This document shows positions 1 to 64,000 of a stretch of DNA of 64,000 bases, piece by piece; within the stretch, counting starts at the first letter, position 1; every line of letters begins with the position of its first letter. The DNA is from Acidobacteriota bacterium (GTDB lineage: Bacteria > Acidobacteriota > Blastocatellia > Pyrinomonadales > Pyrinomonadaceae), in NCBI GenBank assembly GCA_025463135.1, contig JAOAPY010000020.1:1-64000 (forward strand), written 5' to 3'. The position numbers and the translations under genes were made by a program. The notes beneath the pieces were generated by a model. It was not told where the DNA came from. It searched no databases and saw only the letters and a program-made list of their open reading frames with translations.

Positions 1-3000
1 GGCCGCTGATCCGCGCTCCGGCCGCCGTCGGCGCTCCTACCGTGAACTGCCCGTTGAGGTCCGTGTCTCCCGGACTCCCTTCGTTAAAGGTAAAGTTCAC
101 CCATGTCAAAGGCGTCTGCGCTCCGGCACTGCCCACCACGTTGAACTTCAGGTTCAGCAACGTGCCTTGCCCGCTCAGATCGCTGGTGCCGAAAGCATTC
201 AATATCAGATGTCCTGCAGTCGAAGTGTTCGGCGTTACCAGCCAGCCGCTGCTCAGTGTGCCCGTCGTGTCATACGGTGTGGCCTGTGGCTGCAGCACAC
301 TCGGGTCAAAGCTTATGTCAAAGGCATAGGAACCAATGCCCTGTCCCGTGGTGTTTCCCACCGTGATGGGAATCGTCGTGGTCCCAGGTGGATCCTGCTT
401 CACCGGCAACGACACGGTGATGTTCGCGCCTTCAGGAGCAAGCGTGGTCGTCGCCTTCACCTGCGCAGTTTCCGCGGGAACTGGTCCTGCCGGTGGCGTC
501 CAGTTGCCGGTCACGTCACCGACCAGGATGGCCTGGAGCTGGTTAACCGAATCAACGATCAAATCGTTATAAGTCAGGCTAAGTGGCACGAACTTCCAGC
601 TGCCGGCAATACTGCCCGCGGTCGGGATCTGTGCCTGATACCGCGCAATGCGCGAAGCGTCAAAGGCCGTTACATTCCCGTCATTCGTGACATCACCCGC
701 TATCAGCTGAAAAGCTGTAAAGGTCTCGAGGTTAGCGGCGAAACGAGCCACATGGGATGCGTCCGACGCTGTGATGCTGGCGTCATGCGCTTCGGCCGGC
801 TTCGCAGCAGTAAGCGTATAGGTATAGCCAATGCCGCTGGTAAGATTCGTAAAAGCATACTGGCCATTGCTGTCGCTGATGGCGATTTGGGTCGGCAAGC
901 TGCTGTTGTTGGTCAATGTCAGCGTAACATTGGGCACTGGCTTCGCATTGTTAATGGCATAAACAACCGAGCCACTGATCATGGAGGGCACTATGGTCTC
1001 CCACATGCCGCGGCCATGCGTAGCCACTCGGAGGGTCCGGCTTGTAGGCTGAATGGCCATGTCGAATACCGCTACGCGCGGCAGACCAGTACCGTAAGGA
1101 TTCCAGTTCGCGCCACCATCTTCTGAAATGTAGACGCCAATGTCGGTCCCTGCAAACAACCGGTTTGAATTGGCCGGATCTATGACAAAGGCGTTGACGG
1201 GAATGCTGGGAATGCCGCTGCTCATAGCGCTCCAAGTAACAGTTCCGGCATCGGCCAGATTCAGATTGGTGGTCTTGAAAACTGCAAAGCCCGGCACGGC
1301 GTAATATGAAAGCGTAATGTAAGCGACGTTTGGGTTATTCGGATCGATCACCGCCCGCGAAATGTAGCTAAGATTAGGAATGGGTGGTCCATTTGGATCC
1401 TTAGCCAAAGTAGGACTGTTCTCAGTCAGCGTGCCTGCTCCGGTGACCGTGGCAAATACTCTGCCATCGCTCATTCCCACGATCCGGATGTTGTCATTCG
1501 TACGCGAGATGCCGATGGCACTCACCGGCGTTGTTCCCGACAAGGGATTCTGGCTGACGACGTTCATCGTGTCGCCGCGATTCGTCGATCGATAAAGTTT
1601 GTCCGTTCCGAAATAAAGCGTATTCGGCGCGCCTGGTCCCAGGGCCATGGGAGCATAGAAATTTACGTTGTCAGCGATGTTCAGGCCATTACTTGCTTTT
1701 TTCGCCGTGCCGTCACACGAAGAACTCGCATCCACTCCGGCACCGACGCCACGAAACTCCCACGAGTCCTTCACGGCCAGGCAGGACCCAAGGTTTGTTC
1801 TGTTAAAGCCTATGAAAACACCCGCAAGGTTAAAGAAGGTGTGGTACATAGTGACGTTGTTAGTGTCGGTGGCGCTCTGATCGATAAGCGCAAATCCACC
1901 ATCCCCAAATCCATAAGGCACGCCGGCTAACGCGGAGCCGCCACCTTCAGCGCTGGTCCAATTGCCCGGACTGGTACGCTGCGCTTCGGTGCCATTGTCC
2001 TGAGTCCCGCCGATTGTAAAGTTGCGATCAGTGGGATGAACGGCGACGCTCTGAAACTGCAAGGTACCCAGCGCGGAGTTGTTCCGGTTTTGCCAGGCCG
2101 TACCCGTAACGGCATCCTGACGCTTCCAGACTCCGCTATCACCGGCAAACCAAACGGTAACTGGCGAGGTACTGGAGTCGATGAAGAGCGCGTGAGCGTC
2201 TGCGGCCAGACCGGTGTCGTCACGCGTGAAGGTCGTCCCACCATCGCTGGATCTTTTCATCACATCCGAGCAGGTACCCCGGGCCGTGCCGCCCAGGTAG
2301 ATCAGATTGGCATTGTTGGGATCAATTGCAATGGGGTCGCTGTAAATGCAGAGGGAACCACAGAAGCCGTCTGCCGCGGGAACATCAGTCCACGTTACCC
2401 CGCCGTCGATCGATTTCCGCACGCGACCATCTTCGCCGGGACAAGACGATGGCTCATTGGAAGTGACGTACACGGTGACGACGGCTCCGACCTTGTTAAT
2501 CGCCAGTTTCATCCCCAGTCCATCAGGATGAGAAGTGGAAAGCGTCTGGGTAAAAGTCGGATTCGCGGCCAGCACATTGGTGGAACGAAACACACCGCCA
2601 TTCTGGAAAGAGCCGGCAACCGTTGCCAGCATGTTATTCGGGTTGCCCGGCTCCAATGCCAGATCCCAAATTGCTGTGTTTCCCGTACCCGGCTGATCAA
2701 AACTCGCATCCGTGGTCACAGTAAGTTTTTCAAAGTTCACCGAACCGGGTGCATCGGTCGCGTTCGTAGAGCGGTATAAACCACGCAATCCCAAAGGGGG
2801 GAGTTCACTACCAATCGTAAGACCGCTGATACCCGAAAAACTACCCGTGGTGGACACAAAGACTATGGCCGGATTCGTGGGATGGACCAGAATCCTGGTA
2901 ATGGCGCGTCCGCCAAAGCATTTGGTGATTATTGGCTGATTGAAAATCGAAGTAAAAGTCTGCGTGGGATTGATCGGACCTGCCAGGGTCGCAGTCGTAT

Positions 3001-3646
3001 CAGCACTATCAATACGATAAACGCCGACGCCAAAAAATGAATCGTTAACGATATTCCCGGGGTGCTCGCCTGTACCCACATAAAGCGTCGTCGGACTCGA
3101 GGGGGCGAGCGCGAGCGATCCGATGGCCAGCGATTGAGCGCTATCGAATATCGAGGCCCAGGTGTTGCCCCCGTCGGTTGAACGCCAGACACCTCCCTGC
3201 GCCGTGCCCAGATAAATCTTATTTGAATTCGTCGGATCAACCACCACAGCGGTCGCGCGCCCGCTAACCGGAGTCGTTACGCCCGCTTGCTGGGTCTCTC
3301 CGTTCGGGAGGGGACTCGGTCCAAGTTCTGTCCAGGTTGGAACAGTGTCTGGGGCGGACGGGCCGGCGCCGCTACGACTCAGCGCCTGCTGCAGAGCGTC
3401 TTCCTGTCGTGCCATCGCCTTGATGGCCTGGGCACGAGCGCGCGCATTAACGGAGACACCCGGCGAGAGCCCGCGAAGGCGACCAATGTGCTCGTCGCGC
3501 AGCCTTAGATAAGTTTGACGGTTGATGTCTGCCGAGAGCGAGTCGTCCTGGGAACGTGATGCGGAAGCGAGACGCGCGCCGCCACCCGCGATCAACAGAC
3601 AAAAAAGCGCCATGAGCGCGAGTGAGAGAAGGATTTTTCTATTCAT
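1..3646 (-). CDS. Secreted BNR/sortilin-type propeller protein with dockerin-like and cohesin-like modules (3' end outside window)
   Basis: An open minus-strand frame runs from ATG 3646 to the left edge without a stop (at least 1215 codons). The start has AGGGGA just upstream and is followed by a signal peptide (MNRKILLSLALMALFCLLIA). Residues about 110-870 carry repeated BNR/sortilin-type phrases such as VWRSTDGGNTW, TLYVGTGEHPGN and GVYISEDGGANW, typical of multi-bladed propellers. About 880-930 is a carboxypeptidase-regulatory-like beta-sandwich. About 958-1003 holds two calcium-loop-like segments (SITASDASHVARF; GDVTNDGNVTAFDASRIARY), which is the dockerin type I pattern. About 1072-1195 resembles a cohesin (YAFDISFDPSVLQP ... 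GQGTLLNLKFNVVG). The role is probably extracellular binding or hydrolysis; the substrate is unknown. The C-terminus is not seen. Confidence 0.85.
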   Translation of the reverse strand, partial: MNRKILLSLALMALFCLLIAGGGARLASASRSQDDSLSADINRQTYLRLRDEHIGRLRGLSPGVSVNARARAQAIKAMARQEDALQQALSRSGAGPSAPDTVPTWTELGPSPLPNGETQQAGVTTPVSGRATAVVVDPTNSNKIYLGTAQGGVWRSTDGGNTWASIFDSAQSLAIGSLALAPSSPTTLYVGTGEHPGNIVNDSFFGVGVYRIDSADTTATLAGPINPTQTFTSIFNQPIITKCFGGRAITRILVHPTNPAIVFVSTTGSFSGISGLTIGSELPPLGLRGLYRSTNATDAPGSVNFEKLTVTTDASFDQPGTGNTAIWDLALEPGNPNNMLATVAGSFQNGGVFRSTNVLAANPTFTQTLSTSHPDGLGMKLAINKVGAVVTVYVTSNEPSSCPGEDGRVRKSIDGGVTWTDVPAADGFCGSLCIYSDPIAIDPNNANLIYLGGTARGTCSDVMKRSSDGGTTFTRDDTGLAADAHALFIDSSTSPVTVWFAGDSGVWKRQDAVTGTAWQNRNNSALGTLQFQSVAVHPTDRNFTIGGTQDNGTEAQRTSPGNWTSAEGGGSALAGVPYGFGDGGFALIDQSATDTNNVTMYHTFFNLAGVFIGFNRTNLGSCLAVKDSWEFRGVGAGVDASSSCDGTAKKASNGLNIADNVNFYAPMALGPGAPNTLYFGTDKLYRSTNRGDTMNVVSQNPLSGTTPVSAIGISRTNDNIRIVGMSDGRVFATVTGAGTLTENSPTLAKDPNGPPIPNLSYISRAVIDPNNPNVAYITLSYYAVPGFAVFKTTNLNLADAGTVTWSAMSSGIPSIPVNAFVIDPANSNRLFAGTDIGVYISEDGGANWNPYGTGLPRVAVFDMAIQPTSRTLRVATHGRGMWETIVPSMISGSVVYAINNAKPVPNVTLTLTNNSSLPTQIAISDSNGQYAFTNLTSGIGYTYTLTAAKPAEAHDASITASDASHVARFAANLETFTAFQLIAGDVTNDGNVTAFDASRIARYQAQIPTAGSIAGSWKFVPLSLTYNDLIVDSVNQLQAILVGDVTGNWTPPAGPVPAETAQVKATTTLAPEGANITVSLPVKQDPPGTTTIPITVGNTTGQGIGSYAFDISFDPSVLQPQATPYDTTGTLSSGWLVTPNTSTAGHLILNAFGTSDLSGQGTLLNLKFNVVGSAGAQTPLTWVNFTFNEGSPGDTDLNGQFTVGAPTAAGARISG

Positions 3647-3930
3647 TTTCCCCTGGATAATTCCTTGAAATCTGGGCCTGTCACTTATTACCAGGCGGTC
3701 TGCCTGGCAACATCAACTGTTCCATGGCGAGAGTCTGGAAATAATAACCTCGGAACCTATTTTCTTGCACCTCGCCAGCGCCACTAACCTTAGCGCACGG
3801 GTCATCAAGTGAGTCTCCGGATATCGGAAGCGGCACAATATATATAGTTAGAAAAGGCCCAGAATTACAGACCCATCCTAAAGATTAGGAAATTGGCAAA
3901 TCTTCTACCGGGGGAGAATGGCAGAGGAAC
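3647..3930. other. Intergenic region upstream of the BNR protein gene
   Basis: This stretch separates two minus-strand giant genes. It should contain the promoter and leader of the gene starting at 3646, but no convincing -35/-10 or GG-N10-GC pair could be picked out. No ORF with a ribosome binding site is present. Confidence 0.5.
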
Positions 3931-3939
3931 AATAAAAGG

Positions 3940-3973
3940 GATAGCCGGGAGGTACTTTCCTGCCCCGGCTATC
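3940..3973 (-). terminator. Intrinsic terminator of the 2338-residue protein gene
   Basis: A 10-bp perfect stem (GATAGCCGGG at 3940-3949 with CCCGGCTATC at 3964-3973) has a 14-nt loop. Read on the minus strand it is followed by CCCTTTTATTGTT. It lies 37 nt past the stop of the upstream minus-strand gene, as expected for a Rho-independent terminator. Confidence 0.7.
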
Positions 3974-4009
3974 TCCTGCCGACCTTACTTGATGCAACAA
4001 GTATCTAAT

Positions 4010-7000
4010 TTACTGCCCGCATTCGGAGTTTGATCGGCTTACCACGACGCTGAAGCGACGTTGATATTCCGCCGACGTAATGAACGAGCAGACCATCCCG
4101 CGATAGCTTGCGGGGTCGCCATTCCTGCCTGTTTCGTTCAGAACATTCAGCCAGAAATCATAGCCATTCTGATCCGGATTGCGGTGCAGGTAACCGAAGT
4201 ACTCTACCAGCACGAACGCGGCGTTGTAATTCCCGTCGCGTACCGCTGCACTTTCGGTAATGTCACGCAGCACGAACGCGCGACTCTCAGCCTGGCTGCC
4301 ACCAGTGTTGTAGCGGCCAATCAGCCCCTCGCGCTGGCTGCTGAGATCAATTCCCGACGCCTGCACGTTCGACAGCAGAGCGTCGACAAAGGACTCAGCA
4401 GTGTCGTTGCCTTCGTACTTGCTCACAAACTCGGCGCGCGCCACAAAAGCTGCGGCAAACGCCTGCTTCTGTGCTTCCAGCGACGGACCTCCAACTACGT
4501 CGTGACGATCCGCCGAGTACTCGGAGTAATTTGGCCGGCGACTCAGCGCACCCTTGTACACGTTGTAGATGAAGGCGCCCGATTGTTTGAATTCATTCTC
4601 AACAAAGAAGGCCGCGGCCACGCCCGTGCGTTGCGCACGCCCGCAAGCGACATCTTCACCGCAAGCCAGAATCTGGTCGGTCCAATAATTGAAGCCGGCT
4701 TCATCAGGTTCGCGTCCGAGAATGTCGACGTATTGCTGACGCACAAAGTACTCGGGCGTATCGAGTGGATTCACGGTATCGCTGCTCTCGATCCCGGTAA
4801 ACGCTGCCTCAGTCTGACTGCCAATCTGGCTGAAGCTCCGCGAGGCCGGGTTGAAGCTGTAATTCGCCCGGCCGGGAGTAACCGTATAGAAGGCGTTCGT
4901 CGGTACATTATTGAACCGGTAATCGCCGTTGGCGTTCGTAATGGTCTTGCGCGACTGGGCGCCGCTCAAGTTGATCACGGCGCCGGAGACTGGCGCGCCG
5001 TTGCCGTCTGTTATGCGCCCGCTGACAATACCATTCGCTGCAGTGGGAGACGAGGGCAGTGAACTAAGTGTCCACGGCGAGAACGTCGTCACGCCACTTC
5101 TCTCAGCCCAGAACTCCGAGTTATTTGTCGTGCAACCCGCGGCGCAATCGCGAGCAGTCGCCGGATTGGGCCGCCAACCGGGCGAGGGCAGCGTGGAGTC
5201 GAAGCGCCAGAGATTCATCGTTGCCGGATCGTTGCCGTTCAGATCTCCGGGTGATTGATAGTGCAAACGCAGCGTGGCGGAATAGCCGCTTCCTCCTGTA
5301 GGCGTAATCGTGTAGGTCCGCTTCACGGCGTTGGGGAACCCCATCGGACTGCCAGGCACGTTCTTAGCCAGGTTGAAGTTCACACTCGTGGGCGTCGTCC
5401 CTGCGACGGCAAAGTTAAGGCTGACGAACGGATTACCGAACGTCAGTGTCGTTCCGGTAGGCAGGGGAGCTCCGGTTCGTGTCACGTTGCCGATGACGTC
5501 GCCAGTGCCTGCAGAAGCTGGAGCAGTACCGGGCTGAGTCAACGTGCTGGCGCCGGTCGTCAGATCGTTGGTCAGCGTCAGTGTGCCATTGACGGTTTCG
5601 TTCTGCGTCAAACTCACACCGGTGCCGGCATTCGCAATGGTCAAATTATTGAAAGGTGTCGGGATCGTCCCGCCAATCGCCTGGGCTCCCGCGCCATCAA
5701 AGGTCACCGTTCCCCCGCTAGCGCTGAAGGTGGCGCCATTGTTAGTCCAGTTGCCGGCTGCGGTGATGCTGATTCCGGCCGTTAACTGTCCGGCGCTCAG
5801 CAGTGCGTTGCCGTTGATGTCCAGAGTCGCCGGCGCGTTGAAAGTCCCCGTCGTAATCGTCAGGTTATTCACGGTGAGGCTCGTAGTGAAGCCGCTCACG
5901 CTCAAGACGTTGGATTTATTGACGATGAAGTTGTTAAAAGTTTGGCTGGGGGCCGTGCCGTTAATTGTCTGCGCGGCGCCGCCGTTAAAATTCACCGTGT
6001 TGCCGTTCGGCGTGAACGTGCCGCCATTGTTGGTCCAGTTGCCTGAGACGTTCATCGTGCCGCCGTCGCTAGCCAACGTGGCGCCACTGTCAATCTGCAC
6101 GTTATTGAAGGTGCTGCTGCTGGTGAACGTGCCGGCTTGAATGCGCAGCAGGTTGGTCACCGACAGCGTACTGCCGCTGGCCGTGACCCCGTTCGTGCCG
6201 GTATGGTTGATCGTCAGGTTGTTAAAGCTGTTAGTCCCGGCAAGCGTCTGCGTATTGTTATTTCCGTTAAAGACAACGGTGCCCGTGTTGGGCGTAAACG
6301 TGCCATTGTTGGTCCAATTTCCACTGACGTTGATGGTGCTTCCGGCGGTGGCAGCCAGCGTCGCGCCACTATCGATCTGCACGTTATTGTAAGTGCTGCT
6401 GCTGGTGAATGTCCCCGCCTTTACTTCAATCAATCCATTGACGGTCAAACCCGCAAAGCCTGTCGTGCCCGCAGCGTTGTTAAGCGTCAGATTGTTGTAA
6501 GTAGTGAAGCTCGGTGGCAGCGTTTGCACAGCCGAGCCGTTGTATTCAATGGTGCTACCGGTGATGGTGTAGGCATTCGCTCCCGGGGTGAAAGCGCCGG
6601 CAATCTTGATCGTGTTAACCGAATCGAGCGTGCGCGGCGCCGCGCCGCTGCTGCTGGTCAGATTGTTGTAGGTGAATCCCGGAATCGTCTGCGAGCCGGC
6701 GCCGTTGAAGTCAATTGTGCTGCCGGTGATCGTGTGGCCAACTCCCGTCCCCGGCGTGAACGTTCCCGCTATGCCGATCGTACCGCTGCTGGCGAGCGTC
6801 TTACTAAAGTTGCTGAACGTCAGGTTGCCATAATTGATTGCCAGAACCGTCGCCTGCCCATTCGATTGTTGATTGTAGTTTACGGTCCCGGTAGTGCCGC
6901 TCGATAAGGTACCGCCTGGAGCAGTCACCGTGCCATTCAAGGTCAATGTGTTGGCGAGGACTCCGAGCGTGCCTGTGCTCAATGTCAGGGTTGCATTTAC

Positions 7001-10000
7001 AGTCACATCGCCACTCAGATTCGCGCCGGTAGCGTTGTTTAGCGTGAAACCGCCAAAGCTGAAAGCGGGCACAGTCTGGGTGGACGTGCCATTAAAGATC
7101 ACCGTGTTGCCGGCGGTGGTGTAGGTGTTGTTTGTCGCCGCGGGACTGAACGTACCGGCGATACCGATGTTACCGCCAGCAAGCGTGATAGCTGCACCGC
7201 CGCGGTTGCCGCTGATCGTCAGGTTGTTGTAGTTGAAAACTGGAACCGTCTGGGCGCCCGACCCGTTGAAGTCCATCGTGTTGTTCGCAATTATGTAATT
7301 GCCGGTTGAAAACGTTGCCGTAGGACTGAAGACTCCGGCTACGCCGATGGTGCCGCCGTTTACGAGTGTCACGCTGTTCGAGGTACGCGCGCCGCTGATT
7401 GTCAGGTTGTTGTAATTGAATACGGGAACGGTTTGGGCGCCCGTCCCATTGAAGTCGAACGTATTGCCGGTGATTGTATGACCGGTGGTAACCGGGCTGG
7501 TAAAGGTTCCAGCGACGCCCACCGTGGCGCTTGGCAAGACTTTGGTAAATCCGCTGAAGGTCAGATTGCCATAGTTTGCGGTCAGCACATTTTGCCCGTT
7601 GCTGCCCTGATTGTAATTTACCGTGCCGGTTGCGCCGCTGGTTAGGGTACCTGAGGTAACTGACGTTCCATTGTTGATGGTCAGCGTGTTCGTGCCGACT
7701 CCGAGGGCGCCGGTGTTCAACGTCAACGTGCCGTTAACAGTGACAGCTCCTCCCAGAGTGGCTCCGCTTGCATTACTAATCTTGAGCGGGCCATAGGTAA
7801 TCGCACTCACACTCTGCGCTGCCGCACCGATATATTCCACTGTTAGATTCGTTAGGACCTTGGTATTGATCAGGTACTGATTATTAAAGTCGGCTAAGGC
7901 CGCCGTGCGCGTTACACGCGCAGTGCCAGTCCCGGTCAGCGTTCCTGTACCGCTGAGCACGGCCCCCGCGACGGGTGCGAGAATCGCGTTTGCGCCGCTG
8001 ACGTTTAGCGTGCCGGTATTTACGACAAAGCTGTTGTTACAAGTGAGTGGTTGTGTCGTGTTTGAATCGGTGAGATTGTTGAACGTGATGCTGGCGCTGT
8101 TAGTGATGCTCTGCGCACTTGTACCGTTGAAGTTGAAAGTGCTGGTGCCGCCATTGAACTGACCAACTGCGCCCGAGCCGCCGTTATTCAAGTCCACATT
8201 GAGATTGCCTTTAATATTTATTGTTGCGCTGTTGGCATTCAGAATGCCGCCCTTCGTCGTTTCGTGATTGAGCACAAAGTTGCCGCCGACGTTCATTGTG
8301 CTGTTATTGCAGGTCAGCGTTCCGCCCAGAACCGAAAAGTTTGTAGGTGAAATAGCGCTGCCGTTGTTGTTAGTCCAGGTGCCGGTTGTGAAGACCGAGG
8401 CGTCACCGCCGATAGTGGTATTTGTTCCCGCAACAGTGACATCGCCGTTTGTCCCGATGCTGCTGCCTCCGGTTGTTGCCGTGTTATTGCCGGCGAAATT
8501 GATCGTGGCGGTGCTGCCATCCAGCAGCAGAGTCGCGGCGCCTACGAAGACGCCACCACCGTAACCCGGACTACCTGTGGCTGCATTCGAGGTGAATGAA
8601 ACCGTTCCAGCGACGCTGCCGATCGTGGTTGCCAGAGTAGTAGTCTGTAACCCGCCGCCATTAGTCGCTTGATTGTTCGTGAAGGTCGAGGTATCGAACT
8701 TCGCCGTGCCAGTGCCGATGCCGCCCGGGAGGGCGAAGGCGAGAATCTCCAACTCGGCGCCGCCGCCGCCGGTTCCGAATGCCGTGTTGTGATTGAATGT
8801 CGTCCCGGTCACGACCAGGTTTCCCGTGGAAGCCGTGTGCCTGGGGGCCGAAGGCGTAAAGTACAAACCACCGCCGGTGCTGGTCGCGTTGGTGTTCGCA
8901 CTGGTGACAGTATCTCTATCGGTGGCCACGCCCGGAGCGCTCGTACCTCCGATCAGGCAGTTTGTAATCGTCAGATCACCGCCCGTAATCTGAATTCCAC
9001 CGCCGCCGATGTTGCCACCGGTTACCTGGTTATTCGCGATCGTTACATCCGTCAGCGTTAGGGTATTGCCTTTCTCGCCTCCGATGATCCCGCCACCGCC
9101 AACGTTGGTTCCAAGATCACGTCCGCCAACAACTGTAATGCCCGAGAAACTGTAGTTTAGGTTTAGCGTAAAGCCTTCGTTCATGCACATCACTCGATCG
9201 CCGTTGTTGGCATTACCGGTTGAGTGCTGGCGGATGATTGTTGTCCCAGATCCCGCTCCGCTTATCGTCGTGGCCGTATTGACTCCTAAATCTCCCACCG
9301 TATTGCCGTCACAACCCCCGGCATTAGTGCCATTGGTCGCAAGCGTATAGGTGCCCGCTGGAATATTGATTGTTGATCCCGCGTTCGCGTTGGCAAATTG
9401 CACCGCGCCGCGCAAACTGCAATCATTTCCAGCCGCGGTACAGGCTGAAGCCGCAGCCAACGATCCTCCGGAAGGATCATCGATTCGGTCAACGCTGATC
9501 ACGGCATTTGGCGCCAAAGGCACGATGGTCGGCGATGCGTTTTGGGCCTGCATCACAACAAGACTGCGCTCGCCATTTAGTTTTTGCGGCAGCGCCAGCA
9601 CGGCAGTGGGGGCTGCGGCCACGTCGAGACTCACATTCGTCAGATCGCCGGCAGCGGAAAGCGATTGGCCTTGCATCCCGGCTTTACTATCATCCTGACG
9701 CACAATGCTGAGTTTGTGTTGGCTGCCGTCAAGAGTGATTAAGTCATCGGTCTCGTGAAAAGAAATATGGGACTTCAACAAAACACTATGAGAGATCGCG
9801 TCGGCCGCCACCGAACTGCTGGTTCCATACTCGCGAGCACTGGTCCAGGCAGTGACCCGCTCGGGTTGCCAGCCCTTTAGGGACTCCACATCGACATTCG
9901 CTACTCCTTGCGCGTGGCGTCGTGCGTCGCGAAATAGCGCAAGTTCCTTGTCGCTAAAAGGCCGCGTGTCTGATCCCGCTTGATCCAAAATGTTCACCGA

Positions 10001-11026
10001 TCCGTCATCCGACAGCACGGCGATCTGATTGCTGCCGGCTCGGTTCCAGAGGAAGAAGCCGACTGCCAAATCGCGCGCGTTGTTGTTGAGACTGATGCGC
10101 TGAACACGAGATTGCGGATCGACCTCTTGCTTCCTGCCCCAACCGTGAATGATGTCGACTTCGCTCCCGGCCGCCACGGCCAGGTCCTGAAACGAATCGC
10201 CGTCGAGGCCGGCAATCTGGACCGCAGTGGCCGGCGCGCTCAAGCGAAACCGCACTGGCTCGCCAGACAGCCCATCCGCGCCGTCAAAAATCAGCAGGGC
10301 TGGGCCAGATGATCCATCGACGCCAACGGCGGTGTCAGTCCAGCCGTCCAGCGCGCGGAACTCGCCGGCAGTCATAGCTGTGACAGCGCCGGGCAAAGAG
10401 ATTTGCTCGGGCGCTTTCAAGCCGCCACGGCCATCGCCGGCCAACAGGAAGAGATCTCCGCCCCGCGCGGCCACCAGGACATCTTTCCGATTGTCGTGAT
10501 TGAAGTCGCCCACCTGCAGAAAGTCGACTGCTTCCGGCACCTGAAATGTATCCGCACCCGGCAAGAGCGAATCGGGATTATAGCCTTGCTGCATGCGTGC
10601 AAAACCCGATTCATCCTTCGGGGCAAAGGCCTCCGGGTTACCGCGTTGCACTGTCACGATTCCCATACCGTTCCACGCATAGCCGGCGATCAAATCGGGT
10701 GTAGCATCGCCCGCCAAAACGATCGAGGCCAGGGCTCGCGGCTGCGCCTGTCCTGATCGCAGTGCCTCCACGACAGTCTGTTCACCGCGATAATTCACGT
10801 TCAACTGCTGTCCGTCGCGAAAGTTGAAATACGGCTTACCGCGTCCCACCGCCTGGACCGTGTTAAAAGTTCTCGATCTCACAACACCCGTGCGGCTCAA
10901 GAGCGCCAGCACTCCTATCCCCACGAGGGCAATAAGAACGACGGTTGTGGATCGTTTTGCGAACCTACTGGTCACGGATCCGCTGTGTATCCGGCGATTC
11001 TGCGTGGTAATACCAATGCGACGCAT
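4010..11026 (-). CDS. Giant exported FG-GAP / beta-helix / DUF4214 protein (2338 aa)
   Basis: ATG 11026 is preceded by GAAGGAGACT at good spacing. Residues about 22-45 form a hydrophobic export or anchor segment (TVVLIALVGIGVLALL). About 60-500 resembles FG-GAP/VCBS propeller blades (VGDFNHDNRKDVLVAARGGD). About 509-565 matches the CSLREA-type module (ACTAAGNDCSLRGAVQFAN, then INIPAGTYTL) that precedes right-handed beta-helices. About 570-1900 is a long beta-helix/adhesin-like region with degenerate repeats of the kind FNYNNLTISG and TVPVFNYNNL. About 1999-2065 is a carboxypeptidase-regulatory-like domain (GRITDGNGAPVSGAVI). About 2090-2338 contains DUF4214-type helices (YVDILGREPDEAGFNYWTDQ; EYFGYLHRNPDQNGYDFW). 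A surface-adhesin or structural role is inferred; no catalytic residues are recognised. Confidence 0.9.
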   Translation of the reverse strand: MRRIGITTQNRRIHSGSVTSRFAKRSTTVVLIALVGIGVLALLSRTGVVRSRTFNTVQAVGRGKPYFNFRDGQQLNVNYRGEQTVVEALRSGQAQPRALASIVLAGDATPDLIAGYAWNGMGIVTVQRGNPEAFAPKDESGFARMQQGYNPDSLLPGADTFQVPEAVDFLQVGDFNHDNRKDVLVAARGGDLFLLAGDGRGGLKAPEQISLPGAVTAMTAGEFRALDGWTDTAVGVDGSSGPALLIFDGADGLSGEPVRFRLSAPATAVQIAGLDGDSFQDLAVAAGSEVDIIHGWGRKQEVDPQSRVQRISLNNNARDLAVGFFLWNRAGSNQIAVLSDDGSVNILDQAGSDTRPFSDKELALFRDARRHAQGVANVDVESLKGWQPERVTAWTSAREYGTSSSVAADAISHSVLLKSHISFHETDDLITLDGSQHKLSIVRQDDSKAGMQGQSLSAAGDLTNVSLDVAAAPTAVLALPQKLNGERSLVVMQAQNASPTIVPLAPNAVISVDRIDDPSGGSLAAASACTAAGNDCSLRGAVQFANANAGSTINIPAGTYTLATNGTNAGGCDGNTVGDLGVNTATTISGAGSGTTIIRQHSTGNANNGDRVMCMNEGFTLNLNYSFSGITVVGGRDLGTNVGGGGIIGGEKGNTLTLTDVTIANNQVTGGNIGGGGIQITGGDLTITNCLIGGTSAPGVATDRDTVTSANTNATSTGGGLYFTPSAPRHTASTGNLVVTGTTFNHNTAFGTGGGGAELEILAFALPGGIGTGTAKFDTSTFTNNQATNGGGLQTTTLATTIGSVAGTVSFTSNAATGSPGYGGGVFVGAATLLLDGSTATINFAGNNTATTGGSSIGTNGDVTVAGTNTTIGGDASVFTTGTWTNNNGSAISPTNFSVLGGTLTCNNSTMNVGGNFVLNHETTKGGILNANSATINIKGNLNVDLNNGGSGAVGQFNGGTSTFNFNGTSAQSITNSASITFNNLTDSNTTQPLTCNNSFVVNTGTLNVSGANAILAPVAGAVLSGTGTLTGTGTARVTRTAALADFNNQYLINTKVLTNLTVEYIGAAAQSVSAITYGPLKISNASGATLGGAVTVNGTLTLNTGALGVGTNTLTINNGTSVTSGTLTSGATGTVNYNQGSNGQNVLTANYGNLTFSGFTKVLPSATVGVAGTFTSPVTTGHTITGNTFDFNGTGAQTVPVFNYNNLTISGARTSNSVTLVNGGTIGVAGVFSPTATFSTGNYIIANNTMDFNGSGAQTVPVFNYNNLTISGNRGGAAITLAGGNIGIAGTFSPAATNNTYTTAGNTVIFNGTSTQTVPAFSFGGFTLNNATGANLSGDVTVNATLTLSTGTLGVLANTLTLNGTVTAPGGTLSSGTTGTVNYNQQSNGQATVLAINYGNLTFSNFSKTLASSGTIGIAGTFTPGTGVGHTITGSTIDFNGAGSQTIPGFTYNNLTSSSGAAPRTLDSVNTIKIAGAFTPGANAYTITGSTIEYNGSAVQTLPPSFTTYNNLTLNNAAGTTGFAGLTVNGLIEVKAGTFTSSSTYNNVQIDSGATLAATAGSTINVSGNWTNNGTFTPNTGTVVFNGNNNTQTLAGTNSFNNLTINHTGTNGVTASGSTLSVTNLLRIQAGTFTSSSTFNNVQIDSGATLASDGGTMNVSGNWTNNGGTFTPNGNTVNFNGGAAQTINGTAPSQTFNNFIVNKSNVLSVSGFTTSLTVNNLTITTGTFNAPATLDINGNALLSAGQLTAGISITAAGNWTNNGATFSASGGTVTFDGAGAQAIGGTIPTPFNNLTIANAGTGVSLTQNETVNGTLTLTNDLTTGASTLTQPGTAPASAGTGDVIGNVTRTGAPLPTGTTLTFGNPFVSLNFAVAGTTPTSVNFNLAKNVPGSPMGFPNAVKRTYTITPTGGSGYSATLRLHYQSPGDLNGNDPATMNLWRFDSTLPSPGWRPNPATARDCAAGCTTNNSEFWAERSGVTTFSPWTLSSLPSSPTAANGIVSGRITDGNGAPVSGAVINLSGAQSRKTITNANGDYRFNNVPTNAFYTVTPGRANYSFNPASRSFSQIGSQTEAAFTGIESSDTVNPLDTPEYFVRQQYVDILGREPDEAGFNYWTDQILACGEDVACGRAQRTGVAAAFFVENEFKQSGAFIYNVYKGALSRRPNYSEYSADRHDVVGGPSLEAQKQAFAAAFVARAEFVSKYEGNDTAESFVDALLSNVQASGIDLSSQREGLIGRYNTGGSQAESRAFVLRDITESAAVRDGNYNAAFVLVEYFGYLHRNPDQNGYDFWLNVLNETGRNGDPASYRGMVCSFITSAEYQRRFSVVVSRSNSECGQ

Positions 11027-11354
11027 TATGAGTCTCCTTCTAAGAATTACGGTTTGTTTGTCCTACTGCTGAGAGGACGTTCTAATTCAATGGCTAATGA
11101 GGAGCGGCTAGGCGCACTCATAAATCGGCAAGTTATCTTTCGTAAAGACAGACATTAACGTGCTTACTTTACTTGCAGGGGCTGTATGCGGTCAATGGGT
11201 TTCTCGATTGGCTTTCCAGGGCTGAGACAAAACAGCAGGGTTTGAGCAGAGGCATACCAGCATGGTTTGGGTGTTTTTTTGACCGTCGGCCGGCTGTTTG
11301 TGCTCGGAAAATGACCTGATACCGATCCTGAATATCACGGTTCGCTGTAACAAA
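11027..11354. other. Leader and upstream region of the 2338-residue protein gene
   Basis: This 330-nt stretch holds the ribosome binding site of the gene starting at 11026 and a weak hairpin (GTCCT/AGGAC near 11060-11080). It was read for riboswitch cores (c-di-GMP, TPP, SAM, cobalamin) and none was recognised. No ORF is supported. Confidence 0.45.
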
Positions 11355-11385
11355 GAAAGCGCCTGAGATTAACTCAGGCGCTTTC
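11355..11385 (-). terminator. Intrinsic terminator after the small secreted protein gene
   Basis: A perfect 13-bp stem (GAAAGCGCCTGAG at 11355-11367 with CTCAGGCGCTTTC at 11373-11385) has a 5-nt loop. On the minus strand it is followed by TTTGTTA. It lies 26 nt after the stop at 11412. Confidence 0.8.
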
Positions 11386-11411
11386 TCGTGATGTAAAGAA
11401 CAGGCGAGAGA

Positions 11412-11792
11412 TCAGCTGCCACAGTCGGGCGTGGCATCGCCGGCAATCGTCGAGGTGGCATCGCTGGAGCAGTCAACGGTCTTATAAAAGAAGCAGCCGT
11501 TCTCATCCTCAGCGACCACTTTGATGTTTCCCTGGGCACAGGACACTCCGCTAATCGTAAACGAGGCGTTCGGCGCAATGGTGGCTCCGTTAAGCTGATC
11601 AGGCCCCCAATTGTCCTCAGTCGTCGGTGACAGGTACAAGTGTCGAATTTCGAGCGTCGTACTATTCGTCAGTGCGATACTCGATGTTAGGGGCGTCCGT
11701 CCGGCGCGAGTTACAGTCACAGCCGCCAGCAGACAAAGAGTAATGGCCGCACACCAGGAAATAGTGCGAAGACGTTTGCTTTCACTTCTCAT
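11412..11792 (-). CDS. Small secreted cysteine-containing beta-rich protein
   Basis: 126 aa with AAGGAGAC before ATG 11792. Residues about 12-30 form a signal peptide (WCAAITLCLLAAVTVTRA). The mature part has the pattern LYLSPTTEDNWGPDQLNG ... IAPNASFTI ... CAQGNIKVVAEDENGCFF, which resembles a widespread small extracellular domain of unknown function (LYxSP...WGPDxL). Four cysteines in the last third suggest two disulfides. It follows the 1674-residue protein gene by 64 nt on the same strand and ends in a strong terminator, so it may be the last gene of that transcript. Function is not known. Confidence 0.75.
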   Translation of the reverse strand: MRSESKRLRTISWCAAITLCLLAAVTVTRAGRTPLTSSIALTNSTTLEIRHLYLSPTTEDNWGPDQLNGATIAPNASFTISGVSCAQGNIKVVAEDENGCFFYKTVDCSSDATSTIAGDATPDCGS

Positions 11793-11856
11793 TCCTGTCT
11801 CCTTCGTTGGTTAAGTAACAAATCAAGTCCGACCAAATGCGTTGCAGAGCGATGCG

Positions 11857-14800
11857 CTAGGGGCAAGTGGCATTTGTCACAATGTAATGGACACCGCTGT
11901 CAACGGCCGCGGCACCGTTTTGACTCTTGGGAACGGTGACCCTGGCCGTAGCGGTAGAGGAGACGCCGAAGCTATCAGTCACCTTGAAGGTGATTGTGTA
12001 GACTCGTCCGTCCCCGCTGCCATCGCGTTCAGATCGCAATTGTACGGACTTGCGATTACACGCTATGACGATGTCATTGGTAGTGTTGCCATCTCCGTTG
12101 CCGTTTTCAACTTCGTCGCTCGTGACCGTATCGATCACAACGCTGTTGAGATCGACAGTACCGTCGCAACTGCTGGCGCTAGCGACCAGACTGGTAATAG
12201 TTACCGTGTGGTAACTGTGGTTTGGTGGCCACAGTTCGATGTTGGTTCCGTTGAGAACTATTCCCGGCGGCGTCGAGTTCACGGCCAGCGTAGAGCTCTG
12301 ACTGGCTGTGCCGCACGCGCCGGTAGTTTCGACTGTGTAAGTCCCGGCATCACCGGCCTGAACGTTGGTGATGGTCAGGGTGCTGGTAGTAGCGGTGTTC
12401 GTAATCGTCACACGACCGCCGAAGCTGCCGGTAGTCAGCACAGTGACACCCTTCTTCCACACGAAGCTGAACGGCCCAGTGCCGCTGGCAGTCGTTGTGA
12501 AGCTGGTGGTCAAACCCTGACAGACCGTTCTATCAGGCGGGTCGGTGGTTGCAGTGTTTGCATTCACGGTGAGCGTCGCGCTTTGCGAAGCGCTGCCGCA
12601 GGCGCCAGTCGTTGTTACGACCACTGTGTGATTGCCGACCGTCAACGAACCAGTCGGTACGCTGATGCTTGACGTATCACCGCCGAAGGGTGACCCATCG
12701 AGCGTCCAGGCATAATGGAATGGACCAGTACCACTCGCGGTGGTTGAGAAGTTTGCCGTCGCTCCCTTGCAAACTGTCTGGTCAGGAGGATCGGTAGTTG
12801 ACGTGTTCGCATTAACCGACAGCGTTGCGCTCTGTGAAACGCTGCCGCAGGCACCCGTCGTTGTTACGACTACCGTATGATTACCGACTGTCAACGAACC
12901 CGTCGGTACGCTAATGCTCGGGCTGTCACCGTTGTAAGGCGAGCCGTCCAAAGTCCATGCATAGTGGAATGGGCCCGTGCCACTCGCGGTGGTCGAGAAG
13001 TTGGCAGTTGCACCCTGGCAAACCGTCTGATCAGGTGGATCAGTTGTGGTGGCATTTGCCTGCACCGTGAGCGTTGCACTCTGCGATGCGGGACCGCACC
13101 CGCCAGTCACCGTTACCGCGACCGTGTGATTGCCAACACTGAGCGAGCCGGTCGGCACGTTAATGCTGGAAGAGTCACCGTCGAACGGCGAGCCGTCCAA
13201 AGTCCACGCATAATGGAAGGGTCCAGTGCCAGTCGCCGTGGTTGAGAAGCTCGCCGTGGCTCCCTGGCAGACAGTCTGATCTGGCGGGTCACTGGTTGCA
13301 GTATTTTCCTGAACCGTCAGTGTTGCACTTTGCGAAGCGCTGCCGCAGGCGCCAGTCACCGTTACAGCAACCGTATGGTTGCCAACACTCAGTGAGCCAG
13401 TTGGAACACTGATGCTTGAAGTGTTACCAGCGGGAGTGCCATCCACTGTCCAGGCATAAGTGAACGGACCAGTCCCACTTGCCGTTGTCGAGAAGTTGGC
13501 TGTCGCTCCCTGGCAAACCGTCTGATCAGGTGGATCGGTCGTGGCGGTATTCGCATTCACTGTCAGCGTTGCGCTTTGCGAAGCGCTGCCGCAGGCGCCC
13601 GTCACCGTTACCGCAATCGTGTGATTGCCAACGCTCAGTGAACCGGTGGGAACACTGAGGCTTGGACTGTTACCGCCGGCTGCAGAGCCATCCACTGTCC
13701 AGGCATAACTGAATGGACCAGTGCCACTCGCAGTGGTCGAGAAGTTGGCGGTTGCTCCCTGGCAGACTGTCTGGTCAGCAGGATCGGTCGTTGCTGTGTT
13801 CGCATTCACGGTCAGCGTTGCACTCTTCGTGACGCTGCCGCAGGTCCCAGTTACCGTGACGGTTACTGGATGCGTGCCAGGACTGGCCCCCGATACTGTA
13901 ATGCTCGACGAATTGCCGCCGAACGGTGCGCCGTCCACTGTCCATGCGTAACTGAACGGTCCAGTCCCGCCTGCCGTGGTTGAGAACGTCGCGCTGCCGC
14001 CTTCGCACACTGTCTGGTCAGCCGGCGTCGTCGCTGTCGTGGACGCCTGGACTATTAGCGTTGCACTCTTCGTGACGCTCCCGCAGGTCCCAGTTACCGT
14101 GACGGTTACCGGATGCGTGCCAGGACTGGCCCCCGAGACTGTGATGCTCGACGTATTGCCGCCGAACGGTGCGCCGTCCACTGTCCATGCGTAACTGAAC
14201 GGTCCGGTCCCGCCTGCGGTGGTTGAGAACGTCTCGATGCCGCCTTCGCACACTGTCTGATCAGCAGGTGTCGTCGCTGTCGTGGACGCCTGGACCGTTA
14301 GCGTTGCACTCTTCGTGACGCTGCCGCAGGTTCCAGTTACCGTGACGGTTACCGGATGCGTGCCAGGACTGGCTCCCGATACTGTAATGCTCGACGAATT
14401 GCCGCCGAACGGTGCGCCGTCCACTGTCCATGCGTAACTGAACGGACCTGTCCCGCCTGCGGTGGTTGAGAACGTCGCGCTGCCGCCTTCGCACACTGTC
14501 TGATCGGCAGGTGTCGTCGCTGTCGTGGATGCCTGGACTGTTAGCGTTGCATTCTTCGTGACGCTGCCGCAGGTCCCAGTTACCGTGACCGTTACCGGAT
14601 GCGTGCCAGGACTGGCTCCCGAGACGGTGATGCTCGACGTATTGCCGCCGAACGGTGAACCGTCCACTGTCCATGCGTAACTGAACGGTCCTGTCCCGCC
14701 TGCCGTGGTTGAGAACGTCGCGCTGCCGCCTTCGCACACTGTCTGATCGGCTGGCGTCGTCGCTGTCGTGGACGCCTGGACTGTTAGCGTTGCACTCTTC

Positions 14801-16881
14801 GTGACGCTGCCGCACGTACCACTGACCGTTACCGTCACCGGGTGAGTGCCAACGGTCATTGAGCCGGTTGGTACGCTGATACTTGAATTGTCACCATCGA
14901 ATGGAGACCCATCAACCGTCCACGCGTAGTGGAGTGGAGCAGCGCCGCTCGCCGTGGTTGAGAAGCTGGCTGTGGCGCCCTTGCAAACTGTCTGATCCGC
15001 GGGGGTTGTGGCTGAAGTGTTCTCTTGCACTATCAGCGTGGCGTTCTTGGTCGTGCTGCTGCACGCGCCTGTAACAGTGACAGTCACTGGATGGGAACCA
15101 ATGCTCAGAGTAGTCGTGTCCACGGTGATGCTCGGGTTGTCGCCGTCGTAGGGCGAACCATCCAGAGTCCACGCGTAGTGGATCGGACCAGGGCCGCTTG
15201 CCGTTGTGGAGAATGTAGCAGTCGCGCCCTGACACACCGTCTGGTCAGCAGGCGTCGTTGCCGTATTAGCCTGAACTGCGATGGAAGCCGTAACGACCTG
15301 GTTATCGGCCGTTGCATCAGCACTACCACTTCCCGGAGTCGCGCCGGCTGTATAAGTGGCGGTGGCCGAGCCATTAACAAATTGCGTGCTCACGCTCGAG
15401 AGCGTGCCCAGCACGGCGTTATTGAAGACTGGCATTGGCGGAACTGGAAAAGGCGGCAGACCATTAAGTTCGACGGTCAGATTCGGGCCTGCATTCCGCT
15501 TCTTGATATCCGCGGTCAACATTGAAGTGGCGCCCGTACAAATGGTGTTGGGGCTCGCCATATTTTCCAACTGCAACCAGGTGAGAATGGTCACGGTGCC
15601 GGACGGCGTCCTGACATCATTCGGGCCGGGACCGGTATTGATACCCCACCAGTTATCGTTTGCGTTTAAAGTGCCCGCGCCCGTAAAAATCTCGAGTCCG
15701 TTGGCGGGAAGTGTAACCGTGTTTCCGACCAGTCGCGAAAAGGTTACGCTCGCCGATGAATTTGTCGAGATGGCTCCGCCAAAAGTCGCTGCGTGATTAC
15801 CCGCGAATGAACTCGTACTAACAGTCAAAGGTCCGCCGCTTTCGACGACGATCGCGCCGCCGCTCCCGTTCGTAGCAGTATTGCTGAGAAATGATGAACC
15901 ACTAAAGTTATACACGCCGCTGCCGAGGTTGTAGTCAAACAAGTCCGCTGCGGCGCCTCCGGCGGCACTCGAAGCAGCGGTATTACTGGTGAATGACGAA
16001 TTCGTTACGGTCAAGACACCGGGGGAAGGAAACCTGCCCAGCGGATCTCCCGCCGAATACCCCAGGCCGCCGCCGCTGCCGCTGGTCGAATTACCGGTGA
16101 AGCTGCAGCCGCTCAAGTTCAGACTGCCGCCGGTATAAGAGATTCCTCCTCCTCCGAAGGTGCCTCCCCCCGTCGCCGAGTTGCCGGAGAATATACAGTT
16201 CGTGACCGTGGTCACGTTGTTGATCGAGCCGGCTATCATGCCGCCGCCACCGACCGCTGTAGTCTCGTGCCCGTTGAAGATCATTACATCGGAAATGCTG
16301 AAGATAAACCCGGGGTCGAGAAATGGGTTTATTTCGATTACGCGATCGCCGGGCTGACTCTGTCGAATGATGGTCGACGCTGCGCCCGCGCCGGAGATGG
16401 TGGTGCCAGTGGCGGTGACGTCAAGGTCACCGATGGAATTGTTTCCGCTAAAGCCTTCCCCTGCACCTCCCGGAATAGAAAGGTTGTAAGTACCAGCAGG
16501 AACAATGATGGTTGTTCCCGGATTGGAGTTCGCAAAAGTCACCGCGCCGCGCAAGCTGCAATCAGTTGGCGCAGCGGTGCAGGCAGAAGCCGCAGCTGCA
16601 TCATCGGTGCGATCGACGGTAATCGCTGCAAACGGCGCCGGCGCTCTTGGGACCATAACATTTGCCGCGGATACACCGGCCGCTCCGGGACTGATTCGGT
16701 GATTGATTCTTTGACTGGCGCTCTTACCCGAGGTCCTCTCAATCGACGCCCATGAGCGAACCGACAGGGAGGCAATGGCTACCACGCCGATAGATAGAAT
16801 GGCGAGAGTAAATAAGGCTCGAATAAATGTAGGGGTAGCGAATCGATTTTTTCTTGTTCTTCGATTTTGAGGGGGAAGCAT
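11857..16881 (-). CDS. Exported beta-helix protein with twelve tandem Ig/PKD-like repeats (1674 aa)
   Basis: ATG 16881 is chosen because AAGGAG lies 6 nt upstream; a TTG at 16905 would swallow that site. Residues about 18-40 form a hydrophobic export segment (FIRALFTLAILSIGVVAIA). About 95-150 is a CSLREA-like module (ACTAAPTDCSLRGAVTFAN). About 150-420 is a right-handed beta-helix (Gly/Asn/Ser-rich repeats with SSFTSNTA and SSFLSNTA). About 540-1545 holds twelve 81-residue repeats, each with TVC near its start and a GxC near its end, implying one disulfide per repeat. The C-terminal 130 residues start with the ELWPPNHSYHTVTI motif, known as an end domain of secreted repeat proteins. A surface stalk or adhesin is the likely role. 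Confidence 0.88.
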   Translation of the reverse strand: MLPPQNRRTRKNRFATPTFIRALFTLAILSIGVVAIASLSVRSWASIERTSGKSASQRINHRISPGAAGVSAANVMVPRAPAPFAAITVDRTDDAAAASACTAAPTDCSLRGAVTFANSNPGTTIIVPAGTYNLSIPGGAGEGFSGNNSIGDLDVTATGTTISGAGAASTIIRQSQPGDRVIEINPFLDPGFIFSISDVMIFNGHETTAVGGGGMIAGSINNVTTVTNCIFSGNSATGGGTFGGGGISYTGGSLNLSGCSFTGNSTSGSGGGLGYSAGDPLGRFPSPGVLTVTNSSFTSNTAASSAAGGAAADLFDYNLGSGVYNFSGSSFLSNTATNGSGGAIVVESGGPLTVSTSSFAGNHAATFGGAISTNSSASVTFSRLVGNTVTLPANGLEIFTGAGTLNANDNWWGINTGPGPNDVRTPSGTVTILTWLQLENMASPNTICTGATSMLTADIKKRNAGPNLTVELNGLPPFPVPPMPVFNNAVLGTLSSVSTQFVNGSATATYTAGATPGSGSADATADNQVVTASIAVQANTATTPADQTVCQGATATFSTTASGPGPIHYAWTLDGSPYDGDNPSITVDTTTLSIGSHPVTVTVTGACSSTTKNATLIVQENTSATTPADQTVCKGATASFSTTASGAAPLHYAWTVDGSPFDGDNSSISVPTGSMTVGTHPVTVTVSGTCGSVTKSATLTVQASTTATTPADQTVCEGGSATFSTTAGGTGPFSYAWTVDGSPFGGNTSSITVSGASPGTHPVTVTVTGTCGSVTKNATLTVQASTTATTPADQTVCEGGSATFSTTAGGTGPFSYAWTVDGAPFGGNSSSITVSGASPGTHPVTVTVTGTCGSVTKSATLTVQASTTATTPADQTVCEGGIETFSTTAGGTGPFSYAWTVDGAPFGGNTSSITVSGASPGTHPVTVTVTGTCGSVTKSATLIVQASTTATTPADQTVCEGGSATFSTTAGGTGPFSYAWTVDGAPFGGNSSSITVSGASPGTHPVTVTVTGTCGSVTKSATLTVNANTATTDPADQTVCQGATANFSTTASGTGPFSYAWTVDGSAAGGNSPSLSVPTGSLSVGNHTIAVTVTGACGSASQSATLTVNANTATTDPPDQTVCQGATANFSTTASGTGPFTYAWTVDGTPAGNTSSISVPTGSLSVGNHTVAVTVTGACGSASQSATLTVQENTATSDPPDQTVCQGATASFSTTATGTGPFHYAWTLDGSPFDGDSSSINVPTGSLSVGNHTVAVTVTGGCGPASQSATLTVQANATTTDPPDQTVCQGATANFSTTASGTGPFHYAWTLDGSPYNGDSPSISVPTGSLTVGNHTVVVTTTGACGSVSQSATLSVNANTSTTDPPDQTVCKGATANFSTTASGTGPFHYAWTLDGSPFGGDTSSISVPTGSLTVGNHTVVVTTTGACGSASQSATLTVNANTATTDPPDRTVCQGLTTSFTTTASGTGPFSFVWKKGVTVLTTGSFGGRVTITNTATTSTLTITNVQAGDAGTYTVETTGACGTASQSSTLAVNSTPPGIVLNGTNIELWPPNHSYHTVTITSLVASASSCDGTVDLNSVVIDTVTSDEVENGNGDGNTTNDIVIACNRKSVQLRSERDGSGDGRVYTITFKVTDSFGVSSTATARVTVPKSQNGAAAVDSGVHYIVTNATCP
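12275..15270 (-). repeat. Twelve in-frame 243-bp tandem repeats inside the giant protein gene
   Basis: The phrase PADQTVC or PPDQTVC recurs every 243 bp. Four consecutive units, about 13800-14775, are nearly identical at the DNA level (the motif around CACACTGTCTG recurs near 14006, 14249, 14492 and 14735), while the outer units have diverged. The last unit on the 3' side is an Ig-like variant (VQAGDAGTYTVETTG). Confidence 0.9.
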
Positions 16882-16995
16882 TTGAGAGCTCCTTTTTTGC
16901 GACAATCAATATGGATTTAGAACCGGCGAGAGCTTTGCTATTCGACTTGTTCGCTGGGCGAATGAATGGAAGCGGGAGTCGCGTTCAGTGCAAGA

Positions 16996-17047
16996 GGGCG
17001 CGCGAGGGCGGAGATCGTCAAAATCAGTTCTCTGCCTTTGCGCGCCC
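16996..17047 (-). terminator. Possible terminator hairpin after the tail-collar operon
   Basis: GGGCGCGC at 16996-17003 pairs with GCGCGCCC at 17040-17047, and inner segments GGCGGAGA/TCTCTGCC extend it imperfectly. It lies 35 nt past the stop of the last tail-collar gene. The T tract is poor (CTCTTG), so it may be only a stable hairpin. Confidence 0.4.
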
Positions 17048-17081
17048 CCGGTTTTCCATTCCCGATTTCAAATAAACAGAC

Positions 17082-17612
17082 TTAACTTCGCGGCGGAAAG
17101 ACGCCTTGCATTGCGATACAAAAATTGAGCGTCAGGTAAGGCTGTAAATTGTTGTGCGGAAGGCCGCCCCCGGTTAAGTTCAGGGCATTCGGATTCATTG
17201 CGCCGGTTGCCGGGGTTCCCCACAGCGCCAACGTCCCTCTACCGGCCGGCGACGTAGCCCAGATATTACCGGTGGGCGTTTGCGAGCCACCGTTGTTGAC
17301 CGTAGAGCCGCCGGCTGTATGGGTGTGAGCCGATATTTCCGACTGCAAAAGCGTCACAGACTCAGTGCCGCTCATTTCACCAAGGAAGCGCTGCGATAAA
17401 CCCGACCCATCACCCGTTCCTAACGCTGCCTGTCCCTCAAGATTGGGGAGCGCGAACGTACTTTGACCGTTGCCTCCATAATAGGTGCCCAGCAGCGAGA
17501 AAAGCGCGGTATTCTGGCTAATCGGCAGGATTTGCCCGTTACACTGCGCCCAGCCGGTTGGGGCGAAGTTGCAGGCAAAGATTCTGATTTCGGCTACAAA
17601 AGGACTGGCCAT
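17082..17612 (-). CDS. Phage tail-collar domain protein (MdpB-like), copy 3
   Basis: 176 aa from ATG 17612, which has AGGAG upstream; a longer frame back to 17672 overlaps the preceding gene and lacks a site. The N-terminus (VAEIRIFACNFAPTGWAQCNGQ, split around the Cys) and C-terminus (PYLTLNFCIAMQGVFPPRS) are the hallmarks of the tail-collar / microcystin-dependent-protein family, related to phage short-tail-fibre collars. A central HTHT motif and Gly/Asn-rich stretch follow. No signal peptide is visible. It is the last of three tandem copies on this strand. The biological role of non-phage members is not established. Confidence 0.85.
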   Translation of the reverse strand: MASPFVAEIRIFACNFAPTGWAQCNGQILPISQNTALFSLLGTYYGGNGQSTFALPNLEGQAALGTGDGSGLSQRFLGEMSGTESVTLLQSEISAHTHTAGGSTVNNGGSQTPTGNIWATSPAGRGTLALWGTPATGAMNPNALNLTGGGLPHNNLQPYLTLNFCIAMQGVFPPRS

Positions 17613-17632
17613 TTTTCTTCTCCTGTTCGTTG

Positions 17633-18151
17633 CTAATTTCTGCTGGGGAAAACCCCGACAAGCGCGATGCAATAAGTGAGTACCAGATAAGGCGACCGGT
17701 TCTCATGCGGCTGGCTGCCGCCGGTATTGGATACAGTGCCCGGCGACATCACGCTGTTTGGCTGGCCGGTTGTGAAAACATTCTTCCCCGCGTTGGCCCA
17801 ATAATTATTCGTGGGAACCCCCAGAGTAGCGTTCGTCGCGGCTCCGACTACGGCGTTGTTACCTACGAGCGTGTGCGTGTGTGTGGGCATTTCGCTGAGA
17901 GTGAGCGTGTGCACCTCCTGACCGCCAGCCTGGCCCTGCACAAAGCTCTGGCCCGTATGAAAGGGGACGCGGCCGCGCAAATCGGGCAGTGCAAACGTAG
18001 TTTGACCGTTGCCCCCGTACGTCGTCCCCAACAGCGAGAACAACGCCTGGTTCTGATTGATCGGCAAGAATTGGCCGTTGCACTGCGCCCAGCCCTTTGG
18101 CGCGAAGTTAAAGCTAAAGATTCTGATTTCGGACATGAATGGTGTCCCCAT
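17633..18151 (-). CDS. Phage tail-collar domain protein (MdpB-like), copy 2
   Basis: 172 aa; ATG 18151 with AAGGAG upstream. It shows EIRIFSFNFAPKGWAQCNGQ at the N-terminus, then LLGTTYGGNGQTTFALPDLR, a THTHT motif near residue 95, and SPYLVLTYCIALVGVFPSRN at the C-terminus, which is the full-length tail-collar plan. The gap to copy 3 is 20 nt and to copy 1 is 64 nt, so the three are probably one transcript. It is closer to copy 3 than to copy 1 by eye. Confidence 0.85.
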   Translation of the reverse strand: MGTPFMSEIRIFSFNFAPKGWAQCNGQFLPINQNQALFSLLGTTYGGNGQTTFALPDLRGRVPFHTGQSFVQGQAGGQEVHTLTLSEMPTHTHTLVGNNAVVGAATNATLGVPTNNYWANAGKNVFTTGQPNSVMSPGTVSNTGGSQPHENRSPYLVLTYCIALVGVFPSRN

Positions 18152-18215
18152 AGGTCTTGCTCCTTCACTTTTTGGCAGTCAATATCTCAAGGGTTAATCG
18201 CAAGCGACTCACTCA

Positions 18216-18737
18216 TCAGTTTTGCGAGGGAAAGATACCGAACAGAGAAAGGATGTAGCTGATGCACGTAAAAGGAATCATGTTCTCGTGCGGCTGAGAT
18301 CCCCCGGTCGGCGAGGTCGGTATAGGCGGACTGCCCATCGTCGTGTCAGGCGCAACGGCGGCGTATTGGTTTACGTCGGAGCCGGCCCAGAGTCCACCCG
18401 CGGGATTTGAGGCGTTGCCGCCTCCACCAATACAAAGTGCCGGATGCGAGTGAGCCGGTATTGTCTGGGTGGTCAGTGTCACGCTTTCCGAGCCGCCCTG
18501 TTCGCCGATCTGATAGTTTTGGAGCCCCGAGCCCTGGCCCTGATGGATTGGCACGCGGCCCTGCAGATCCGGCAACGCAAACGTCTCTTGTCCGTCGCCG
18601 CCGTAAGTGGTGCCGATCAATTGGAAGAGAACATCGTTTTCGGAAATCGGCATTAATTGTCCCTGGCAAAACGCCCAACCAGCAGGCGCAAAATTCCCGC
18701 CGAACATTCTGATTTCACCAACGTATGGCTGCGACAT
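18216..18737 (-). CDS. Phage tail-collar domain protein (MdpB-like), copy 1
   Basis: 173 aa; ATG 18737 preceded by AAGGAG. The motifs are GEIRMFGGNFAPAGWAFCQG, LIGTTYGGDGQETFALPDLQ and HENMIPFTCISYILSLFGIF. It is the first and most divergent of the three. It faces a Tat-signal DUF6916 gene across about 400 nt of non-coding DNA, so both genes could share a control region. Confidence 0.85.
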   Translation of the reverse strand: MSQPYVGEIRMFGGNFAPAGWAFCQGQLMPISENDVLFQLIGTTYGGDGQETFALPDLQGRVPIHQGQGSGLQNYQIGEQGGSESVTLTTQTIPAHSHPALCIGGGGNASNPAGGLWAGSDVNQYAAVAPDTTMGSPPIPTSPTGGSQPHENMIPFTCISYILSLFGIFPSQN

Positions 18738-19126
18738 TATTTCACTCTCCTTAAGCTAGCAAAGCAAAATCTCTGTGAAGCTGGATGTAAGTTACGTGCT
18801 CCATCGGAAAGGCGACTGGGAAAACTGGGCTGCCGTCAATACTCGTGTTTCCGTGAAGCCAACCACTCAATTCGAGGCTTGCGAGTGGTCACGATCACTA
18901 TGTGGCGCAGGAATATATCCGCTAACCAAAAACATTGCAAGAAGTTTTATTGCTAAACCATGGAACGTTGGTAGGTACCGCAGCTTCCGGCAGCTGAGGT
19001 GCATGTGTGTGCCGGTGCAAAATGCCTTGCAAGAATTTCCGAGCCCATGAATTTTTTGGTTGCAAGTTTCGGTGCGAACAAATAGACTGCTCACTCCTTA
19101 CGGTGGTCCTCACGTAGAATTTCACT
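18738..19126. other. Divergent control region between the tail-collar operon and the Tat-signal DUF6916 gene
   Basis: About 390 nt without a supported ORF. It must hold the promoters for both directions, but no clear -35/-10 pair stands out. A GC-rich segment near 18810-18830 (GGCGACTGGGAAAACTGGGC) could form a short hairpin. No known riboswitch core was recognised. Confidence 0.4.
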
Positions 19127-19141
19127 ATGGAGGCTGTTCAA

Positions 19142-19561
19142 GTGATTACTTCGCGTAGAAGTTTTCTGAAGCACGGATCACTGCTCGCTTTGGCGGTTGG
19201 TATCCCCGCGGGTTTGACTCGCACAGTTTTAGCCGGCACGTTTGTTTCGCCCCCAAGCGCTTTGGATCTGACAATGGCAAATTTTGTCGCGCAACTCAAT
19301 ACAACGTTTCAGATCGGCCAGGGAAGTTCGAAGGTCGCTCTCAAGCTTATTGAAGTCGCGAACCTTGGGCCAAAGCTGACGAGCGGCGGGAGAGAGGCTT
19401 TCCTGCTTGCGTTTCGTGGGAATAATGCAACCCCGCTCAAACAGGATGTTTATCACATCGAGCATGAAAAGCTCGGCCGCTTTTCGCTGTTGGTCGTTCC
19501 GGTTGTCAGCAGGGACAAAAGCGCGGGAGCATACGAGGTGATCATCAATCGCCTGCACTAG
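19142..19561 (+). CDS. DUF6916-like protein with twin-arginine export signal
   Basis: GTG 19142 is preferred because GGAGG at 19129-19133 lies 8 nt upstream; the in-frame ATG at 19127 overlaps that site and has none of its own. The N-terminus TSRRSFLKHGSLLALAVGIP is a Tat signal (SRRSFLK plus a hydrophobic run), ending near TVLAGTF. The remaining 100 residues (FVAQLNTTFQIG ... VALKLIEVANL ... EAFLLAFRGN ... GRFSLLVVPV ... YEVIINRLH) match the small beta-rich family that I know as DUF6916. A leaderless relative lies at 20157-20462. Its stop codon overlaps the stop of the convergent acetyltransferase gene. Function is unknown. Confidence 0.75.
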   Translation: MITSRRSFLKHGSLLALAVGIPAGLTRTVLAGTFVSPPSALDLTMANFVAQLNTTFQIGQGSSKVALKLIEVANLGPKLTSGGREAFLLAFRGNNATPLKQDVYHIEHEKLGRFSLLVVPVVSRDKSAGAYEVIINRLH

Positions 19562-20112
19562 GCTATCTTATCCGCCGAACCGAATGGGCCCATGGATTTC
19601 GAGATATCCTTTTGGGCGGCGGACCACTCCAATAGAAAATATATTCCTTCATCACCAATGCGTGAAAACCCCAGGCGCTCAAAGAGACGAAGCGAAGGGT
19701 TAAAGCTCTCAACATAGATTCGCAAGGCGCGCCGGCTTTGTTCGGCTTCGCTAATCAATTCGCGGATTAAGTGACTCCCTATGCCCGCATTTCGTTCCTG
19801 TGGCAGGAGACTAATGTCGAGGATCTCAATCCCGCCGTCCCTCCGCGCTACGTAAAGCCGGCCCATGGGACGATCGTTGCGGATGATTATGTCGTGTCGC
19901 GCCTCGGGATATTCTTTCCGATAGTGCTGCTGTTGAGCAGTGAATTGCATCGTTACAAAGGCCTGTTTCTGTTCCTCGCTCCAGGGCACCAATGCCATCT
20001 CCTCCGCTCTCGTGCTCGCATAAATCTCGAGCAGCAATGCCTCATCAGCCGCCGTCGCAGGACGGAGCACAATAGACGGAATAGGCTGCAACTCTGCGAA
20101 GTTTTCTTTCAT
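19558..20112 (-). CDS. GNAT-family N-acetyltransferase
   Basis: 184 aa. The acetyl-CoA binding motif A is visible as ISLLPQERNAGIGSHLIREL, followed by the beta-strand / FERLGF motif B. The N-terminal part (TRAEEMALVPWSEEQKQAF) closely parallels the second GNAT of the cluster (22239-22736), so the two are paralogues. The start at 20112 has GGAG at a longish spacing. It ends on a CTAG shared with the convergent Tat-DUF6916 gene. The substrate is unknown; given its neighbours, acetylation of a peptide or protein of this cluster is possible but unproven. Confidence 0.85.
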   Translation of the reverse strand: MKENFAELQPIPSIVLRPATAADEALLLEIYASTRAEEMALVPWSEEQKQAFVTMQFTAQQQHYRKEYPEARHDIIIRNDRPMGRLYVARRDGGIEILDISLLPQERNAGIGSHLIRELISEAEQSRRALRIYVESFNPSLRLFERLGFSRIGDEGIYFLLEWSAAQKDISKSMGPFGSADKIA

Positions 20113-20156
20113 TTCTTACACGCTCCATTTTTTTGGGAAATAGAGTTGAGCGGGAT

Positions 20157-20462
20157 TCAACTTGTCTTTCTGAGGCGATTAAAGACCGCTTCGTAGTGGA
20201 AGCCTTCATCATCCTTCTTTATCGGCACGAGAAAGAGTTCAAACCGGTCCATTTGATCATGATCGAACGGGCGCATGCCCTGGCCCAAAAACATATCCAG
20301 CGGGCCACGAAAGACAATTGAGAATTGTTCCTGTCGCGGAGAGAGTTGGAGTTCCGAAACTTCGATCAGGGTTAGCTCGACGCGATTGGCCTCGTCAAGA
20401 GGAATTGTGAATTTTGTATTTAACTGGGCAGTGAAAGCTTCGTGTGTTAGGGACGTAGACAT
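20157..20462 (-). CDS. DUF6916-like protein without signal peptide
   Basis: 101 aa from ATG 20462 with AGGAG 7 nt upstream; the frame runs back to 20729 but there overlaps the methyltransferase gene. Sequence LTHEAFTAQLNTKFTI ... VELTLIEVSEL ... EQFSIVFRGP ... DRFELFLVPI ... YEAVFNRLRK aligns along its whole length with the exported relative at 19142-19561. It lies 65 nt after the methyltransferase gene and 44 nt before the GNAT gene on the same strand, so the four minus-strand genes from 22736 to 19558 look like one operon. Function is unknown. Confidence 0.78.
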   Translation of the reverse strand: MSTSLTHEAFTAQLNTKFTIPLDEANRVELTLIEVSELQLSPRQEQFSIVFRGPLDMFLGQGMRPFDHDQMDRFELFLVPIKKDDEGFHYEAVFNRLRKTS

Positions 20463-20527
20463 GGCAGTCTCCTGAGCATGAATTTTAATTCGAAAATCTG
20501 CCGCCGATGAAATGCGATAATGCGAAG

Positions 20528-22258
20528 TTACCTCGGGCGGGTCATAATTAATATCATGAAATCGCGGAGTTTGGGACCATAATGAAACCCGCTGTGCAAC
20601 GGCGAAAAAGAAAACCCCGTCAAACCGATGCGCTCCACAAGGTCGCCGAACTTTTTTAGAAAATCGTTTTTCGAAATTAAAGCGTAGGGAAGCGACATCC
20701 CGTGCTTTTGAAAAACATAGTTCAGACATTGAATGTGTTCTTCGTGGCCGTCGAGCATTGATACCCCATCATCTACTTCGAGAAATTCTCCCAGGGTGAG
20801 CCATTGGCAATCAAACCCCACGCTGCGTGCGCATCGAGCGACGTGCCCGAAATGAATTGAAAACTCTTCGTGGTTCAGATGGTAACTCTGCATCGGATAG
20901 CTGTCGGCGGCGCCGTACTCCGATACCATCAGTACTCCCCCCGGAGAAAGATGGTCCCATGAACGCTCGATGAAACGGAAAGTCCCCGCGTTCACCAAAA
21001 ACATATCAGGACTATTTTCGTCGGCAAGGTTGTATTGTTCGACGTCACGGGCGCCCTCTCCTTCCCAGCGTTGCCCGGAATCATCACGGCCTTCGCGTTT
21101 GCGTTTCACCCAGGCCACTGGAAAGTCCGCGATCACTTCGTTGGCGACGATCAGATCAAACGTGTGGCCGCGGAGATCGAGTTTCGTCGCGTCTTGATGG
21201 AAATGCGTGACCTGTAGCCCGACCGCAGCCAAAGTCTCTCGCTGACCCTGTATCAGAGCCGGCGATAAATCCGCGATGTGATAGAGGAGCTCGAGGGGAC
21301 TGCCCACTGGCGTTGTTAGGCATTGCAATTGTTGAATAAACGACCGCGCAAAACTGCCGCTCCCACCGCCAACTTCCAGGACGTTGAGAGAATCCGCTTC
21401 GCGCGGAAGCAGTTCCCGTCTCAGCATGGAAGCGCAGAACCGCGCGCCATAATCAAATCCTCCGAGCGCCTCGTTCGGAAAGCGAAATGCATGGTTGATA
21501 GTGGGCTCGATCAGATCGAATTCCCAGGTGGCATCGTCGATACCGTGGAGATGAAAATCACTGATCGATTGAGCATTGGAATCTGATTCCGGTTGATTCC
21601 ATTTGGCGGCATGATAGAGATTCCGCGGCACGGTATTGCAAGGTTCATAAATGTCAGTTTGATCTTCAGCGCGGGTGGTTAATTTGATCAGTTGCCGCTC
21701 CGGACCGGTCAAGAATTCGATCGTCTCACGGCAGCGCACCTCGTCCGAAGGATTCACGATTCCCGAGTCCGCGAAGATTTCCCTGAGTGCCCTTGAGCCA
21801 TCCGCTTGCAGAAAAATATTCGCGGCAATGGGCGGCATCGGCTCTTCAACAATTGCCGGTAATTCGTTTCTTCTGGGTGAATAGGTGCGACGGCTCATCG
21901 ACGTGCGCACTAACTTTATTTCTCCGCTTTCGTGGCGATAGACGAGCGCTGGATTCTGAACGGGGCGTACCACAATGTGGTCCAGGAAAGCTGCGAGTGG
22001 ATCCTCATCAGATGAAATTAGAAATCTCTGTTCAATTAGTTCCCTGATTTGCGCGCCATCAGCTGCCAGCTTTTCGAGATCTTCGTCGGCAAGCGAAAGA
22101 CCGCTTCCCAGCCGCACGGCAAACAACATCGCTCTGACGCTTTCGCGCGGCTCGATCACGTAACCAGTCAACTGATGAAAAATTCCGTACTGAATCGTGT
22201 TTGGCAGTAAGCGGTTCTCGACGAAGTGCGCGTAGGGGCTAAGCTGATAGAGAGCCAT
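20528..22258 (-). CDS. Class I SAM-dependent methyltransferase with extra N-terminal region (576 aa)
   Basis: Motif I is LNVLEVGGGSGSF at about residues 290-302, followed by LLYHIADLSPALIQGQRETL and DLIVANEVIADFPV; this arrangement resembles the MidA/NDUFAF7-type group of methyltransferases. The first 280 residues are not part of the Rossmann fold and include a helix-rich segment (YVIEPRESVRAMLF ... LIEQRFLI) that could be a small winged-helix or peptide-recognition module. ATG 22258 lies inside the upstream GNAT gene (20-nt overlap) with GGAG 8 nt upstream, so translation is coupled. The target is unknown. Confidence 0.8.
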   Translation of the reverse strand: MALYQLSPYAHFVENRLLPNTIQYGIFHQLTGYVIEPRESVRAMLFAVRLGSGLSLADEDLEKLAADGAQIRELIEQRFLISSDEDPLAAFLDHIVVRPVQNPALVYRHESGEIKLVRTSMSRRTYSPRRNELPAIVEEPMPPIAANIFLQADGSRALREIFADSGIVNPSDEVRCRETIEFLTGPERQLIKLTTRAEDQTDIYEPCNTVPRNLYHAAKWNQPESDSNAQSISDFHLHGIDDATWEFDLIEPTINHAFRFPNEALGGFDYGARFCASMLRRELLPREADSLNVLEVGGGSGSFARSFIQQLQCLTTPVGSPLELLYHIADLSPALIQGQRETLAAVGLQVTHFHQDATKLDLRGHTFDLIVANEVIADFPVAWVKRKREGRDDSGQRWEGEGARDVEQYNLADENSPDMFLVNAGTFRFIERSWDHLSPGGVLMVSEYGAADSYPMQSYHLNHEEFSIHFGHVARCARSVGFDCQWLTLGEFLEVDDGVSMLDGHEEHIQCLNYVFQKHGMSLPYALISKNDFLKKFGDLVERIGLTGFSFSPLHSGFHYGPKLRDFMILIMTRPR

Positions 22259-22736
22259 GCTTCATCTCCAGGTAGACTCCATCATCGCCGACCACTGTAA
22301 AGCCCAACCGTTCGTACAATCTGGCCGCGGCGCTCCCGCGCAACACATGAAGGCTGACGTGCTTCTGCGCGCTTGCAGCTTCAATCAATAGTGATTGAAT
22401 CAGAGAAGTTCCAATTCCACCGTTGCATTGCTCCGGCAGCAATGCAATGTCGACGAGAATGATATCTTTGCCGCTGCGGTCAACCAGGAAGCGCCCGACG
22501 GAAAGGTCTTCCAGGAGCACGATGCTGCTATCCGCGTCGGGATAGGACATGCTGTATTGCCGGCTTTGAGCGTTGAATTGCATGGCCAGAAACGCTTGCT
22601 TCTGTGTGTCGTCCCAACCTGAGAGGCTCAGTTCCTCGCTGCGGGTGCTGGCAAAGACCGCAAATAGAAAATCCTGGTCAGCGGGTGTGACTGGACGAAG
22701 ACCTGTTGACTGTTTATTCGCTGGCATTGAGCTCAT
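22239..22736 (-). CDS. GNAT-family N-acetyltransferase, paralogue
   Basis: 165 aa. Motif A reads ALLPEQCNGGIGTSLIQSLL and motif B RLYERLGF. The N-terminal half (TRSEELSLSGWDDTQKQAFL AMQF) matches the GNAT at 19558-20112. It is the first gene of the minus-strand operon and overlaps the methyltransferase start by 20 nt. The upstream gap of 100 nt to the divergent hydroxylase gene must contain promoters for both directions. Confidence 0.85.
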   Translation of the reverse strand: MSSMPANKQSTGLRPVTPADQDFLFAVFASTRSEELSLSGWDDTQKQAFLAMQFNAQSRQYSMSYPDADSSIVLLEDLSVGRFLVDRSGKDIILVDIALLPEQCNGGIGTSLIQSLLIEAASAQKHVSLHVLRGSAAARLYERLGFTVVGDDGVYLEMKHGSLSA

Positions 22737-22836
22737 CTATGAGGTCCCTCGTGATCATCGTTCGTTGCTTCGGCGCGACGAGTCTGCTATTAGATCATTT
22801 TTTGCTCCGTGGCGCTACCGGCAAGCAGGAGAATCA

Positions 22837-23656
22837 ATGATCAGTAAATCGAAGCTGCCTTTTGCCTTCGATCCGCAATTGCTAAAAGCGGACCTCGAGC
22901 AAGTCGCCCCCGACGAATGGGTCGCTCACTTCAACAAAGAGTACTTCGAAGGAGAGTGGACCGGCGTCGCTTTGCGCTCGCTTGATGGGTTAACGCGCAG
23001 GATTTCTTCCCCCCCTGCCAACCGATCAACCTTTTGCCGATACGCCGCTCCTTGCACGATGTCCGTATGTCCGCACCGTGCTCGCAACCCTTCAATGTCC
23101 GCTGCGGTCCGTTAGATTCCTGAGACTGAAGTCCGGTTCAAGCATCCGCGAGCACCGCGATTACATTCTGGGATATGAAGAAGGACTAGTGCGTCTGCAC
23201 GTTCCCGTGATCACCAGTGCCGAAGTGATCTTTTTTCTCGACGCGCATCGCATCGAAATGAAAGCCGGCGAGTGTTGGTACCTCGATCTGAGTCTGCCGC
23301 ACTGGGTTGAAAACCGGAGCTCCACTGATCGAGTCCATTTGGTAATTGATTGCGAAGTCAATGATTGGCTGCGAGAAATTCTTTCGTTCGATGAGGCGGA
23401 CAAGGCGGAAGTGAAAACGGCACGCCCGGAAAACGAGGAGTTCTCTCCCACTGCGGCTGATCTGGAACATTTTCGCCGGATCGTGCTAAGCAACCTCGGT
23501 CTGCAAAACCGATTGCGCCAAACCACGGACAGAGAAAGTTTCATCAGGTTGATCGTTGCTGTGGGCGGCGAGCATGGATATCGCTTCACGGCTGAGCACG
23601 TGCAGGAAGCGTTGCGCGCGGCTCAACGTGCCTGGCATGAAAGATGGATAGACTAA
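22837..23656 (+). pseudogene. Aspartyl/asparaginyl beta-hydroxylase-family gene with one-base frameshift in a C7 run
   Basis: ATG 22837 has AGGAG upstream and opens MISKSKLPFAFDPQLLKADL ... GEWTGVALRSLDG. The frame is lost at the C7 run 23009-23015; removing one C joins it to DTPLLARCPYVRTVLATLQC and on to the stop at 23656, giving 272 residues. The downstream part has the cupin core of the 2-oxoglutarate/Fe(II) Asp/Asn hydroxylases: REHRDY, GLVRLHVPV, GECWYLDLSLPHWVENR, DRVHLVIDC. It overlaps the sulfotransferase start by 13 nt. The break may be an assembly error in a homopolymer, a true mutation, or a slippage site. The expected activity is hydroxylation of Asp/Asn side chains; the target is unknown. 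Confidence 0.8.
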
Positions 23657-24648
23657 CTGACATTTCGCTACTCGACGGCTGGATTCCGGTGCGCTTTTAC
23701 TGGCGCGAAGATCAGCCAATGGTGGATTGGTGTTATCTGGGCCGGCATCGTCTCCAGGATCCCTTTTTTGAGCAGACAGTCGGACAACGCATCCTCGAGC
23801 CATTCAATCTTTTATTTCGCCAGCAAACGTCCATGCAGTTGTTGGGTGAATTGCACGAGGCGCGGCCCGGAATTCAACCAACCGGCTTTATCTTCCATCT
23901 GTCGCGCTCCGGCTCCACTTTGGTTTCACGGATGCTGGCCGCTCTTCCGAAAAACGTAGTGATCTCGGAAGCTCGCCCGATTGATGCAACGCTGCGGTCG
24001 CGGTCTCAAAGTGCAACGGTAACAGATGAACAGAGAAGCACGTGGCTGCGATGGATGGTCAGCGCCCTGGCCCAGCGGCGCTGCGGAGACGAAGAGCATT
24101 TCTTCACGAAGTTTGATGCCTGGAATATTTTTGACTTGCCGTTGATCAGGCAGGCATTTCCCGAGGTGCCCTGGATCTTCATTTATCGTGACCCCGTTGA
24201 AGTGCTGGTTTCGCAGATGGAACAGCGCGGCGCGCACATGGTTCCGGGTGTAATCAACCCCCTATTGTTCGGAATGGACTTCAACGCCATCATGGAAATG
24301 CAGCCGGAGGTTTATTGCGCCAAAGTTCTCGCCGCGATTTGCCAGGCGGCATTGCAACATCATTCGGAAGGCGGAATGCTCGTTAACTACACGCAACTGC
24401 CGGATGCTGTCAGCACTTCGATCTCGGAATTTTTCGGGGCGCGTTGGACGGAGGCCGAAAAGCAAATAATGGAGGCGACGACGAAGCGCAACTCCAAGGA
24501 CCCGGCAGCCATTTTTACCGGCGATTCAGCCAGTAAACAAAATAAAGCCCGCGAGCAACTACGCGAGGCTGCCAGGCGATGGCTGTATCCAATTTATGAA
24601 GAACTTGAAAGCGCCCGTGCCGAGCGTAATGTCACCTTCCAGTACTAG
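23644..24648 (+). CDS. Sulfotransferase-family protein
   Basis: 334 aa. The PAPS 5'-phosphosulfate loop is seen at about residues 86-98 (LSRSGSTLVSRML) and the 3'-phosphate-binding motif at about 178-190 (IFIYRDPVEVLVS). The N-terminal 80 residues contain DWCYLGRHRLQDPFFEQTV, which may be a separate binding module. ATG 23644 lies within the end of the hydroxylase gene, so the two are translationally coupled. A sulfated peptide, protein or glycan is the likely product; the acceptor is unknown. Confidence 0.83.
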   Translation: MDRLTDISLLDGWIPVRFYWREDQPMVDWCYLGRHRLQDPFFEQTVGQRILEPFNLLFRQQTSMQLLGELHEARPGIQPTGFIFHLSRSGSTLVSRMLAALPKNVVISEARPIDATLRSRSQSATVTDEQRSTWLRWMVSALAQRRCGDEEHFFTKFDAWNIFDLPLIRQAFPEVPWIFIYRDPVEVLVSQMEQRGAHMVPGVINPLLFGMDFNAIMEMQPEVYCAKVLAAICQAALQHHSEGGMLVNYTQLPDAVSTSISEFFGARWTEAEKQIMEATTKRNSKDPAAIFTGDSASKQNKAREQLREAARRWLYPIYEELESARAERNVTFQY

Positions 24649-24677
24649 CGAGGCTACGCCTCAGACCGACAAGATTC

Positions 24678-24755
24678 CTTTGCGTGCTTTGCGTCTTTGC
24701 GGGAGGCACTTCAATGGCGACAAAGAATTTCCCGCAAGGCGCAAAGCACGCAAAG
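24678..24755. repeat. Imperfect intergenic palindrome (REP-like)
   Basis: The left arm 24678-24704 starts CTTTGCGTGCTTTGCGTC and the right arm 24730-24755 ends GGCGCAAAGCACGCAAAG, its near-complete reverse complement with one indel. It lies between the sulfotransferase and TPM genes, with no T tract, so it is more like a dispersed palindromic element than a terminator. Confidence 0.7.
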
Positions 24756-24891
24756 AAATATCGATTCAAAACTTGACTCACTTGCATCAAGTCTTGCGCT
24801 ACAAGGATTCTAGTTCAGCAGCCTCCAAATAAATCAACGAACCACCTCAGTTGCCCGTGTTGGCTTTTCGCCTTATCATCATTTCCTGCAA

Positions 24892-25518
24892 ATGACTCGC
24901 GTAAAATTCGATCAACCAGCCTGCGACTCGCTCGCTCAATGCGTAAAAGAGATCGAGAGTGAAACCGATGCCGAATTGGTGATCGTGGTGCGCGGTAGAT
25001 CCGGAAACTATCGCCACGCGGATTATCTTTTCGGCGCGCTCATCGCTTTCATCGGATTGCTTTTACTGCTCTTCCTGCCGGTTGACTTTCATACCTACTG
25101 GGTGCCAATCGATGTCGCAGTGTTGTTTGTCGCCGGCGCGTACACCTGTTCACGTTCCAGGCACCTGCGGCGATTGCTGACCACAAGAAAATTTCGCGAG
25201 GCAGCGGCGCGCACGGGAGCAGCCGCGATGTTCTATGAAGCGGGCATCGCCAATACGAATGCTGAGATGGGTGTGCTCATCTATCTTTCCATTCTCGAGC
25301 GACGTCTGGAGTTGATTGCCGATCGCGGTGTTTTGAAAGCTGTGCCGCCGCTGGAATGGAACCAGAGTTTGTTTGAGTTGAAGCAAGCCGGTGCTGAGCC
25401 CGATGTCCAGACTTTTTTAAAGGCGTTACGTAGTCTCGGCGCGCTATTGGCTAAACATCTACCGGCCACTGGAGAGAATCCCAACGAACTGCCGGACATG
25501 CCGCGCTTTGAATTGTGA
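24892..25518 (+). CDS. TPM-domain membrane protein
   Basis: 208 aa. The N-terminal part (CVKEIESETDAELVIVVRGR) and the later FYEAGIANTNAEMGVLIYLS ... RRLELIADRGV are typical of the TPM domain (Psb32/YgcG-like), and two membrane segments lie between them (LFGALIAFIGLLLLLFLPV and VPIDVAVLFVAGAY). The order is altered relative to usual TPM proteins, in which the membrane part follows the domain. It overlaps the Tim44-like gene by one base (TGATG), so the two form an operon. A role in membrane or envelope maintenance is inferred. Confidence 0.75.
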   Translation: MTRVKFDQPACDSLAQCVKEIESETDAELVIVVRGRSGNYRHADYLFGALIAFIGLLLLLFLPVDFHTYWVPIDVAVLFVAGAYTCSRSRHLRRLLTTRKFREAAARTGAAAMFYEAGIANTNAEMGVLIYLSILERRLELIADRGVLKAVPPLEWNQSLFELKQAGAEPDVQTFLKALRSLGALLAKHLPATGENPNELPDMPRFEL

Positions 25519-27212
25519 TGAAGAAGAATTGCAAAGCAGGATCGAATTTTCCGGGAGCGCACAACCTGGGACCGCACGCTTCCAGCGTGCCTGGTCGCAA
25601 GAGAGAGTTGCAGCGTCGTAACTGGCTTCTATGGTTACGCCAGCACGCAGGATGCGTGCGGTCCCAGGTTCGATCCGAGGTTCGGTCCCGGGTTTTGCTC
25701 GCGGCCATTGCCTGTGCGCTCGTGATCTTTGCGTTGCCAGTCGAAGTGTTGGCGCGGGTGGGCGGCGGACAGTCGTATGGAGGCGGCAGAGGCAGCGGTG
25801 GTGGCGGTGGCGGGGCAGGCGCAGTCATCTGGTTGATCTTCCAGCTGGTGCGCATGCTGCTGTACCTGACCATTGAATACCCGATCGTCGGCATTCCACT
25901 CGACATCATCGTGATCGCCGGTGTCATTTATTACTTCACACGGCGGACACGAACGGTGGAAAGTGAATTCGTTTCTGCCGCTGCTTCCGAGCCGACGGTG
26001 GGAGCTGGGACCTCGAGCCCTCAGGATGCCTCGCGCGCGTTTGCTCACTTGCGCCGCTTTGATCCGAACTTTTCTGAAATCATCTTCACCGATTTTTGTT
26101 ATGCGCTTTATGGCAAAGCGCAGGAAGCGCGCGGACGCGGGCCGCAGGCGCTCGATCTTTTTTCACCTTACTTGAGTGCCGGGGCGCGCGCATCGCTCAG
26201 CGAACGCAATGCTTCCGGAGTCAGAGAAGTCAGGGGCATCATTGTTGGCTCAATGCAAGTAACGGATGTTCAGGGCCTGGACACTCCGCTGGTGCGCGCG
26301 CGGGTTTTGTTCGAAACAAACTATACGGAGATGACAGTCCGCGGCGGCCAGGCGCCGGTAGAGATGAGTTATTACGTGCGCGAGTTTTGGGACCTGGAAC
26401 GCAAGCGTGATTTGCTGTCGCCACCTCCGGCCCAGGCGACGGCCCTGCACTGCCCCCGCTGCGGCGCCCCACTCCAACAAGACTCAGTCGGAGCCTGCGC
26501 TTTTTGTCTGACGAAGATCGATAGCGGCGAATTTCAATGGTACGTGCGCAGCATCACGCTGCTCAGCCGCGAGGAACGAGGGCCGCTACTGACTGGAAAC
26601 GTTCCCGAAGTGGGGACTGAATACCCTTCGGTGGTCCAGCCCGGCTTTCCCGCTAAGCGTGCAGAGTTTGAGCAACATCATCCGGAATTTTCCTGGAGCA
26701 AGTTCCAGGCGCGGGCCGGCCTGATTTTCACTGAACTACAGGCCGCCTGGTCCACCCTGAATTGGGACCGCGCGCGTCCGCACGAAACGGACAGTATCTT
26801 TCAGATGCATCAGTATTGGATTGATGCCTATCGCCGGCAAGGGCTGAGGAATGCGCTCGACCAGAGCAGGATCACGGCGATGCAGCCGGTAAAGATTCAG
26901 GAGGACGCTTTTTACAACGCGATCACGTTACGCATCTGGGCCGAAGGCTTCGATTACACAATCGACAGCAAGGGCAACATCGTAGCCGGATCGAAGACGA
27001 GCCTGCGTCGCTGGAGCGAATATTGGACGTTCATACGAAATCGCGGATCGAAACCCGGACCGGCGCGCGCAGACCTGAATTGTCCCAATTGCGGCGCGCC
27101 TCTTAAGATCAACGCCGCTGGTGTTTGTGAATACTGCAGTGGCAAGATAACTTCAGGCGATTTCGACTGGGTGCTGTCAAAGATTGAGCAGGATGAATCG
27201 TACGCGGGCTGA
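25518..27212 (+). CDS. Tim44-like domain membrane protein with two zinc ribbons
   Basis: 564 aa from ATG 25518; GTG 25515 is the alternative. Residues about 58-78 are hydrophobic (VLLAAIACALVIFALPVEVLA), then a Gly-rich stretch and a second membrane segment (AVIWLIFQLVRMLLYL). Tim44-like segments follow twice, FAHLRRFDPNFSEIIFTDFC and FEQHHPEFSWSKFQARAGLI, each continuing into the beta-rich part of the fold. Two treble-clef or ribbon motifs are present: CPRCGAPL with CAFC, and CPNCGAPL with CEYC. Residues about 16-51 are encoded by a palindromic repeat (25563-25670), so the authentic start may lie further downstream, for example a TTG just before the hydrophobic segment. Confidence 0.78.
   Translation: MKKNCKAGSNFPGAHNLGPHASSVPGRKRELQRRNWLLWLRQHAGCVRSQVRSEVRSRVLLAAIACALVIFALPVEVLARVGGGQSYGGGRGSGGGGGGAGAVIWLIFQLVRMLLYLTIEYPIVGIPLDIIVIAGVIYYFTRRTRTVESEFVSAAASEPTVGAGTSSPQDASRAFAHLRRFDPNFSEIIFTDFCYALYGKAQEARGRGPQALDLFSPYLSAGARASLSERNASGVREVRGIIVGSMQVTDVQGLDTPLVRARVLFETNYTEMTVRGGQAPVEMSYYVREFWDLERKRDLLSPPPAQATALHCPRCGAPLQQDSVGACAFCLTKIDSGEFQWYVRSITLLSREERGPLLTGNVPEVGTEYPSVVQPGFPAKRAEFEQHHPEFSWSKFQARAGLIFTELQAAWSTLNWDRARPHETDSIFQMHQYWIDAYRRQGLRNALDQSRITAMQPVKIQEDAFYNAITLRIWAEGFDYTIDSKGNIVAGSKTSLRRWSEYWTFIRNRGSKPGPARADLNCPNCGAPLKINAAGVCEYCSGKITSGDFDWVLSKIEQDESYAG
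25563..25670. repeat. Palindromic repeat element inside the 5' end of the Tim44-like gene
   Basis: AACCTGGGACCGCACGC at 25563-25579 is the exact reverse complement of the 17 bases at 25654-25670, and each arm is followed or preceded by a second short palindrome (GCACGCttccaGCGTGC). It is read through in frame by the coding region. Confidence 0.75.
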
Positions 27213-27357
27213 CATCTAATTGCGCGGCCAGAACATCGAACGTCCCGATTTGAAAATTAGATTTGACAGGATTAGCGGGATTTACAAGAGGAGTGTGCGC
27301 CCTCAATCTGCATGAAAGTGCATTTCTGTAATTTTGCTCATCCTGTTTTGGAGATTT

Positions 27358-28794
27358 ATGAAACGTAGTCTCGTACTTTTATTGATCGTGTGGTCGCTGT
27401 TCCTGCCGGCAGCATCACAGGCATCGGCGCAGATTCCGCGGCCCGCTGCGCCCCAACGGGCAACGACGGCTACGGCTACGGCTACCGCGCGCCTGCCCGA
27501 AGCAGAGTTACTCAACAAGGTGCTTCCCAATGGACTGGAGGTAATCGTACTCCAGGATCACTCTGTGCCGCTGGTGACCATCGAACTGGGCGTGAAGAAC
27601 GGTTCCTATACCGAGCCGCCGGAGCTCAACGGGCTCTCTCACCTTTACGAGCACATGTTTTTTAAGGCGAACCGGGCCATCGCCAACGCCGAGGATTACA
27701 CCAAAACGATTGGCCAACTGGGAGTAGCTTACAACGGCTCGACCCGCGAAGAAGTCGTCAATTATTACTTTACGACCACCATTCCAAATTTGCGCACGGC
27801 CATGCAATTCATGCGCGATTCGGTGCGCTACCCGCTCTTTGACGATCGCGAATTTGAACGCGAGCGCGAAGTAGTGATTGGCGAAATCGATCGTAATGAA
27901 TCAAATCCCTTCTATTATCTCAACCGCGAAATGTTTGCTCGCTTGTTCTACAAGTATCCCAGCCGCAAAGCACCGCTTGGCAATCGCCAGACGGTTTCCA
28001 CCGCCACGACCGACATGATGCGACTGATTCAGGGACGCTATTACGTACCAAACAATTCAGCGCTGGTGGTCACGGGCGATGTTAAGGCGGAAGAGATTTA
28101 TCAGCTGGTCCAGGAATTCTTTGGCGATTGGCCGCGGCGCGAAAAAGATCCGTTTGTCGAATTCCCCCTAGTTGAACATCCGCCGCTTACGAAGAGCGAG
28201 GGAGCGGTGATCACACAGCCGGTACAGAATGTGATTATCAGCGTTGGCTGGCATGGACCTTCGATCGGTAAAGACAATGCCGCGACCTACGCCGCCGACG
28301 TGTTCTCGTTTATCTTGCGCCAGCCAAACTCGCGGTTTCAGCGCGCCCTGGTGGACTCGGGTCTGGTGAATGGCGCGGATCTGGGTTACTACACGCAAAG
28401 GAACGTCGGGCCCATCACCCTGACGGCGGTAACCACGCCGGAAAAAGCGCAGGCTGCCGTGCGGGCCATCCACAATGAGGTCGCCCACTTTAACGACAAA
28501 GACTATTTCACCGACGAGCAACTCGAGAGTGCCAAGGCGCTGCTCGAAGCTGACGATCTCTACTCGCGCGAAAAACTGAGCGAGTACGCGCACACCTTAA
28601 CGTTCTGGTGGGCCTCGACGGGCATCGATTATTTCCGTGGCTATCTGCCGACGCTGCGCCGTACTTCGCGCGCCGATATCAGCCGCTATGTAACCACTTA
28701 TATCCAGGGCAAGCCGCACGTTAGTCTGGCGTTGATTTCAGAAGACGGGCAAAAGCAGGCCCAACTGACACCGGAAGAGTTGATTGGTAAATGA
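27358..28794 (+). CDS. M16 family zinc metallopeptidase (catalytic subunit)
   Basis: 478 aa; ATG 27358 has GGAG 6 nt upstream. A signal peptide (LVLLLIVWSLFLPAASQASA) is followed by the inverted zinc motif HLYEH at residues 95-99 and the distal glutamate region EREREVVIGEIDRNE. The second half is the M16_C domain (TRRTSRADISRYVTTYI near the end). It overlaps the next gene by ATGA. The family (pitrilysin/PqqL type) degrades peptides in the periplasm as a pair of active and inactive halves. Confidence 0.92.
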   Translation: MKRSLVLLLIVWSLFLPAASQASAQIPRPAAPQRATTATATATARLPEAELLNKVLPNGLEVIVLQDHSVPLVTIELGVKNGSYTEPPELNGLSHLYEHMFFKANRAIANAEDYTKTIGQLGVAYNGSTREEVVNYYFTTTIPNLRTAMQFMRDSVRYPLFDDREFEREREVVIGEIDRNESNPFYYLNREMFARLFYKYPSRKAPLGNRQTVSTATTDMMRLIQGRYYVPNNSALVVTGDVKAEEIYQLVQEFFGDWPRREKDPFVEFPLVEHPPLTKSEGAVITQPVQNVIISVGWHGPSIGKDNAATYAADVFSFILRQPNSRFQRALVDSGLVNGADLGYYTQRNVGPITLTAVTTPEKAQAAVRAIHNEVAHFNDKDYFTDEQLESAKALLEADDLYSREKLSEYAHTLTFWWASTGIDYFRGYLPTLRRTSRADISRYVTTYIQGKPHVSLALISEDGQKQAQLTPEELIGK

Positions 28795-30182
28795 AAAATA
28801 GAATTCTAATCATTGTTTTGCTGGCGATACTGGCGGGTACCTCTGCCACACCGTTGCGGGCCGGACAGCAAAGCGCCACCGCGAAGGCTACAGCAGTCCA
28901 GGCCCAGAAGACTGAAAGCATTCAGGACATAGTCGCCAAGCAGGCGGCCCTGGTCTCTGAGTTCGAGGTCAATGGCCTGAAGGTGTTGGTGAAACGCCGC
29001 GAGGGTAGTTTAACGGTGGCCGCTGGTCTTTTTATTCGCGGCGGCGCGCGTAATATCACCGCTGAGAACGCAGGTATCGAAAGTTTGATGCTGTCTTCGG
29101 CAACCGAGGCCAGCGCCGGCTTTCCGCGCGAGCGCATGCGATCCGAACTATCGCGCATGGGTACGGTGCTTGGTTCGGGTGTGAATTACGACTATTCCAC
29201 GCTGACGTTGATCTCGACGCGACCAAACTTTGACCGTTCATGGGAAATATTCGCAGACGCAGCCCTGCACCCGTCATTCACGAAAGACGACGTGGCCATC
29301 GTGCAGTCAAGAATTGTTGCTTCCTTGAGAGACGATACCGACGATCCTGACACCTACCTGCAGCGACTGCAGGAGAAGGTTGCTTATGCCGGCCACCCTT
29401 ATGGAAACCGCGCTGAAGGGACCGCTGAGAGTGTGGCGCGTCTCACGCCGGATGATTTGCAGCGCTACCATCAAAAATTGATGGAAACCTCCCGCTTGCT
29501 TCTCGTTATCGTTGGCGATCTTGATCCCGCGCAGATGAAAGCCAGGGTCTCTGCGTCCTTCGGCAAAGTGCCGCGCGGTACTTATAAGCCTGAGCCGGTC
29601 CCACAGTTGGCCTTTGACAAGTCGAGCGTGGAGGTGACCAGCCGCGAGCTTCCCACCAACTATGTCCAGGGCATTTTTGTCGCGCCGCCGCTGACCTCGC
29701 CGGATATCTATCCCATGCGCGTTGCCGCCGCGCTGTTGCGCGATCGCGTCTTTGAAGAAGTGCGCGTCAAGCGAAATTTGTCCTACGCCCCAAGCGCATT
29801 TTTAGGCAGCCAGGCGGCAAACGTCGGCGGCATTTATGTGAGTGCGGTGGACGCCAATCAGGCGATTGGCGTGATGCTCGATGAGATAGCGCGATTGCAG
29901 CGAGAGCTTATCGATCAGGACGACATCAAGGCGGTGGTGGCCCAGTACCTGACTACTTACTACATGAGCCAGGAAACGAATGCCGCCCAGGCCGCTGAAT
30001 TAGCGCAGGCGGAATTGATAGGCGGCGGCTGGCGCAACTCCGCGGAATTTATCAATCGCTTACGCGCACTGACTCCCGCGGACGTCCAGCGCGTGGCGCA
30101 AAAGTATATGCGCAATATTCGCTTCGTCGTCATCGGCAACCCGAAGGCGGTCGACGCGAAAGTGTTTTTACGGGCGGGGTAA
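28791..30182 (+). CDS. M16 family peptidase-like protein (non-catalytic partner)
   Basis: 463 aa with a signal peptide (ILIIVLLAILAGTSATPLRA). The fold is M16-like (GLFIRGGARNITAENAGIES ... RSWEIFADAALHPSFTKDD), but the zinc motif position reads GIESLMLSSATEAS, so the HxxEH ligands are missing. The C-terminal part contains RYHQKLMETSRLLLVIVGDL and VRVKRNLSYAPSAFLGS, where the R/Y pair used for substrate binding in M16_C domains can be seen. This is the standard partner of the upstream catalytic subunit. Confidence 0.9.
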   Translation: MKNRILIIVLLAILAGTSATPLRAGQQSATAKATAVQAQKTESIQDIVAKQAALVSEFEVNGLKVLVKRREGSLTVAAGLFIRGGARNITAENAGIESLMLSSATEASAGFPRERMRSELSRMGTVLGSGVNYDYSTLTLISTRPNFDRSWEIFADAALHPSFTKDDVAIVQSRIVASLRDDTDDPDTYLQRLQEKVAYAGHPYGNRAEGTAESVARLTPDDLQRYHQKLMETSRLLLVIVGDLDPAQMKARVSASFGKVPRGTYKPEPVPQLAFDKSSVEVTSRELPTNYVQGIFVAPPLTSPDIYPMRVAAALLRDRVFEEVRVKRNLSYAPSAFLGSQAANVGGIYVSAVDANQAIGVMLDEIARLQRELIDQDDIKAVVAQYLTTYYMSQETNAAQAAELAQAELIGGGWRNSAEFINRLRALTPADVQRVAQKYMRNIRFVVIGNPKAVDAKVFLRAG

Positions 30183-30185
30183 AGA

Positions 30186-30209
30186 CAGAAGGCAGAAAGC
30201 AGAAGGCAG
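30186..30209. repeat. Short heptamer repeat tract (left of the IVS gene)
   Basis: Three heptamers CAGAAGG, CAGAAAG, CAGAAGG plus CAG. The same heptamers appear in the opposite orientation at 30689-30779, so the four-helix protein gene is bracketed by them. Confidence 0.7.
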
Positions 30210-30252
30210 CCGCGCTTTGGTCAGTTTTTTGGATTAGCAAAAGAGATTTCGA

Positions 30253-30639
30253 TTACTCGCGCCGCTGTGAAAGTGGCGCGAACTTAGTCGGGTTGTCAAT
30301 CATACTACTCAACATTCTTCCGACTTCCTCATAGCTAGCGGTTATACGTTTGTGGTTATCACGAGAAAGGTAGCCGCAATCCAAGGCAAAATCCAGCCAC
30401 ACTTGCGTTTCGCTCGCCTCGGCATCACAGTCAGTTAGCTTATTTACGAGCATGTTTGGATAGCGCCGCTTGCGAAATCCTTCTGCAAGGTTTGCAGCTA
30501 CGCTTCGCGATGAGCGGCGAATTTGATCGGTGAGTGAGTAAAGTTCTTCTTTTGGAAACGCTCTCGATAGACGGAAGATTTCCATCGCCAACTTATAGGC
30601 AAGCTGGTAAACCTTAAGATCCCGGTGTCCACGTAACAT
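30253..30639 (-). CDS. Four-helix bundle protein of the 23S rRNA intervening-sequence (S23) family
   Basis: 128 aa from ATG 30639, which has AAAGGAGT upstream; the frame extends to 30801 only by reading through heptamer repeats. The sequence HRDLKVYQLAYKLAMEIF ... DQIRRSSRSVAANLAEG ... SETQVWLDFALDCGYL is diagnostic for the family first found in 23S rRNA intervening sequences and related to the Avd protein of diversity-generating retroelements. No reverse transcriptase or template repeat is nearby, so it is a solitary copy. Its function in such settings is unknown. Confidence 0.88.
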   Translation of the reverse strand: MLRGHRDLKVYQLAYKLAMEIFRLSRAFPKEELYSLTDQIRRSSRSVAANLAEGFRKRRYPNMLVNKLTDCDAEASETQVWLDFALDCGYLSRDNHKRITASYEEVGRMLSSMIDNPTKFAPLSQRRE

Positions 30640-30688
30640 AGAAGACTCCTTTTGGTGGGATCTGAGCTGTGTTTCTATAGTGGTTACG

Positions 30689-30779
30689 CTTTCTGCTTTC
30701 TGCTTTCTGCTTTCTGCTTTCTGCTTTCTGCTTTCTGCCTTCTGCCTTCTGCCTTCTGCCTTCTGCCTTCTGTTTTCTG
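30689..30779. repeat. Heptanucleotide tandem repeat, 13 units
   Basis: Seven CTTTCTG units (30689-30737) are followed by five CCTTCTG units (30738-30772) and one TTTTCTG. The tract sits between the upstream edge of the IVS-family gene and the stop of the HtrA-TPR gene, ending 5 nt from that stop. Confidence 0.9.
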
Positions 30780-30784
30780 CCCCG

Positions 30785-31930
30785 CTATCGCTGTATTTCA
30801 CTCAGCAGCTTCTCATACAACTTCGCGTCCAGACGTTGGAGCACTTTGCCCTGGACCGCTACCAGGTCCGGATTTCCGATCTCATGATAGGTGAGGGCCA
30901 GATTGTAATAGGCTTCAGCAGCTTTGGGCTCGAGGCGCACAGCTTGTTTATAAGAATCGATTGCGTCGCTGAACCGGCCGGCGTAAAAGTGGGCGTCACC
31001 CAGTTTGTTATAAACCTCAGCGGAATCGGGACGTAGTTGCAGCGCTTGCTGGTAAGCCCGAATCGCGTCGGCAGTCTTGCCCTGTTTGGTTTTGCAATAA
31101 CCCACCTGGATCCACGCTTCGGCGCGCTTGGGATCCTTGTTGACCGCGTTCTCGAAGTAGCCGAGAGCGCCGTCGTAATTTCCCAGCCACATTGAATCGA
31201 GACCACTGCGGTAGAACGAAGCAGCTACGGCCTCGGCTGAATCCCGCTCGCTGATTTTGGCCACCAACTCCGGCAGCATAATGAATTTGCTGGTGGGCAA
31301 GCGGTGCACGCGCGCCGACTCGATCGCCAGATTAATGTTCTCGCCGTTGATAACGCGAATCGTGACTATACCAATTACCTGACCCTGCAGATTGAACAGC
31401 GGGCTGCCGCTGTTCCCATGTGATACCGGCGCTGTGATCTGAATTATCTTGCCCAGGTTGGGAACTTCACGGACTGCCGAAACAATGCCATCGCTGACTG
31501 AACCCTCCAGCCGCAACGGATTGCCGATTACGAAAATCTTTTCGCCGTCTTCGGGGAGGACCGTCGAAAGCTGCAGTGGCTTGACCCTGTCGGCCGGAAT
31601 GTCGACACTCAAGAGAGCGAGATCCCCCTCCTCATCCACGCTCAGGACACCATTAACCGCATAGACTCGGCCTTTAGCGTCCAGAGTCCTGATTTCCGCG
31701 CGATATGCTCCGCGGATAACGTGCAAGTTGGTCAAGACCTGTTCGGGGTGCAGAAAGAAGCCACTGCCAGTGGCCAGCGCTTCGCCCTTTTGGTCGAAGG
31801 TGGCAATGGCAACCACTGCGGGCTTTACCTTGCGCACGAGTTCGGGGAGATTTGTCTCTGCTGGCGCGCTTTGAGCAGCGAGAAGAAGAGACAGGAGCAC
31901 CAGCAATCGGGGTAAATTGCGATTCAACAT
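30785..31930 (-). CDS. Secreted HtrA-like serine protease with C-terminal TPR repeats
   Basis: 381 aa; ATG 31930 with GGAGAG upstream is preferred over TTG 31942. A signal peptide (LLVLLSLLLAAQSAPAE) precedes an S1C protease domain with His70 (VLTNLHVI), Asp103 (EGDLALL) and Ser174 (HGNSGSPL). There is no PDZ domain; instead three or more TPR units occupy about residues 235-370 (GYFENAVNKDPKRAEAWIQV, AYQQALQLRPDSAEVYNKLG, SYKQAVRLEPKAAEAYYNLA). The TPR part probably binds substrate or partner proteins in the periplasm. Confidence 0.92.
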   Translation of the reverse strand: MLNRNLPRLLVLLSLLLAAQSAPAETNLPELVRKVKPAVVAIATFDQKGEALATGSGFFLHPEQVLTNLHVIRGAYRAEIRTLDAKGRVYAVNGVLSVDEEGDLALLSVDIPADRVKPLQLSTVLPEDGEKIFVIGNPLRLEGSVSDGIVSAVREVPNLGKIIQITAPVSHGNSGSPLFNLQGQVIGIVTIRVINGENINLAIESARVHRLPTSKFIMLPELVAKISERDSAEAVAASFYRSGLDSMWLGNYDGALGYFENAVNKDPKRAEAWIQVGYCKTKQGKTADAIRAYQQALQLRPDSAEVYNKLGDAHFYAGRFSDAIDSYKQAVRLEPKAAEAYYNLALTYHEIGNPDLVAVQGKVLQRLDAKLYEKLLSEIQR

Positions 31931-32165
31931 AACTCTCTCCAAGTTCTTTCCAGGAGAACTTAATTCAATTCAGAGCGTGGGAGCCGGCCAGCGATGGCAA
32001 CGGCAGCTTTGACGGGTTGGACTTAAACGGTCGGATCCGGGAGGTTCACTCCCCTCACCCAAATATTACAGCAGTGTTACGAAAATGTGCTAGAGATATT
32101 TTCCTTCTCGAACTTAACAGCAATAAACTCTCCGCCCTGCTTGACCTCGACTTCTTCAGGGCAAA

Positions 32166-32194
32166 AAAGGCTGCCACATAATGTGGCAGCCTTT
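32166..32194 (-). terminator. Intrinsic terminator of the secreted protein gene ending at 32228
   Basis: AAAGGCTGCCACAT (32166-32179) pairs with ATGTGGCAGCCTTT (32181-32194). On the minus strand the stem is followed by TTTT and more, and it lies 33 nt after the stop. It could also act on plus-strand transcripts. Confidence 0.85.
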
Positions 32195-32227
32195 CTTGCG
32201 TCGGATTGTACTCAGTTGTAGTCAGCC

Positions 32228-33220
32228 CTAGTTGGCTCTGATGATCTCTACCCAACCAACTCGCGGACCAGCGGGTATGTTCACGCCACCTGCGTCTTCC
32301 ATCGTTACCAGCAATCCGAAATCCCGGAGTGCTACCTGCGATTGGATCTCAGCTTCGTTGTGCCCACCCGTATTCACGATCTGGCCAAGTTTCACGAACT
32401 TGTTGTCCGGAGACACTGCCCAAACTGTGTAGGTCTTGCCGGCCGGCGCTTCCTTCAGTTCATGAAAACGGAACTTGACATCGGTTCGGCCATCCTTGTG
32501 CGGCTCAAGGAAAACGTTGGCGCGCGCGCCCGTCATGTCGCCGCTGAAGCCGATCTTGAGTTTCGTGTCATCGCCCTTTTTATAGGCGGGAATATTAAGC
32601 ATCGGCACTGTATAAGGCGAGGCTCCAACTTCCCCTGACGTGGTAGTCGCTGAAACTTTTTCACCGACTGGGTGCCTGCTGAACGGCACTACGGCAAAGC
32701 CCTGTGGTACCGCGCTGCGGAAGTAAACCTTCGTATCCGGCCCGTAAGTGGTCAGGGTCGGCTCTGGGGACGCGATCAGCATGAACTTGTCCATTGGCGT
32801 CGTAGTTGTAAATGCAGCCACGCCGTGATCGATGGCAATCGGCCCCAACAGTGTGGTCACTCCGTCCGGATCGACGGCATAAAGATTAAGCGTCGTCATG
32901 TCGTCAGGGAGTCCCATCAGGTTTAGTTTGATCGTGGTGCCGTTTGGATCGCGTAACACGGTAGCGGTGCCTTTGGCATTTGTCAGCGTGATGGGATCAA
33001 GCGATAGAGCCACTTCACGACCTACCGGATATTCAATGATGGTGTAGGTCCCATCGGCATTCTGAACTGTCTTGGTGACCTGACTGGTACCGTCAGGATT
33101 CTTCACTGTGGTCGTCACGGTCTTGGTGACCGGGCTTGGATCCGTCTGTGCTGCTGCTGCAACCGCAGTCGATAAGACCAGGGCTGCCGAAAGCAGAAAG
33201 TAAGTAATCAATTTGCGCAT
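32228..33220 (-). CDS. Secreted protein of unknown function (330 aa)
   Basis: AGAAGGAG lies upstream of ATG 33220. The signal peptide is LITYFLLSAALVLSTAVAAA. A Thr/Val-rich strand region with a repeated phrase (VKNPDGTSQVTKTV, VQNADGTYTIIEY) follows. The last 90 residues (FRFHELKEAPAGKTYTVWAV ... KLGQIVNTGGHNEAEI) resemble the beta-sandwich of the RskA-type anti-sigma C-terminal domain, here without a membrane anchor. It stands alone between a GG-N10-GC promoter-like site (33297-33313) and a strong terminator, so it is probably monocistronic. Confidence 0.75.
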   Translation of the reverse strand: MRKLITYFLLSAALVLSTAVAAAAQTDPSPVTKTVTTTVKNPDGTSQVTKTVQNADGTYTIIEYPVGREVALSLDPITLTNAKGTATVLRDPNGTTIKLNLMGLPDDMTTLNLYAVDPDGVTTLLGPIAIDHGVAAFTTTTPMDKFMLIASPEPTLTTYGPDTKVYFRSAVPQGFAVVPFSRHPVGEKVSATTTSGEVGASPYTVPMLNIPAYKKGDDTKLKIGFSGDMTGARANVFLEPHKDGRTDVKFRFHELKEAPAGKTYTVWAVSPDNKFVKLGQIVNTGGHNEAEIQSQVALRDFGLLVTMEDAGGVNIPAGPRVGWVEIIRAN

Positions 33221-33296
33221 AAGTAGTTCTCCTTCTGAAATCGCGATTAACCAGGTGTTCGTAGGGGAATTGCTGTGGTATTACCAATGAAGAAGT

Positions 33297-33313
33297 GGCA
33301 ATGCTTATGCCAA
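33297..33313 (-). promoter_or_regulatory. Candidate sigma54 (-24/-12) promoter for the secreted protein gene
   Basis: On the minus strand TTGGCATAAGCATTGCC has GG and GC separated by exactly 10 nt and a TTGC -12 box, close to the TGGCAC-N5-TTGC consensus. The predicted start would lie near 33286, giving a leader of about 66 nt. The element is also partly palindromic (GGCA...TGCC), so a protein-binding operator is an alternative. Confidence 0.5.
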
Positions 33314-33453
33314 GTCCCCTCAGACGGAAAAGCGTACAAAATCCTAACTTTTAGGCAAGTTTCAGAAAGAATGGAGAAAGCCAGACGACACGGATCGATA
33401 CACGACTGTACTGGTTTCTATCCGGGAAAGGTATGCGTGGTTGGGTGAGAGCT

Positions 33454-33693
33454 CTAAGAAGTCAATCTAACTCTGGCCCATCGCGCCTGCTGGGACCATG
33501 CTTCGTCCTCCTCCGGTCTGTTCCAATCCTCAGACAGCGATTGCTCACTCAACAGAGCCGTCGTGGAAATACCATGAGCAGGTTCATCTTCGAGGATCGT
33601 TACGAGCGCACGGCGCGATTCAGTGAGAGTAACGGATTCGAGCAACAAGACCTTGCCATCCGGCTCGATAATGGCTTCGACTGTTTGAATCAT
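33454..33693 (-). CDS. Orphan antitoxin-like protein
   Basis: 79 aa from ATG 33693 with GGAGG 8 nt upstream. The sequence MIQTVEAIIEPDGKVLLLES, then SRRALVTILEDEPAHG and ALLSEQSLSEDWNRPEEDEA, is the pattern of small antitoxins that usually precede PIN-type toxins. The C-terminus (QQARWARVRLTS) differs from the expected short W-rich end, suggesting drift. The 230 nt downstream hold no toxin ORF. Confidence 0.7.
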   Translation of the reverse strand: MIQTVEAIIEPDGKVLLLESVTLTESRRALVTILEDEPAHGISTTALLSEQSLSEDWNRPEEDEAWSQQARWARVRLTS

Positions 33694-33876
33694 GATGCAT
33701 TCCTCCGCGACCATTCTCCGCATATTCTTCATCACGAGCAAGGGAACCAGATCCTTTGCTAAACACTTGCCTTGGAAACAGCCTTCCAAATTTCAGGAGT
33801 AAGTTTCGTGGGTTAATGACGGATCCAAGATCGCTGAACTAGCATTTCGCATGAAGGATCTGCCCAAACACCTTGG

Positions 33877-36057
33877 TCAGTACTTGTGAAGCTCAGAAAT
33901 CGCTTTCAGCACATCCGCCACCTGCGGCAGAATCACATCCTCCAGAATTGGAGCATAAGCGACGAACGTATCCAGGGCGGCGACGCGGCGAACCGGGGCA
34001 TCCAGGTATTCGAACAACTCATCGGCAATGCGCGCCGCAATCTCGGCTCCAAAACCAAACGAAAGTGAATCCTCGTGCGCCACGATCACCCGACTGGTCT
34101 TCTTCACACTACGCTCGATCGCCTTCCAGTCGTACGGCTGCAGTGAACGCAAGTCGATGACCTCGACATTGATCCCCTGTTGTTCCGCCTGCCTGGCCGC
34201 CACGAGCGATCGTTGCACCAGGGCGCCATAGGTGATGATTGAAAGATCCTTACCTTCGCGCACTGTTTTGGCTTTGCCGAATGGAACCATGAAATCGTCG
34301 GGAGGATAAGCCGATTTGTTGTAAGCCTGCCGGTACAAGTGCTTATGCTCGAGGAAGAGGACCGGATCGTCACAACGAATTGCGGTGCGCAACAGACCAT
34401 TCGCATCCAGAGCATTTGAGGGATAGATTACCCGCAGCCCGGGAATTTGCGTGAAGGTGGAAACGCCTGACTGCGAGTGATAGATGGCGCCGCCTTTCAA
34501 ATAACCGCCGACTGGCACGCGCATAACGACCGGTGCTTTCCATTCGTTGCCTGAGCGCCAGCGCAGCAACGCCAGCTCATTGCGAATCTGATGCATCGCC
34601 GGCCAGATATAGTCAAAGAACTGAATCTCGACCACCGGTTTTAATCCGCGCGTAGCCATCCCAATCGCTCGCCCGACGATGTTTGCCTCGGCCAGCGGGG
34701 AATTGAAGACGCGCGCACTGCCGAATTTTCTTTGCAGGTTAGCGGTGACTTTGAACACGCCGCCTTTGCCCTTGACCTTGTCGAGATTCTGTTCGCGCGA
34801 GCAATCCGCCACGTCTTCGCCAAAGACTACGATGCGCGGATCGCGCGCCATCTCTAATTGCAAACAGCGATTGATCAAATCAACCATCGTGCCCGGATTG
34901 CCGGAAAGTTTGGCCCGACTTTCAGTATCGAAATCCTTCGTAGTGGGATCGACATCGGGTGAAAAAATGAATTGCTTGACTGTGTCCGGCGCCGGCTGCG
35001 GACTTCCGAGCGCGCGATCGGCAGCCTCTGTGACCTCGCGGTCGATCTTGTCCTTCGTCTGTTGCAACTCTTCCTGGGTGACGAAGCCTTCGTGGACCAG
35101 CAGCGCGCCAAAAGACTTCACCGGATCGCGTTCGGCATCAGTCACACGCTCTTCGTCCGACCGATAAAGCCGCTCGTCATCGGAAAGCGAATGCGAGTAC
35201 GGACGAATCACCTTTGCATGGACCAGAGCCGGACCCTTGCGGGTGCGGCAATGGTGCACGGCGTTGCGCATCGCATCGATTGACGCCAGCACATCGGTGC
35301 CATCACAGCGCTCTACTCTTAAGTCGGGAAAGTTTTGCACCAGCCGCGAAATATCGCCGCCCGGCGTTTGCACTTCGACCGGGACACTGATGGCATAGCC
35401 GTTATCCTCGACCAGGAAGATCACCGGCAGTTTCAAATTACTGGCCGTGTTCAGCGCTTCCCAGAACTCGCCTTCGCTGGTCGTACCATCGCCCAGCGAC
35501 ACATAAACCACTTCATCATCGCGAAAGTTAAGCACGCGGCCTTTCAATTCTTCGATTAGCTGAAAGCGATAACCAGCTTCGGCACAGCCAACTGCCTGCA
35601 GGATCTGGGTCCCGGTCGGCGAAGACTGTGAGACGATATTCAGCTTCTTGTGGCCCCAATGCGAAGGCATCTGTCGCCCGTGAGAGTTGGGATCCTTTTC
35701 CGCGCCCACCGCCGACAGCAACATCTCGAGCGGCGTCATTCCCAGCTGCAAACAGAGCGCGCGATCGCGGTAGTAGGGATAGAACCAGTCGTATCCGGGC
35801 CGCAACACCATGCCCGCGGCGGCGAGGATCGCTTCGTGCCCGGCGCCGCTGATCTGAAAGAAGATCTTGTTCTGCGCCTTTAGCTGAATCTCTTTGTCAT
35901 CCAAAGCTCGCGACAGATACATCGTGTGATAAAGATGGAGCAGCTGTTCACGGGTCAGCCCGTGAAAGGCCTCCAGCTCGGCGACGGCCACTCCGGGGGC
36001 CGCATCGAGGGGCTCAGGACGCTTCACCAACTTCAGAATTTTGGGTTCAGTTTTCAT
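33877..36057 (-). CDS. Fused 2-oxoacid dehydrogenase E1 (alpha + beta)
   Basis: 726 aa from ATG 36057; TTG 36081 is a longer alternative overlapping the TPR gene. Residues about 35-350 are E1-alpha with the thiamine-diphosphate motif [15 protein letters not shown] ... VEDNGYAIS near 189-222, and a phosphorylation-loop-like YRSDEERV. About 385-726 are E1-beta ([52 protein letters not shown]). Fusions of this type decarboxylate branched-chain 2-oxoacids or pyruvate and hand the acyl group to an E2 lipoyl protein. No E2 or E3 gene is in the window. The upstream acyl-CoA dehydrogenase favours branched-chain amino acid catabolism. Confidence 0.92.
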
Positions 36058-36073
36058 AATTTCCGGAGCAGCG

Positions 36074-36388
36074 CTACTCAAGACCAGCTAATTCGCTGCG
36101 GTATTCCTCGGCCATGCCCGGATGTCCATGACTGTCGGCGGCCTGGATGCCGCGTTCATAAGCCGCGCGCGCCTCATCCCGGTTTCCGGCTTTTTCATAA
36201 GCCCGGGCAAGCATGCCGTAAGCGTTGCCCTGATCATCGGCCGCGGCCAAATACCGATTGAGCGTCTCAATCATCTCGGAAGTGGCGTCAGCTTTCTCAT
36301 ACTCTTTGGCCAGCCCGAAAAGCACGGCGCTGTTTGCCGGATCGCTTTCGAGTATTTGTTTGAAAATGTCGATACGTGATGTGGTCAT
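36074..36388 (-). CDS. Small TPR protein
   Basis: 104 aa; ATG 36388 is chosen because the frame before it only overlaps the acyl-CoA dehydrogenase end. It consists of about three TPR helices pairs ([60 protein letters not shown]). It lies between the dehydrogenase and E1 genes, 35 nt and 16 nt from them, so all three are probably one transcript. It is likely an assembly or scaffold factor for this pathway; that is inference only. Confidence 0.75.
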
Positions 36389-36423
36389 ATGTATTAGCTG
36401 CAAGATTGCTTCACCGCTGCCCC

Positions 36424-37605
36424 TCACTTCCCGATCATCAACTTCGCGATCGTCTGCAACTGCATGTTCGAAGTGCCTTCATAGATCGCCCCGATCTTTG
36501 AATCGCGCCAGAACTTTTCCACCGGATAGTCTTTGACAAACCCATAGCCGCCGAACAACTCGATGGCTTTCGAGCTAATGCGCTCGGCTGCGCGCGAGGA
36601 AAACAGCTTGGCCATCGCGGCTTCCTTGACGAAGTTCTGACCGGCGTCTTTCATGCGCGCTGCGTTGTAGACGAGTAAGCGCGCGGCTTCCAATTCGGTC
36701 GCCATCTCCGCCAGTTGGAACTGCACACCCTGAAACTGGTTGATCGATTTTCCGAACTGCTCTCGTTCGGTGGTGTACGACAACGCCGCGTCGAGCGCGC
36801 CACTGGCGATGCCGATCATCTGGGCGCCAATGCCGATGCGCCCTTCGTTGAGGGTTTCGATGGAGACTTTATAGCCCTTGCCGATTTCGCCAATCACATC
36901 TTCTTTCGAGACGCGACAGTCCTCGAGAATCAACTCCACGGTCGACGACGCGCGTATGCCCAGCTTGTTCTCTTTCTTACCGACCGAAAAACCGGCGGTG
37001 CTCTTTTCTACGACAAAGGCCGTGATGCCGCGATAACCCGCCTCCGGATTGGCATTCGCAAAGACAATGAAGATGTCCGCCTCATTGCCGTTGGTGATCC
37101 AAAGCTTCCGACCGTTGATAACAAAATGGTCCCCATCCTCTACGGCGCGCGTCTGCATCGCAAATGCATCCGAGCCTGAGCCCGCCTCGCTCAAGGCGTA
37201 GGCGCCCACTTTTTGCGTCGCCAATTGCGGCAGGTATTTCTGCTTCTGCTCTTCAGTGCCCCAGCGGACCAGGGCGTTATTAACCAGTGTGTTCTGCACG
37301 TCAACCAGCACGCCCACTGAAGCATCCACGCGTGAGAGTTCCTCAACGGCGAGGATGGCAGTAAAGAACGTGGCGCCGGCGCCTCCATACTCTTCCGGCG
37401 TTTCAATCCCCATCAAACCCAGATCAAAACACTGCTTGATGAGTGTGGGATCGAGCTTCGCGTGTTCCTCCATCTCGTCCACGCGCGGGCGCAATTCACC
37501 ATCCGCGAATTCGCGCACGCTGGCCCGAAACATCTGTTCGTCTTCGGATAGGGTCGTCAGCGGACGACAGGTTCGCTGTTCGATGGCTATTTGGCTTTGG
37601 CTCAT
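36424..37605 (-). CDS. Acyl-CoA dehydrogenase
   Basis: 393 aa, the usual length, with CGGAG before ATG 37605. It shows the family signatures ALSEAGSGSDAFAM (FAD/substrate loop), WITNGNEADIF, the arginine-rich RAAERISSKAIELFGGYGF and the catalytic-base region AIYEGTSNMQLQTIAKLM. Closest by motif to short/branched-chain enzymes. It feeds electrons to ETF and is the first gene of an operon with a TPR protein and a fused E1, consistent with valine/leucine/isoleucine breakdown. Confidence 0.92.
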   Translation of the reverse strand: MSQSQIAIEQRTCRPLTTLSEDEQMFRASVREFADGELRPRVDEMEEHAKLDPTLIKQCFDLGLMGIETPEEYGGAGATFFTAILAVEELSRVDASVGVLVDVQNTLVNNALVRWGTEEQKQKYLPQLATQKVGAYALSEAGSGSDAFAMQTRAVEDGDHFVINGRKLWITNGNEADIFIVFANANPEAGYRGITAFVVEKSTAGFSVGKKENKLGIRASSTVELILEDCRVSKEDVIGEIGKGYKVSIETLNEGRIGIGAQMIGIASGALDAALSYTTEREQFGKSINQFQGVQFQLAEMATELEAARLLVYNAARMKDAGQNFVKEAAMAKLFSSRAAERISSKAIELFGGYGFVKDYPVEKFWRDSKIGAIYEGTSNMQLQTIAKLMIGK

Positions 37606-37691
37606 CTTATTACTCCGGAGCGGTGACGATGGATTTGAACAGGTTGCATATTAATCAACGCAAAAGTAAAAAGGCAAAAGGCGGCAGTCGA

Positions 37692-37765
37692 GACCATAGA
37701 CGACGGACGATAGACCATGGAAAAATCCGCATGGTCGGTCCATTGTCTATCTTCCCTCGTCTATC
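37692..37765. repeat. Intergenic inverted repeat (GACCATAGACGA type)
   Basis: The arm beginning ACCATAGACGACGGACGATA at 37692 is complementary, with gaps, to the arm CATGGTCGGTCCATTGTCTATC... ending near 37765. It occupies the gap between the divergent acyl-CoA dehydrogenase and flippase-like genes. Confidence 0.6.
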
Positions 37766-37852
37766 ATCTGTTGTCGGTCGTCGTTTGATAGGTTATGTTG
37801 TTTCGACGCCGCGCCACAATTTATCAACAGGCCGAGAAAAAGCAGCTGTTTG

Positions 37853-38947
37853 ATGGCACAGAACACCGGAAAATCAAAGATTACCAAAAAGCACACTGCG
37901 ATCGGAGTCATCTTCACGGTGCTGGGCTTAATGCTCTTTGCCTATTTTGTGGAAAAGGCGGGGCCGGCGGAAATCTTTAACGGCATCCGCCGTCTGGGTT
38001 TGGGGTTCCTTATCATTTTTGCCCTGGGCGGCCTGCGCCAGGCCATTCACGCAATCTGCTGGGTAATGTCTTGCGAGCCTCCCGACCGGCTTCGATTCAT
38101 GGATGCCTTCAAGGCCAGACTGATGGGCGAGTCGCTGAACATGCTGCCCCTGGGAAGCGTTCTTAGCGAGCCGTCCAAGGCCCTGTTTATTCGCGACAAC
38201 ATTCCCATGACGGCGCGGATCTCGGCCCTCGCCATTGAAAATGTTTTTTATGCTTTGTCGGTGGCGCTATTCATCTCGGCGGGCGCAGTTGCCTTGTTAC
38301 TGAGTTTTCCCCTGCCAAAATCTCTGCGGTATGCAAGCTTCGGGGCGCTGGTCACAGTCGTTGTGATTGTGCCCCTTGGGGCGCTGGTGATTCGAAAACA
38401 GCTACGGTTCATGAGCGGCGCGCTGGCCTTTGCCGGCAATCGCGGTCTCGCCCGTCAGAAGATCACCAACGTCTTGCCGCGCTTGCGGACCATCGAGGAC
38501 CGTATCTATGGTTTCTACGAACGCAATCACGCGCGCTTCTTCCTGATACTCGCGATCGAGATGTGCTTTCACGTCACCGGCGTCATCGAGGGCTACATTA
38601 CGCTGTCTTTCATCAGCGCAGTGGCGCCAACGCTGCTGACAGCTTTTATTCTCGAATCTGTGAATCGCCTCATCAACGTGGTTTTCAAATTGATTCCCTT
38701 GCGCGCCGGCGTGGATGAGGGTGGCACGGCTACTCTGGCAAAGATCCTGGGCTTCTCAACCACCACCGGTGTAACGCTGGCGATCATTCGCAAAGGCCGC
38801 GATATCTGTTGGGCAGCAGTCGGCTTTGCGCTCATGATCCACCGGGGAATTTCATTGCGGGCCGCGGCCAGAGAAAGTGAGAATCTTGCCGAGGAGATCA
38901 GTTCAACGGATGACGCGCTGGCAGTCTCGGCAGGAGAGTCAGCCTGA
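37853..38947 (+). CDS. Flippase-like integral membrane protein (LPG synthase transmembrane-domain family)
   Basis: 364 aa from ATG 37853; TTG 37850 abuts it. At least seven hydrophobic segments are visible (AIGVIFTVLGLMLFAYFV, LGFLIIFALGGLRQAI, FYALSVALFISAGAVALLLSF, FGALVTVVVIVPLGALVI and others). The order and motifs (MGESLNMLPLGSVLSEPSKA and RAGVDEGGTATLAKILG) fit the UPF0104/lysylphosphatidylglycerol-synthase TM family, thought to flip or transfer lipid-linked substrates. It is single and divergent from the dehydrogenase operon. Confidence 0.82.
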   Translation: MAQNTGKSKITKKHTAIGVIFTVLGLMLFAYFVEKAGPAEIFNGIRRLGLGFLIIFALGGLRQAIHAICWVMSCEPPDRLRFMDAFKARLMGESLNMLPLGSVLSEPSKALFIRDNIPMTARISALAIENVFYALSVALFISAGAVALLLSFPLPKSLRYASFGALVTVVVIVPLGALVIRKQLRFMSGALAFAGNRGLARQKITNVLPRLRTIEDRIYGFYERNHARFFLILAIEMCFHVTGVIEGYITLSFISAVAPTLLTAFILESVNRLINVVFKLIPLRAGVDEGGTATLAKILGFSTTTGVTLAIIRKGRDICWAAVGFALMIHRGISLRAAARESENLAEEISSTDDALAVSAGESA

Positions 38948-38965
38948 TAGATCCAAACGCAAGGC

Positions 38966-39311
38966 TTACCGGTAAGCTCCGCATGCGGTCGCATCAACCT
39001 TCAGCAACATAAACATCGCCAGGCGGTAGCCCAGATAGACACTGCTCGAGTTCACACGTGCAGCCTGATCGTTTCTGCTGTGGAGAATAGAGGGCCAGTT
39101 ACTAGTCAACCGGTGAAGTGTCACCGCCGGGATTCCGCGCCACAAAAGAACTCGAGTCAGCGTCTGCTCCTTCTTCAGTGCGATGGCTGAAGGGCATCTT
39201 GACTTCTTTCGCCAGATCTTCGGCCAGCTGAATCGTCTTCTTACTTGACGCATTATCCAGAGCCTGAGGGGCCGCCATACCGAGGCTATCAATATTTTTA
39301 CAAAGACCAAG
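38966..39311 (-). pseudogene. C-terminal remnant of an M28-type metallopeptidase, frameshifted
   Basis: One frame reads CKNIDSLGMAAPQALDNASS and KKTIQLAEDLAKEVKMPFSH, stopping at 39102; the other frame continues WRGIPAVTLHRLTSNWPS and ILHSRNDQAARVNSSSVYLG to a stop at 38966. Together they resemble the last 110 residues of an M28 aminopeptidase (NxDSLG ... GIPAVTLHR ... HSxxD). The N-terminal two-thirds with most zinc ligands is gone, the join to the permease gene is abrupt, and one frameshift occurs near 39145-39160. Confidence 0.65.
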
Positions 39312-39324
39312 ACCAAAGAACTAA

Positions 39325-40422
39325 TTAGTCGTACGCCAGGGCATTAACCGGATCAAGATTTGACGCGCGTATCGCCGGATAGAGCGCACCCACCGCGCCC
39401 CCAAACATGCCGATTGCTGCCGCCGTCAGGGCCCACTTCCAGGTGTATTCAAAAAGCAGACCGTAAGCGCGATGAATCACAAACCCGGCGGCGAAAGAGA
39501 GTAGAAATCCAATCACCAGTCCAAAGACACTGATCAGCAACGCTTCTTTTTCAATCACCCCGACGATATAACCGCGTGACGCGCCCAGTGCTTTCAATAT
39601 CCCTATTTCGCGCGTGCGTTCCGTGATCGTCGTGTACATCGCCAGCAGCACGACGAGCGTGCTGACTATGGCGGCCAGGACCACCAGTGTGCGCAAAAAT
39701 ACTCCCAGCGCTGGAATGTTGCTCTCGATGCTCTTGAATACATCGCGAGTGAATTGCACCTTGTTACCGGGAAGCGCCGTGTCGATGCGTTTGGCAACCT
39801 CTGCTTCCTGTTGCGGGTCGCGTACCTTGATCAGGATGTAGGTGCATTTGTCCGGAGCCTCCAGCGCGTCCTGCATCGCGGCCAGGGTCATCTTTGTCCG
39901 CGCCCCCGACTCCGGTGAATAAACTCCGGTTACGCGATACTGCCTTTTTCCGAAGAGCTTAATCACGCTGCCGATTTTGTAGTCGTTGTTGTGCGCTTTG
40001 ACTTCATCCAGCACGACCTCGTCGAGCGCCTCGGGGGCGCGGCCTTCAATCAACCTCAGGCCATTCATCTTTGCGAAGGGCGCCCAGTCGACGCCGTCTA
40101 CTCTTTCCAAACCGAAACCCTTATTGTCCTGAAATATGTAAGCAGCGACCGGCACCGCGTCGACTACACCATCGATCGCCTTTAGTAAATCGACGTACCT
40201 GGTACTGAGGCTGGCTGAAGAAGAGGACCACTGCATCGAGCCAGGGCGAGTGAAAAGAATTTCTGCGCGCAGATTCGAGTTGCGGCGCTGCAAATCGTTC
40301 GACATTCCGGTGGCCAGCCCCGTAAAAAGCATGACGAGGCAAACCCCGAGAGAAATCCCGGCGACACTGACAATGGTGCGCACGGGACGCTGGCGAATGT
40401 TGGCTGCAATCATGTTGTCCAT
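39325..40422 (-). CDS. ABC transporter permease, MacB/FtsX type
   Basis: 365 aa. One N-terminal membrane helix (TIVSVAGISLGVCLVMLFTG), a large extracytoplasmic MacB-type domain (about residues 50-235), and three C-terminal helices (FLRTLVVLAAIVSTLVVLLA, LLISVFGLVIGFLLSFAAGF, ALTAAAIGMFGGAVGALYPA). The motif TREIGILKALGASRGYIVGV is the permease-ATPase coupling signature. No ATPase gene is adjacent here. These systems export peptides, lipoproteins or drugs or work by mechanotransmission; the substrate is unknown. Confidence 0.88.
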   Translation of the reverse strand: MDNMIAANIRQRPVRTIVSVAGISLGVCLVMLFTGLATGMSNDLQRRNSNLRAEILFTRPGSMQWSSSSASLSTRYVDLLKAIDGVVDAVPVAAYIFQDNKGFGLERVDGVDWAPFAKMNGLRLIEGRAPEALDEVVLDEVKAHNNDYKIGSVIKLFGKRQYRVTGVYSPESGARTKMTLAAMQDALEAPDKCTYILIKVRDPQQEAEVAKRIDTALPGNKVQFTRDVFKSIESNIPALGVFLRTLVVLAAIVSTLVVLLAMYTTITERTREIGILKALGASRGYIVGVIEKEALLISVFGLVIGFLLSFAAGFVIHRAYGLLFEYTWKWALTAAAIGMFGGAVGALYPAIRASNLDPVNALAYD

Positions 40423-40516
40423 GCGCGCCTACGATAAGGCATTTTGCGCGCGTTAACTAGCGGGCAGTCTGATTAACACCCGGGTGCAGTCCGAGAAAAA
40501 TACCTCCCGTTTTCAA

Positions 40517-40613
40517 AGCGGATTTGTCCGCTCGTCTCGCAATCAAGGCGGTGCCAGAGTAAATCGTCCTGTTCCTCTTGACTGGTGTCGTTTGCGGGCG
40601 GACAAGTCCGCTT
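40517..40613. repeat. Intergenic inverted repeat (GCGGACAAGTCCGC type)
   Basis: AAAGCGGATTTGTCCGC at 40517-40533 faces GCGGACAAGTCCGCTTT at 40597-40613; each arm is itself palindromic. It lies in the promoter region between the divergent permease and 5'-nucleotidase genes, leaving about 85 nt on either side. Confidence 0.75.
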
Positions 40614-40699
40614 TCTAATCGGAAGGCATTTTCTTCACTGCTGAGGGATATTCCACATGCCTTCTTGTGGAACTCTTTTCCAGCGCTTAATCTTTGCTC

Positions 40700-42406
40700 A
40701 TGAAATTAAGCAGAAGCCAGAGGTTTTTATTGGCGCCGGCGTTGTTGTTGGCGTCAGTGGCCTGGGCAAGCGCGCAGCAGCCTGCAAGCTCGCGCGTCCA
40801 TATCACCATTATGGCCACCACCGATTTGCACGGGAACATCCTTCCAAAGGATTACTACACGGCCAAACCTGACGCGCGGGGACTCGCTAAAGCAGCCACG
40901 CTCATCAAACAGGCCCGTTTGGAAAATCCCAACTTTTTGTTATTGGATTCAGGCGATACGATTCAGGGAACGCCACTTGAGTACTATCACAATAAGAAAA
41001 ACAATCAGCCGCCGGATCCGATGATGCTGGCCATGAATACATTGCAGTACGACGCCATGGCCGTGGGCAATCACGAATACAATTTTGGTTTGCCGGTGCT
41101 CGAGAAGGCCCGCGGCGAGGCCCGTTTCCCCTGGTTGTCGGCGAACACTTACAACCAGGGCACTACAAAGACTCACTATCAACCATACATAGTCAAGGAA
41201 ATCGCCGGCGTACGTATTGGCGTCCTTGGCCTGACCACTCCGGGCATTCCCAACTGGGACAATGCCCAGAACTATGAAGGCCTGGAATTTCGCGAGCCGC
41301 TTAAGGAAGCGCTGAAATGGGTACCTGTGCTGCGCGGCAAAGAACGAGTTGACCTGGTTGTCATTGCAATGCACATGGGCCTCGAGGAAGATTTGAATAC
41401 GGGCGTGGCAAGTCCCGGCCAGGTGGCAAACGAAAATCAAGCACTGGCAATCGCGCGGCAGGTGCCGGGCGTCGACATCATTTTAATGGGCCATACGCAT
41501 TGTGATGTGCCCTCATTGTTTGTTGACAGCAATTTGCCAACAATCGGAGGATCGAGGGATCCCTCCACCACTCAGGTTCACGAAGGCGTGTTACTGACTC
41601 AAGCAGATTACTGGGGCAAACATGTTGCTCGGGTCGACCTCTATCTCGATAAATCAACTGCCGGCGCCTGGCGCCTCGTAGCAAAATCATCTCGCACGCT
41701 GGCGACGGATGCGCGGGTTGAGCCCGACGCGGAGATAACCAAACTTGCCGAACCCTATGATCGCGAAACAGAAAACTGGCTGGGTCGCGTGATCGGTGAA
41801 TCGGCCGCGGAGTTGACAGCCACAGACGCGCGCTTTCGCGACACGGCCATTCTGGATCTGATTCAAAAAGTGCAGCTGGAAGCCGGTCACGCGGACGTTT
41901 CTATGGTTGCGAGCTTTAATGCGCAAGCACGTATTCCGAAGGGCCCGATCAGTGTGCGCGAAATCGCCGGTCTCTATACTTATGAAAACACGCTCGTGGT
42001 GCTTGAAGTGACCGGCGGGCAATTGAAGGAAGCGCTCGAGCATTCGGCAAAATATTTTCGTCCTTATGAGCCGGGTAAGACCGCCGCGGATTTGGTTGAT
42101 GAAAGAATTCCGGCTTACAACTTTGATATCGCCGAAGGTGTAACCTACGAGCTGAATATCGCGAAACCCGTGGGCCGGCGCATCGAAAAGCTGAGCTTCA
42201 AAGGACAACCCGTCAGTCCGGAACAGAAATTTCGGCTGGCGACCAACAACTATCGCGTCAACGGCGGTGGCGGATACACGATGTACAAGGATGCGAAGGT
42301 GGTTTACCGCTCCAGCGAACTGATCCGCGACTTGATCATCGATTGGGTTGAGCGGAACAAGACCATTCCTATTGAACCGACGAACAACTGGCACATTGTG
42401 CCGTAA
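40700..42406 (+). CDS. Secreted 5'-nucleotidase / 2',3'-cyclic phosphodiesterase
   Basis: 568 aa from ATG 40700. A signal peptide (FLLAPALLLASVAWASAQ) precedes the metallophosphatase motifs TTDLHGN (42-46), DSGDTIQG (84-90), GNHEYNFG (123-130), IAMHMG and GHTH, which bind two metal ions. The C-terminal 5'-nucleotidase domain starts near residue 340 and includes YENTLVVLEVTGGQLKEALE and NNYRVNGGGGYTMY. It should release phosphate and nucleosides outside the cytoplasm. It is flanked on both sides by dispersed palindromes and appears monocistronic. Confidence 0.92.
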   Translation: MKLSRSQRFLLAPALLLASVAWASAQQPASSRVHITIMATTDLHGNILPKDYYTAKPDARGLAKAATLIKQARLENPNFLLLDSGDTIQGTPLEYYHNKKNNQPPDPMMLAMNTLQYDAMAVGNHEYNFGLPVLEKARGEARFPWLSANTYNQGTTKTHYQPYIVKEIAGVRIGVLGLTTPGIPNWDNAQNYEGLEFREPLKEALKWVPVLRGKERVDLVVIAMHMGLEEDLNTGVASPGQVANENQALAIARQVPGVDIILMGHTHCDVPSLFVDSNLPTIGGSRDPSTTQVHEGVLLTQADYWGKHVARVDLYLDKSTAGAWRLVAKSSRTLATDARVEPDAEITKLAEPYDRETENWLGRVIGESAAELTATDARFRDTAILDLIQKVQLEAGHADVSMVASFNAQARIPKGPISVREIAGLYTYENTLVVLEVTGGQLKEALEHSAKYFRPYEPGKTAADLVDERIPAYNFDIAEGVTYELNIAKPVGRRIEKLSFKGQPVSPEQKFRLATNNYRVNGGGGYTMYKDAKVVYRSSELIRDLIIDWVERNKTIPIEPTNNWHIVP

Positions 42407-42408
42407 AA

Positions 42409-42523
42409 GTCCGACAAACTTCAGTTTGTCGTTGTCTAACTGAGACTGCCATCGTTCGACTGAACGGCGTGCCTCGATTGGGATGCAAGTAGGCAACCAG
42501 CGACAAACTGAAGTTTGTCGGAC
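42409..42523. repeat. Paired palindromes (CCGACAAACTTCAGTTTGTCG type)
   Basis: GTCCGACAAACTTCAGTTTG at 42409 continues to 42431 and its reverse complement occupies 42501-42523; each arm folds on itself (GACAAACT/AGTTTGTC). It starts 3 nt after the 5'-nucleotidase stop. A related pair lies at 45032-45147. Confidence 0.8.
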
Positions 42524-42632
42524 ATCTACCGGCGCACTCCAATTATTTTCCGTACCCTCCGCCAACCAAAACTTCCCGTCACGTGTCTATTGCTGTGACG
42601 ACTGAACAGGCTCTTTAATCCTCGGGTGCCTT

Positions 42633-43241
42633 TTGAACAGTGAAGAAGACCAATTAGTCCGCGAGGCGCAAGCCGGCGCAACCGACGCTTTTTGTTTGCT
42701 GGCGCGCGCTTACGAGCGACGCATTTATGCGCTGGCGTTTCACTACTCTCGTGACCACCAGGACGCTGAGGATCTGTCGCAGGAAGTTTGGCTCAAGGCC
42801 TATGCGGCCCTGGCGACCTTTCGTTTCGAATCGAGCTTTTACACCTGGCTGCGCAAGATCATGATCAACTGTTTTCTCAATCATCGTCGGACCAGGTCTT
42901 TTAGTTGGCGTGTTCAGTTCAACAACAATGCGGCGGTTTCAGAGCACGCCGCCCAGACTGACGCAATGGCTGGCGCTGCTGCCCTGGAAACGACTCTTCA
43001 GAATCGACTGGTAGTCGCAAGAGTAATGCAGATTCTGGCCGACGTGACGCCACAGCAACGCTTGATCTTCCTGCTGAAACACCAGGAGGGGATGACGTAT
43101 GAGGAAATATCCAAAGAGATTGGTTGTTCGATAGGGGCCGTTAAGAAATCTGTTTCGCGCACTGTCTCAAAGCTGCGCCAACAACTGGGAGTCAATGACG
43201 AATCAGAGAATTACATCTCGTGTGCCGCCGGCGGATATTGA
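42633..43241 (+). CDS. ECF RNA polymerase sigma factor
   Basis: 202 aa. Region 2 is recognised by RDHQDAEDLSQEVWLKAYAA and FYTWLRKIMINCFLNHRRT, region 4 by TPQQRLIFLLKHQEGMTYEE and IGCSIGAVKKSVSRTVSKLR. No ATG or GTG is in frame upstream, so TTG 42633 is the only available start; the upstream site is weak. It is followed by an anti-sigma-like gene (15-nt gap) and a secreted protein, a common sigma/anti-sigma/target layout. Confidence 0.9.
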   Translation: MNSEEDQLVREAQAGATDAFCLLARAYERRIYALAFHYSRDHQDAEDLSQEVWLKAYAALATFRFESSFYTWLRKIMINCFLNHRRTRSFSWRVQFNNNAAVSEHAAQTDAMAGAAALETTLQNRLVVARVMQILADVTPQQRLIFLLKHQEGMTYEEISKEIGCSIGAVKKSVSRTVSKLRQQLGVNDESENYISCAAGGY

Positions 43242-43256
43242 GTCAGGAGCTTGAAC

Positions 43257-43931
43257 ATGCACAACTGCAAAACAACCAGAAGTAGTTTGATTGATCTGGC
43301 CATGGATGAGGTCCAGCCACAGTTGAAAGAGCAATTGCTGGCGGAGCTGCGGAGCTGCGCGGCGTGTCAGGAGGAGTACTCCGCGCTTAACAACATCTTG
43401 CGCGACTCAAGCCAGGCCCTGCGCGCGACGGCGCCGGCGGAAGAATTCTGGTCCGGATATCACGCCCGTTTGGTCAACCGTATCGAAAATCAATCTGCTT
43501 CAGTTCAACCGTTGCCGGTGTTCGGAGGCTCGCGTCTATGGCGGTTTGCGCGTCAGATGGCCACGGCCTCGGTGCATGTGCCGGTGCCTGTTGCGGCGGC
43601 GGCGTTGTTGCTGCTGGCCGGAGCTTCGACTTTCTTCGGTTGGCAGGCGCTGCGCCCGTCAACGATCATTCGTCCATTAACGTCAGTCGTCACCAGGACA
43701 GTCGAAGTTCCGGTTATTCAGGAAAAAGTAGTAAACCGCATCGTGTATGTAGATAAATATCGGAACCGGCCGCGCAACGTCGCGGGCCGGTTGGACCAAC
43801 TTGCCAATGCCGCCGCGGGAGTGGCCCATCCCGATCGCTCAGTGACACCGGCCATTAGTTTAGTCGGCTTTAAACCCACCGAACAGGTAAAGCTTAAAGT
43901 TATGAAGGGGAGTTACCGGGATGAGCAGTAA
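43257..43931 (+). CDS. Putative membrane anti-sigma factor
   Basis: 224 aa; ATG 43257 has CAGGAG upstream. N-terminal residues about 1-60 resemble a zinc-finger anti-sigma domain (ELRSCAACQEEYSAL), but the usual His of HxxxCxxC is Glu here. A single membrane helix lies near residues 115-135 (VPVAAAALLLLAGASTFFG). The C-terminal region outside the membrane is about 90 residues without a recognised domain. It is in an operon with the ECF sigma factor; binding that sigma factor is inferred. Confidence 0.75.
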   Translation: MHNCKTTRSSLIDLAMDEVQPQLKEQLLAELRSCAACQEEYSALNNILRDSSQALRATAPAEEFWSGYHARLVNRIENQSASVQPLPVFGGSRLWRFARQMATASVHVPVPVAAAALLLLAGASTFFGWQALRPSTIIRPLTSVVTRTVEVPVIQEKVVNRIVYVDKYRNRPRNVAGRLDQLANAAAGVAHPDRSVTPAISLVGFKPTEQVKLKVMKGSYRDEQ

Positions 43932-45024
43932 GGCTTTGGCATTGGCGTTCTGCCTGCTCGCTCTTTCACTCGCGGCCCACGCGCAGGAAGGCCGGCCGCG
44001 CCAGTTGATCGTGCCGCTGACTGAGGGCGGATTCGTGGCCTTCCAGGCTGAGACTGCATTCTCGGAAGCCACGAAAAGGCCGGACGGTCAACAGGCCCGG
44101 GCGAATTTTGATTCACAGGCGCTTATCGATGACAAACAGGTAATCCATCGGGTGCTGGTGGACACGGAAGGGAAACCCATCTTTGGCTATGATTTGCTGG
44201 TTGAAGCGAATTCAACTCTGAAACAATTCAAGGTCACAGCACGACCACTTGATAATCAGTTTGAAAGCAAGCTGGTGGCCCACAGCAACAGTGGACCACT
44301 ACCGCAGCCGGCGCCTCAAAGAATATCGACGCTGCCGCAATCTTCTGAGTCGCAATTGCTGGATGATGGTGACGCGTTCGCGCTCGATTTGCTGATCAAT
44401 GCCGATACGGGCATCAAAATCGTGGACGTCGTCAAAGTGTCGTTCGATCGCGCGACCTTCTGGAACAACGTCCCCAAATCACTGCCGCGCGATTTCACAC
44501 TCGATGCAGTGCAACTGTCTGTAAAGGAATATCAGTTACTGATCAACGACGCAGTTGTGGCCACCGGTAAATCAAAAACGGGTTGCGCGGGTGCGCTGAT
44601 CTGGTTTTACGTTCCGGATCACGGTCGCTTCATTTTTTCGCTCGTCCCGCGCGAAGGTTATCAGTTTCAGAAAGTCGGTCTGGTGGCCGACAACAAGATC
44701 GAATTCACAGTGAATGGTGATCGCTACGAATGGATCTCGAGCGGGCCGGTGCTCCGAGATGGTGGCGCCTGGAATCTCTGGGTGTTGCACGATCCAAAGT
44801 ACACGCCGCTTATCGCGGATGCCGAAGAAGTTGAAAAGAAAGGCAAGGATCCGTGGGACAAGTTGGAGGCAGCGGTCAAATCTGTCAAAGAAGATGCCGG
44901 CAAGCTCGGCAATCAGAAACAAACCACTTTTCAAAAGAACGCCGAGAAGAATCGCGCCCGCACCAGACCCGCGCGAGTGATGGTCGGCGGTGCGGATCGC
45001 ATTGAGAATCTGTTGCCGAAATGA
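43921..45024 (+). CDS. Secreted protein of unknown function (367 aa)
   Basis: ATG 43921 lies 11 nt inside the anti-sigma gene end and has AGGGGAG upstream, so it is coupled to it. Signal peptide ALALAFCLLALSLAAHAQ. The middle contains a beta-rich stretch (AVQLSVKEYQLLINDAVVAT, GCAGALIWFYVPDHGRFIFS, QFQKVGLVADNKIEF) that could be one or two beta-sandwiches. The last 70 residues are Lys/Arg-rich and low complexity (NAEKNRARTRPARVM). No family was recognised. As the third gene of a sigma operon it may be a signal sensor or a regulated product. Confidence 0.65.
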   Translation: MSSKALALAFCLLALSLAAHAQEGRPRQLIVPLTEGGFVAFQAETAFSEATKRPDGQQARANFDSQALIDDKQVIHRVLVDTEGKPIFGYDLLVEANSTLKQFKVTARPLDNQFESKLVAHSNSGPLPQPAPQRISTLPQSSESQLLDDGDAFALDLLINADTGIKIVDVVKVSFDRATFWNNVPKSLPRDFTLDAVQLSVKEYQLLINDAVVATGKSKTGCAGALIWFYVPDHGRFIFSLVPREGYQFQKVGLVADNKIEFTVNGDRYEWISSGPVLRDGGAWNLWVLHDPKYTPLIADAEEVEKKGKDPWDKLEAAVKSVKEDAGKLGNQKQTTFQKNAEKNRARTRPARVMVGGADRIENLLPK

Positions 45025-45031
45025 AACGTCA

Positions 45032-45147
45032 GTCCGGCAAACTTCATCAGTTTGTCGTTTGTTTCGCGAGAAGCCTTGTGGCCTGGATCTCGGGTTCTAA
45101 GGGATTCTTCTGTCGCTGCTGATCGACAAGTATTAAGCTTGTCGGAC
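45032..45147. repeat. Second copy of the GTCCGACAAAC palindrome pair
   Basis: The left arm 45032-45057 (GTCCGGCAAACTTCATCAGT...) and right arm 45124-45147 (CGACAAGTATTAAGCTTGTC...) are diverged relatives of the pair at 42409-42523. It fills the gap between the sigma operon and the next gene. Confidence 0.65.
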
Positions 45148-45174
45148 CTGACTACTGATTACTGACAACTATCC

Positions 45175-46041
45175 ATGAGCATCAAATCGAGACTCATCGC
45201 AATCACCCTGCTGGTATTCTCCCTGGCCGATATTGGCCGCGGCGATATCAGGATCAAGAGAAAGCTCACAACTAAGCAAGGCTCCTACGAATCGACTCTT
45301 TACCTGAAAGGGAAGCGCCAGCGAGAGGAGATGAATCAACTTTCGCGCGCCGGCAAAAAAATAAATGTCGCCTTTGTAGAACAATGCGACTTGCGGCAGC
45401 TGCTGCAGCTCGATCTGCAAAACAGACGCTACTCACTTTACACCGGCACATTACCGATGGGTGCGGCCATGGCTTTTAACGAGCCTCAGGTTCCGGTGGA
45501 CCAGGAACTGGTTGATCGTTTCCGCGCGCAAAGCAAAGGCACACTGACAGAGATAACCACTGTGATTGACACCGGCGAGCGTCGCGAAATGTTCGGCTTC
45601 ACTGCTCGGCACCTGAAGACCGTCACCGTCTGGGTGCCGCAGCCTAAGCGATGCAACGGTCCCGATCTGAAGCGAGAGACGGATGGCTGGTACATTGACC
45701 TGCTTTACGGCATCGACTGCTCGCCCGATCTTTCCGGGTCGATAACTCGCGGGTCCGCGTTGCAGGGCAAGTGTATCTCGGAATATCTCTTCAAACGTAA
45801 TTACTGGCTCGAACACAGGCGCCATGGTTCATCATCGTTGGGGTTTCCGCTGCTGGAAAGCACCAGGTGGCACGACCATAAAGGTGACAAGAGCGTATCC
45901 ACTATTGAGGTCCTGGAATTATCAACCGAAGAATTGAATGCCTCGTTGTTCCAGGTGCCGGAGGGATTTGTCAGAGCGGAGATCAAGCGCTCGCAAAAGT
46001 CTTTTCTCGATCGCGTTGTGTCGTTGCTCGGTAAACGATGA
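45175..46041 (+). CDS. Secreted protein, DUF4412-like beta-rich fold
   Basis: 288 aa with a signal peptide (LIAITLLVFSLADIGRGD). The first mature segment (IRIKRKLTTKQGSYESTLYL KGKRQREEM) looks like the LolA/DUF4412-type half-barrel opening, with a reporter-like segment LQNRRYSLYTGTLPM. Four cysteines are spread across the middle. No lipobox is visible. Function is not known; a periplasmic lipid or ligand carrier is one possibility. Confidence 0.6.
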   Translation: MSIKSRLIAITLLVFSLADIGRGDIRIKRKLTTKQGSYESTLYLKGKRQREEMNQLSRAGKKINVAFVEQCDLRQLLQLDLQNRRYSLYTGTLPMGAAMAFNEPQVPVDQELVDRFRAQSKGTLTEITTVIDTGERREMFGFTARHLKTVTVWVPQPKRCNGPDLKRETDGWYIDLLYGIDCSPDLSGSITRGSALQGKCISEYLFKRNYWLEHRRHGSSSLGFPLLESTRWHDHKGDKSVSTIEVLELSTEELNASLFQVPEGFVRAEIKRSQKSFLDRVVSLLGKR

Positions 46042-46170
46042 GATCCGATTGATTCAGGACCAATAGCTTTTCCTCAAATTAAGGTCGGTCAATTTGCTCC
46101 GCAACCTGAAGAGCAAACGGTGCGGGGCCGGGGCAAGGTGTGCCCGCATGAAACAACAAGGGAGATTTAC

Positions 46171-46842
46171 ATGAGAAGAAATAAGTTTTTGGCGATCATC
46201 GGCAGCGCGCTCGTCCTCTCACTCTGCCTGCTTGAAGGAAAGGCTCAATCCAATGACCTGCCAAAATATGAAGTGGGAGTCCAATTCACCGCACTTACAG
46301 AGCCCAGCTTCGATGGTGGAAGAACAGAACAGGGTCTGGGCGGCCGGTTTACTTTCAATCTCAATCGCAGCGTGGCCCTCGAGGCCGAGGGGAATTACTT
46401 TCCGCATCGATGCTTTAACTGTGGCAGGGGGCCGTTCGGTGACAGCAACGGCAACATCGCGCAGGGACTCTTTGGTGTTAAGGTCGGTAAGCGTTTTCAG
46501 AAGTGGGGCATCTTCGCCAAGGGCAGGCCCGGTGTGGTGAGTTTCAGCCAGGGCAATTCCGGCTATGTTTCCACCGGCGGCGGGGGAACGTTCCCTTTCG
46601 AGCTCATGCACAAGCGCCTCACGAACTTTGCCGTTGATGCCGGCGGCGTGCTGGAATTTTATCCTTCCAAAAGGATTGTGACGCGCTTTGATGCCGGCGA
46701 CACGCTCATTCGCTACGGTCGGCGACAGACCAATTTGCTAACCCTTGATTCGTCGGGCGCCGTGATCCTTTTTCCCTACACACTTCGCGCGGAAACGCGC
46801 CACAACTTTCAATTTTCGGCCGGGGTGGGCTTTCGCTTCTAA
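46171..46842 (+). CDS. Outer-membrane beta-barrel protein
   Basis: 223 aa from ATG 46171 with AAGGGAG upstream; the longer frame to 46120 has no site. Signal peptide LAIIGSALVLSLCLLEGKAQ. The body alternates amphipathic strands (KYEVGVQFTALTEPSFDG, LGGRFTFNLNRSVALEAEGN, QGLFGVKVGKRFQKWGIFAK) and ends with the barrel-type C-terminal phenylalanine (FSAGVGFRF). It resembles small eight-strand barrels. A decayed copy of its 3' end occurs at 49290-49349. Confidence 0.82.
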   Translation: MRRNKFLAIIGSALVLSLCLLEGKAQSNDLPKYEVGVQFTALTEPSFDGGRTEQGLGGRFTFNLNRSVALEAEGNYFPHRCFNCGRGPFGDSNGNIAQGLFGVKVGKRFQKWGIFAKGRPGVVSFSQGNSGYVSTGGGGTFPFELMHKRLTNFAVDAGGVLEFYPSKRIVTRFDAGDTLIRYGRRQTNLLTLDSSGAVILFPYTLRAETRHNFQFSAGVGFRF

Positions 46843-46848
46843 CCCCGG

Positions 46849-46938
46849 GGGAGCGCAGGCATCCTGCCTGCTGCTGCCTGGACAAGAGTCCAACGCGGCA
46901 TTATCGACCGAGGAACAGGCAGGATGCCTGCGCTCCCG
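46849..46938. repeat. Inverted repeat (GCGCAGGCATCCTGCCTG type)
   Basis: GGGAGCGCAGGCATCCTGCC at 46849 (arm to 46870) faces its perfect reverse complement at 46917-46938. A single arm also occurs at 49356-49377 and a degenerate one near 54591-54616, so the element is dispersed in this region. Confidence 0.8.
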
Positions 46939-46944
46939 AGATGC

Positions 46945-46977
46945 GGAAACGGCAACTCTGATCGAGTTGCCGTTTCC
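46945..46977. terminator. Hairpin of the ACGGCAAC family between convergent genes
   Basis: A perfect 14-bp stem (GGAAACGGCAACTC/GAGTTGCCGTTTCC) with a 5-nt loop lies between the barrel gene (plus) and the gene ending at 47088 (minus). It has no strong T tract on either side, but its position suits a bidirectional terminator. Two more hairpins with the same core follow at 49393 and 54529. Confidence 0.6.
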
Positions 46978-47087
46978 ACGTTGCCGTATGGACTGTTCCG
47001 ATCAATCGATCCGGCCGGGCCGGATTGTTAAGCTGATCCATTCACCAGAAATGTGAGACGACCATAAAGCGGCTGACCTGCCTACCC

Positions 47088-47954
47088 TCAACGGAACATC
47101 CTGAACTTGAGAACATATTTTGCGTCATCGCCTTCGAAGGTCAGACTCTTTTCGATGGGTCCCAGGTTTCTGTAAATATGATCGAGCTCAGCCTGGGAAA
47201 ATCGTAACTCTTGAATGGGCCCGATATGATCGTCGAAATTTGTAATGCCGGCCGTTGCTACTCTCATAGCCCCATCCATCTCAGCGATCATGCGGTTGAT
47301 TAGCTCCTGGCGAGTTATCTTGCCGTTGGGTAGAGGCGTCGTGTTAGACAACAGACCCACATTCGCCAGCCCCACTTTTCCAGCGGCATCTAACAGCGTG
47401 CGAACCTGATTTGGGCTACCATTGTCGTTCTCCATCATGACAACGAGGACGATAAGATTTGTAGCGGAACTTATCCGGCTTGGGGCGTTACTTAGACCCC
47501 AAATTACATTAGCGGGTGCTGCGTATTCTTCCCCTGCATCGACGTCCGACAGAGCTCCCACCAGTGTCATTTTTGAATTGAGTGCTCCCACGGGAATCGA
47601 TGCAACGTTAGATGGATTGATGTCTACTGCAAAAACAAGCGCATAGGGCTCGTCGTTTTCGGTGTTGCCTAACAATGGAATCCAAATCTCGTCACTCTGA
47701 TCCAGGCACACAAACTTGGTCAACGTGAGTGTCAAAGGAACTGGAGCGTTGGATATCAGGGACTCTTCGCAAGCCCGCAAAGCGAGGCGGGCACCGTTGA
47801 CACGGTTGTTTAGGTCCCTCCATGCTGGGTTAAGGACAGGCTTCGGTGGGTGTTTTTCTTTTGGTCCCGGTTCCGAAATAAATTTTGGAGTGTTCTTAAG
47901 CTTCACTTCCAAATCATGCAATTTAGAACTAATAGGATCGCATTTGTTAGCCAT
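47088..47954 (-). CDS. Uncharacterised cytoplasmic-type protein (288 aa)
   Basis: ATG 47954 has AAAGGAG upstream; the frame back to 48101 overlaps the next gene and has no site. There is no signal peptide or membrane segment. The N-terminal 50 residues are Lys/Pro-rich (PGPKEKHPPKPVLNP); the rest is mixed alpha/beta (DEIWIPLLGNTENDEPYALV FAVDINPS; NLIVLVVMMENDNGSP; RQELINRMIAEMDGAMRV). It has a few acidic metal-binding-like positions but no family is recognised. It probably follows the secreted propeller-like gene on the same transcript, 103 nt downstream. Confidence 0.6.
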   Translation of the reverse strand: MANKCDPISSKLHDLEVKLKNTPKFISEPGPKEKHPPKPVLNPAWRDLNNRVNGARLALRACEESLISNAPVPLTLTLTKFVCLDQSDEIWIPLLGNTENDEPYALVFAVDINPSNVASIPVGALNSKMTLVGALSDVDAGEEYAAPANVIWGLSNAPSRISSATNLIVLVVMMENDNGSPNQVRTLLDAAGKVGLANVGLLSNTTPLPNGKITRQELINRMIAEMDGAMRVATAGITNFDDHIGPIQELRFSQAELDHIYRNLGPIEKSLTFEGDDAKYVLKFRMFR

Positions 47955-48057
47955 TTGAGGTTCTCCTTTGTGAGTTGAGTTTACGTGAACTGAATCGCTC
48001 GACACCGGGCCACGGGTTGCGCCAGGCATGTAGGAATTAATCCGGGAATCTGCGGTC

Positions 48058-49077
48058 TCAGAATACGCGGTGCACGCCGCCGGCATCGCCCCAGAAGACA
48101 TGACCTGCAGACTTCATCGTCGCACCCAGCGCGCCTACGCCAACCGGTTCTGATGAGCCACTCTGTACGGGAAATTCGAAGCGCATCGCGCAAGATTGCG
48201 AACCGCACTGTGTCCACACTACTGTTCCACCGGCCGTAGATCCGTTCGTCGAAATCGAGGTCGGTGTGAGACCCGTGGGCTGCTGAAGCGTGGTGGTCGT
48301 CGAGCCCACCCTCAGTCTGACGGCACCGCTCCGCTCTCCCCAATAGACACCATTGGATACGGTTTCGAGCGCCGTGACTGGACTCGAGGCTTTGGCGATT
48401 GTCCTGACAGACGGATCGGTGATGGCGCCGATCTTGGGTACGAAACGGATATCATCCACGGAAGCATAGACAATTCTGCCGAGCTGTAGCTCGATGCCCG
48501 CGGTAGGTGTATTCGGTCTGGTCCTGTCGAGCACCGAGATGGCGCCGCCACGAATTGGCATCTTGCGAACGGCTTGGTCATCCTGCCAGAAGAGGCTCAC
48601 GTTGTCGGCGACGAGGTTGCGATGACTGTTTTCCAAGTCAACGTTCACCCTCGCAAGCACGGTCGCTGTTCCTCCCGTCAAGGGAACGCGCCTGATTGTG
48701 GTAACTCCCGACTTCCTCGCGAAGAAGTATCCAAAGAAATTGCCGTCAACGTTCGCGAAGACAATATCGCCGAATACCGCGCCCTGCTCCCAATAGAGCA
48801 CGGTTTCTTGTCCGGGGATTGAGTTTTGTGAGGTCCTCCAGACAGCGGCCCCGGCGGCGTCGTGGGTCGTAAAATAAAGATTGCCCTCGGACAAGATAAG
48901 ACCATCCGGTTTGCGAAGGGAAATCTGGGTAACGGTCAGGGCGGATAGCGATAGCCCTGACACTTCACCGGCTGGACCAGCCGATGATAAGGCATTAACT
49001 CCAGGCTTGTTTATTTGCGCCTGGGTGCATACCAATGCAAGAAGCATAATGCAGATTGCATTTACGAGTGTGCGCAT
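48058..49077 (-). CDS. Secreted propeller-like protein (339 aa)
   Basis: ATG 49077 has GAAGGAG upstream. Signal peptide LVNAICIMLLALVCTQAQ. Repeated strand units of about 45 residues are seen (DGLILSEGNLYFTTHDAAGA AVWRT, VFANVDGNFFGYFFARKSGV TTIRRVPL, NVSLFWQDDQAVRKMPIRGG, SNGVYWGERSGAVRLRV, SAGHVFWGDAGGVHRVF); this is the pattern of DUF5050-like or NHL-like beta-propellers. Its role is unknown. No catalytic residues are recognised. Confidence 0.72.
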   Translation of the reverse strand: MRTLVNAICIMLLALVCTQAQINKPGVNALSSAGPAGEVSGLSLSALTVTQISLRKPDGLILSEGNLYFTTHDAAGAAVWRTSQNSIPGQETVLYWEQGAVFGDIVFANVDGNFFGYFFARKSGVTTIRRVPLTGGTATVLARVNVDLENSHRNLVADNVSLFWQDDQAVRKMPIRGGAISVLDRTRPNTPTAGIELQLGRIVYASVDDIRFVPKIGAITDPSVRTIAKASSPVTALETVSNGVYWGERSGAVRLRVGSTTTTLQQPTGLTPTSISTNGSTAGGTVVWTQCGSQSCAMRFEFPVQSGSSEPVGVGALGATMKSAGHVFWGDAGGVHRVF

Positions 49078-49289
49078 AAGGGTTTCTCCTTCTCAGTTTG
49101 TAGTTAGGTTATGGCCATCGCCGACGCGTGGTCTTAACCACTCTCTAACGCGTACTTTGGCTTCGGATTCCCACAATTATTTTTCAAGTGTGGAAGTTGC
49201 TCCGCCGCTGGACCGGGCGGATTTGTCTATAAAAGTAATGGTCTGATCAACTCTTAGACGAGGTTCCTCGCGGGCGTGAGAGTGAAAAT
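49078..49289. other. Upstream region of the propeller-like gene
   Basis: This stretch carries the ribosome binding site of the gene starting at 49077 and otherwise AT-rich sequence. No supported ORF, promoter or structured RNA was found. Together with the following remnant, repeat and hairpin it makes a 465-nt gap without an intact gene. Confidence 0.4.
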
Positions 49290-49349
49290 CTTTCGCGCAG
49301 AGACAAGACACAACTTTCAGTTTTCGGCTGAGTTGGCTTTCGCTTCTAA
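49290..49349 (+). pseudogene. Remnant of the 3' end of an outer-membrane barrel gene
   Basis: The 60 bases up to a TAA at 49347-49349 align with the last 60 bases of the barrel gene ending at 46842 (both contain CACAACTTTCA and GGCTTTCGCTTCTAA), with about ten differences and a one-base deletion that shifts the frame. Just after it lies the same GCGCAGGCATCCTGCCTG repeat found after the intact gene, so gene end and repeat were duplicated together. Confidence 0.7.
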
Positions 49350-49355
49350 CAGCTC

Positions 49356-49377
49356 GGGGGCGCAGGCATCCTGCCTG
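49356..49377. repeat. Single arm of the GCGCAGGCATCCTGCCTG repeat
   Basis: GGGGGCGCAGGCATCCTGCC then TG. No second arm is nearby. It follows the barrel-gene remnant in the same spacing as the arm at 46849 follows the intact gene. Confidence 0.7.
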
Positions 49378-49392
49378 TGTCACGCAAAACGA

Positions 49393-49427
49393 GCCGAGAC
49401 GGCAACCTCGTGGGTTGCCGTCTCGGC
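49393..49427 (-). terminator. Terminator hairpin of the ACGGCAAC family
   Basis: A perfect 15-bp stem (GCCGAGACGGCAACC/GGTTGCCGTCTCGGC) with a 5-nt loop; read on the minus strand it is followed by TCGTTTTGC. It lies about 115 nt after the stop of the small gene ending at 49543. Confidence 0.7.
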
Positions 49428-49542
49428 GTTTGATCGGCGCGAGTCTTAACCGAGGCCTTGCGCGCGCGCATGGTGGTGAAGTCAATCTAACAGTATTCCC
49501 GGAAAGCCGGGCGGAACGTCTGCGATTAATGCGACTGGCCAC

Positions 49543-49764
49543 TTATCCTTTTTTGGTCTTGGATCGGTGCGCACCCAGCCGTTTGTGAAGTTCACCCGGA
49601 TCGCAATCGGTGAGTTCGTCCGGAAACTCTATTTCATACAACTTCTGCCCTTGACTCGGAAGGATAGATGCCGCTTGTCCCGATACCGTGCGACGGTCCA
49701 GGTACTGACCGCGAACGGAGCCGGTGATTTCTCCTTTTGCATTGGTGATTATGGTCATTTTCAT
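49543..49764 (-). CDS. Small uncharacterised protein (73 aa)
   Basis: ATG 49764 has GGAG 6 nt upstream and overlaps the previous gene's stop as ATGA. The sequence starts MKMTIITNAKGEITGSVRGQ and has an acidic middle (EIEFPDELTDCDPGELH) and a basic tail (HRSKTKKG). It has no signal peptide. The coupling to the 83-residue gene suggests the two act together. No family is recognised. Confidence 0.6.
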   Translation of the reverse strand: MKMTIITNAKGEITGSVRGQYLDRRTVSGQAASILPSQGQKLYEIEFPDELTDCDPGELHKRLGAHRSKTKKG

Positions 49765-50012
49765 ACTGCTCCACCTCCCTGCAGGTTATACAGACACGGA
49801 ACCGGGCCAATGTTCCTAATGCTGACGAAGTATGTGATCCCTCCGTCAAACTCCATTTTCTTCCTCTGATCGAAGGCGATCAGATCGCCTCCGGGAGTCC
49901 GAATCTGCCCGCCGGCATGTTGAAATCCGAAATCCCCACCTCTCGTATACCACCAGGTTTGGGTTTCACCAGGATTGATACTGGTAATAGGACCGAGGTC
50001 ATTGAATGCCAT
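49761..50012 (-). CDS. Small uncharacterised beta-rich protein (83 aa)
   Basis: ATG 50012 has GAGGAGG upstream. The sequence is aromatic- and Gly-rich (ETQTWWYTRGGDFGFQHAGG, then FDGGITYFVSIRNIGPVPCL YNL), suggesting a compact beta-sandwich. No signal peptide or membrane segment. First gene of a two-gene operon whose second gene overlaps by four bases. Function is unknown. Confidence 0.65.
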   Translation of the reverse strand: MAFNDLGPITSINPGETQTWWYTRGGDFGFQHAGGQIRTPGGDLIAFDQRKKMEFDGGITYFVSIRNIGPVPCLYNLQGGGAV

Positions 50013-50229
50013 GTTTTCCTCCTCTATATTTTTGCCAGTGTAGTTGCTTTCTCAGAGCAAGGGCCCACCGGCGTTGGAAACCCTTGACTCTAATTTCGTC
50101 TCACCCTACTAACGCGTAAGCAGCAAACAGATTCCCTCAAACATTTCGAAGTGCTAACATTCCGGTCCACTCAACTCGTGGACCGTTTGGACTCGCTTAT
50201 CTGGCATTACTATCCGCGGAGAATCGTCG

Positions 50230-50799
50230 ATGACACCCACTTCGTCGCAAGGTGTTACCAAGCTTCTTGAAAGATGGAGTGAGGGAGACCAGGAAGCGCT
50301 GCAAGAGTTGCTGCCACTCGTCTATGACGAGCTTCACAGATTGGCGGGAGCGTACCTGCGGCGCGAGCGACACAACCATACGCTGCAGACAACGGCCCTG
50401 GTCAATGAGGCGTACCTGCGACTAATCGATCAGCGAAACGCTCGCTGGCAAAACCGGGCGCAGTTTTTCGGAGTCGCCGCGCAGTTCATGCGGCGCATCC
50501 TCGTCGACCACGCGCGACACCACTACGCCGCCAAGCGCGGCGGAGATCGATACCAGGTTCCGCTAGACAACATTGACGGTTTTGGCAGTCAACCCGATGC
50601 GGACGTTTTGGCGGTGAACGAACTTCTCGATCGCCTGGCGGAGATCGATCCGGAGCAGAGCCGCCTGGTCCAGTTGCGGTTCTTCGGAGGTCTGACAATC
50701 GAGGAGACCGCGGAAGTCATGCATATCTCGCACGCAACCGTCGAACGCGAATGGAAAATAGCCAAGGCGTGGCTGAAGCGCGAGTTAACCAAACCGTGA
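50230..50799 (+). CDS. ECF-type RNA polymerase sigma factor (TIGR02999-like)
   Basis: 189 aa; GGAGAATCG precedes ATG 50230. The signatures are LLPLVYDELHRLAGAYLRRE, TLQTTALVNEAYLRLIDQ, QFFGVAAQFMRRILVDHARH (region 2) and RLVQLRFFGGLTIEETAEVM, ISHATVEREWKIAKAWLKRE (region 4), typical of the acidobacterial/planctomycete sigma factors that pair with Ser/Thr kinases. The kinase gene starts 84 nt downstream, so a kinase-linked control of this sigma factor is likely, by analogy with the family. Confidence 0.9.
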   Translation: MTPTSSQGVTKLLERWSEGDQEALQELLPLVYDELHRLAGAYLRRERHNHTLQTTALVNEAYLRLIDQRNARWQNRAQFFGVAAQFMRRILVDHARHHYAAKRGGDRYQVPLDNIDGFGSQPDADVLAVNELLDRLAEIDPEQSRLVQLRFFGGLTIEETAEVMHISHATVEREWKIAKAWLKRELTKP

Positions 50800-50883
50800 A
50801 AGGGTTTTCTTGAGGGACTTTCCCGTCTGGCTTCGCGTTACAGGCAGGTATATCGCCTGCGGTTGGGGCGAATCTCTAGGCAC

Positions 50884-53865
50884 ATGCAAGACGTCATGAT
50901 CACTAGCGAGAGATGGCAACGAATCAAGACCATCTTCGACTCTGCCCAGCAGTATGCGCCGGAGGAGCGCCCGGTTTTTCTCGACGAAGCTTGCGGTAAT
51001 GATGAACTTATTCGCCAGGAAGTTGAGTCGCTATTGGCCGCTGACGCGAGCAACGAAGACTTTCTGAGCCTGCCGGCTTATCAATTTGCGGCGGAGATGC
51101 TGGCAGAGGAAGAGGTGGAGTTTGCGGCCGGGCAACAAATCGGTCGCTACACGATTCTGGCATCGCTGGGTTCCGGCGGCATGGGCCAAGTATATCTCGC
51201 GCAGGACGGGCAACTGGGCCCACGAATCGCGCTCAAACTCATTTCAGCCGACTTTGCCCGGGATGAAAGGCGCGTGCGCCGCTTTGAGCAGGAAGCAAGC
51301 GCTGCCTTACTGATCAATCATCCCAACGTTTGCGTAATCCATGAGATCGGTATCACTGAAGACGGACGTCACTTCATCGCGATGGAACATGTCGAAGGCA
51401 TGACGCTGCGCGATCGAATGACTCTAAAACAACTTCGGCCCGCTGAAGCATTACAGGTTGCTGTTCAGGTTGCCGCCGCTTTGGAAGCCGCGCACGCGGC
51501 CGGCATTGTCCATCGTGATATCAAGCCCGAAAACATAATGCGGCGGCCCGACGGCTTTATCAAAGTGCTGGATTTCGGCCTCGCCAAGCTCAACGAAGAA
51601 CTATCCCGGCCGCAAGACTTCCATGAGGCTTCTACCGCCAGAGTGCGCACCGAACCCTGGATGCGTATGGGTACGGTCAAGTACATGTCGCCCGAGCAAT
51701 TGCGCGAATTGTCGGTTGATGAGCGTACCGACATCTGGAGCTTGGGTGTTGTGCTCTACGAGATGGCAACGGGAAACACGCCGTTTGCGGGTCTCAGTCA
51801 TAACGATACCATTGCCTCGATCCTGGGAAAGCAGTCACTAGAATTGACCTTCGCTGACGAGCTGCCACTGAAGTTTCAGCAGGTCATTAGGAAGGCGCTG
51901 GTGAAGGATCGCGCTCAGCGATACCAAACCGTCACGGAACTCGCTGCCGATCTCAAGCTGGTGCGGGGCGAGTTGCGTCGCCGGATCGAAGTCGAGCCCT
52001 CGCCGCAGGTGATAACCTTGCCCGTTGAATCGGTTAACACCAAACCGCAACCAAAACCGGTCAACCCAACTATTTTCTTTCGCCTAAAGTCACAGGCAAA
52101 ATCGACCGCCGAGTTTCTTGTCAGTGAAATCAGGGAGCACAAAAAGGCGGCGATTGTGACGGGCGCTACCGTCATGTTTGCGGGGCTGTTACTCATGACG
52201 ATACCGCGGTGTTGGTGGGGCCGAGCGCCGTGCATTGGCAGCCAGTCATGGCAAGCAAAGAACCTCACGAACTCGGGCAAATCCGTCTGTGCGGCGATTT
52301 CTCCAGACGGAAAGTTTGTCGCGCACGCCGAGGAGAAGGACGGGAAGCAGAGTTTGCTCCTTACTAACATCACCACTCCCGGAGCTTTTACGGTGATAGT
52401 TCCGCCGAGTGAGGTCGCTTATCGCGGTATCACTTTTTCCCGCGATGGCAATTACGTCTATTTCACGCAACGGAAAGTGAAGGACGAACTCAACATTCTG
52501 TATCAAGTGCCGATCCTGGGCGGTCCCTCCAGGAAAATAAAAGAGGGAGTCGATAGTCTCATCAGTTTTTCGCCAAACGGCGACAGGTTCGCGTTCGTGC
52601 GGTCTAATAGTGTTAGTCGCGAGTACTCTTTAGTGATTTCAGGCCTTGATGAAATGGAACGCATATTAGCAACAAAGCCAGATGCGAACACGCTTTCTGT
52701 TGGCCCAGCATGGTCACCTGATGGAAAGACCATTGTTTGCGCCGTCGGCCGGTGGGACAAGGGATACCATGCAAGTCTGGTTGGATTTGATGTAGAAACC
52801 GGGCACGACAGACCGATTAAGAGTCAACAGTGGTACTCAGTCTTTCAAGTCGCATGGGTACAGGATAGCCGGTTGATAATTTGCGCCCAAGAGCGATCGC
52901 TGGGTCCTATTCAATTGTGGCAAGTATCTTACCCCGACGGTGAATCCAAGAGAATAACCGCTGACACACTTGACTACGAGAGTGTGAGTCTGTCAGGCGA
53001 CGGAAACACGATTGCGTCGGTGCAGAGACATCGGGTCGGGCATGTATTCGTGGCCCCGGATGGCGATGCCCAGCGCGCCAAAGCAATCACCCAAACGGTC
53101 TCCCGGGTGTATGGTCTTGATTGGACCACTAAGGACAAGATTGTGCTTTCGTCGATGGCTGGAGACAATCTTAATCTATCGCTCCTTGATGCTGATGGAT
53201 CTCATCAAGCCCAGGTGACCGGAAATACCGGAGACAACATTACTCCAGCTACATCACGTGATGGCCGATACATAGTCTTTGCATCCAACCGCACTGGAAG
53301 TCTCAATATCTGGCGCATCAATGCCGAAGATGGCAGCGATCCCAAGCAGTTGACTTTCAGCGATGGCAATTCATATCCGTCAGTTTCACCAGATAGTCAA
53401 TGGGTCTTTTACGACAATCAGAATAACTCCACGTTTACAGTGTGGAAGGTGCCTATAGATGGCGGCGCCGCAGTTCAACTCACCGACCAATACACGCGAA
53501 TGCCAGTAGTCTCGCCTGATGGTCAGTTCTTTGCTTGTCGCTATTTGGTCGAAGGAGGTTCGCGCGAGATCGCGATCTTTCCCGTCAGTGGTGGCAATCC
53601 AACTGCCCGTTTTCCCATACCGGTTCAGGACTGGCAGCGTATTCAATGGACCGCTAACGGCCTCGCTCTGACATACGTCGATACGGTCGATGGAATTTCC
53701 AACATTTGGAGCTATGATCTCACTAGCCGATTACCAAAACAGCTCACCGATTTCAAAACCGACGAAACCACTTTTGCGTACAACTGGTCAGCAGACTACA
53801 GACAACTCGCCTGTCATCGCGGGACGAACATTCGCGATGTGACGATTTTCAGCTACCACAGGTAA
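50884..53865 (+). CDS. Transmembrane Ser/Thr protein kinase with TolB/PD40 propeller
   Basis: 993 aa. The start is uncertain (ATG 50884 or ATG 50896; TTG 50863 is less likely); the opening ITSERWQRIKTIFDSAQQYA is the usual N-terminal helical part of these kinases. Kinase motifs are GSGGMGQVY near residue 95, IVHRDIKPENI near 210 and VLDFGLAKL near 230. One membrane helix lies at about 422-445 (IVTGATVMFAGLLLMTI). The outer half (about 455-990) repeats FSRDGNYVYFT, WSPDGKTIVCA, SRDGRYIVFASNRTGSLNIW and so on: a PD40/TolB-type propeller that may sense an envelope signal. It follows an ECF sigma factor. Confidence 0.92.
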   Translation: MQDVMITSERWQRIKTIFDSAQQYAPEERPVFLDEACGNDELIRQEVESLLAADASNEDFLSLPAYQFAAEMLAEEEVEFAAGQQIGRYTILASLGSGGMGQVYLAQDGQLGPRIALKLISADFARDERRVRRFEQEASAALLINHPNVCVIHEIGITEDGRHFIAMEHVEGMTLRDRMTLKQLRPAEALQVAVQVAAALEAAHAAGIVHRDIKPENIMRRPDGFIKVLDFGLAKLNEELSRPQDFHEASTARVRTEPWMRMGTVKYMSPEQLRELSVDERTDIWSLGVVLYEMATGNTPFAGLSHNDTIASILGKQSLELTFADELPLKFQQVIRKALVKDRAQRYQTVTELAADLKLVRGELRRRIEVEPSPQVITLPVESVNTKPQPKPVNPTIFFRLKSQAKSTAEFLVSEIREHKKAAIVTGATVMFAGLLLMTIPRCWWGRAPCIGSQSWQAKNLTNSGKSVCAAISPDGKFVAHAEEKDGKQSLLLTNITTPGAFTVIVPPSEVAYRGITFSRDGNYVYFTQRKVKDELNILYQVPILGGPSRKIKEGVDSLISFSPNGDRFAFVRSNSVSREYSLVISGLDEMERILATKPDANTLSVGPAWSPDGKTIVCAVGRWDKGYHASLVGFDVETGHDRPIKSQQWYSVFQVAWVQDSRLIICAQERSLGPIQLWQVSYPDGESKRITADTLDYESVSLSGDGNTIASVQRHRVGHVFVAPDGDAQRAKAITQTVSRVYGLDWTTKDKIVLSSMAGDNLNLSLLDADGSHQAQVTGNTGDNITPATSRDGRYIVFASNRTGSLNIWRINAEDGSDPKQLTFSDGNSYPSVSPDSQWVFYDNQNNSTFTVWKVPIDGGAAVQLTDQYTRMPVVSPDGQFFACRYLVEGGSREIAIFPVSGGNPTARFPIPVQDWQRIQWTANGLALTYVDTVDGISNIWSYDLTSRLPKQLTDFKTDETTFAYNWSADYRQLACHRGTNIRDVTIFSYHR

Positions 53866-53951
53866 ACTGAGTTTTGCACCCTGTTTGTCCGGGCCGCTAT
53901 TAGACCGCGAGGGATCAGAGGATCATTGATCGTTCGGAAGAGCAGGTTGGA

Positions 53952-54230
53952 TCATCCCTTACCGCCGGGAATCGGATTTCTTGGGTCACAACCAGGCGGC
54001 TCCTCCGCAACTTTCAAGGTCAGCGCTTTGGCATCGGCTATAGCCTTAGTCGCAGACTTTCCACTAGCCTGGATTTCGAGCGCATCCAATGTCGCCCAAA
54101 GCGCCTTGCAAAGGCTTCCGTTGAGCTTTCGTTGGACGCTAATAAGATTCTTTAGACCGATATCAGTCGGGTCGATCTCGAGGTGGGTGAACATTTGAGT
54201 TTCTTCTGCAGTGAATTGATCTGCCATCAT
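53952..54230 (-). CDS. Small uncharacterised helical protein (92 aa)
   Basis: ATG 54230 has AAAGGAG upstream. MADQFTAEETQMFTHLEIDP opens a sequence with helical character (LSVQRKLNGSL-like region near ISVQRKLNGSLCKALWATLD and SATKAIADAKALTLKVA). There is no signal peptide. It converges with the kinase gene, 86 nt away. Its N-terminus resembles short peptide precursors in length only; no modifying-enzyme gene is adjacent. Function is unknown. Confidence 0.55.
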   Translation of the reverse strand: MMADQFTAEETQMFTHLEIDPTDIGLKNLISVQRKLNGSLCKALWATLDALEIQASGKSATKAIADAKALTLKVAEEPPGCDPRNPIPGGKG

Positions 54231-54528
54231 TAATTCTCCTTTGCCTCAGGGCAAGTGTTTCGTGACGTATTTGACTGCTACGGCAGGAAATTAAAGTTAA
54301 GGTCCAGGTGTTCGAAGACTGCGCGAAGTTCCGAGAGAAATCTGGGCCAGTTTTGACAAGGCTTATACGACGACAGCAAGGGGCTGTCAATCGTTCGCTG
54401 GGCCAAGTGTCGCTGGGCCAAGTGTCGTCCGTCAGACCAAGTCAACTTGTGGGCCAGGTAACTTCAGTGCGTTTTTCTATTCGTTCTTCGAATATTAACG
54501 CGCAAATCTCAGCCCAATTCACTCAGTA
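54231..54528. other. Gap with a 15-bp tandem duplication
   Basis: The unit GCTGGGCCAAGTGTC occurs twice head to tail at 54397-54426. Otherwise no ORF, promoter or structured RNA is supported here. Confidence 0.5.
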
Positions 54529-54577
54529 GAAAACCGAAACGGCAACCCGGGGGCGTTGGGTTGCCGTTTCGGTTTTC
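54529..54577 (-). terminator. Strong hairpin terminator of the ACGGCAAC family
   Basis: A perfect 20-bp stem (GAAAACCGAAACGGCAACCC at 54529-54548 with its complement at 54558-54577) and a 9-nt loop. The right half ends in GGTTTTC on the minus strand. It lies 58 nt after the stop of the secreted protein gene ending at 54635. Confidence 0.8.
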
Positions 54578-54634
54578 AGATGCGAGATTTGCGGGGGAGC
54601 TCGCATCCTGCGCGGGAGACGCTAACCAGTCAAG

Positions 54635-55096
54635 TTACTTTGCAGCGAGGGCGATCTCGACCCTTTCATAGGTGCGCGCTGCCGGCTTGCTCGAAGCAAT
54701 GCGCGAGAGTTCTTTCTGAATCGCACGCTCCTCGCTCGAGGTATTAAGCTGCCGGCCATCGTCCCTCGTGCTCCAGACTTCGGCCAGGAAATAACGCTCA
54801 CCGTAGCGATGGAAAACCAGCTTGGCATGATTGGTAGTACCATTTGCAGGCATCGTCAGCCGCACTGCGGAATTTTCGGAAGCGCCGTCGCTGATCCTCG
54901 AGGCATCGCCCGAAGAAGTTATGGCGCTGACCACATACGCGCCGGCCGGCAAAGTCTGGTCACCAACTACAAATTCAAAGGGAATGCTCGCTTTCGTTTT
55001 CAGCGATTGACCATTAGCCGAAGCAACGGCCGAAACCATTGCGAGCGCCATCAGTGCCATTAACATCGTGAGTCCTTTTAGAAGCTGCTTTCTCAT
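54635..55096 (-). CDS. Small secreted protein (153 aa), conserved acidobacterial type
   Basis: ATG 55096 has AAGGAG 7 nt upstream; the longer frame to 55210 has no site. Signal peptide LTMLMALMALAMVSAVASA. The mature part (KTKASIPFEFVVGDQTLPAG AYVV ... KLVFHRYGERYFLAEVWS ... GRQLNTSSEERAIQKEL) is a small beta-rich fold that I recognise as common in Acidobacteria, without a known role. It has a near-consensus sigma54 promoter 142-158 nt upstream and a strong terminator, so it is a single regulated transcription unit. Confidence 0.78.
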   Translation of the reverse strand: MRKQLLKGLTMLMALMALAMVSAVASANGQSLKTKASIPFEFVVGDQTLPAGAYVVSAITSSGDASRISDGASENSAVRLTMPANGTTNHAKLVFHRYGERYFLAEVWSTRDDGRQLNTSSEERAIQKELSRIASSKPAARTYERVEIALAAK

Positions 55097-55237
55097 TACT
55101 TTCTCCTTGTGCCTTTCGGCGCTGGTCGAAGTTTCGACCGCAAACTTTGTTAGGCTGTAAGCGATCTCTTTGGATCTGCTTTTTACCATCTTTGGCTCAG
55201 CCTCGTTCATCGTTGTCGTCGTGAACAGTGCTCCTCA

Positions 55238-55254
55238 TTGCTAATATCGTGCCA
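55238..55254 (-). promoter_or_regulatory. Near-consensus sigma54 (-24/-12) promoter
   Basis: On the minus strand TGGCACGATATTAGCAA has the full TGGCACG -24 box, exactly 10 nt between GG and GC, and TAGCA in place of TTGCA. The start of transcription is predicted near 55228, giving a leader of about 130 nt to ATG 55096. Confidence 0.7.
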
Positions 55255-55397
55255 GCATCCTGGACTGGGGGATCGAAAAGGTGTGCTGACCGAAAAGTAG
55301 TGCGGAACTCAATAAATCAAGCGCGCACGGCAGTCCTTGTGAGGTAAGTGATTCCCGCCACAAGCAACCGGAAACTCTATCCGATCAGATAGACGTT

Positions 55398-55463
55398 ATC
55401 CGTTCGGATAGCTTTAGCCGATTCGTACGGATAGTTTTGGCCGGTCCGTACGGACAGTTTTGG
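55398..55463. promoter_or_regulatory. Palindromic direct repeats upstream of the sigma54 promoter (candidate enhancer sites)
   Basis: Two 23-bp units at 55418-55440 and 55441-55463 share CGTACGGA and AGTTTTGG and contain the palindrome TCCGTACGGA or a close variant; a third, degenerate unit (CCGTTCGGATAG) lies just before. They are 160-210 nt from the sigma54 site and 175-240 nt from the start of the sigma54 activator gene. Confidence 0.55.
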
Positions 55464-55524
55464 CCCATTCGATTGGCGGTGACGCTCGCGATCATTGCCC
55501 CACTTATGGTCGTGGCCGTAAACT

Positions 55525-55612
55525 TTGACACATGATCTCTGTCTTTAGGATTCTGAAATCTCAGATCTCAAATTTCAGATATCAGATCTCAGACTAATCT
55601 CAGATCTGAAGC
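55525..55612. repeat. CAGATCT-rich repeat tract and possible promoter before the activator gene
   Basis: Three AGATCT palindromes in phrases of the form CTCAGATCTCA lie in 55553-55612. A TTGACA at 55525-55530 is followed 15 nt later by TAGGAT, a suboptimal sigma70 pair, which could drive the regulator gene at 55638. Confidence 0.4.
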
Positions 55613-55637
55613 TCGAGTTCTCAACATCTGATCCAGC

Positions 55638-57512
55638 ATGAACCCCAGACTGGCAGCCATCGCCGGTAAGTTAAAGGGCAGCGTCTTTCCCCTCAGTGAC
55701 GAAGCCGTCGTCATCGGCCGGGAAACCGCCGCTGATCTTTGCCTCGCCGACCGCGCCGTATCGCGGCGCCACTCACGCGTCGAACAAAACTGCGAGCAGT
55801 TCTGGATCAGCGACCTGCAAAGCCTGAATGGCACCTTTGTCAATGACGTGCCCGTAAAGCAGCGCGCGCTGCAACATGGGGATCGCATTCGTATTGGCGA
55901 TACACAGTTCCTGTTTCTGCTGCACGAAGGCGACGTTCCTTCCAAAGCAAGCCATATCCAATTCGACGATCGCCATTTCGTCAGCGGTGCGACAGTTCAG
56001 GTGCGTTTTGACGACGCGCTGTTTTTGATGGCCCGCGACCTTAGCGTTTTGATGAAAGTCAGCACCACCATCAATGCCATTCATGGCCTCGAAGAGCTGC
56101 AGAAGAAACTTTTGGAATTGTTGTTCGAGGCGGTGCCGGCTGAGTGCGGTGCAATTCTTCTTTCCGAGGGAGAGCCCGAAAGCTTTGGGGCGATGTTTGG
56201 TCTGGATCGCGCTGGCAACGTCGATGCGACGGTCCAGGTCAGCAGGACCATCGCCCGTCAGGTCCTGAACGAAGGCGTGGCCATCCTTTGCAACGACCCG
56301 GCCGGCGGTGACACTCCGAACGCCGCGGAGAGTCTGGTCGCGGCGCGTACCAGCGCGCTTTTGTGCGTGCCGCTCAAAATGATGCAACGCACGCTCGGTA
56401 TCATCTACCTCGTCACCAGTGAACCCGCAACGCACTTCGACAATGATCACCTGCAACTGGTCAGTGCGATCGCGGGCATCGCCGCCGTCGCCATCGAAAA
56501 TGCGCGACATGTCGAATCGCTCGAGAGCGAAAACGAGTTACTGCGCGCGGACGCGCGTCTCGAGCACAACATGATCGGTGAAAGCGCGGCCATGCGTCAG
56601 GTCTATGCCTTCATTTCCAGGGCGGGGCCGACCGATGCAACTGTCTTGATTTCCGGGGAGAGCGGCACGGGCAAAGAATTGGCTGCCCGGGCTTTGCACC
56701 AGAGCAGCAAGCGAGCGGACAATCCCTTCATGGCTGTCAACTGCGCCGCGCTCGCAGAATCGCTATTGGAAAGCGAACTCTTTGGACACGAGAAGGGAGC
56801 ATTCACCGGCGCGCTGTCACAAAAGAAAGGCCGGCTGGAAGTGGCCGATGGCGGCAGCCTGTTTCTGGATGAGATTGGAGAGCTATCCCCGGCACTGCAG
56901 GTGAAACTATTACGCGTTCTGCAAGAGCGCGAGTTCGAACGAGTGGGCGGGACGCGGACCATCAAAATAGATATTCGGCTGATTGCCGCCACGAATAAGG
57001 ACCTCGCCGTAGCTATTGCTCAGGGAACTTTTCGACAGGATCTTTATTACCGTCTCAATGTTTTGAATCTCGAGATGCCTGCTCTCAGAAAACGCCTTGA
57101 AGACATTCCGTTACTCGCCAGTTACTTTGCCGCCAAATACTCAGACAAGTGCAACCGCCGCGTGACAGGGATCTCTCTCGAGGGAAAAGAGCGTTTGGTC
57201 AAATATGACTGGCCCGGGAACGTGCGCGAGCTCGAGAACGCCATTGAACGTGCGGTGGTGCTTGGTTCGACGGAGTTGATTCTGGTGGAAGATTTACCGG
57301 AGGCGGTACTGGAGTCCGAAGTCTCAGCGGGAACGCCGCTAACCAAATACCACGAAGCCGTGGCCGAAACTAAGAAGCAGATCATTCTCAGCGCTATGGG
57401 CCAGGCGCAGGGAAGCTACACGGAAGCAGCAAAACTGTTGGGTGTCCACGCCAACTATCTGCATCGCCTGATTCGCAATTTAAATCTCAAGGAGCAGATT
57501 AAGGATAAGTAG
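55638..57512 (+). CDS. FHA-GAF-sigma54 interaction-Fis transcriptional activator
   Basis: 624 aa. FHA domain at about 24-95 ([20 protein letters not shown] ... NGTFVND). GAF domain at about 150-295. AAA+ sigma54-interaction domain at about 310-545 with Walker A GESGTGKE (near 340), the sigma54-contact loop GAFTGA (near 390) and Walker [10 protein letters not shown] Fis-type helix-turn-helix closes the protein ([20 protein letters not shown]). There is no receiver domain, so activity is probably set by FHA binding to a phosphothreonine partner. A Ser/Thr kinase gene converges on it 13 nt away. No clear ribosome binding site precedes ATG 55638. Confidence 0.93.
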
Positions 57513-57525
57513 ACTTCAGAACCTA

Positions 57526-59160
57526 TTACTGCCCATGCAGTCCCTCGCCAATAACCTTCTGCGCCTTTTCTCTGAGCACAACTCTAAAGGCGGCAACCCG
57601 CGAGTCGGCCATATTTTCAGACCATTCCAGGTGGCGCGTTCGTCCGGTCCGGTTATCAGTCTCGACTCTCAAGCTGTAGTCAACTCGCGCGGCGGGATCG
57701 TAAAGGACTAGTCGCAATCCTGAATGCCCGGCCGCGCTGATTCCTGTAAACACCAGCTGGTTCCTATTGTCGCTATACGCATTCACTTTTTCGATCTTCC
57801 ATTTCCTTCCGCGAAAATCCGGCGTGTCCAGCGCGCCCCGATCGGTCACGCGATAATTCGAACCGCTTCGCTCCATCATGAAAAAGTGCGTTCTGCCGGC
57901 TTTGGGTTCGTCATGTATCGCGACTATCGCCGGTCCTCTGACGGTTGAGACCACGGCCACGTCGGCAATCGACCCGCGTGAAAGCGATGCCACAACGCTT
58001 CGCGCCTGCTCTAAAGAAACAGTGGCAGCGGGAGGATTCAATGCCGTCGCCGGACTAGCCATTGGATTCGTACCGTCAGTTGTGTTGCGCGGACGCACAA
58101 TTTCGGCGGCAGATGATTCTGACAACAGATCAACGGCGGGTTTGTCTTTGGGCGAAGCCATCTCCGCCGCCGGCCCGCCATACCCCAACGCCAACAACAT
58201 CGCCCCCATGATCGATACCAGAATCAACGGAGCGGCAAAGCGCAGGAGGGCATGGCGTGGCAGACTGGCTGCCGCGACCGTGGCGTGCAGGGGTTCGAGT
58301 TCCGGCTCGATCTGTTCTGGTTGGGCCAGAGTTCTCTCCAGCAGCGCGCGCACCGCTGCTGCTGTCAACGGCCGATCTTCAGAACGTTTCGCGAGCAGCG
58401 TATGCACGGCAAGCGCAAGCGGGCGCGGAATGTCCGGGCGCAATTGCGGCAAGGGTGGCGGCGCAGTCGTGGCCTGTTTGACAAGAACAACCGAAGGTAA
58501 CGGATCCATGAATGGTGGCCGGCCCGCCAGCATTTCATAAAGGACCACGCCCAGGCTATACAGGTCGCTGCGGGCGCCGACGCGCTGGCCCAGACATTGC
58601 TCCGGTGACATGTAACGCGGCGTGCCGATAATCTGGCCGGAGCCGGTGCTGGCCTGCGAAGTCGTGGCATCGGCCGCCGAAGCAAGGACTTTCGCAACTC
58701 CAAAATCGAGCACGCAAACGCCGCGCTCGTTAAGCATGATGTTCGCCGGCTTTAAATCGCGGTGAATGATGCCAAGCTGGTGCGCTTCCTCCAGTACTTC
58801 GCAAACCTGTATCGCGATACTGACCGCGCGCTCGGCTGAGAAGCGTCCTTCCCGTGCCAGGGCTTCGGACAACGTCACGCCTTCGATAAATTCCATGATG
58901 ATGAAGTGACGGCCGTCGGGTAAATTGCCGGCGTCAAAAATCATGGCTGCGTGCGAATGCCGCAGTTTGGCCATGGTGCGGGCTTCGCGCATGAATCGAT
59001 CGGCGACGTCGGGATCGTCGGCGTATTCAGACTTGATAATTTTGACGGCAACCGAGCGTTGCAGCCCCAGGTGAGTGGCACGATAGACCGTGCCCATGCC
59101 GCCCCTGCCGATTTCACCTTCGATGCGAAACCTGCCGGCGATGAATTGGGGAACATCCAT
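57526..59160 (-). CDS. Membrane-anchored Ser/Thr protein kinase (544 aa)
   Basis: AAGAAGGT lies upstream of ATG 59160. Kinase domain at about 10-275: GRGGMGTVY, VAVKII, IIHRDLKPANI, VLDFGVAKV, GTPRYMSPEQ. A single membrane helix at about 305-330 (FAAPLILVSIMGAMLLALGY) and a C-terminal outer domain of about 190 residues, beta-rich and unassigned (FFMMERSGSNYRVTDRGALD). It is convergent with the FHA-sigma54 activator gene and may phosphorylate a partner recognised by that FHA domain; this is inference. Confidence 0.92.
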   Translation of the reverse strand: MDVPQFIAGRFRIEGEIGRGGMGTVYRATHLGLQRSVAVKIIKSEYADDPDVADRFMREARTMAKLRHSHAAMIFDAGNLPDGRHFIIMEFIEGVTLSEALAREGRFSAERAVSIAIQVCEVLEEAHQLGIIHRDLKPANIMLNERGVCVLDFGVAKVLASAADATTSQASTGSGQIIGTPRYMSPEQCLGQRVGARSDLYSLGVVLYEMLAGRPPFMDPLPSVVLVKQATTAPPPLPQLRPDIPRPLALAVHTLLAKRSEDRPLTAAAVRALLERTLAQPEQIEPELEPLHATVAAASLPRHALLRFAAPLILVSIMGAMLLALGYGGPAAEMASPKDKPAVDLLSESSAAEIVRPRNTTDGTNPMASPATALNPPAATVSLEQARSVVASLSRGSIADVAVVSTVRGPAIVAIHDEPKAGRTHFFMMERSGSNYRVTDRGALDTPDFRGRKWKIEKVNAYSDNRNQLVFTGISAAGHSGLRLVLYDPAARVDYSLRVETDNRTGRTRHLEWSENMADSRVAAFRVVLREKAQKVIGEGLHGQ

Positions 59161-59347
59161 GACAGACCTTCTTTCGGGATAAAGGTCGCCTCAGAGTCTG
59201 GCTGCAAGCGAGAGAAAGAGAGCAGCGTCTCCGTGCGGCGCGACTAGACTGTTTTCTAATATTGACGGGGAGATTCGGCCCCACGAGCCGAGGTTGCGTC
59301 AGTCTAACACCTTTGCAGATTTTGGGAAATGATTTTGGGGGCTGGGA
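59161..59347. other. Upstream region of the kinase gene
   Basis: Contains the ribosome binding site of the kinase and no supported ORF. With the repeat that follows it makes a 300-nt gap. No promoter was recognised. Confidence 0.4.
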
Positions 59348-59459
59348 TTTTGGTCTTTGGACTTTGGTCTTTGCTGCCTCGCGGGAATCGCCACCGGTCC
59401 GGAATCAGTTCAAGTTGAATATGGAAAATCAAAGACCTAAGACCAAAGGCCAAAGACCA
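59348..59459. repeat. Inverted repeat of GGTCTTTGG type
   Basis: TTTTGGTCTTTGGACTTTGG at 59348 (arm to 59373) faces a near-complement at 59430-59459 (CAAAGACCTAAGACCAAAGG...). It abuts the stop of the M15-like gene and may terminate it. Confidence 0.65.
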
Positions 59460-59461
59460 GG

Positions 59462-60424
59462 CTAACCGACGTTCGGTATCCAAAACGTCTGCTCATTTAC
59501 CACCACGGACTTCAAACCATTCTTGGGCAGCTCGTCTTCCTTCAAACCAAGAAAAGTGAAGTGTGGTAGATCGCTTAACACCGTCTGGAACCAGCCGTGC
59601 TTCGCCAGAATCTCGCGCACGCGCGTGTTCTGGAACTCCGTTACATCAAAGGCCAGCATGGCGATGTGTTGCGAAGTGCCGGGCGCAGCAATCGAATAGA
59701 GAATTGATTTGGAGAGGTCCTTGCTGAAATAGATCTCGTCCTTCTCCAGATCCAGGACCTCGGCTACTTGTTCGCGCAGGGGCAGAGTACGCAAACGCGC
59801 GGCGTGTTCGGAGGTTAAACGGCCCTGACCTACCCAGTAATCCAGAGCGGGCAAAAACCGCGTGTCCCACAAACGCATGCTGTCACCGTAATTGCGCCGG
59901 GCCGCTTCAGTGCCGCCACGCGGAGTAATATCCAGGCCTTCCTTGAGTGCTTCCGTTCGCGCTTTTAGTAATTGTTTCATCGCCTCAGGCTGCAACTCGA
60001 TCTCATCAAAACCGATCATCTCGGTTGCGACTCCTGCGTCGTCCTGAAACTTTGTGACCTGCTCTTCACTGGTAAAAATACAAACCGGCGGCGCCAGGAC
60101 CTTCTTACTGGCGATAAACATGGCGCCATAGTCTTCGAGCACACGTCGAGCGATCGAATCTGAGCCCGGGCAGATAGTTTCAATCTTCGTCTTGCGCTTT
60201 CTAAGCGTCTTGCGCAAGACATTATAGAAAGGGGCCGTCGTCACCTGCGTGTTCATTCGCTCCTTTGTTCTCTCCGACACATTTATCGGTTGGTCGCCCC
60301 CGAATTTGAAAGCTGCGCTCGCCACTGCGCCGAGCGAGATGATAAGCAGTAGAACAGCGTACCAGGAAATCTTGAACGGCCGCGTTGAACGGTGAATACC
60401 GGACGGGTGCTTAAATAAAATCAT
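59462..60424 (-). CDS. Membrane-anchored M15-like (VanY-type) peptidase
   Basis: 320 aa from ATG 60424 with a weak GGCGG upstream; the frame extends to 60484 without better support. A membrane helix near residues 20-45 (VLLLIISLGAVASAAF) is followed by about 190 unassigned residues. The C-terminal part shows PGTSQHIAMLAFDV and, 35 residues on, SDLPHFTFLG; these match the SxHxxGxAxD and WH/PH zinc ligands of D-Ala-D-Ala carboxypeptidase-type enzymes. Cell-wall peptide trimming is likely, but the spacing is looser than in VanY. Confidence 0.6.
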   Translation of the reverse strand: MILFKHPSGIHRSTRPFKISWYAVLLLIISLGAVASAAFKFGGDQPINVSERTKERMNTQVTTAPFYNVLRKTLRKRKTKIETICPGSDSIARRVLEDYGAMFIASKKVLAPPVCIFTSEEQVTKFQDDAGVATEMIGFDEIELQPEAMKQLLKARTEALKEGLDITPRGGTEAARRNYGDSMRLWDTRFLPALDYWVGQGRLTSEHAARLRTLPLREQVAEVLDLEKDEIYFSKDLSKSILYSIAAPGTSQHIAMLAFDVTEFQNTRVREILAKHGWFQTVLSDLPHFTFLGLKEDELPKNGLKSVVVNEQTFWIPNVG

Positions 60425-60544
60425 TATTACCGCCAAATGATAATAAGGCTGCCGATGATGGTCAAACGAACCACGTTGCCGCATGAGTTATACTTCTGTC
60501 TCGCAATTGGAGTTTGATTCAACAGCTGTCCGAGGGAATGATGC

Positions 60545-60880
60545 ATGAACCAGATTGATCGTCTGCTGGAAATCATCGCCACTTATCAAAGACACGGGTG
60601 GAGTTTGCGGCGGGTACTGCTGACGGCCGAGGCTGGAACCCTACCCGCAAACGAAACACTCGCCGGTATTGAAGTGGAAGCGGCGATCTTCGATGCCGTT
60701 TGGTTTTCGCGACCGTCATATGAACAACGTGAAGCGTGGGAGTTGCGCCTGGTGGCCGATACTCCTTACGCCCTATTCGAAACTTTTGAAAGCGACGAAA
60801 CCGGCGAGCAACGCGAGGAGCTGAGGTGTGAAATGGAAGCGCGGATGCGCGAGCATGTAACGCGGAGAACAGACGCTTAG
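60545..60880 (+). CDS. Conserved unknown protein (111 aa)
   Basis: GAGGG precedes ATG 60545. MNQIDRLLEIIATYQRHGWS is helical; the middle (VEAAIFDAVWFSRPSYEQRE) ends in an acidic Glu-rich region (FESDETGEQREELRCEM). No signal peptide. It is the last gene before a convergent PDZ protein. I do not recognise a family. Confidence 0.6.
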   Translation: MNQIDRLLEIIATYQRHGWSLRRVLLTAEAGTLPANETLAGIEVEAAIFDAVWFSRPSYEQREAWELRLVADTPYALFETFESDETGEQREELRCEMEARMREHVTRRTDA

Positions 60881-60916
60881 AGTATCGACTTTAGTCGGGC
60901 ATTTCGCATTCCGGAA

Positions 60917-61909
60917 TCAGCGACGGCCCATCTTTACCGGGATATCAAGAGTCTCGCTGCCGCGCATGATCTTTATCGGAATTGTTTCGTAGGGTATCGC
61001 CACCTGAATGCGATAGTTGAGCTCGTCCGCGGTCCGAATGGGAATGTCACCAAACTTAATCACAATGTCACCACTTTTCAGTCCCGCCATATCACCAGGC
61101 AGACTAGGCGTAACCTCTCCCAACAGAACGCCGTGAAGTTTAGTGTTGGGTATTTCCACCGTCTCCTGATCGTCGATACCCAACCTGCCGCGGCCCTGCG
61201 GACGACTGGCAAAAGCCTTATCCAGTTGCTCGAGGTCACCCTTGGAAATCGTCGTCAGCTTCGTTGCCTTCGGCTCGCCGTCTCGGATGTAGAGGATATC
61301 GACTGTCTTTCCAATCGGTGTTTTGCCAAGCAGGTCCATGATCTGACCCCTATCCGTGACCGGCTGGCCGTCAAAGTTTGTGATGATATCTCCGCCGACA
61401 AGTCCGGCCTTATCCGCAGGGGATCCCGGCGCCTCGACACTGTCAAAGGTTACGCCACCATCGGTGCTACTAAAATTATCAACGCCGAAATACGACCGCG
61501 TTGCCGCTGCCGATCCCCCTCCCATGCTTACCCCACCGATCTTGATTCGCGGAGCAATCCTGGGCACAAAAACGCTGGCTCCGGTCCCGACGGCGAAAAA
61601 TGCAACCATGATCACGAAGATCCAGGAGATCCCACTCATCCTTTTCCTGCGGCGCTTGAATGATCCAGCCTGACATCCTGCCAGTGAGGCCCCGGGCATG
61701 GCAGTGGTCGCAACGTTGCCTGGCGCTGCAGCGGTGGGGCCGTTCTGAAAACGAACTGTTTCTGTATATTCGGCCAATCCTTCGCCCAGGCGATAACCGC
61801 AGTTGCGGCAGAAGCGCAATCCGGTGGGCATCGAAGAATGGCAGTTCTGGCAGCTGGTAGAGTCGGAAGCCGTCTCAGCGTTCAGAGGTTGTGGAGAGTT
61901 CTGTGACAT
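60917..61909 (-). CDS. Zinc-ribbon membrane protein with two PDZ domains
   Basis: 330 aa. An N-terminal zinc ribbon (CQNCHSSMPTGLRFCRNCGY) is cytoplasmic; a membrane helix at about 95-118 (ISWIFVIMVAFFAVGTGASV) follows. Two PDZ domains are seen: about 140-230 (GVTFDSVEAPGSPADKAGL, VGGDIITNFDGQPV) and about 245-330 (GVLLGEVTPSLPGDMAGLKS, GDIVIKFGDIPI). There is no protease domain, so it is probably an adaptor that presents partners to a protease or complex elsewhere. Confidence 0.85.
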   Translation of the reverse strand: MSQNSPQPLNAETASDSTSCQNCHSSMPTGLRFCRNCGYRLGEGLAEYTETVRFQNGPTAAAPGNVATTAMPGASLAGCQAGSFKRRRKRMSGISWIFVIMVAFFAVGTGASVFVPRIAPRIKIGGVSMGGGSAAATRSYFGVDNFSSTDGGVTFDSVEAPGSPADKAGLVGGDIITNFDGQPVTDRGQIMDLLGKTPIGKTVDILYIRDGEPKATKLTTISKGDLEQLDKAFASRPQGRGRLGIDDQETVEIPNTKLHGVLLGEVTPSLPGDMAGLKSGDIVIKFGDIPIRTADELNYRIQVAIPYETIPIKIMRGSETLDIPVKMGRR

Positions 61910-62040
61910 CGCTTACGTTTGTTCTTTCAGAAGCACTTATGACGAAAATTGTATACGCCACCAGGAGTTTATTGGTTGCATCTGTTTGTCCGCAAGGAAA
62001 GCGCGACGGCGAACCGCCAATGTTTATGACCTTGCCGCGT
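61910..62040. other. Gap between the PDZ gene and the small gene at 62213
   Basis: Nothing recognisable apart from the promoter-like site just downstream; no ORF with a ribosome binding site. Confidence 0.4.
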
Positions 62041-62056
62041 TGGCATGATTAATGCT
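62041..62056 (+). promoter_or_regulatory. Candidate sigma54 (-24/-12) promoter
   Basis: TGGCATGATTAATGCT has GG and GC exactly 10 nt apart, with TGGCA and TGC matching the consensus core. The start would lie near 62067, 145 nt upstream of the small gene at 62213. Confidence 0.45.
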
Positions 62057-62212
62057 TGGCAGACGCTGCACGGGAATCGAGTCCTGGCGGGGATTGCGCT
62101 CCGCGAACCGATAAAGCGCTCCGGCTCAATAGACATCAGTGACAGATAAGTGCAGAATCAACCAATCCTTGTGTCGCAATCTGAATAACTCTAAAAGGAA
62201 GCACTGACAATC

Positions 62213-62461
62213 GTGGAAGTTACCAAGGCCCTTGCGGCCCTTCAGCCCCTATACGGCAAAGACAATGTCGAGATCACGACCACCGATGGGCAGCGGGTCC
62301 GCGGCATTGTGCGCAGCATGAAAACCACCCAGGCATTGACCACTCCGAGTGTCAAAATTGAATGCCCTAACGGTGAAATCATCAAGATCGCTTTTCCGAC
62401 CATAGCCGAGATCAAAGACTTGAATCCAAGCGAAAAGACGGTGGCCGGCAGCGGCGGATAA
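62213..62461 (+). CDS. Small conserved protein (82 aa)
   Basis: GTG 62213, with AAAAGGAAG about 15 nt upstream, a loose site. The sequence VEITTTDGQRVRGIVRSMKT, then VKIECPNGEIIKIAFPTIAE, suggests a small beta-barrel of the SH3/LSm kind. Preceded by a candidate sigma54 promoter. Function is unknown. Confidence 0.6.
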   Translation: MEVTKALAALQPLYGKDNVEITTTDGQRVRGIVRSMKTTQALTTPSVKIECPNGEIIKIAFPTIAEIKDLNPSEKTVAGSGG

Positions 62462-62470
62462 GAGCGAGAC

Positions 62471-62611
62471 GAGGAGACACGGGGATTTGTAGTGTTTCCT
62501 GAGCGCTTTCCACGCAACCGGTCTTTAGCCATCCACATCTCCCATCGTCTCCAGAGTCACCGCATCTCCCGGATTTCTGTATTCACCTCATCTCCCGTTC
62601 CCCGTGTCTCC
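62471..62611. repeat. Inverted repeat of GGAGACACGGGGA type
   Basis: GAGGAGACACGGGGA at 62471-62485 faces TTCCCCGTGTCTCC at 62598-62611; between and after them, pyrimidine-rich phrases such as CATCTCCC recur. Fills the gap between two small plus-strand genes. Confidence 0.6.
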
Positions 62612-62727
62612 GTGGCCCAACGTCCCCGTATTTCTTCCCGCTCCGCTCTCTTCTCTCGCGTTTGCAAAGCGCTTCGCGTATATTACGCCGGTCCGAACTT
62701 GTGGATTGATTGCGAGGGCGCAGAGCG

Positions 62728-63348
62728 TTGGCAGGAACTATTGAAGAATTTGGTGGACGGGTAGCGACGATTTGGTCGGAACTACGTCCTATGACACGGA
62801 TACTGGTAGAACGGGCTTTACAGCCAACCCAGGCGGCCACGACCTCCCAGTCGCGTAGCACTCCGTTTGACGCCCGTTCTGATCTGGAATTGAGCCGGTT
62901 GCTGGCGGCGCTGGACGAAGGTGTGGCCGAGCCGGACGTGGCCCGAAAGGACCACAGAAGCCAACTGCGCGAGGTCGCCGACACCTGTGCCGCGGTACTG
63001 CAAGAAAAAACACAGTCAGCAGAAGTCTTTGTCCAACTGGTAGTACGAGCCGAACGGCAGCGCGATTACAAGAGGATTGACTCGCTTGCGGATGCGCTCA
63101 CCTTGCGCTTTGCGCCGAGCGAAATTTGTGAGTTGGCCCGCTCGCAGAACATCGTCGTCCGGGCCCTGGCCCAGGAAGCCCTCGCCCAGGTTCCCACCAA
63201 CGTTCTGATTGGCATACTGCACGACCCGGTGGATTCCGAAATCGCCCGCGAAGCACTGCAACGACAGGCCCGCGACTTCGGTTCCGAACAGGCCCGGCAG
63301 ATTATGGGCGTACTGGATCAGATGGATCTGGATGCCGAGGAAGTGTAA
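62728..63348 (+). CDS. HEAT-like helical protein (206 aa)
   Basis: TTG 62728 is preferred because GAGGG lies 9 nt upstream; TTG 62710 and ATG 62791 are alternatives. The body is helical with a repeat flavour (LRVADTCAAVLQ-like: QLREVADTCAAVLQEKTQSA; VRAERQRDYKRIDSLADAL; AREALQRQARDFGSEQARQI). Lengths of about 35 per unit suggest HEAT or armadillo-like pairs. No membrane segment. Function is unknown. Confidence 0.6.
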   Translation: MAGTIEEFGGRVATIWSELRPMTRILVERALQPTQAATTSQSRSTPFDARSDLELSRLLAALDEGVAEPDVARKDHRSQLREVADTCAAVLQEKTQSAEVFVQLVVRAERQRDYKRIDSLADALTLRFAPSEICELARSQNIVVRALAQEALAQVPTNVLIGILHDPVDSEIAREALQRQARDFGSEQARQIMGVLDQMDLDAEEV

Positions 63349-63390
63349 GAACGAGGGTGTGGAAGCTACGGCGTAGGTAACGATTGATGT

Positions 63391-63461
63391 ACAACAGGCT
63401 GCCAGCCTGTTGCTGTTGATGAAATTATCCTAACGTCTGTAGGCTGGCAGCCTGCGGTACA
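63391..63461. repeat. Inverted repeat of AGGCTGCCAGCCT type
   Basis: ACAACAGGCTGCCAGCCTGT at 63391 (arm to 63412) faces TGTAGGCTGGCAGCCTGCGG at 63438 (arm to 63461); both arms have an inner palindrome. It lies between two convergent genes. Confidence 0.7.
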
Positions 63462-63468
63462 AGTTGAC

Positions 63469-64000
63469 TCAACTCGCCACCACATTCTCACCGATCGCAT
63501 GCAATCGCTGCACAACCTGTTCAATCAACCAGTTCGGCGTTGAAGCGCCGGCGGTAACTCCGACCCGGCCGGCGCCAATAACATCGGCGGGATTGATCTC
63601 GGCGGGAGTTTCGATCAGAAAACTCTTCCGGCATTGCTCCTCGCAGACGGCGAGCAACTTGACGCTGTTCGAAGAGTGCCGGCCACCGATCACATAAAAG
63701 ACATCGACCTCACCGGCCAGCGCGCGGGCCGCATCCTGGCGGTCACGTGTAGCAGAACAAATTGTATTCACCACTTGCGGCTCGGTGTCCGACTTCGCGC
63801 GCACGGCCTCCGCTACTTCCAAAAAGGTCTGTAGTTTTATGGTCGTCTGCGAGACCACCAATGGCGCGCGCAAAGGCGGCAAGCCAGCGACTTCCTGCGC
63901 GTCGCGAACCACGTAGGTATTCTGAGGCGCGTAACCGACTACACCGATCATCTCGGGATGATCGGGATTGCCTGCCACTACCACATCTCGGCCTTGTTGG
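63469..64000 (-). CDS. ispH: 4-hydroxy-3-methylbut-2-enyl diphosphate reductase (3' part, 5' end outside window)
   Basis: The frame enters from the right edge (QQGRDVVVAGNPDHPEMIGV) and ends at 63469, about 177 residues, so about the N-terminal 40 percent is missing. The seen part carries the substrate His/Glu of DHPEMIG, the iron-sulfur Cys of NTICSATRDRQ, the HSSNS loop that holds the diphosphate, and TAGASTPNWLIEQV with the last cluster-site region. IspH makes IPP and DMAPP, the last step of the MEP isoprenoid pathway. An unusual CEEQC pair occurs in the C-terminal part; whether it binds metal is unknown. Confidence 0.93.
   Translation of the reverse strand, partial: QQGRDVVVAGNPDHPEMIGVVGYAPQNTYVVRDAQEVAGLPPLRAPLVVSQTTIKLQTFLEVAEAVRAKSDTEPQVVNTICSATRDRQDAARALAGEVDVFYVIGGRHSSNSVKLLAVCEEQCRKSFLIETPAEINPADVIGAGRVGVTAGASTPNWLIEQVVQRLHAIGENVVAS

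Follow-up and report, generated by a model that had tools for sequence, protein, structure and literature searches.

Results

A divergent region with a predicted sigma-54 promoter and paired palindromes

The window analysed here (64,000 nucleotides from an Acidobacteriota bacterium, contig JAOAPY010000020.1) contains two genes that face in opposite directions, and the region between them carries a promoter-like element, palindromes and tandem repeats (Table 1). The original prediction had placed an FHA-type sigma54 activator on the strand leading away from the promoter, and the domain searches agree: the gene encodes an FHA domain (residues 24-87, PF00498, E 6.1e-18), a GAF domain (residues 150-287) and a sigma54-activation AAA+ domain (residues 312-478, PF00158, E 2e-73). 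Its translation contains GESGTGKE (Walker A) and GAFTGA, to which we presumptively assign the usual roles of these motifs, as well as the phosphopeptide-binding residues GR, SRRH and NG, which we take to be those of the FHA consensus. The C-terminus gave no match to a Pfam HTH family and a weak one to a Fis-like protein (PDB 6m10, E 0.093); in the homologues its last helix carries a conserved HPNYLHRL or HPNNLHRL, and the window's activator has HANYLHRL, with Tyr as residue 607. A conserved partner kinase next door to the FHA activator was looked for and did not emerge: a relative of the neighbouring kinase (57526-59160) was found in 1 of 35 other homologue loci (35.7% identity; downstream flank of up to 1.5 kb; 35 of the 75 other copies covered).

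Table 1. Features of the divergent region and their positions in the window.
Feature	Position	Strand	Basis or remark
Terminator-like hairpin, GGCAACCC...GGGTTGCC, T-rich	54534-54582	-	After the secreted gene; ends placed by eye
Secreted 153-aa beta-rich protein with signal peptide	54635-55096	-	Likely start ATG 55096
Sigma-54 -24/-12 promoter, TGGCACG-ATAT-TAGCA (TGGCACGATATTAGCA)	55239-55254	-	Sequence; strand and position conserved in homologues
Operator palindrome 1, CTATCCGATCAGATAG, putative upstream activating site	55377-55392		Conserved in relatives
Operator palindrome 2, TTATCCGTTCGGATAG, putative	55396-55411		Start-to-start 19 bp from palindrome 1
Three tandem 23-nt units	55398-55420, 55421-55443, 55444-55466		Palindrome 2 and two degenerate copies
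Activator gene, FHA-GAF-sigma54	55638-57512	+	Domain searches, translation

The near-perfect TGGCACG-N4-TAGCA promoter that had been predicted to point at the secreted protein gene is indeed present and is conserved in relatives. It has a single mismatch to TGGCACG-N4-TTGCA and retains the GG at -24 and the GC at -12 at the right spacing, in a genome that encodes one copy of rpoN (Sigma54_DBD, E 1.8e-57), a gene that we found in 39 of the 40 genomes searched, this one included. By pattern alone the element is not significant, with 0.42 one-mismatch sites expected per window, and the exact TGGCACG-N4-TAGCA occurs once in the 6,478,997-base genome, at this very place, as often as a reversed control pattern. 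Its weight therefore rests on its conserved place and orientation in relatives and not on pattern counts. Transcription from sigma-54 promoters usually begins about 12 nt past the GC, and with this distance from -12 to +1 the transcript of the secreted gene would be expected to start near 55227. A simple scan of 54300-55750 for sigma-70-like promoters returned none (0.7 expected).

The gene ending at 54635 does lie downstream of the promoter and encodes a predicted secreted protein, as had been proposed, with a signal peptide recognised by eye. Its mechanically defined reading frame opens at 55210; we place the likely start at ATG 55096 because AAGGAGA lies just upstream and the signal peptide begins there, which would leave a leader of about 130 nt. 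The structure model (pLDDT 80.5) has a beta-rich domain with a C-terminal helix. No solved structure matches it clearly, the best Foldseek hit having E 0.4 and the highest Z being 3.5. Pfam and NCBIfam gave no family for the protein, and a PDB sequence search gave no usable identity; within a set of 12 relatives, three families each hit a single member, at E 0.0076 at best. The hairpin beyond the gene is one of two terminator-like sites, a number that is not significant against 1.4 in shuffles, and similar hairpins were seen by eye 3' of the target in three homologous loci (L003, L066 and L006). Since the 8-mer GGCAACCC occurs seven times in the window against 2.5 expected, the genome may use this type of terminator commonly. 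A search of 54300-55700 against Rfam returned two sub-threshold eukaryotic families only, which we took as chance matches.

Upstream of the promoter lie two close matches to CTATCN6GATAG, the only ones in the window at up to one mismatch (0.74 expected), and palindrome 1 is the only mismatch-free CTATCCGNNNNGATAG among the genome matches listed. Two such matches were reached in 18 of 100 shuffles of the window and are thus not significant alone, and because neither the promoter count nor the palindrome count within the window was decisive, we sought support in relatives. The original prediction had described two 23-bp palindromic repeats in this region. The repeats are real and in the right place, but their number is three, with units 2 and 3 showing 83% and 74% identity to unit 1, followed by a fainter fourth unit at 55465-55480 seen by eye; moreover, the conserved pair (55377-55411) only partly overlaps the repeats that had been described, and palindrome 1 had been missed. 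The 16-mers of the degenerate copies lie at 55419-55434 and 55442-55457. A second degenerate direct repeat, based on ATCTCAGATCTCA, is found near the activator start at 55543-55623, separate from the operators.

The genome-wide search for the upstream sites that had been suggested was informative for the pair and not for its parts. The single 16-mer at up to two mismatches gave 294 matches in the genome against 377 for the control and is useless at this scale, and we therefore searched with pairs. A pair model built from 30 pairs, the window's own excluded, found the place in the window with E 5.1e-5 on one strand and 6.5e-4 on the other; the next-best place in the genome reached E 0.34, and no other fell below E 0.3. 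As the model is confident at this place only, the switch in this genome looks dedicated to the region in the window.

The promoter and the palindrome pair are conserved across the class

A sigma54-activator match to the query (E <= 0.001) was found in all 40 genomes searched, this one included; a scan of named genomes gave mainly relatives that share the AAA+ domain alone. Close homologues of the activator (E <= 1e-140) are present in 55 of the 162 class genomes, as 76 copies, and we examined 72 of their upstream regions, having dropped three with almost no upstream DNA (G079:C368, G074:C152 and G149:C265) and one that was too short (L110). Scored against a sigma-54 consensus with weights of our own choice, the best site had a mean of 14.9 on the divergent strand; the opposite strand gave 12.5 and shuffles 12.6. 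Scores of at least 15 were reached in 45 regions on the divergent strand, in two on the other strand and in 1.0 among shuffles, and scores of at least 16 in 30 of the 72, in none and in 0.4 expected, respectively. A CTATCN6GATAG pair scoring at least 16 was present in 55 of the 72 regions (0.2 in shuffles), and 38 combine such a pair with a divergent sigma-54 score of at least 15. In the remaining 17 the pair scored below 16; the best pair of L003, L012 and L078 holds one good palindrome only.

The two palindromes are spaced by exactly 21 bp in 37 of the 55 paired regions and by 20-22 bp in 51, against 19 bp in the window, and the centre of the pair lies 140 bp from the promoter in the window and 137-145 bp in 20 of 48 filtered loci (pair >= 16, promoter >= 13.5, distance 60-180; seven of the 55 fell outside). 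Helical phasing of the promoter-to-pair distance was not significant (p 0.27, unique distances). Beyond the class we examined all 31 match rows: among 19 loci, 10 have a pair of at least 16, nine of these together with a sigma-54 score of at least 15, and among twelve further loci, in three of which the helix motif was not recognised, the pair reached 16 in four and stayed below it in eight.

Of the 72 other loci that we read in the class, 32 have a divergent gene of the same secreted family. The remaining 40, which include most of those whose activator has Asn at residue 607, have something else or nothing recognisable in divergent orientation within 1.5 kb. Five loci (L003, L066, L006, L065 and L116) retain the promoter and operator sites, and in these we found no intact copy of the secreted gene. 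The promoter of L003 and that of L066 are each followed by a frame of 44 codons that encodes little beyond a signal peptide, and both loci keep the promoter, at least one operator palindrome and the terminator-like hairpin; L006 keeps the promoter and the hairpin, and no such protein was seen. Between the 44-codon frames of L003 and L066, 10 changed codons are silent and nine are not, silent changes making up 7 of 10 in the first 31 codons and 3 of 9 in the rest.

Residue 607 of the activator covaries with operator base 6

The operators fall into two kinds by their sixth base, CTATC followed by C or T and CTATC followed by A or G, a base that our operator scoring leaves unconstrained. Residue 607, the variable position of HPN-x-LHRL in the C-terminal helix, sorts this base without error in 59 of 59 homologues: Tyr occurs with a pyrimidine (38/38), Asn with a purine (19/19) and His with a purine (2/2), in a set that omits 13 homologues without a classified pair, L082 (mixed site), L114 and L116 (no HTH) and L070 (masked residues). 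It is the best of 614 protein columns, the runner-up sorting about 90%. Counted by half-site, Tyr goes with 133 C/T and no A/G, Asn with 70 A/G and 4 C, and His with 7 A/G. On a quickly made tree that leaves out the final 60 residues, we used 58 of the 68 rows with 600 aa or more; residue and base agree in all 58, and each trait shows five changes. Independent contrasts between Tyr and Asn number five on all branches and two on strongly supported ones; with so few, the formal sign test is weak and falls short of significance.

Nine genomes (G009, G130, G137, G010, G023, G033, G147, G148 and G134) encode both Tyr-type and Asn/His-type copies, each of which adjoins the matching kind of operator; in G140, the Asn copy L082 has a mixed site. 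Outside the class, the 10 paired loci of the first 19 all encode Tyr proteins and have a pyrimidine at 31 of 32 half-sites. Among the four paired loci of the twelve further ones, three with Tyr fit in the majority of half-sites and one with Asn (L335) is mixed. These comparisons make the rule firm for Tyr and, given the mixed sites of L082 and L335, looser for Asn. In one genus outside the class (L268 and L271-L273), activators with HPK-Y-LHRL adjoin GGTATCC...GG sites, as seen by eye, and the outermost base of the operator may be related to residue 606 in a similar way.

Since the covariation of residue 607 with base 6 would be hard to explain if another protein bound the palindromes, we infer that the activator binds the pair at 55377-55411. 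A single amino acid of the recognition helix thus appears to set which sites each activator recognises. Such insulation between activators would matter, as this genome encodes 36 strong sigma54-activator domains (E < 1e-60) and one rpoN; the 36 are among 42 matches, a count that is loose at its weak end, where a control also matches in 14 of 14 genomes.

Operator pairs also occur away from activator genes

Across the class, strict pairs stand at 63 distinct places, spread over 43 genomes; the control gave 10 matches, counted by strand. Of these places, 22 lie away from activator genes, and in 15 of the 22 a sigma-54 site scoring at least 15 is found within 500 bp. Among the genes that follow such sites are further ones of the secreted family (L156, L159, L160 and L163) and others for exported-looking proteins.

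Two genomes, G030 (L147-L151) and G071 (L154-L157), have several operator pairs that are not next to the activator gene. A sigma-54 site of at least 15 is near all five of these pairs in G030 and near one of the four in G071, before genes for exported-looking or secreted-family proteins. This distribution points to a wider regulon in these two genomes than in that of the window. The window's genome does encode a second protein of the secreted family (L250, G000:C49:72867-73301), which we do not claim as a further target, as no operator pair lies close upstream; the upstream region has no complete -24/-12 site, and the best nearby site is without the -12 GC.

Discussion

It is very probable that a genuine sigma-54 switch lies between the two divergent genes. 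We further consider it highly likely, from the comparison of sequences, that this is a dedicated switch composed of the activator, the pair at 55377-55411, the promoter at 55239-55254 and the secreted gene at 55096-54635. The classic enhancer layout that had been predicted, in which the activator would act directly on the secreted gene, gains support from the conserved promoter and pair, from the presence of rpoN and from the fit between residue and base in 59 of 59 homologues.

The readings that compete with this one differ in what they make of the palindromes. They could belong chiefly to the activator gene, which would repress or activate its own expression, activation of the secreted gene being secondary; such autoregulation would suit the 21 of 55 paired homologues in which the pair starts within 110 nt of the activator start, as well as the five loci that keep promoter and sites with no intact secreted gene. 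We think it unlikely, however, since the distance from the pair to the sigma-54 site is the tighter of the two (103-152 bp in 46 of the 48 filtered loci, a figure that the filter itself bounds) and that to the activator start ranges from 50 to 394 nt over the 55 loci, since pairs also precede sigma-54 sites away from activator genes, and since the scan for a sigma-70-like promoter came back empty. Palindromes by themselves do not identify the protein that binds them, and another DNA-binding protein, for example a repressor, could use them while the activator acts without them or elsewhere. This we hold to be very improbable, because a column of the activator itself sorts operator base 6 without error, and because paralogues within the same genome have different, matching operators. 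That a sigma54-like string and fortuitous repeats have met in a divergent region by chance would accord with the lack of significance of either pattern within the window, but it has a negligible probability given a conservation across 72 homologue regions that far exceeds shuffles and a genome-wide pair match obtained with a model that excluded the window's pair.

The part played by the tandem repeats is more evenly balanced. The extra 23-bp copies would be tandem duplicates of palindrome 2 that either serve as weak auxiliary sites or are decaying, and we lean very slightly towards decaying duplicates without a role, the pair at 55377-55411 acting alone. The left half-sites of units 2 and 3 are no longer CTATC, their identity to unit 1 has fallen to the values given above, and the regions of orthologues usually have no more than two sites (17 regions, by eye). 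On the other hand, the copies still show dyad symmetry centred on CGTACG and follow one another at regular intervals of 23 bp, and the genomes searched for conservation of the tandem copies include none of the same genus.

Returning to the reading that we favour, a dedicated sigma-54 switch, we propose that dimers of the activator would bind the pair through the C-terminal Fis-like helix-turn-helix, as the covariation suggests. By analogy with its protein families, the activator would oligomerise through the AAA+ domain, loop over about 140 bp and use ATP to open sigma54-RNA polymerase at the promoter, upon which the secreted gene would be transcribed. The input is probably a phosphothreonine signal at the FHA domain and a small ligand at the GAF domain, as is familiar from these domain families. 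Residue 607 would discriminate base 6, Tyr accepting C or T and Asn or His mostly A or G, which would keep paralogous activators of the same genome on separate operators.

A lineage for which our searches returned no such system would thereby gain a defined and directly assayable triple of sigma-54 activator, operator and target. The family amounts to a natural test, across many species, of how Fis-like recognition helices choose DNA, in which a single residue appears to determine one base of the operator and seems to be what keeps paralogues within a genome apart. The switch would also be a handle on when a secreted protein that has no curated Pfam or NCBIfam model is produced.

The family, the operator and the residue-to-base switch did not come up in the titles and abstract openings of the open-licence literature searched, and a term search of PMC12316311 gave no mention of "Acidobacteri-". 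The layout is a textbook one; on that scope, the regulator family, its operator and the residue switch are apparently undescribed. We find it somewhat more probable than its opposite that the FHA-GAF sigma-54 activators form a phylum-wide, apparently undescribed family, each member typically beside its own enhancer, in which an exchange of Tyr with Asn or His at residue 607 repeatedly switches the preferred operator base and so insulates paralogous switches from one another within one cell, with secreted proteins as the targets of many.

Among known systems, one of the closest is NtrC at glnA, an enhancer-binding protein with paired upstream sites. The predicted system resembles the NtrC type in its AAA+ sigma-54 activator with GAFTGA, its predicted Fis-like HTH, its -24/-12 promoter and its palindromic sites about 100-150 bp upstream. 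Unlike NtrC, the activator in the window has FHA and GAF sensor domains and no receiver, the operator is CTATCCGN2CGGATAG with palindromes mostly 20-22 bp apart, and the proposed target is a small secreted protein. A survey of sigma-54 presents it in general terms as a controller of the bacterial exterior, a theme that a secreted sigma-54 target fits, and in the parts considered we saw neither the window's regulator nor its operator or target family (PMC3162934). The regulons of enhancer-binding proteins (EBPs) in Desulfovibrio vulgaris were described from orthologous EBPs, conserved palindromes such as yGTCA-N6-TGACr and sigma-54 promoters near the regulator gene, which is the same kind of inference as ours in a different lineage; FHA does not occur in its main text, and in the passages considered we saw no residue-to-base covariation (PMC4641369). 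Residue 607 lies in the predicted recognition helix and aligns with the Thr of RGTLRKK in Fis (PDB 6m10), subject to the weakness of that match. According to the part of the report considered, the DNA-binding domain of LuxO has been probed by alanine scanning, and that work is the mutagenesis of one protein, whereas the exchange at residue 607 would be a specificity switch across a whole family (PMC11407668).
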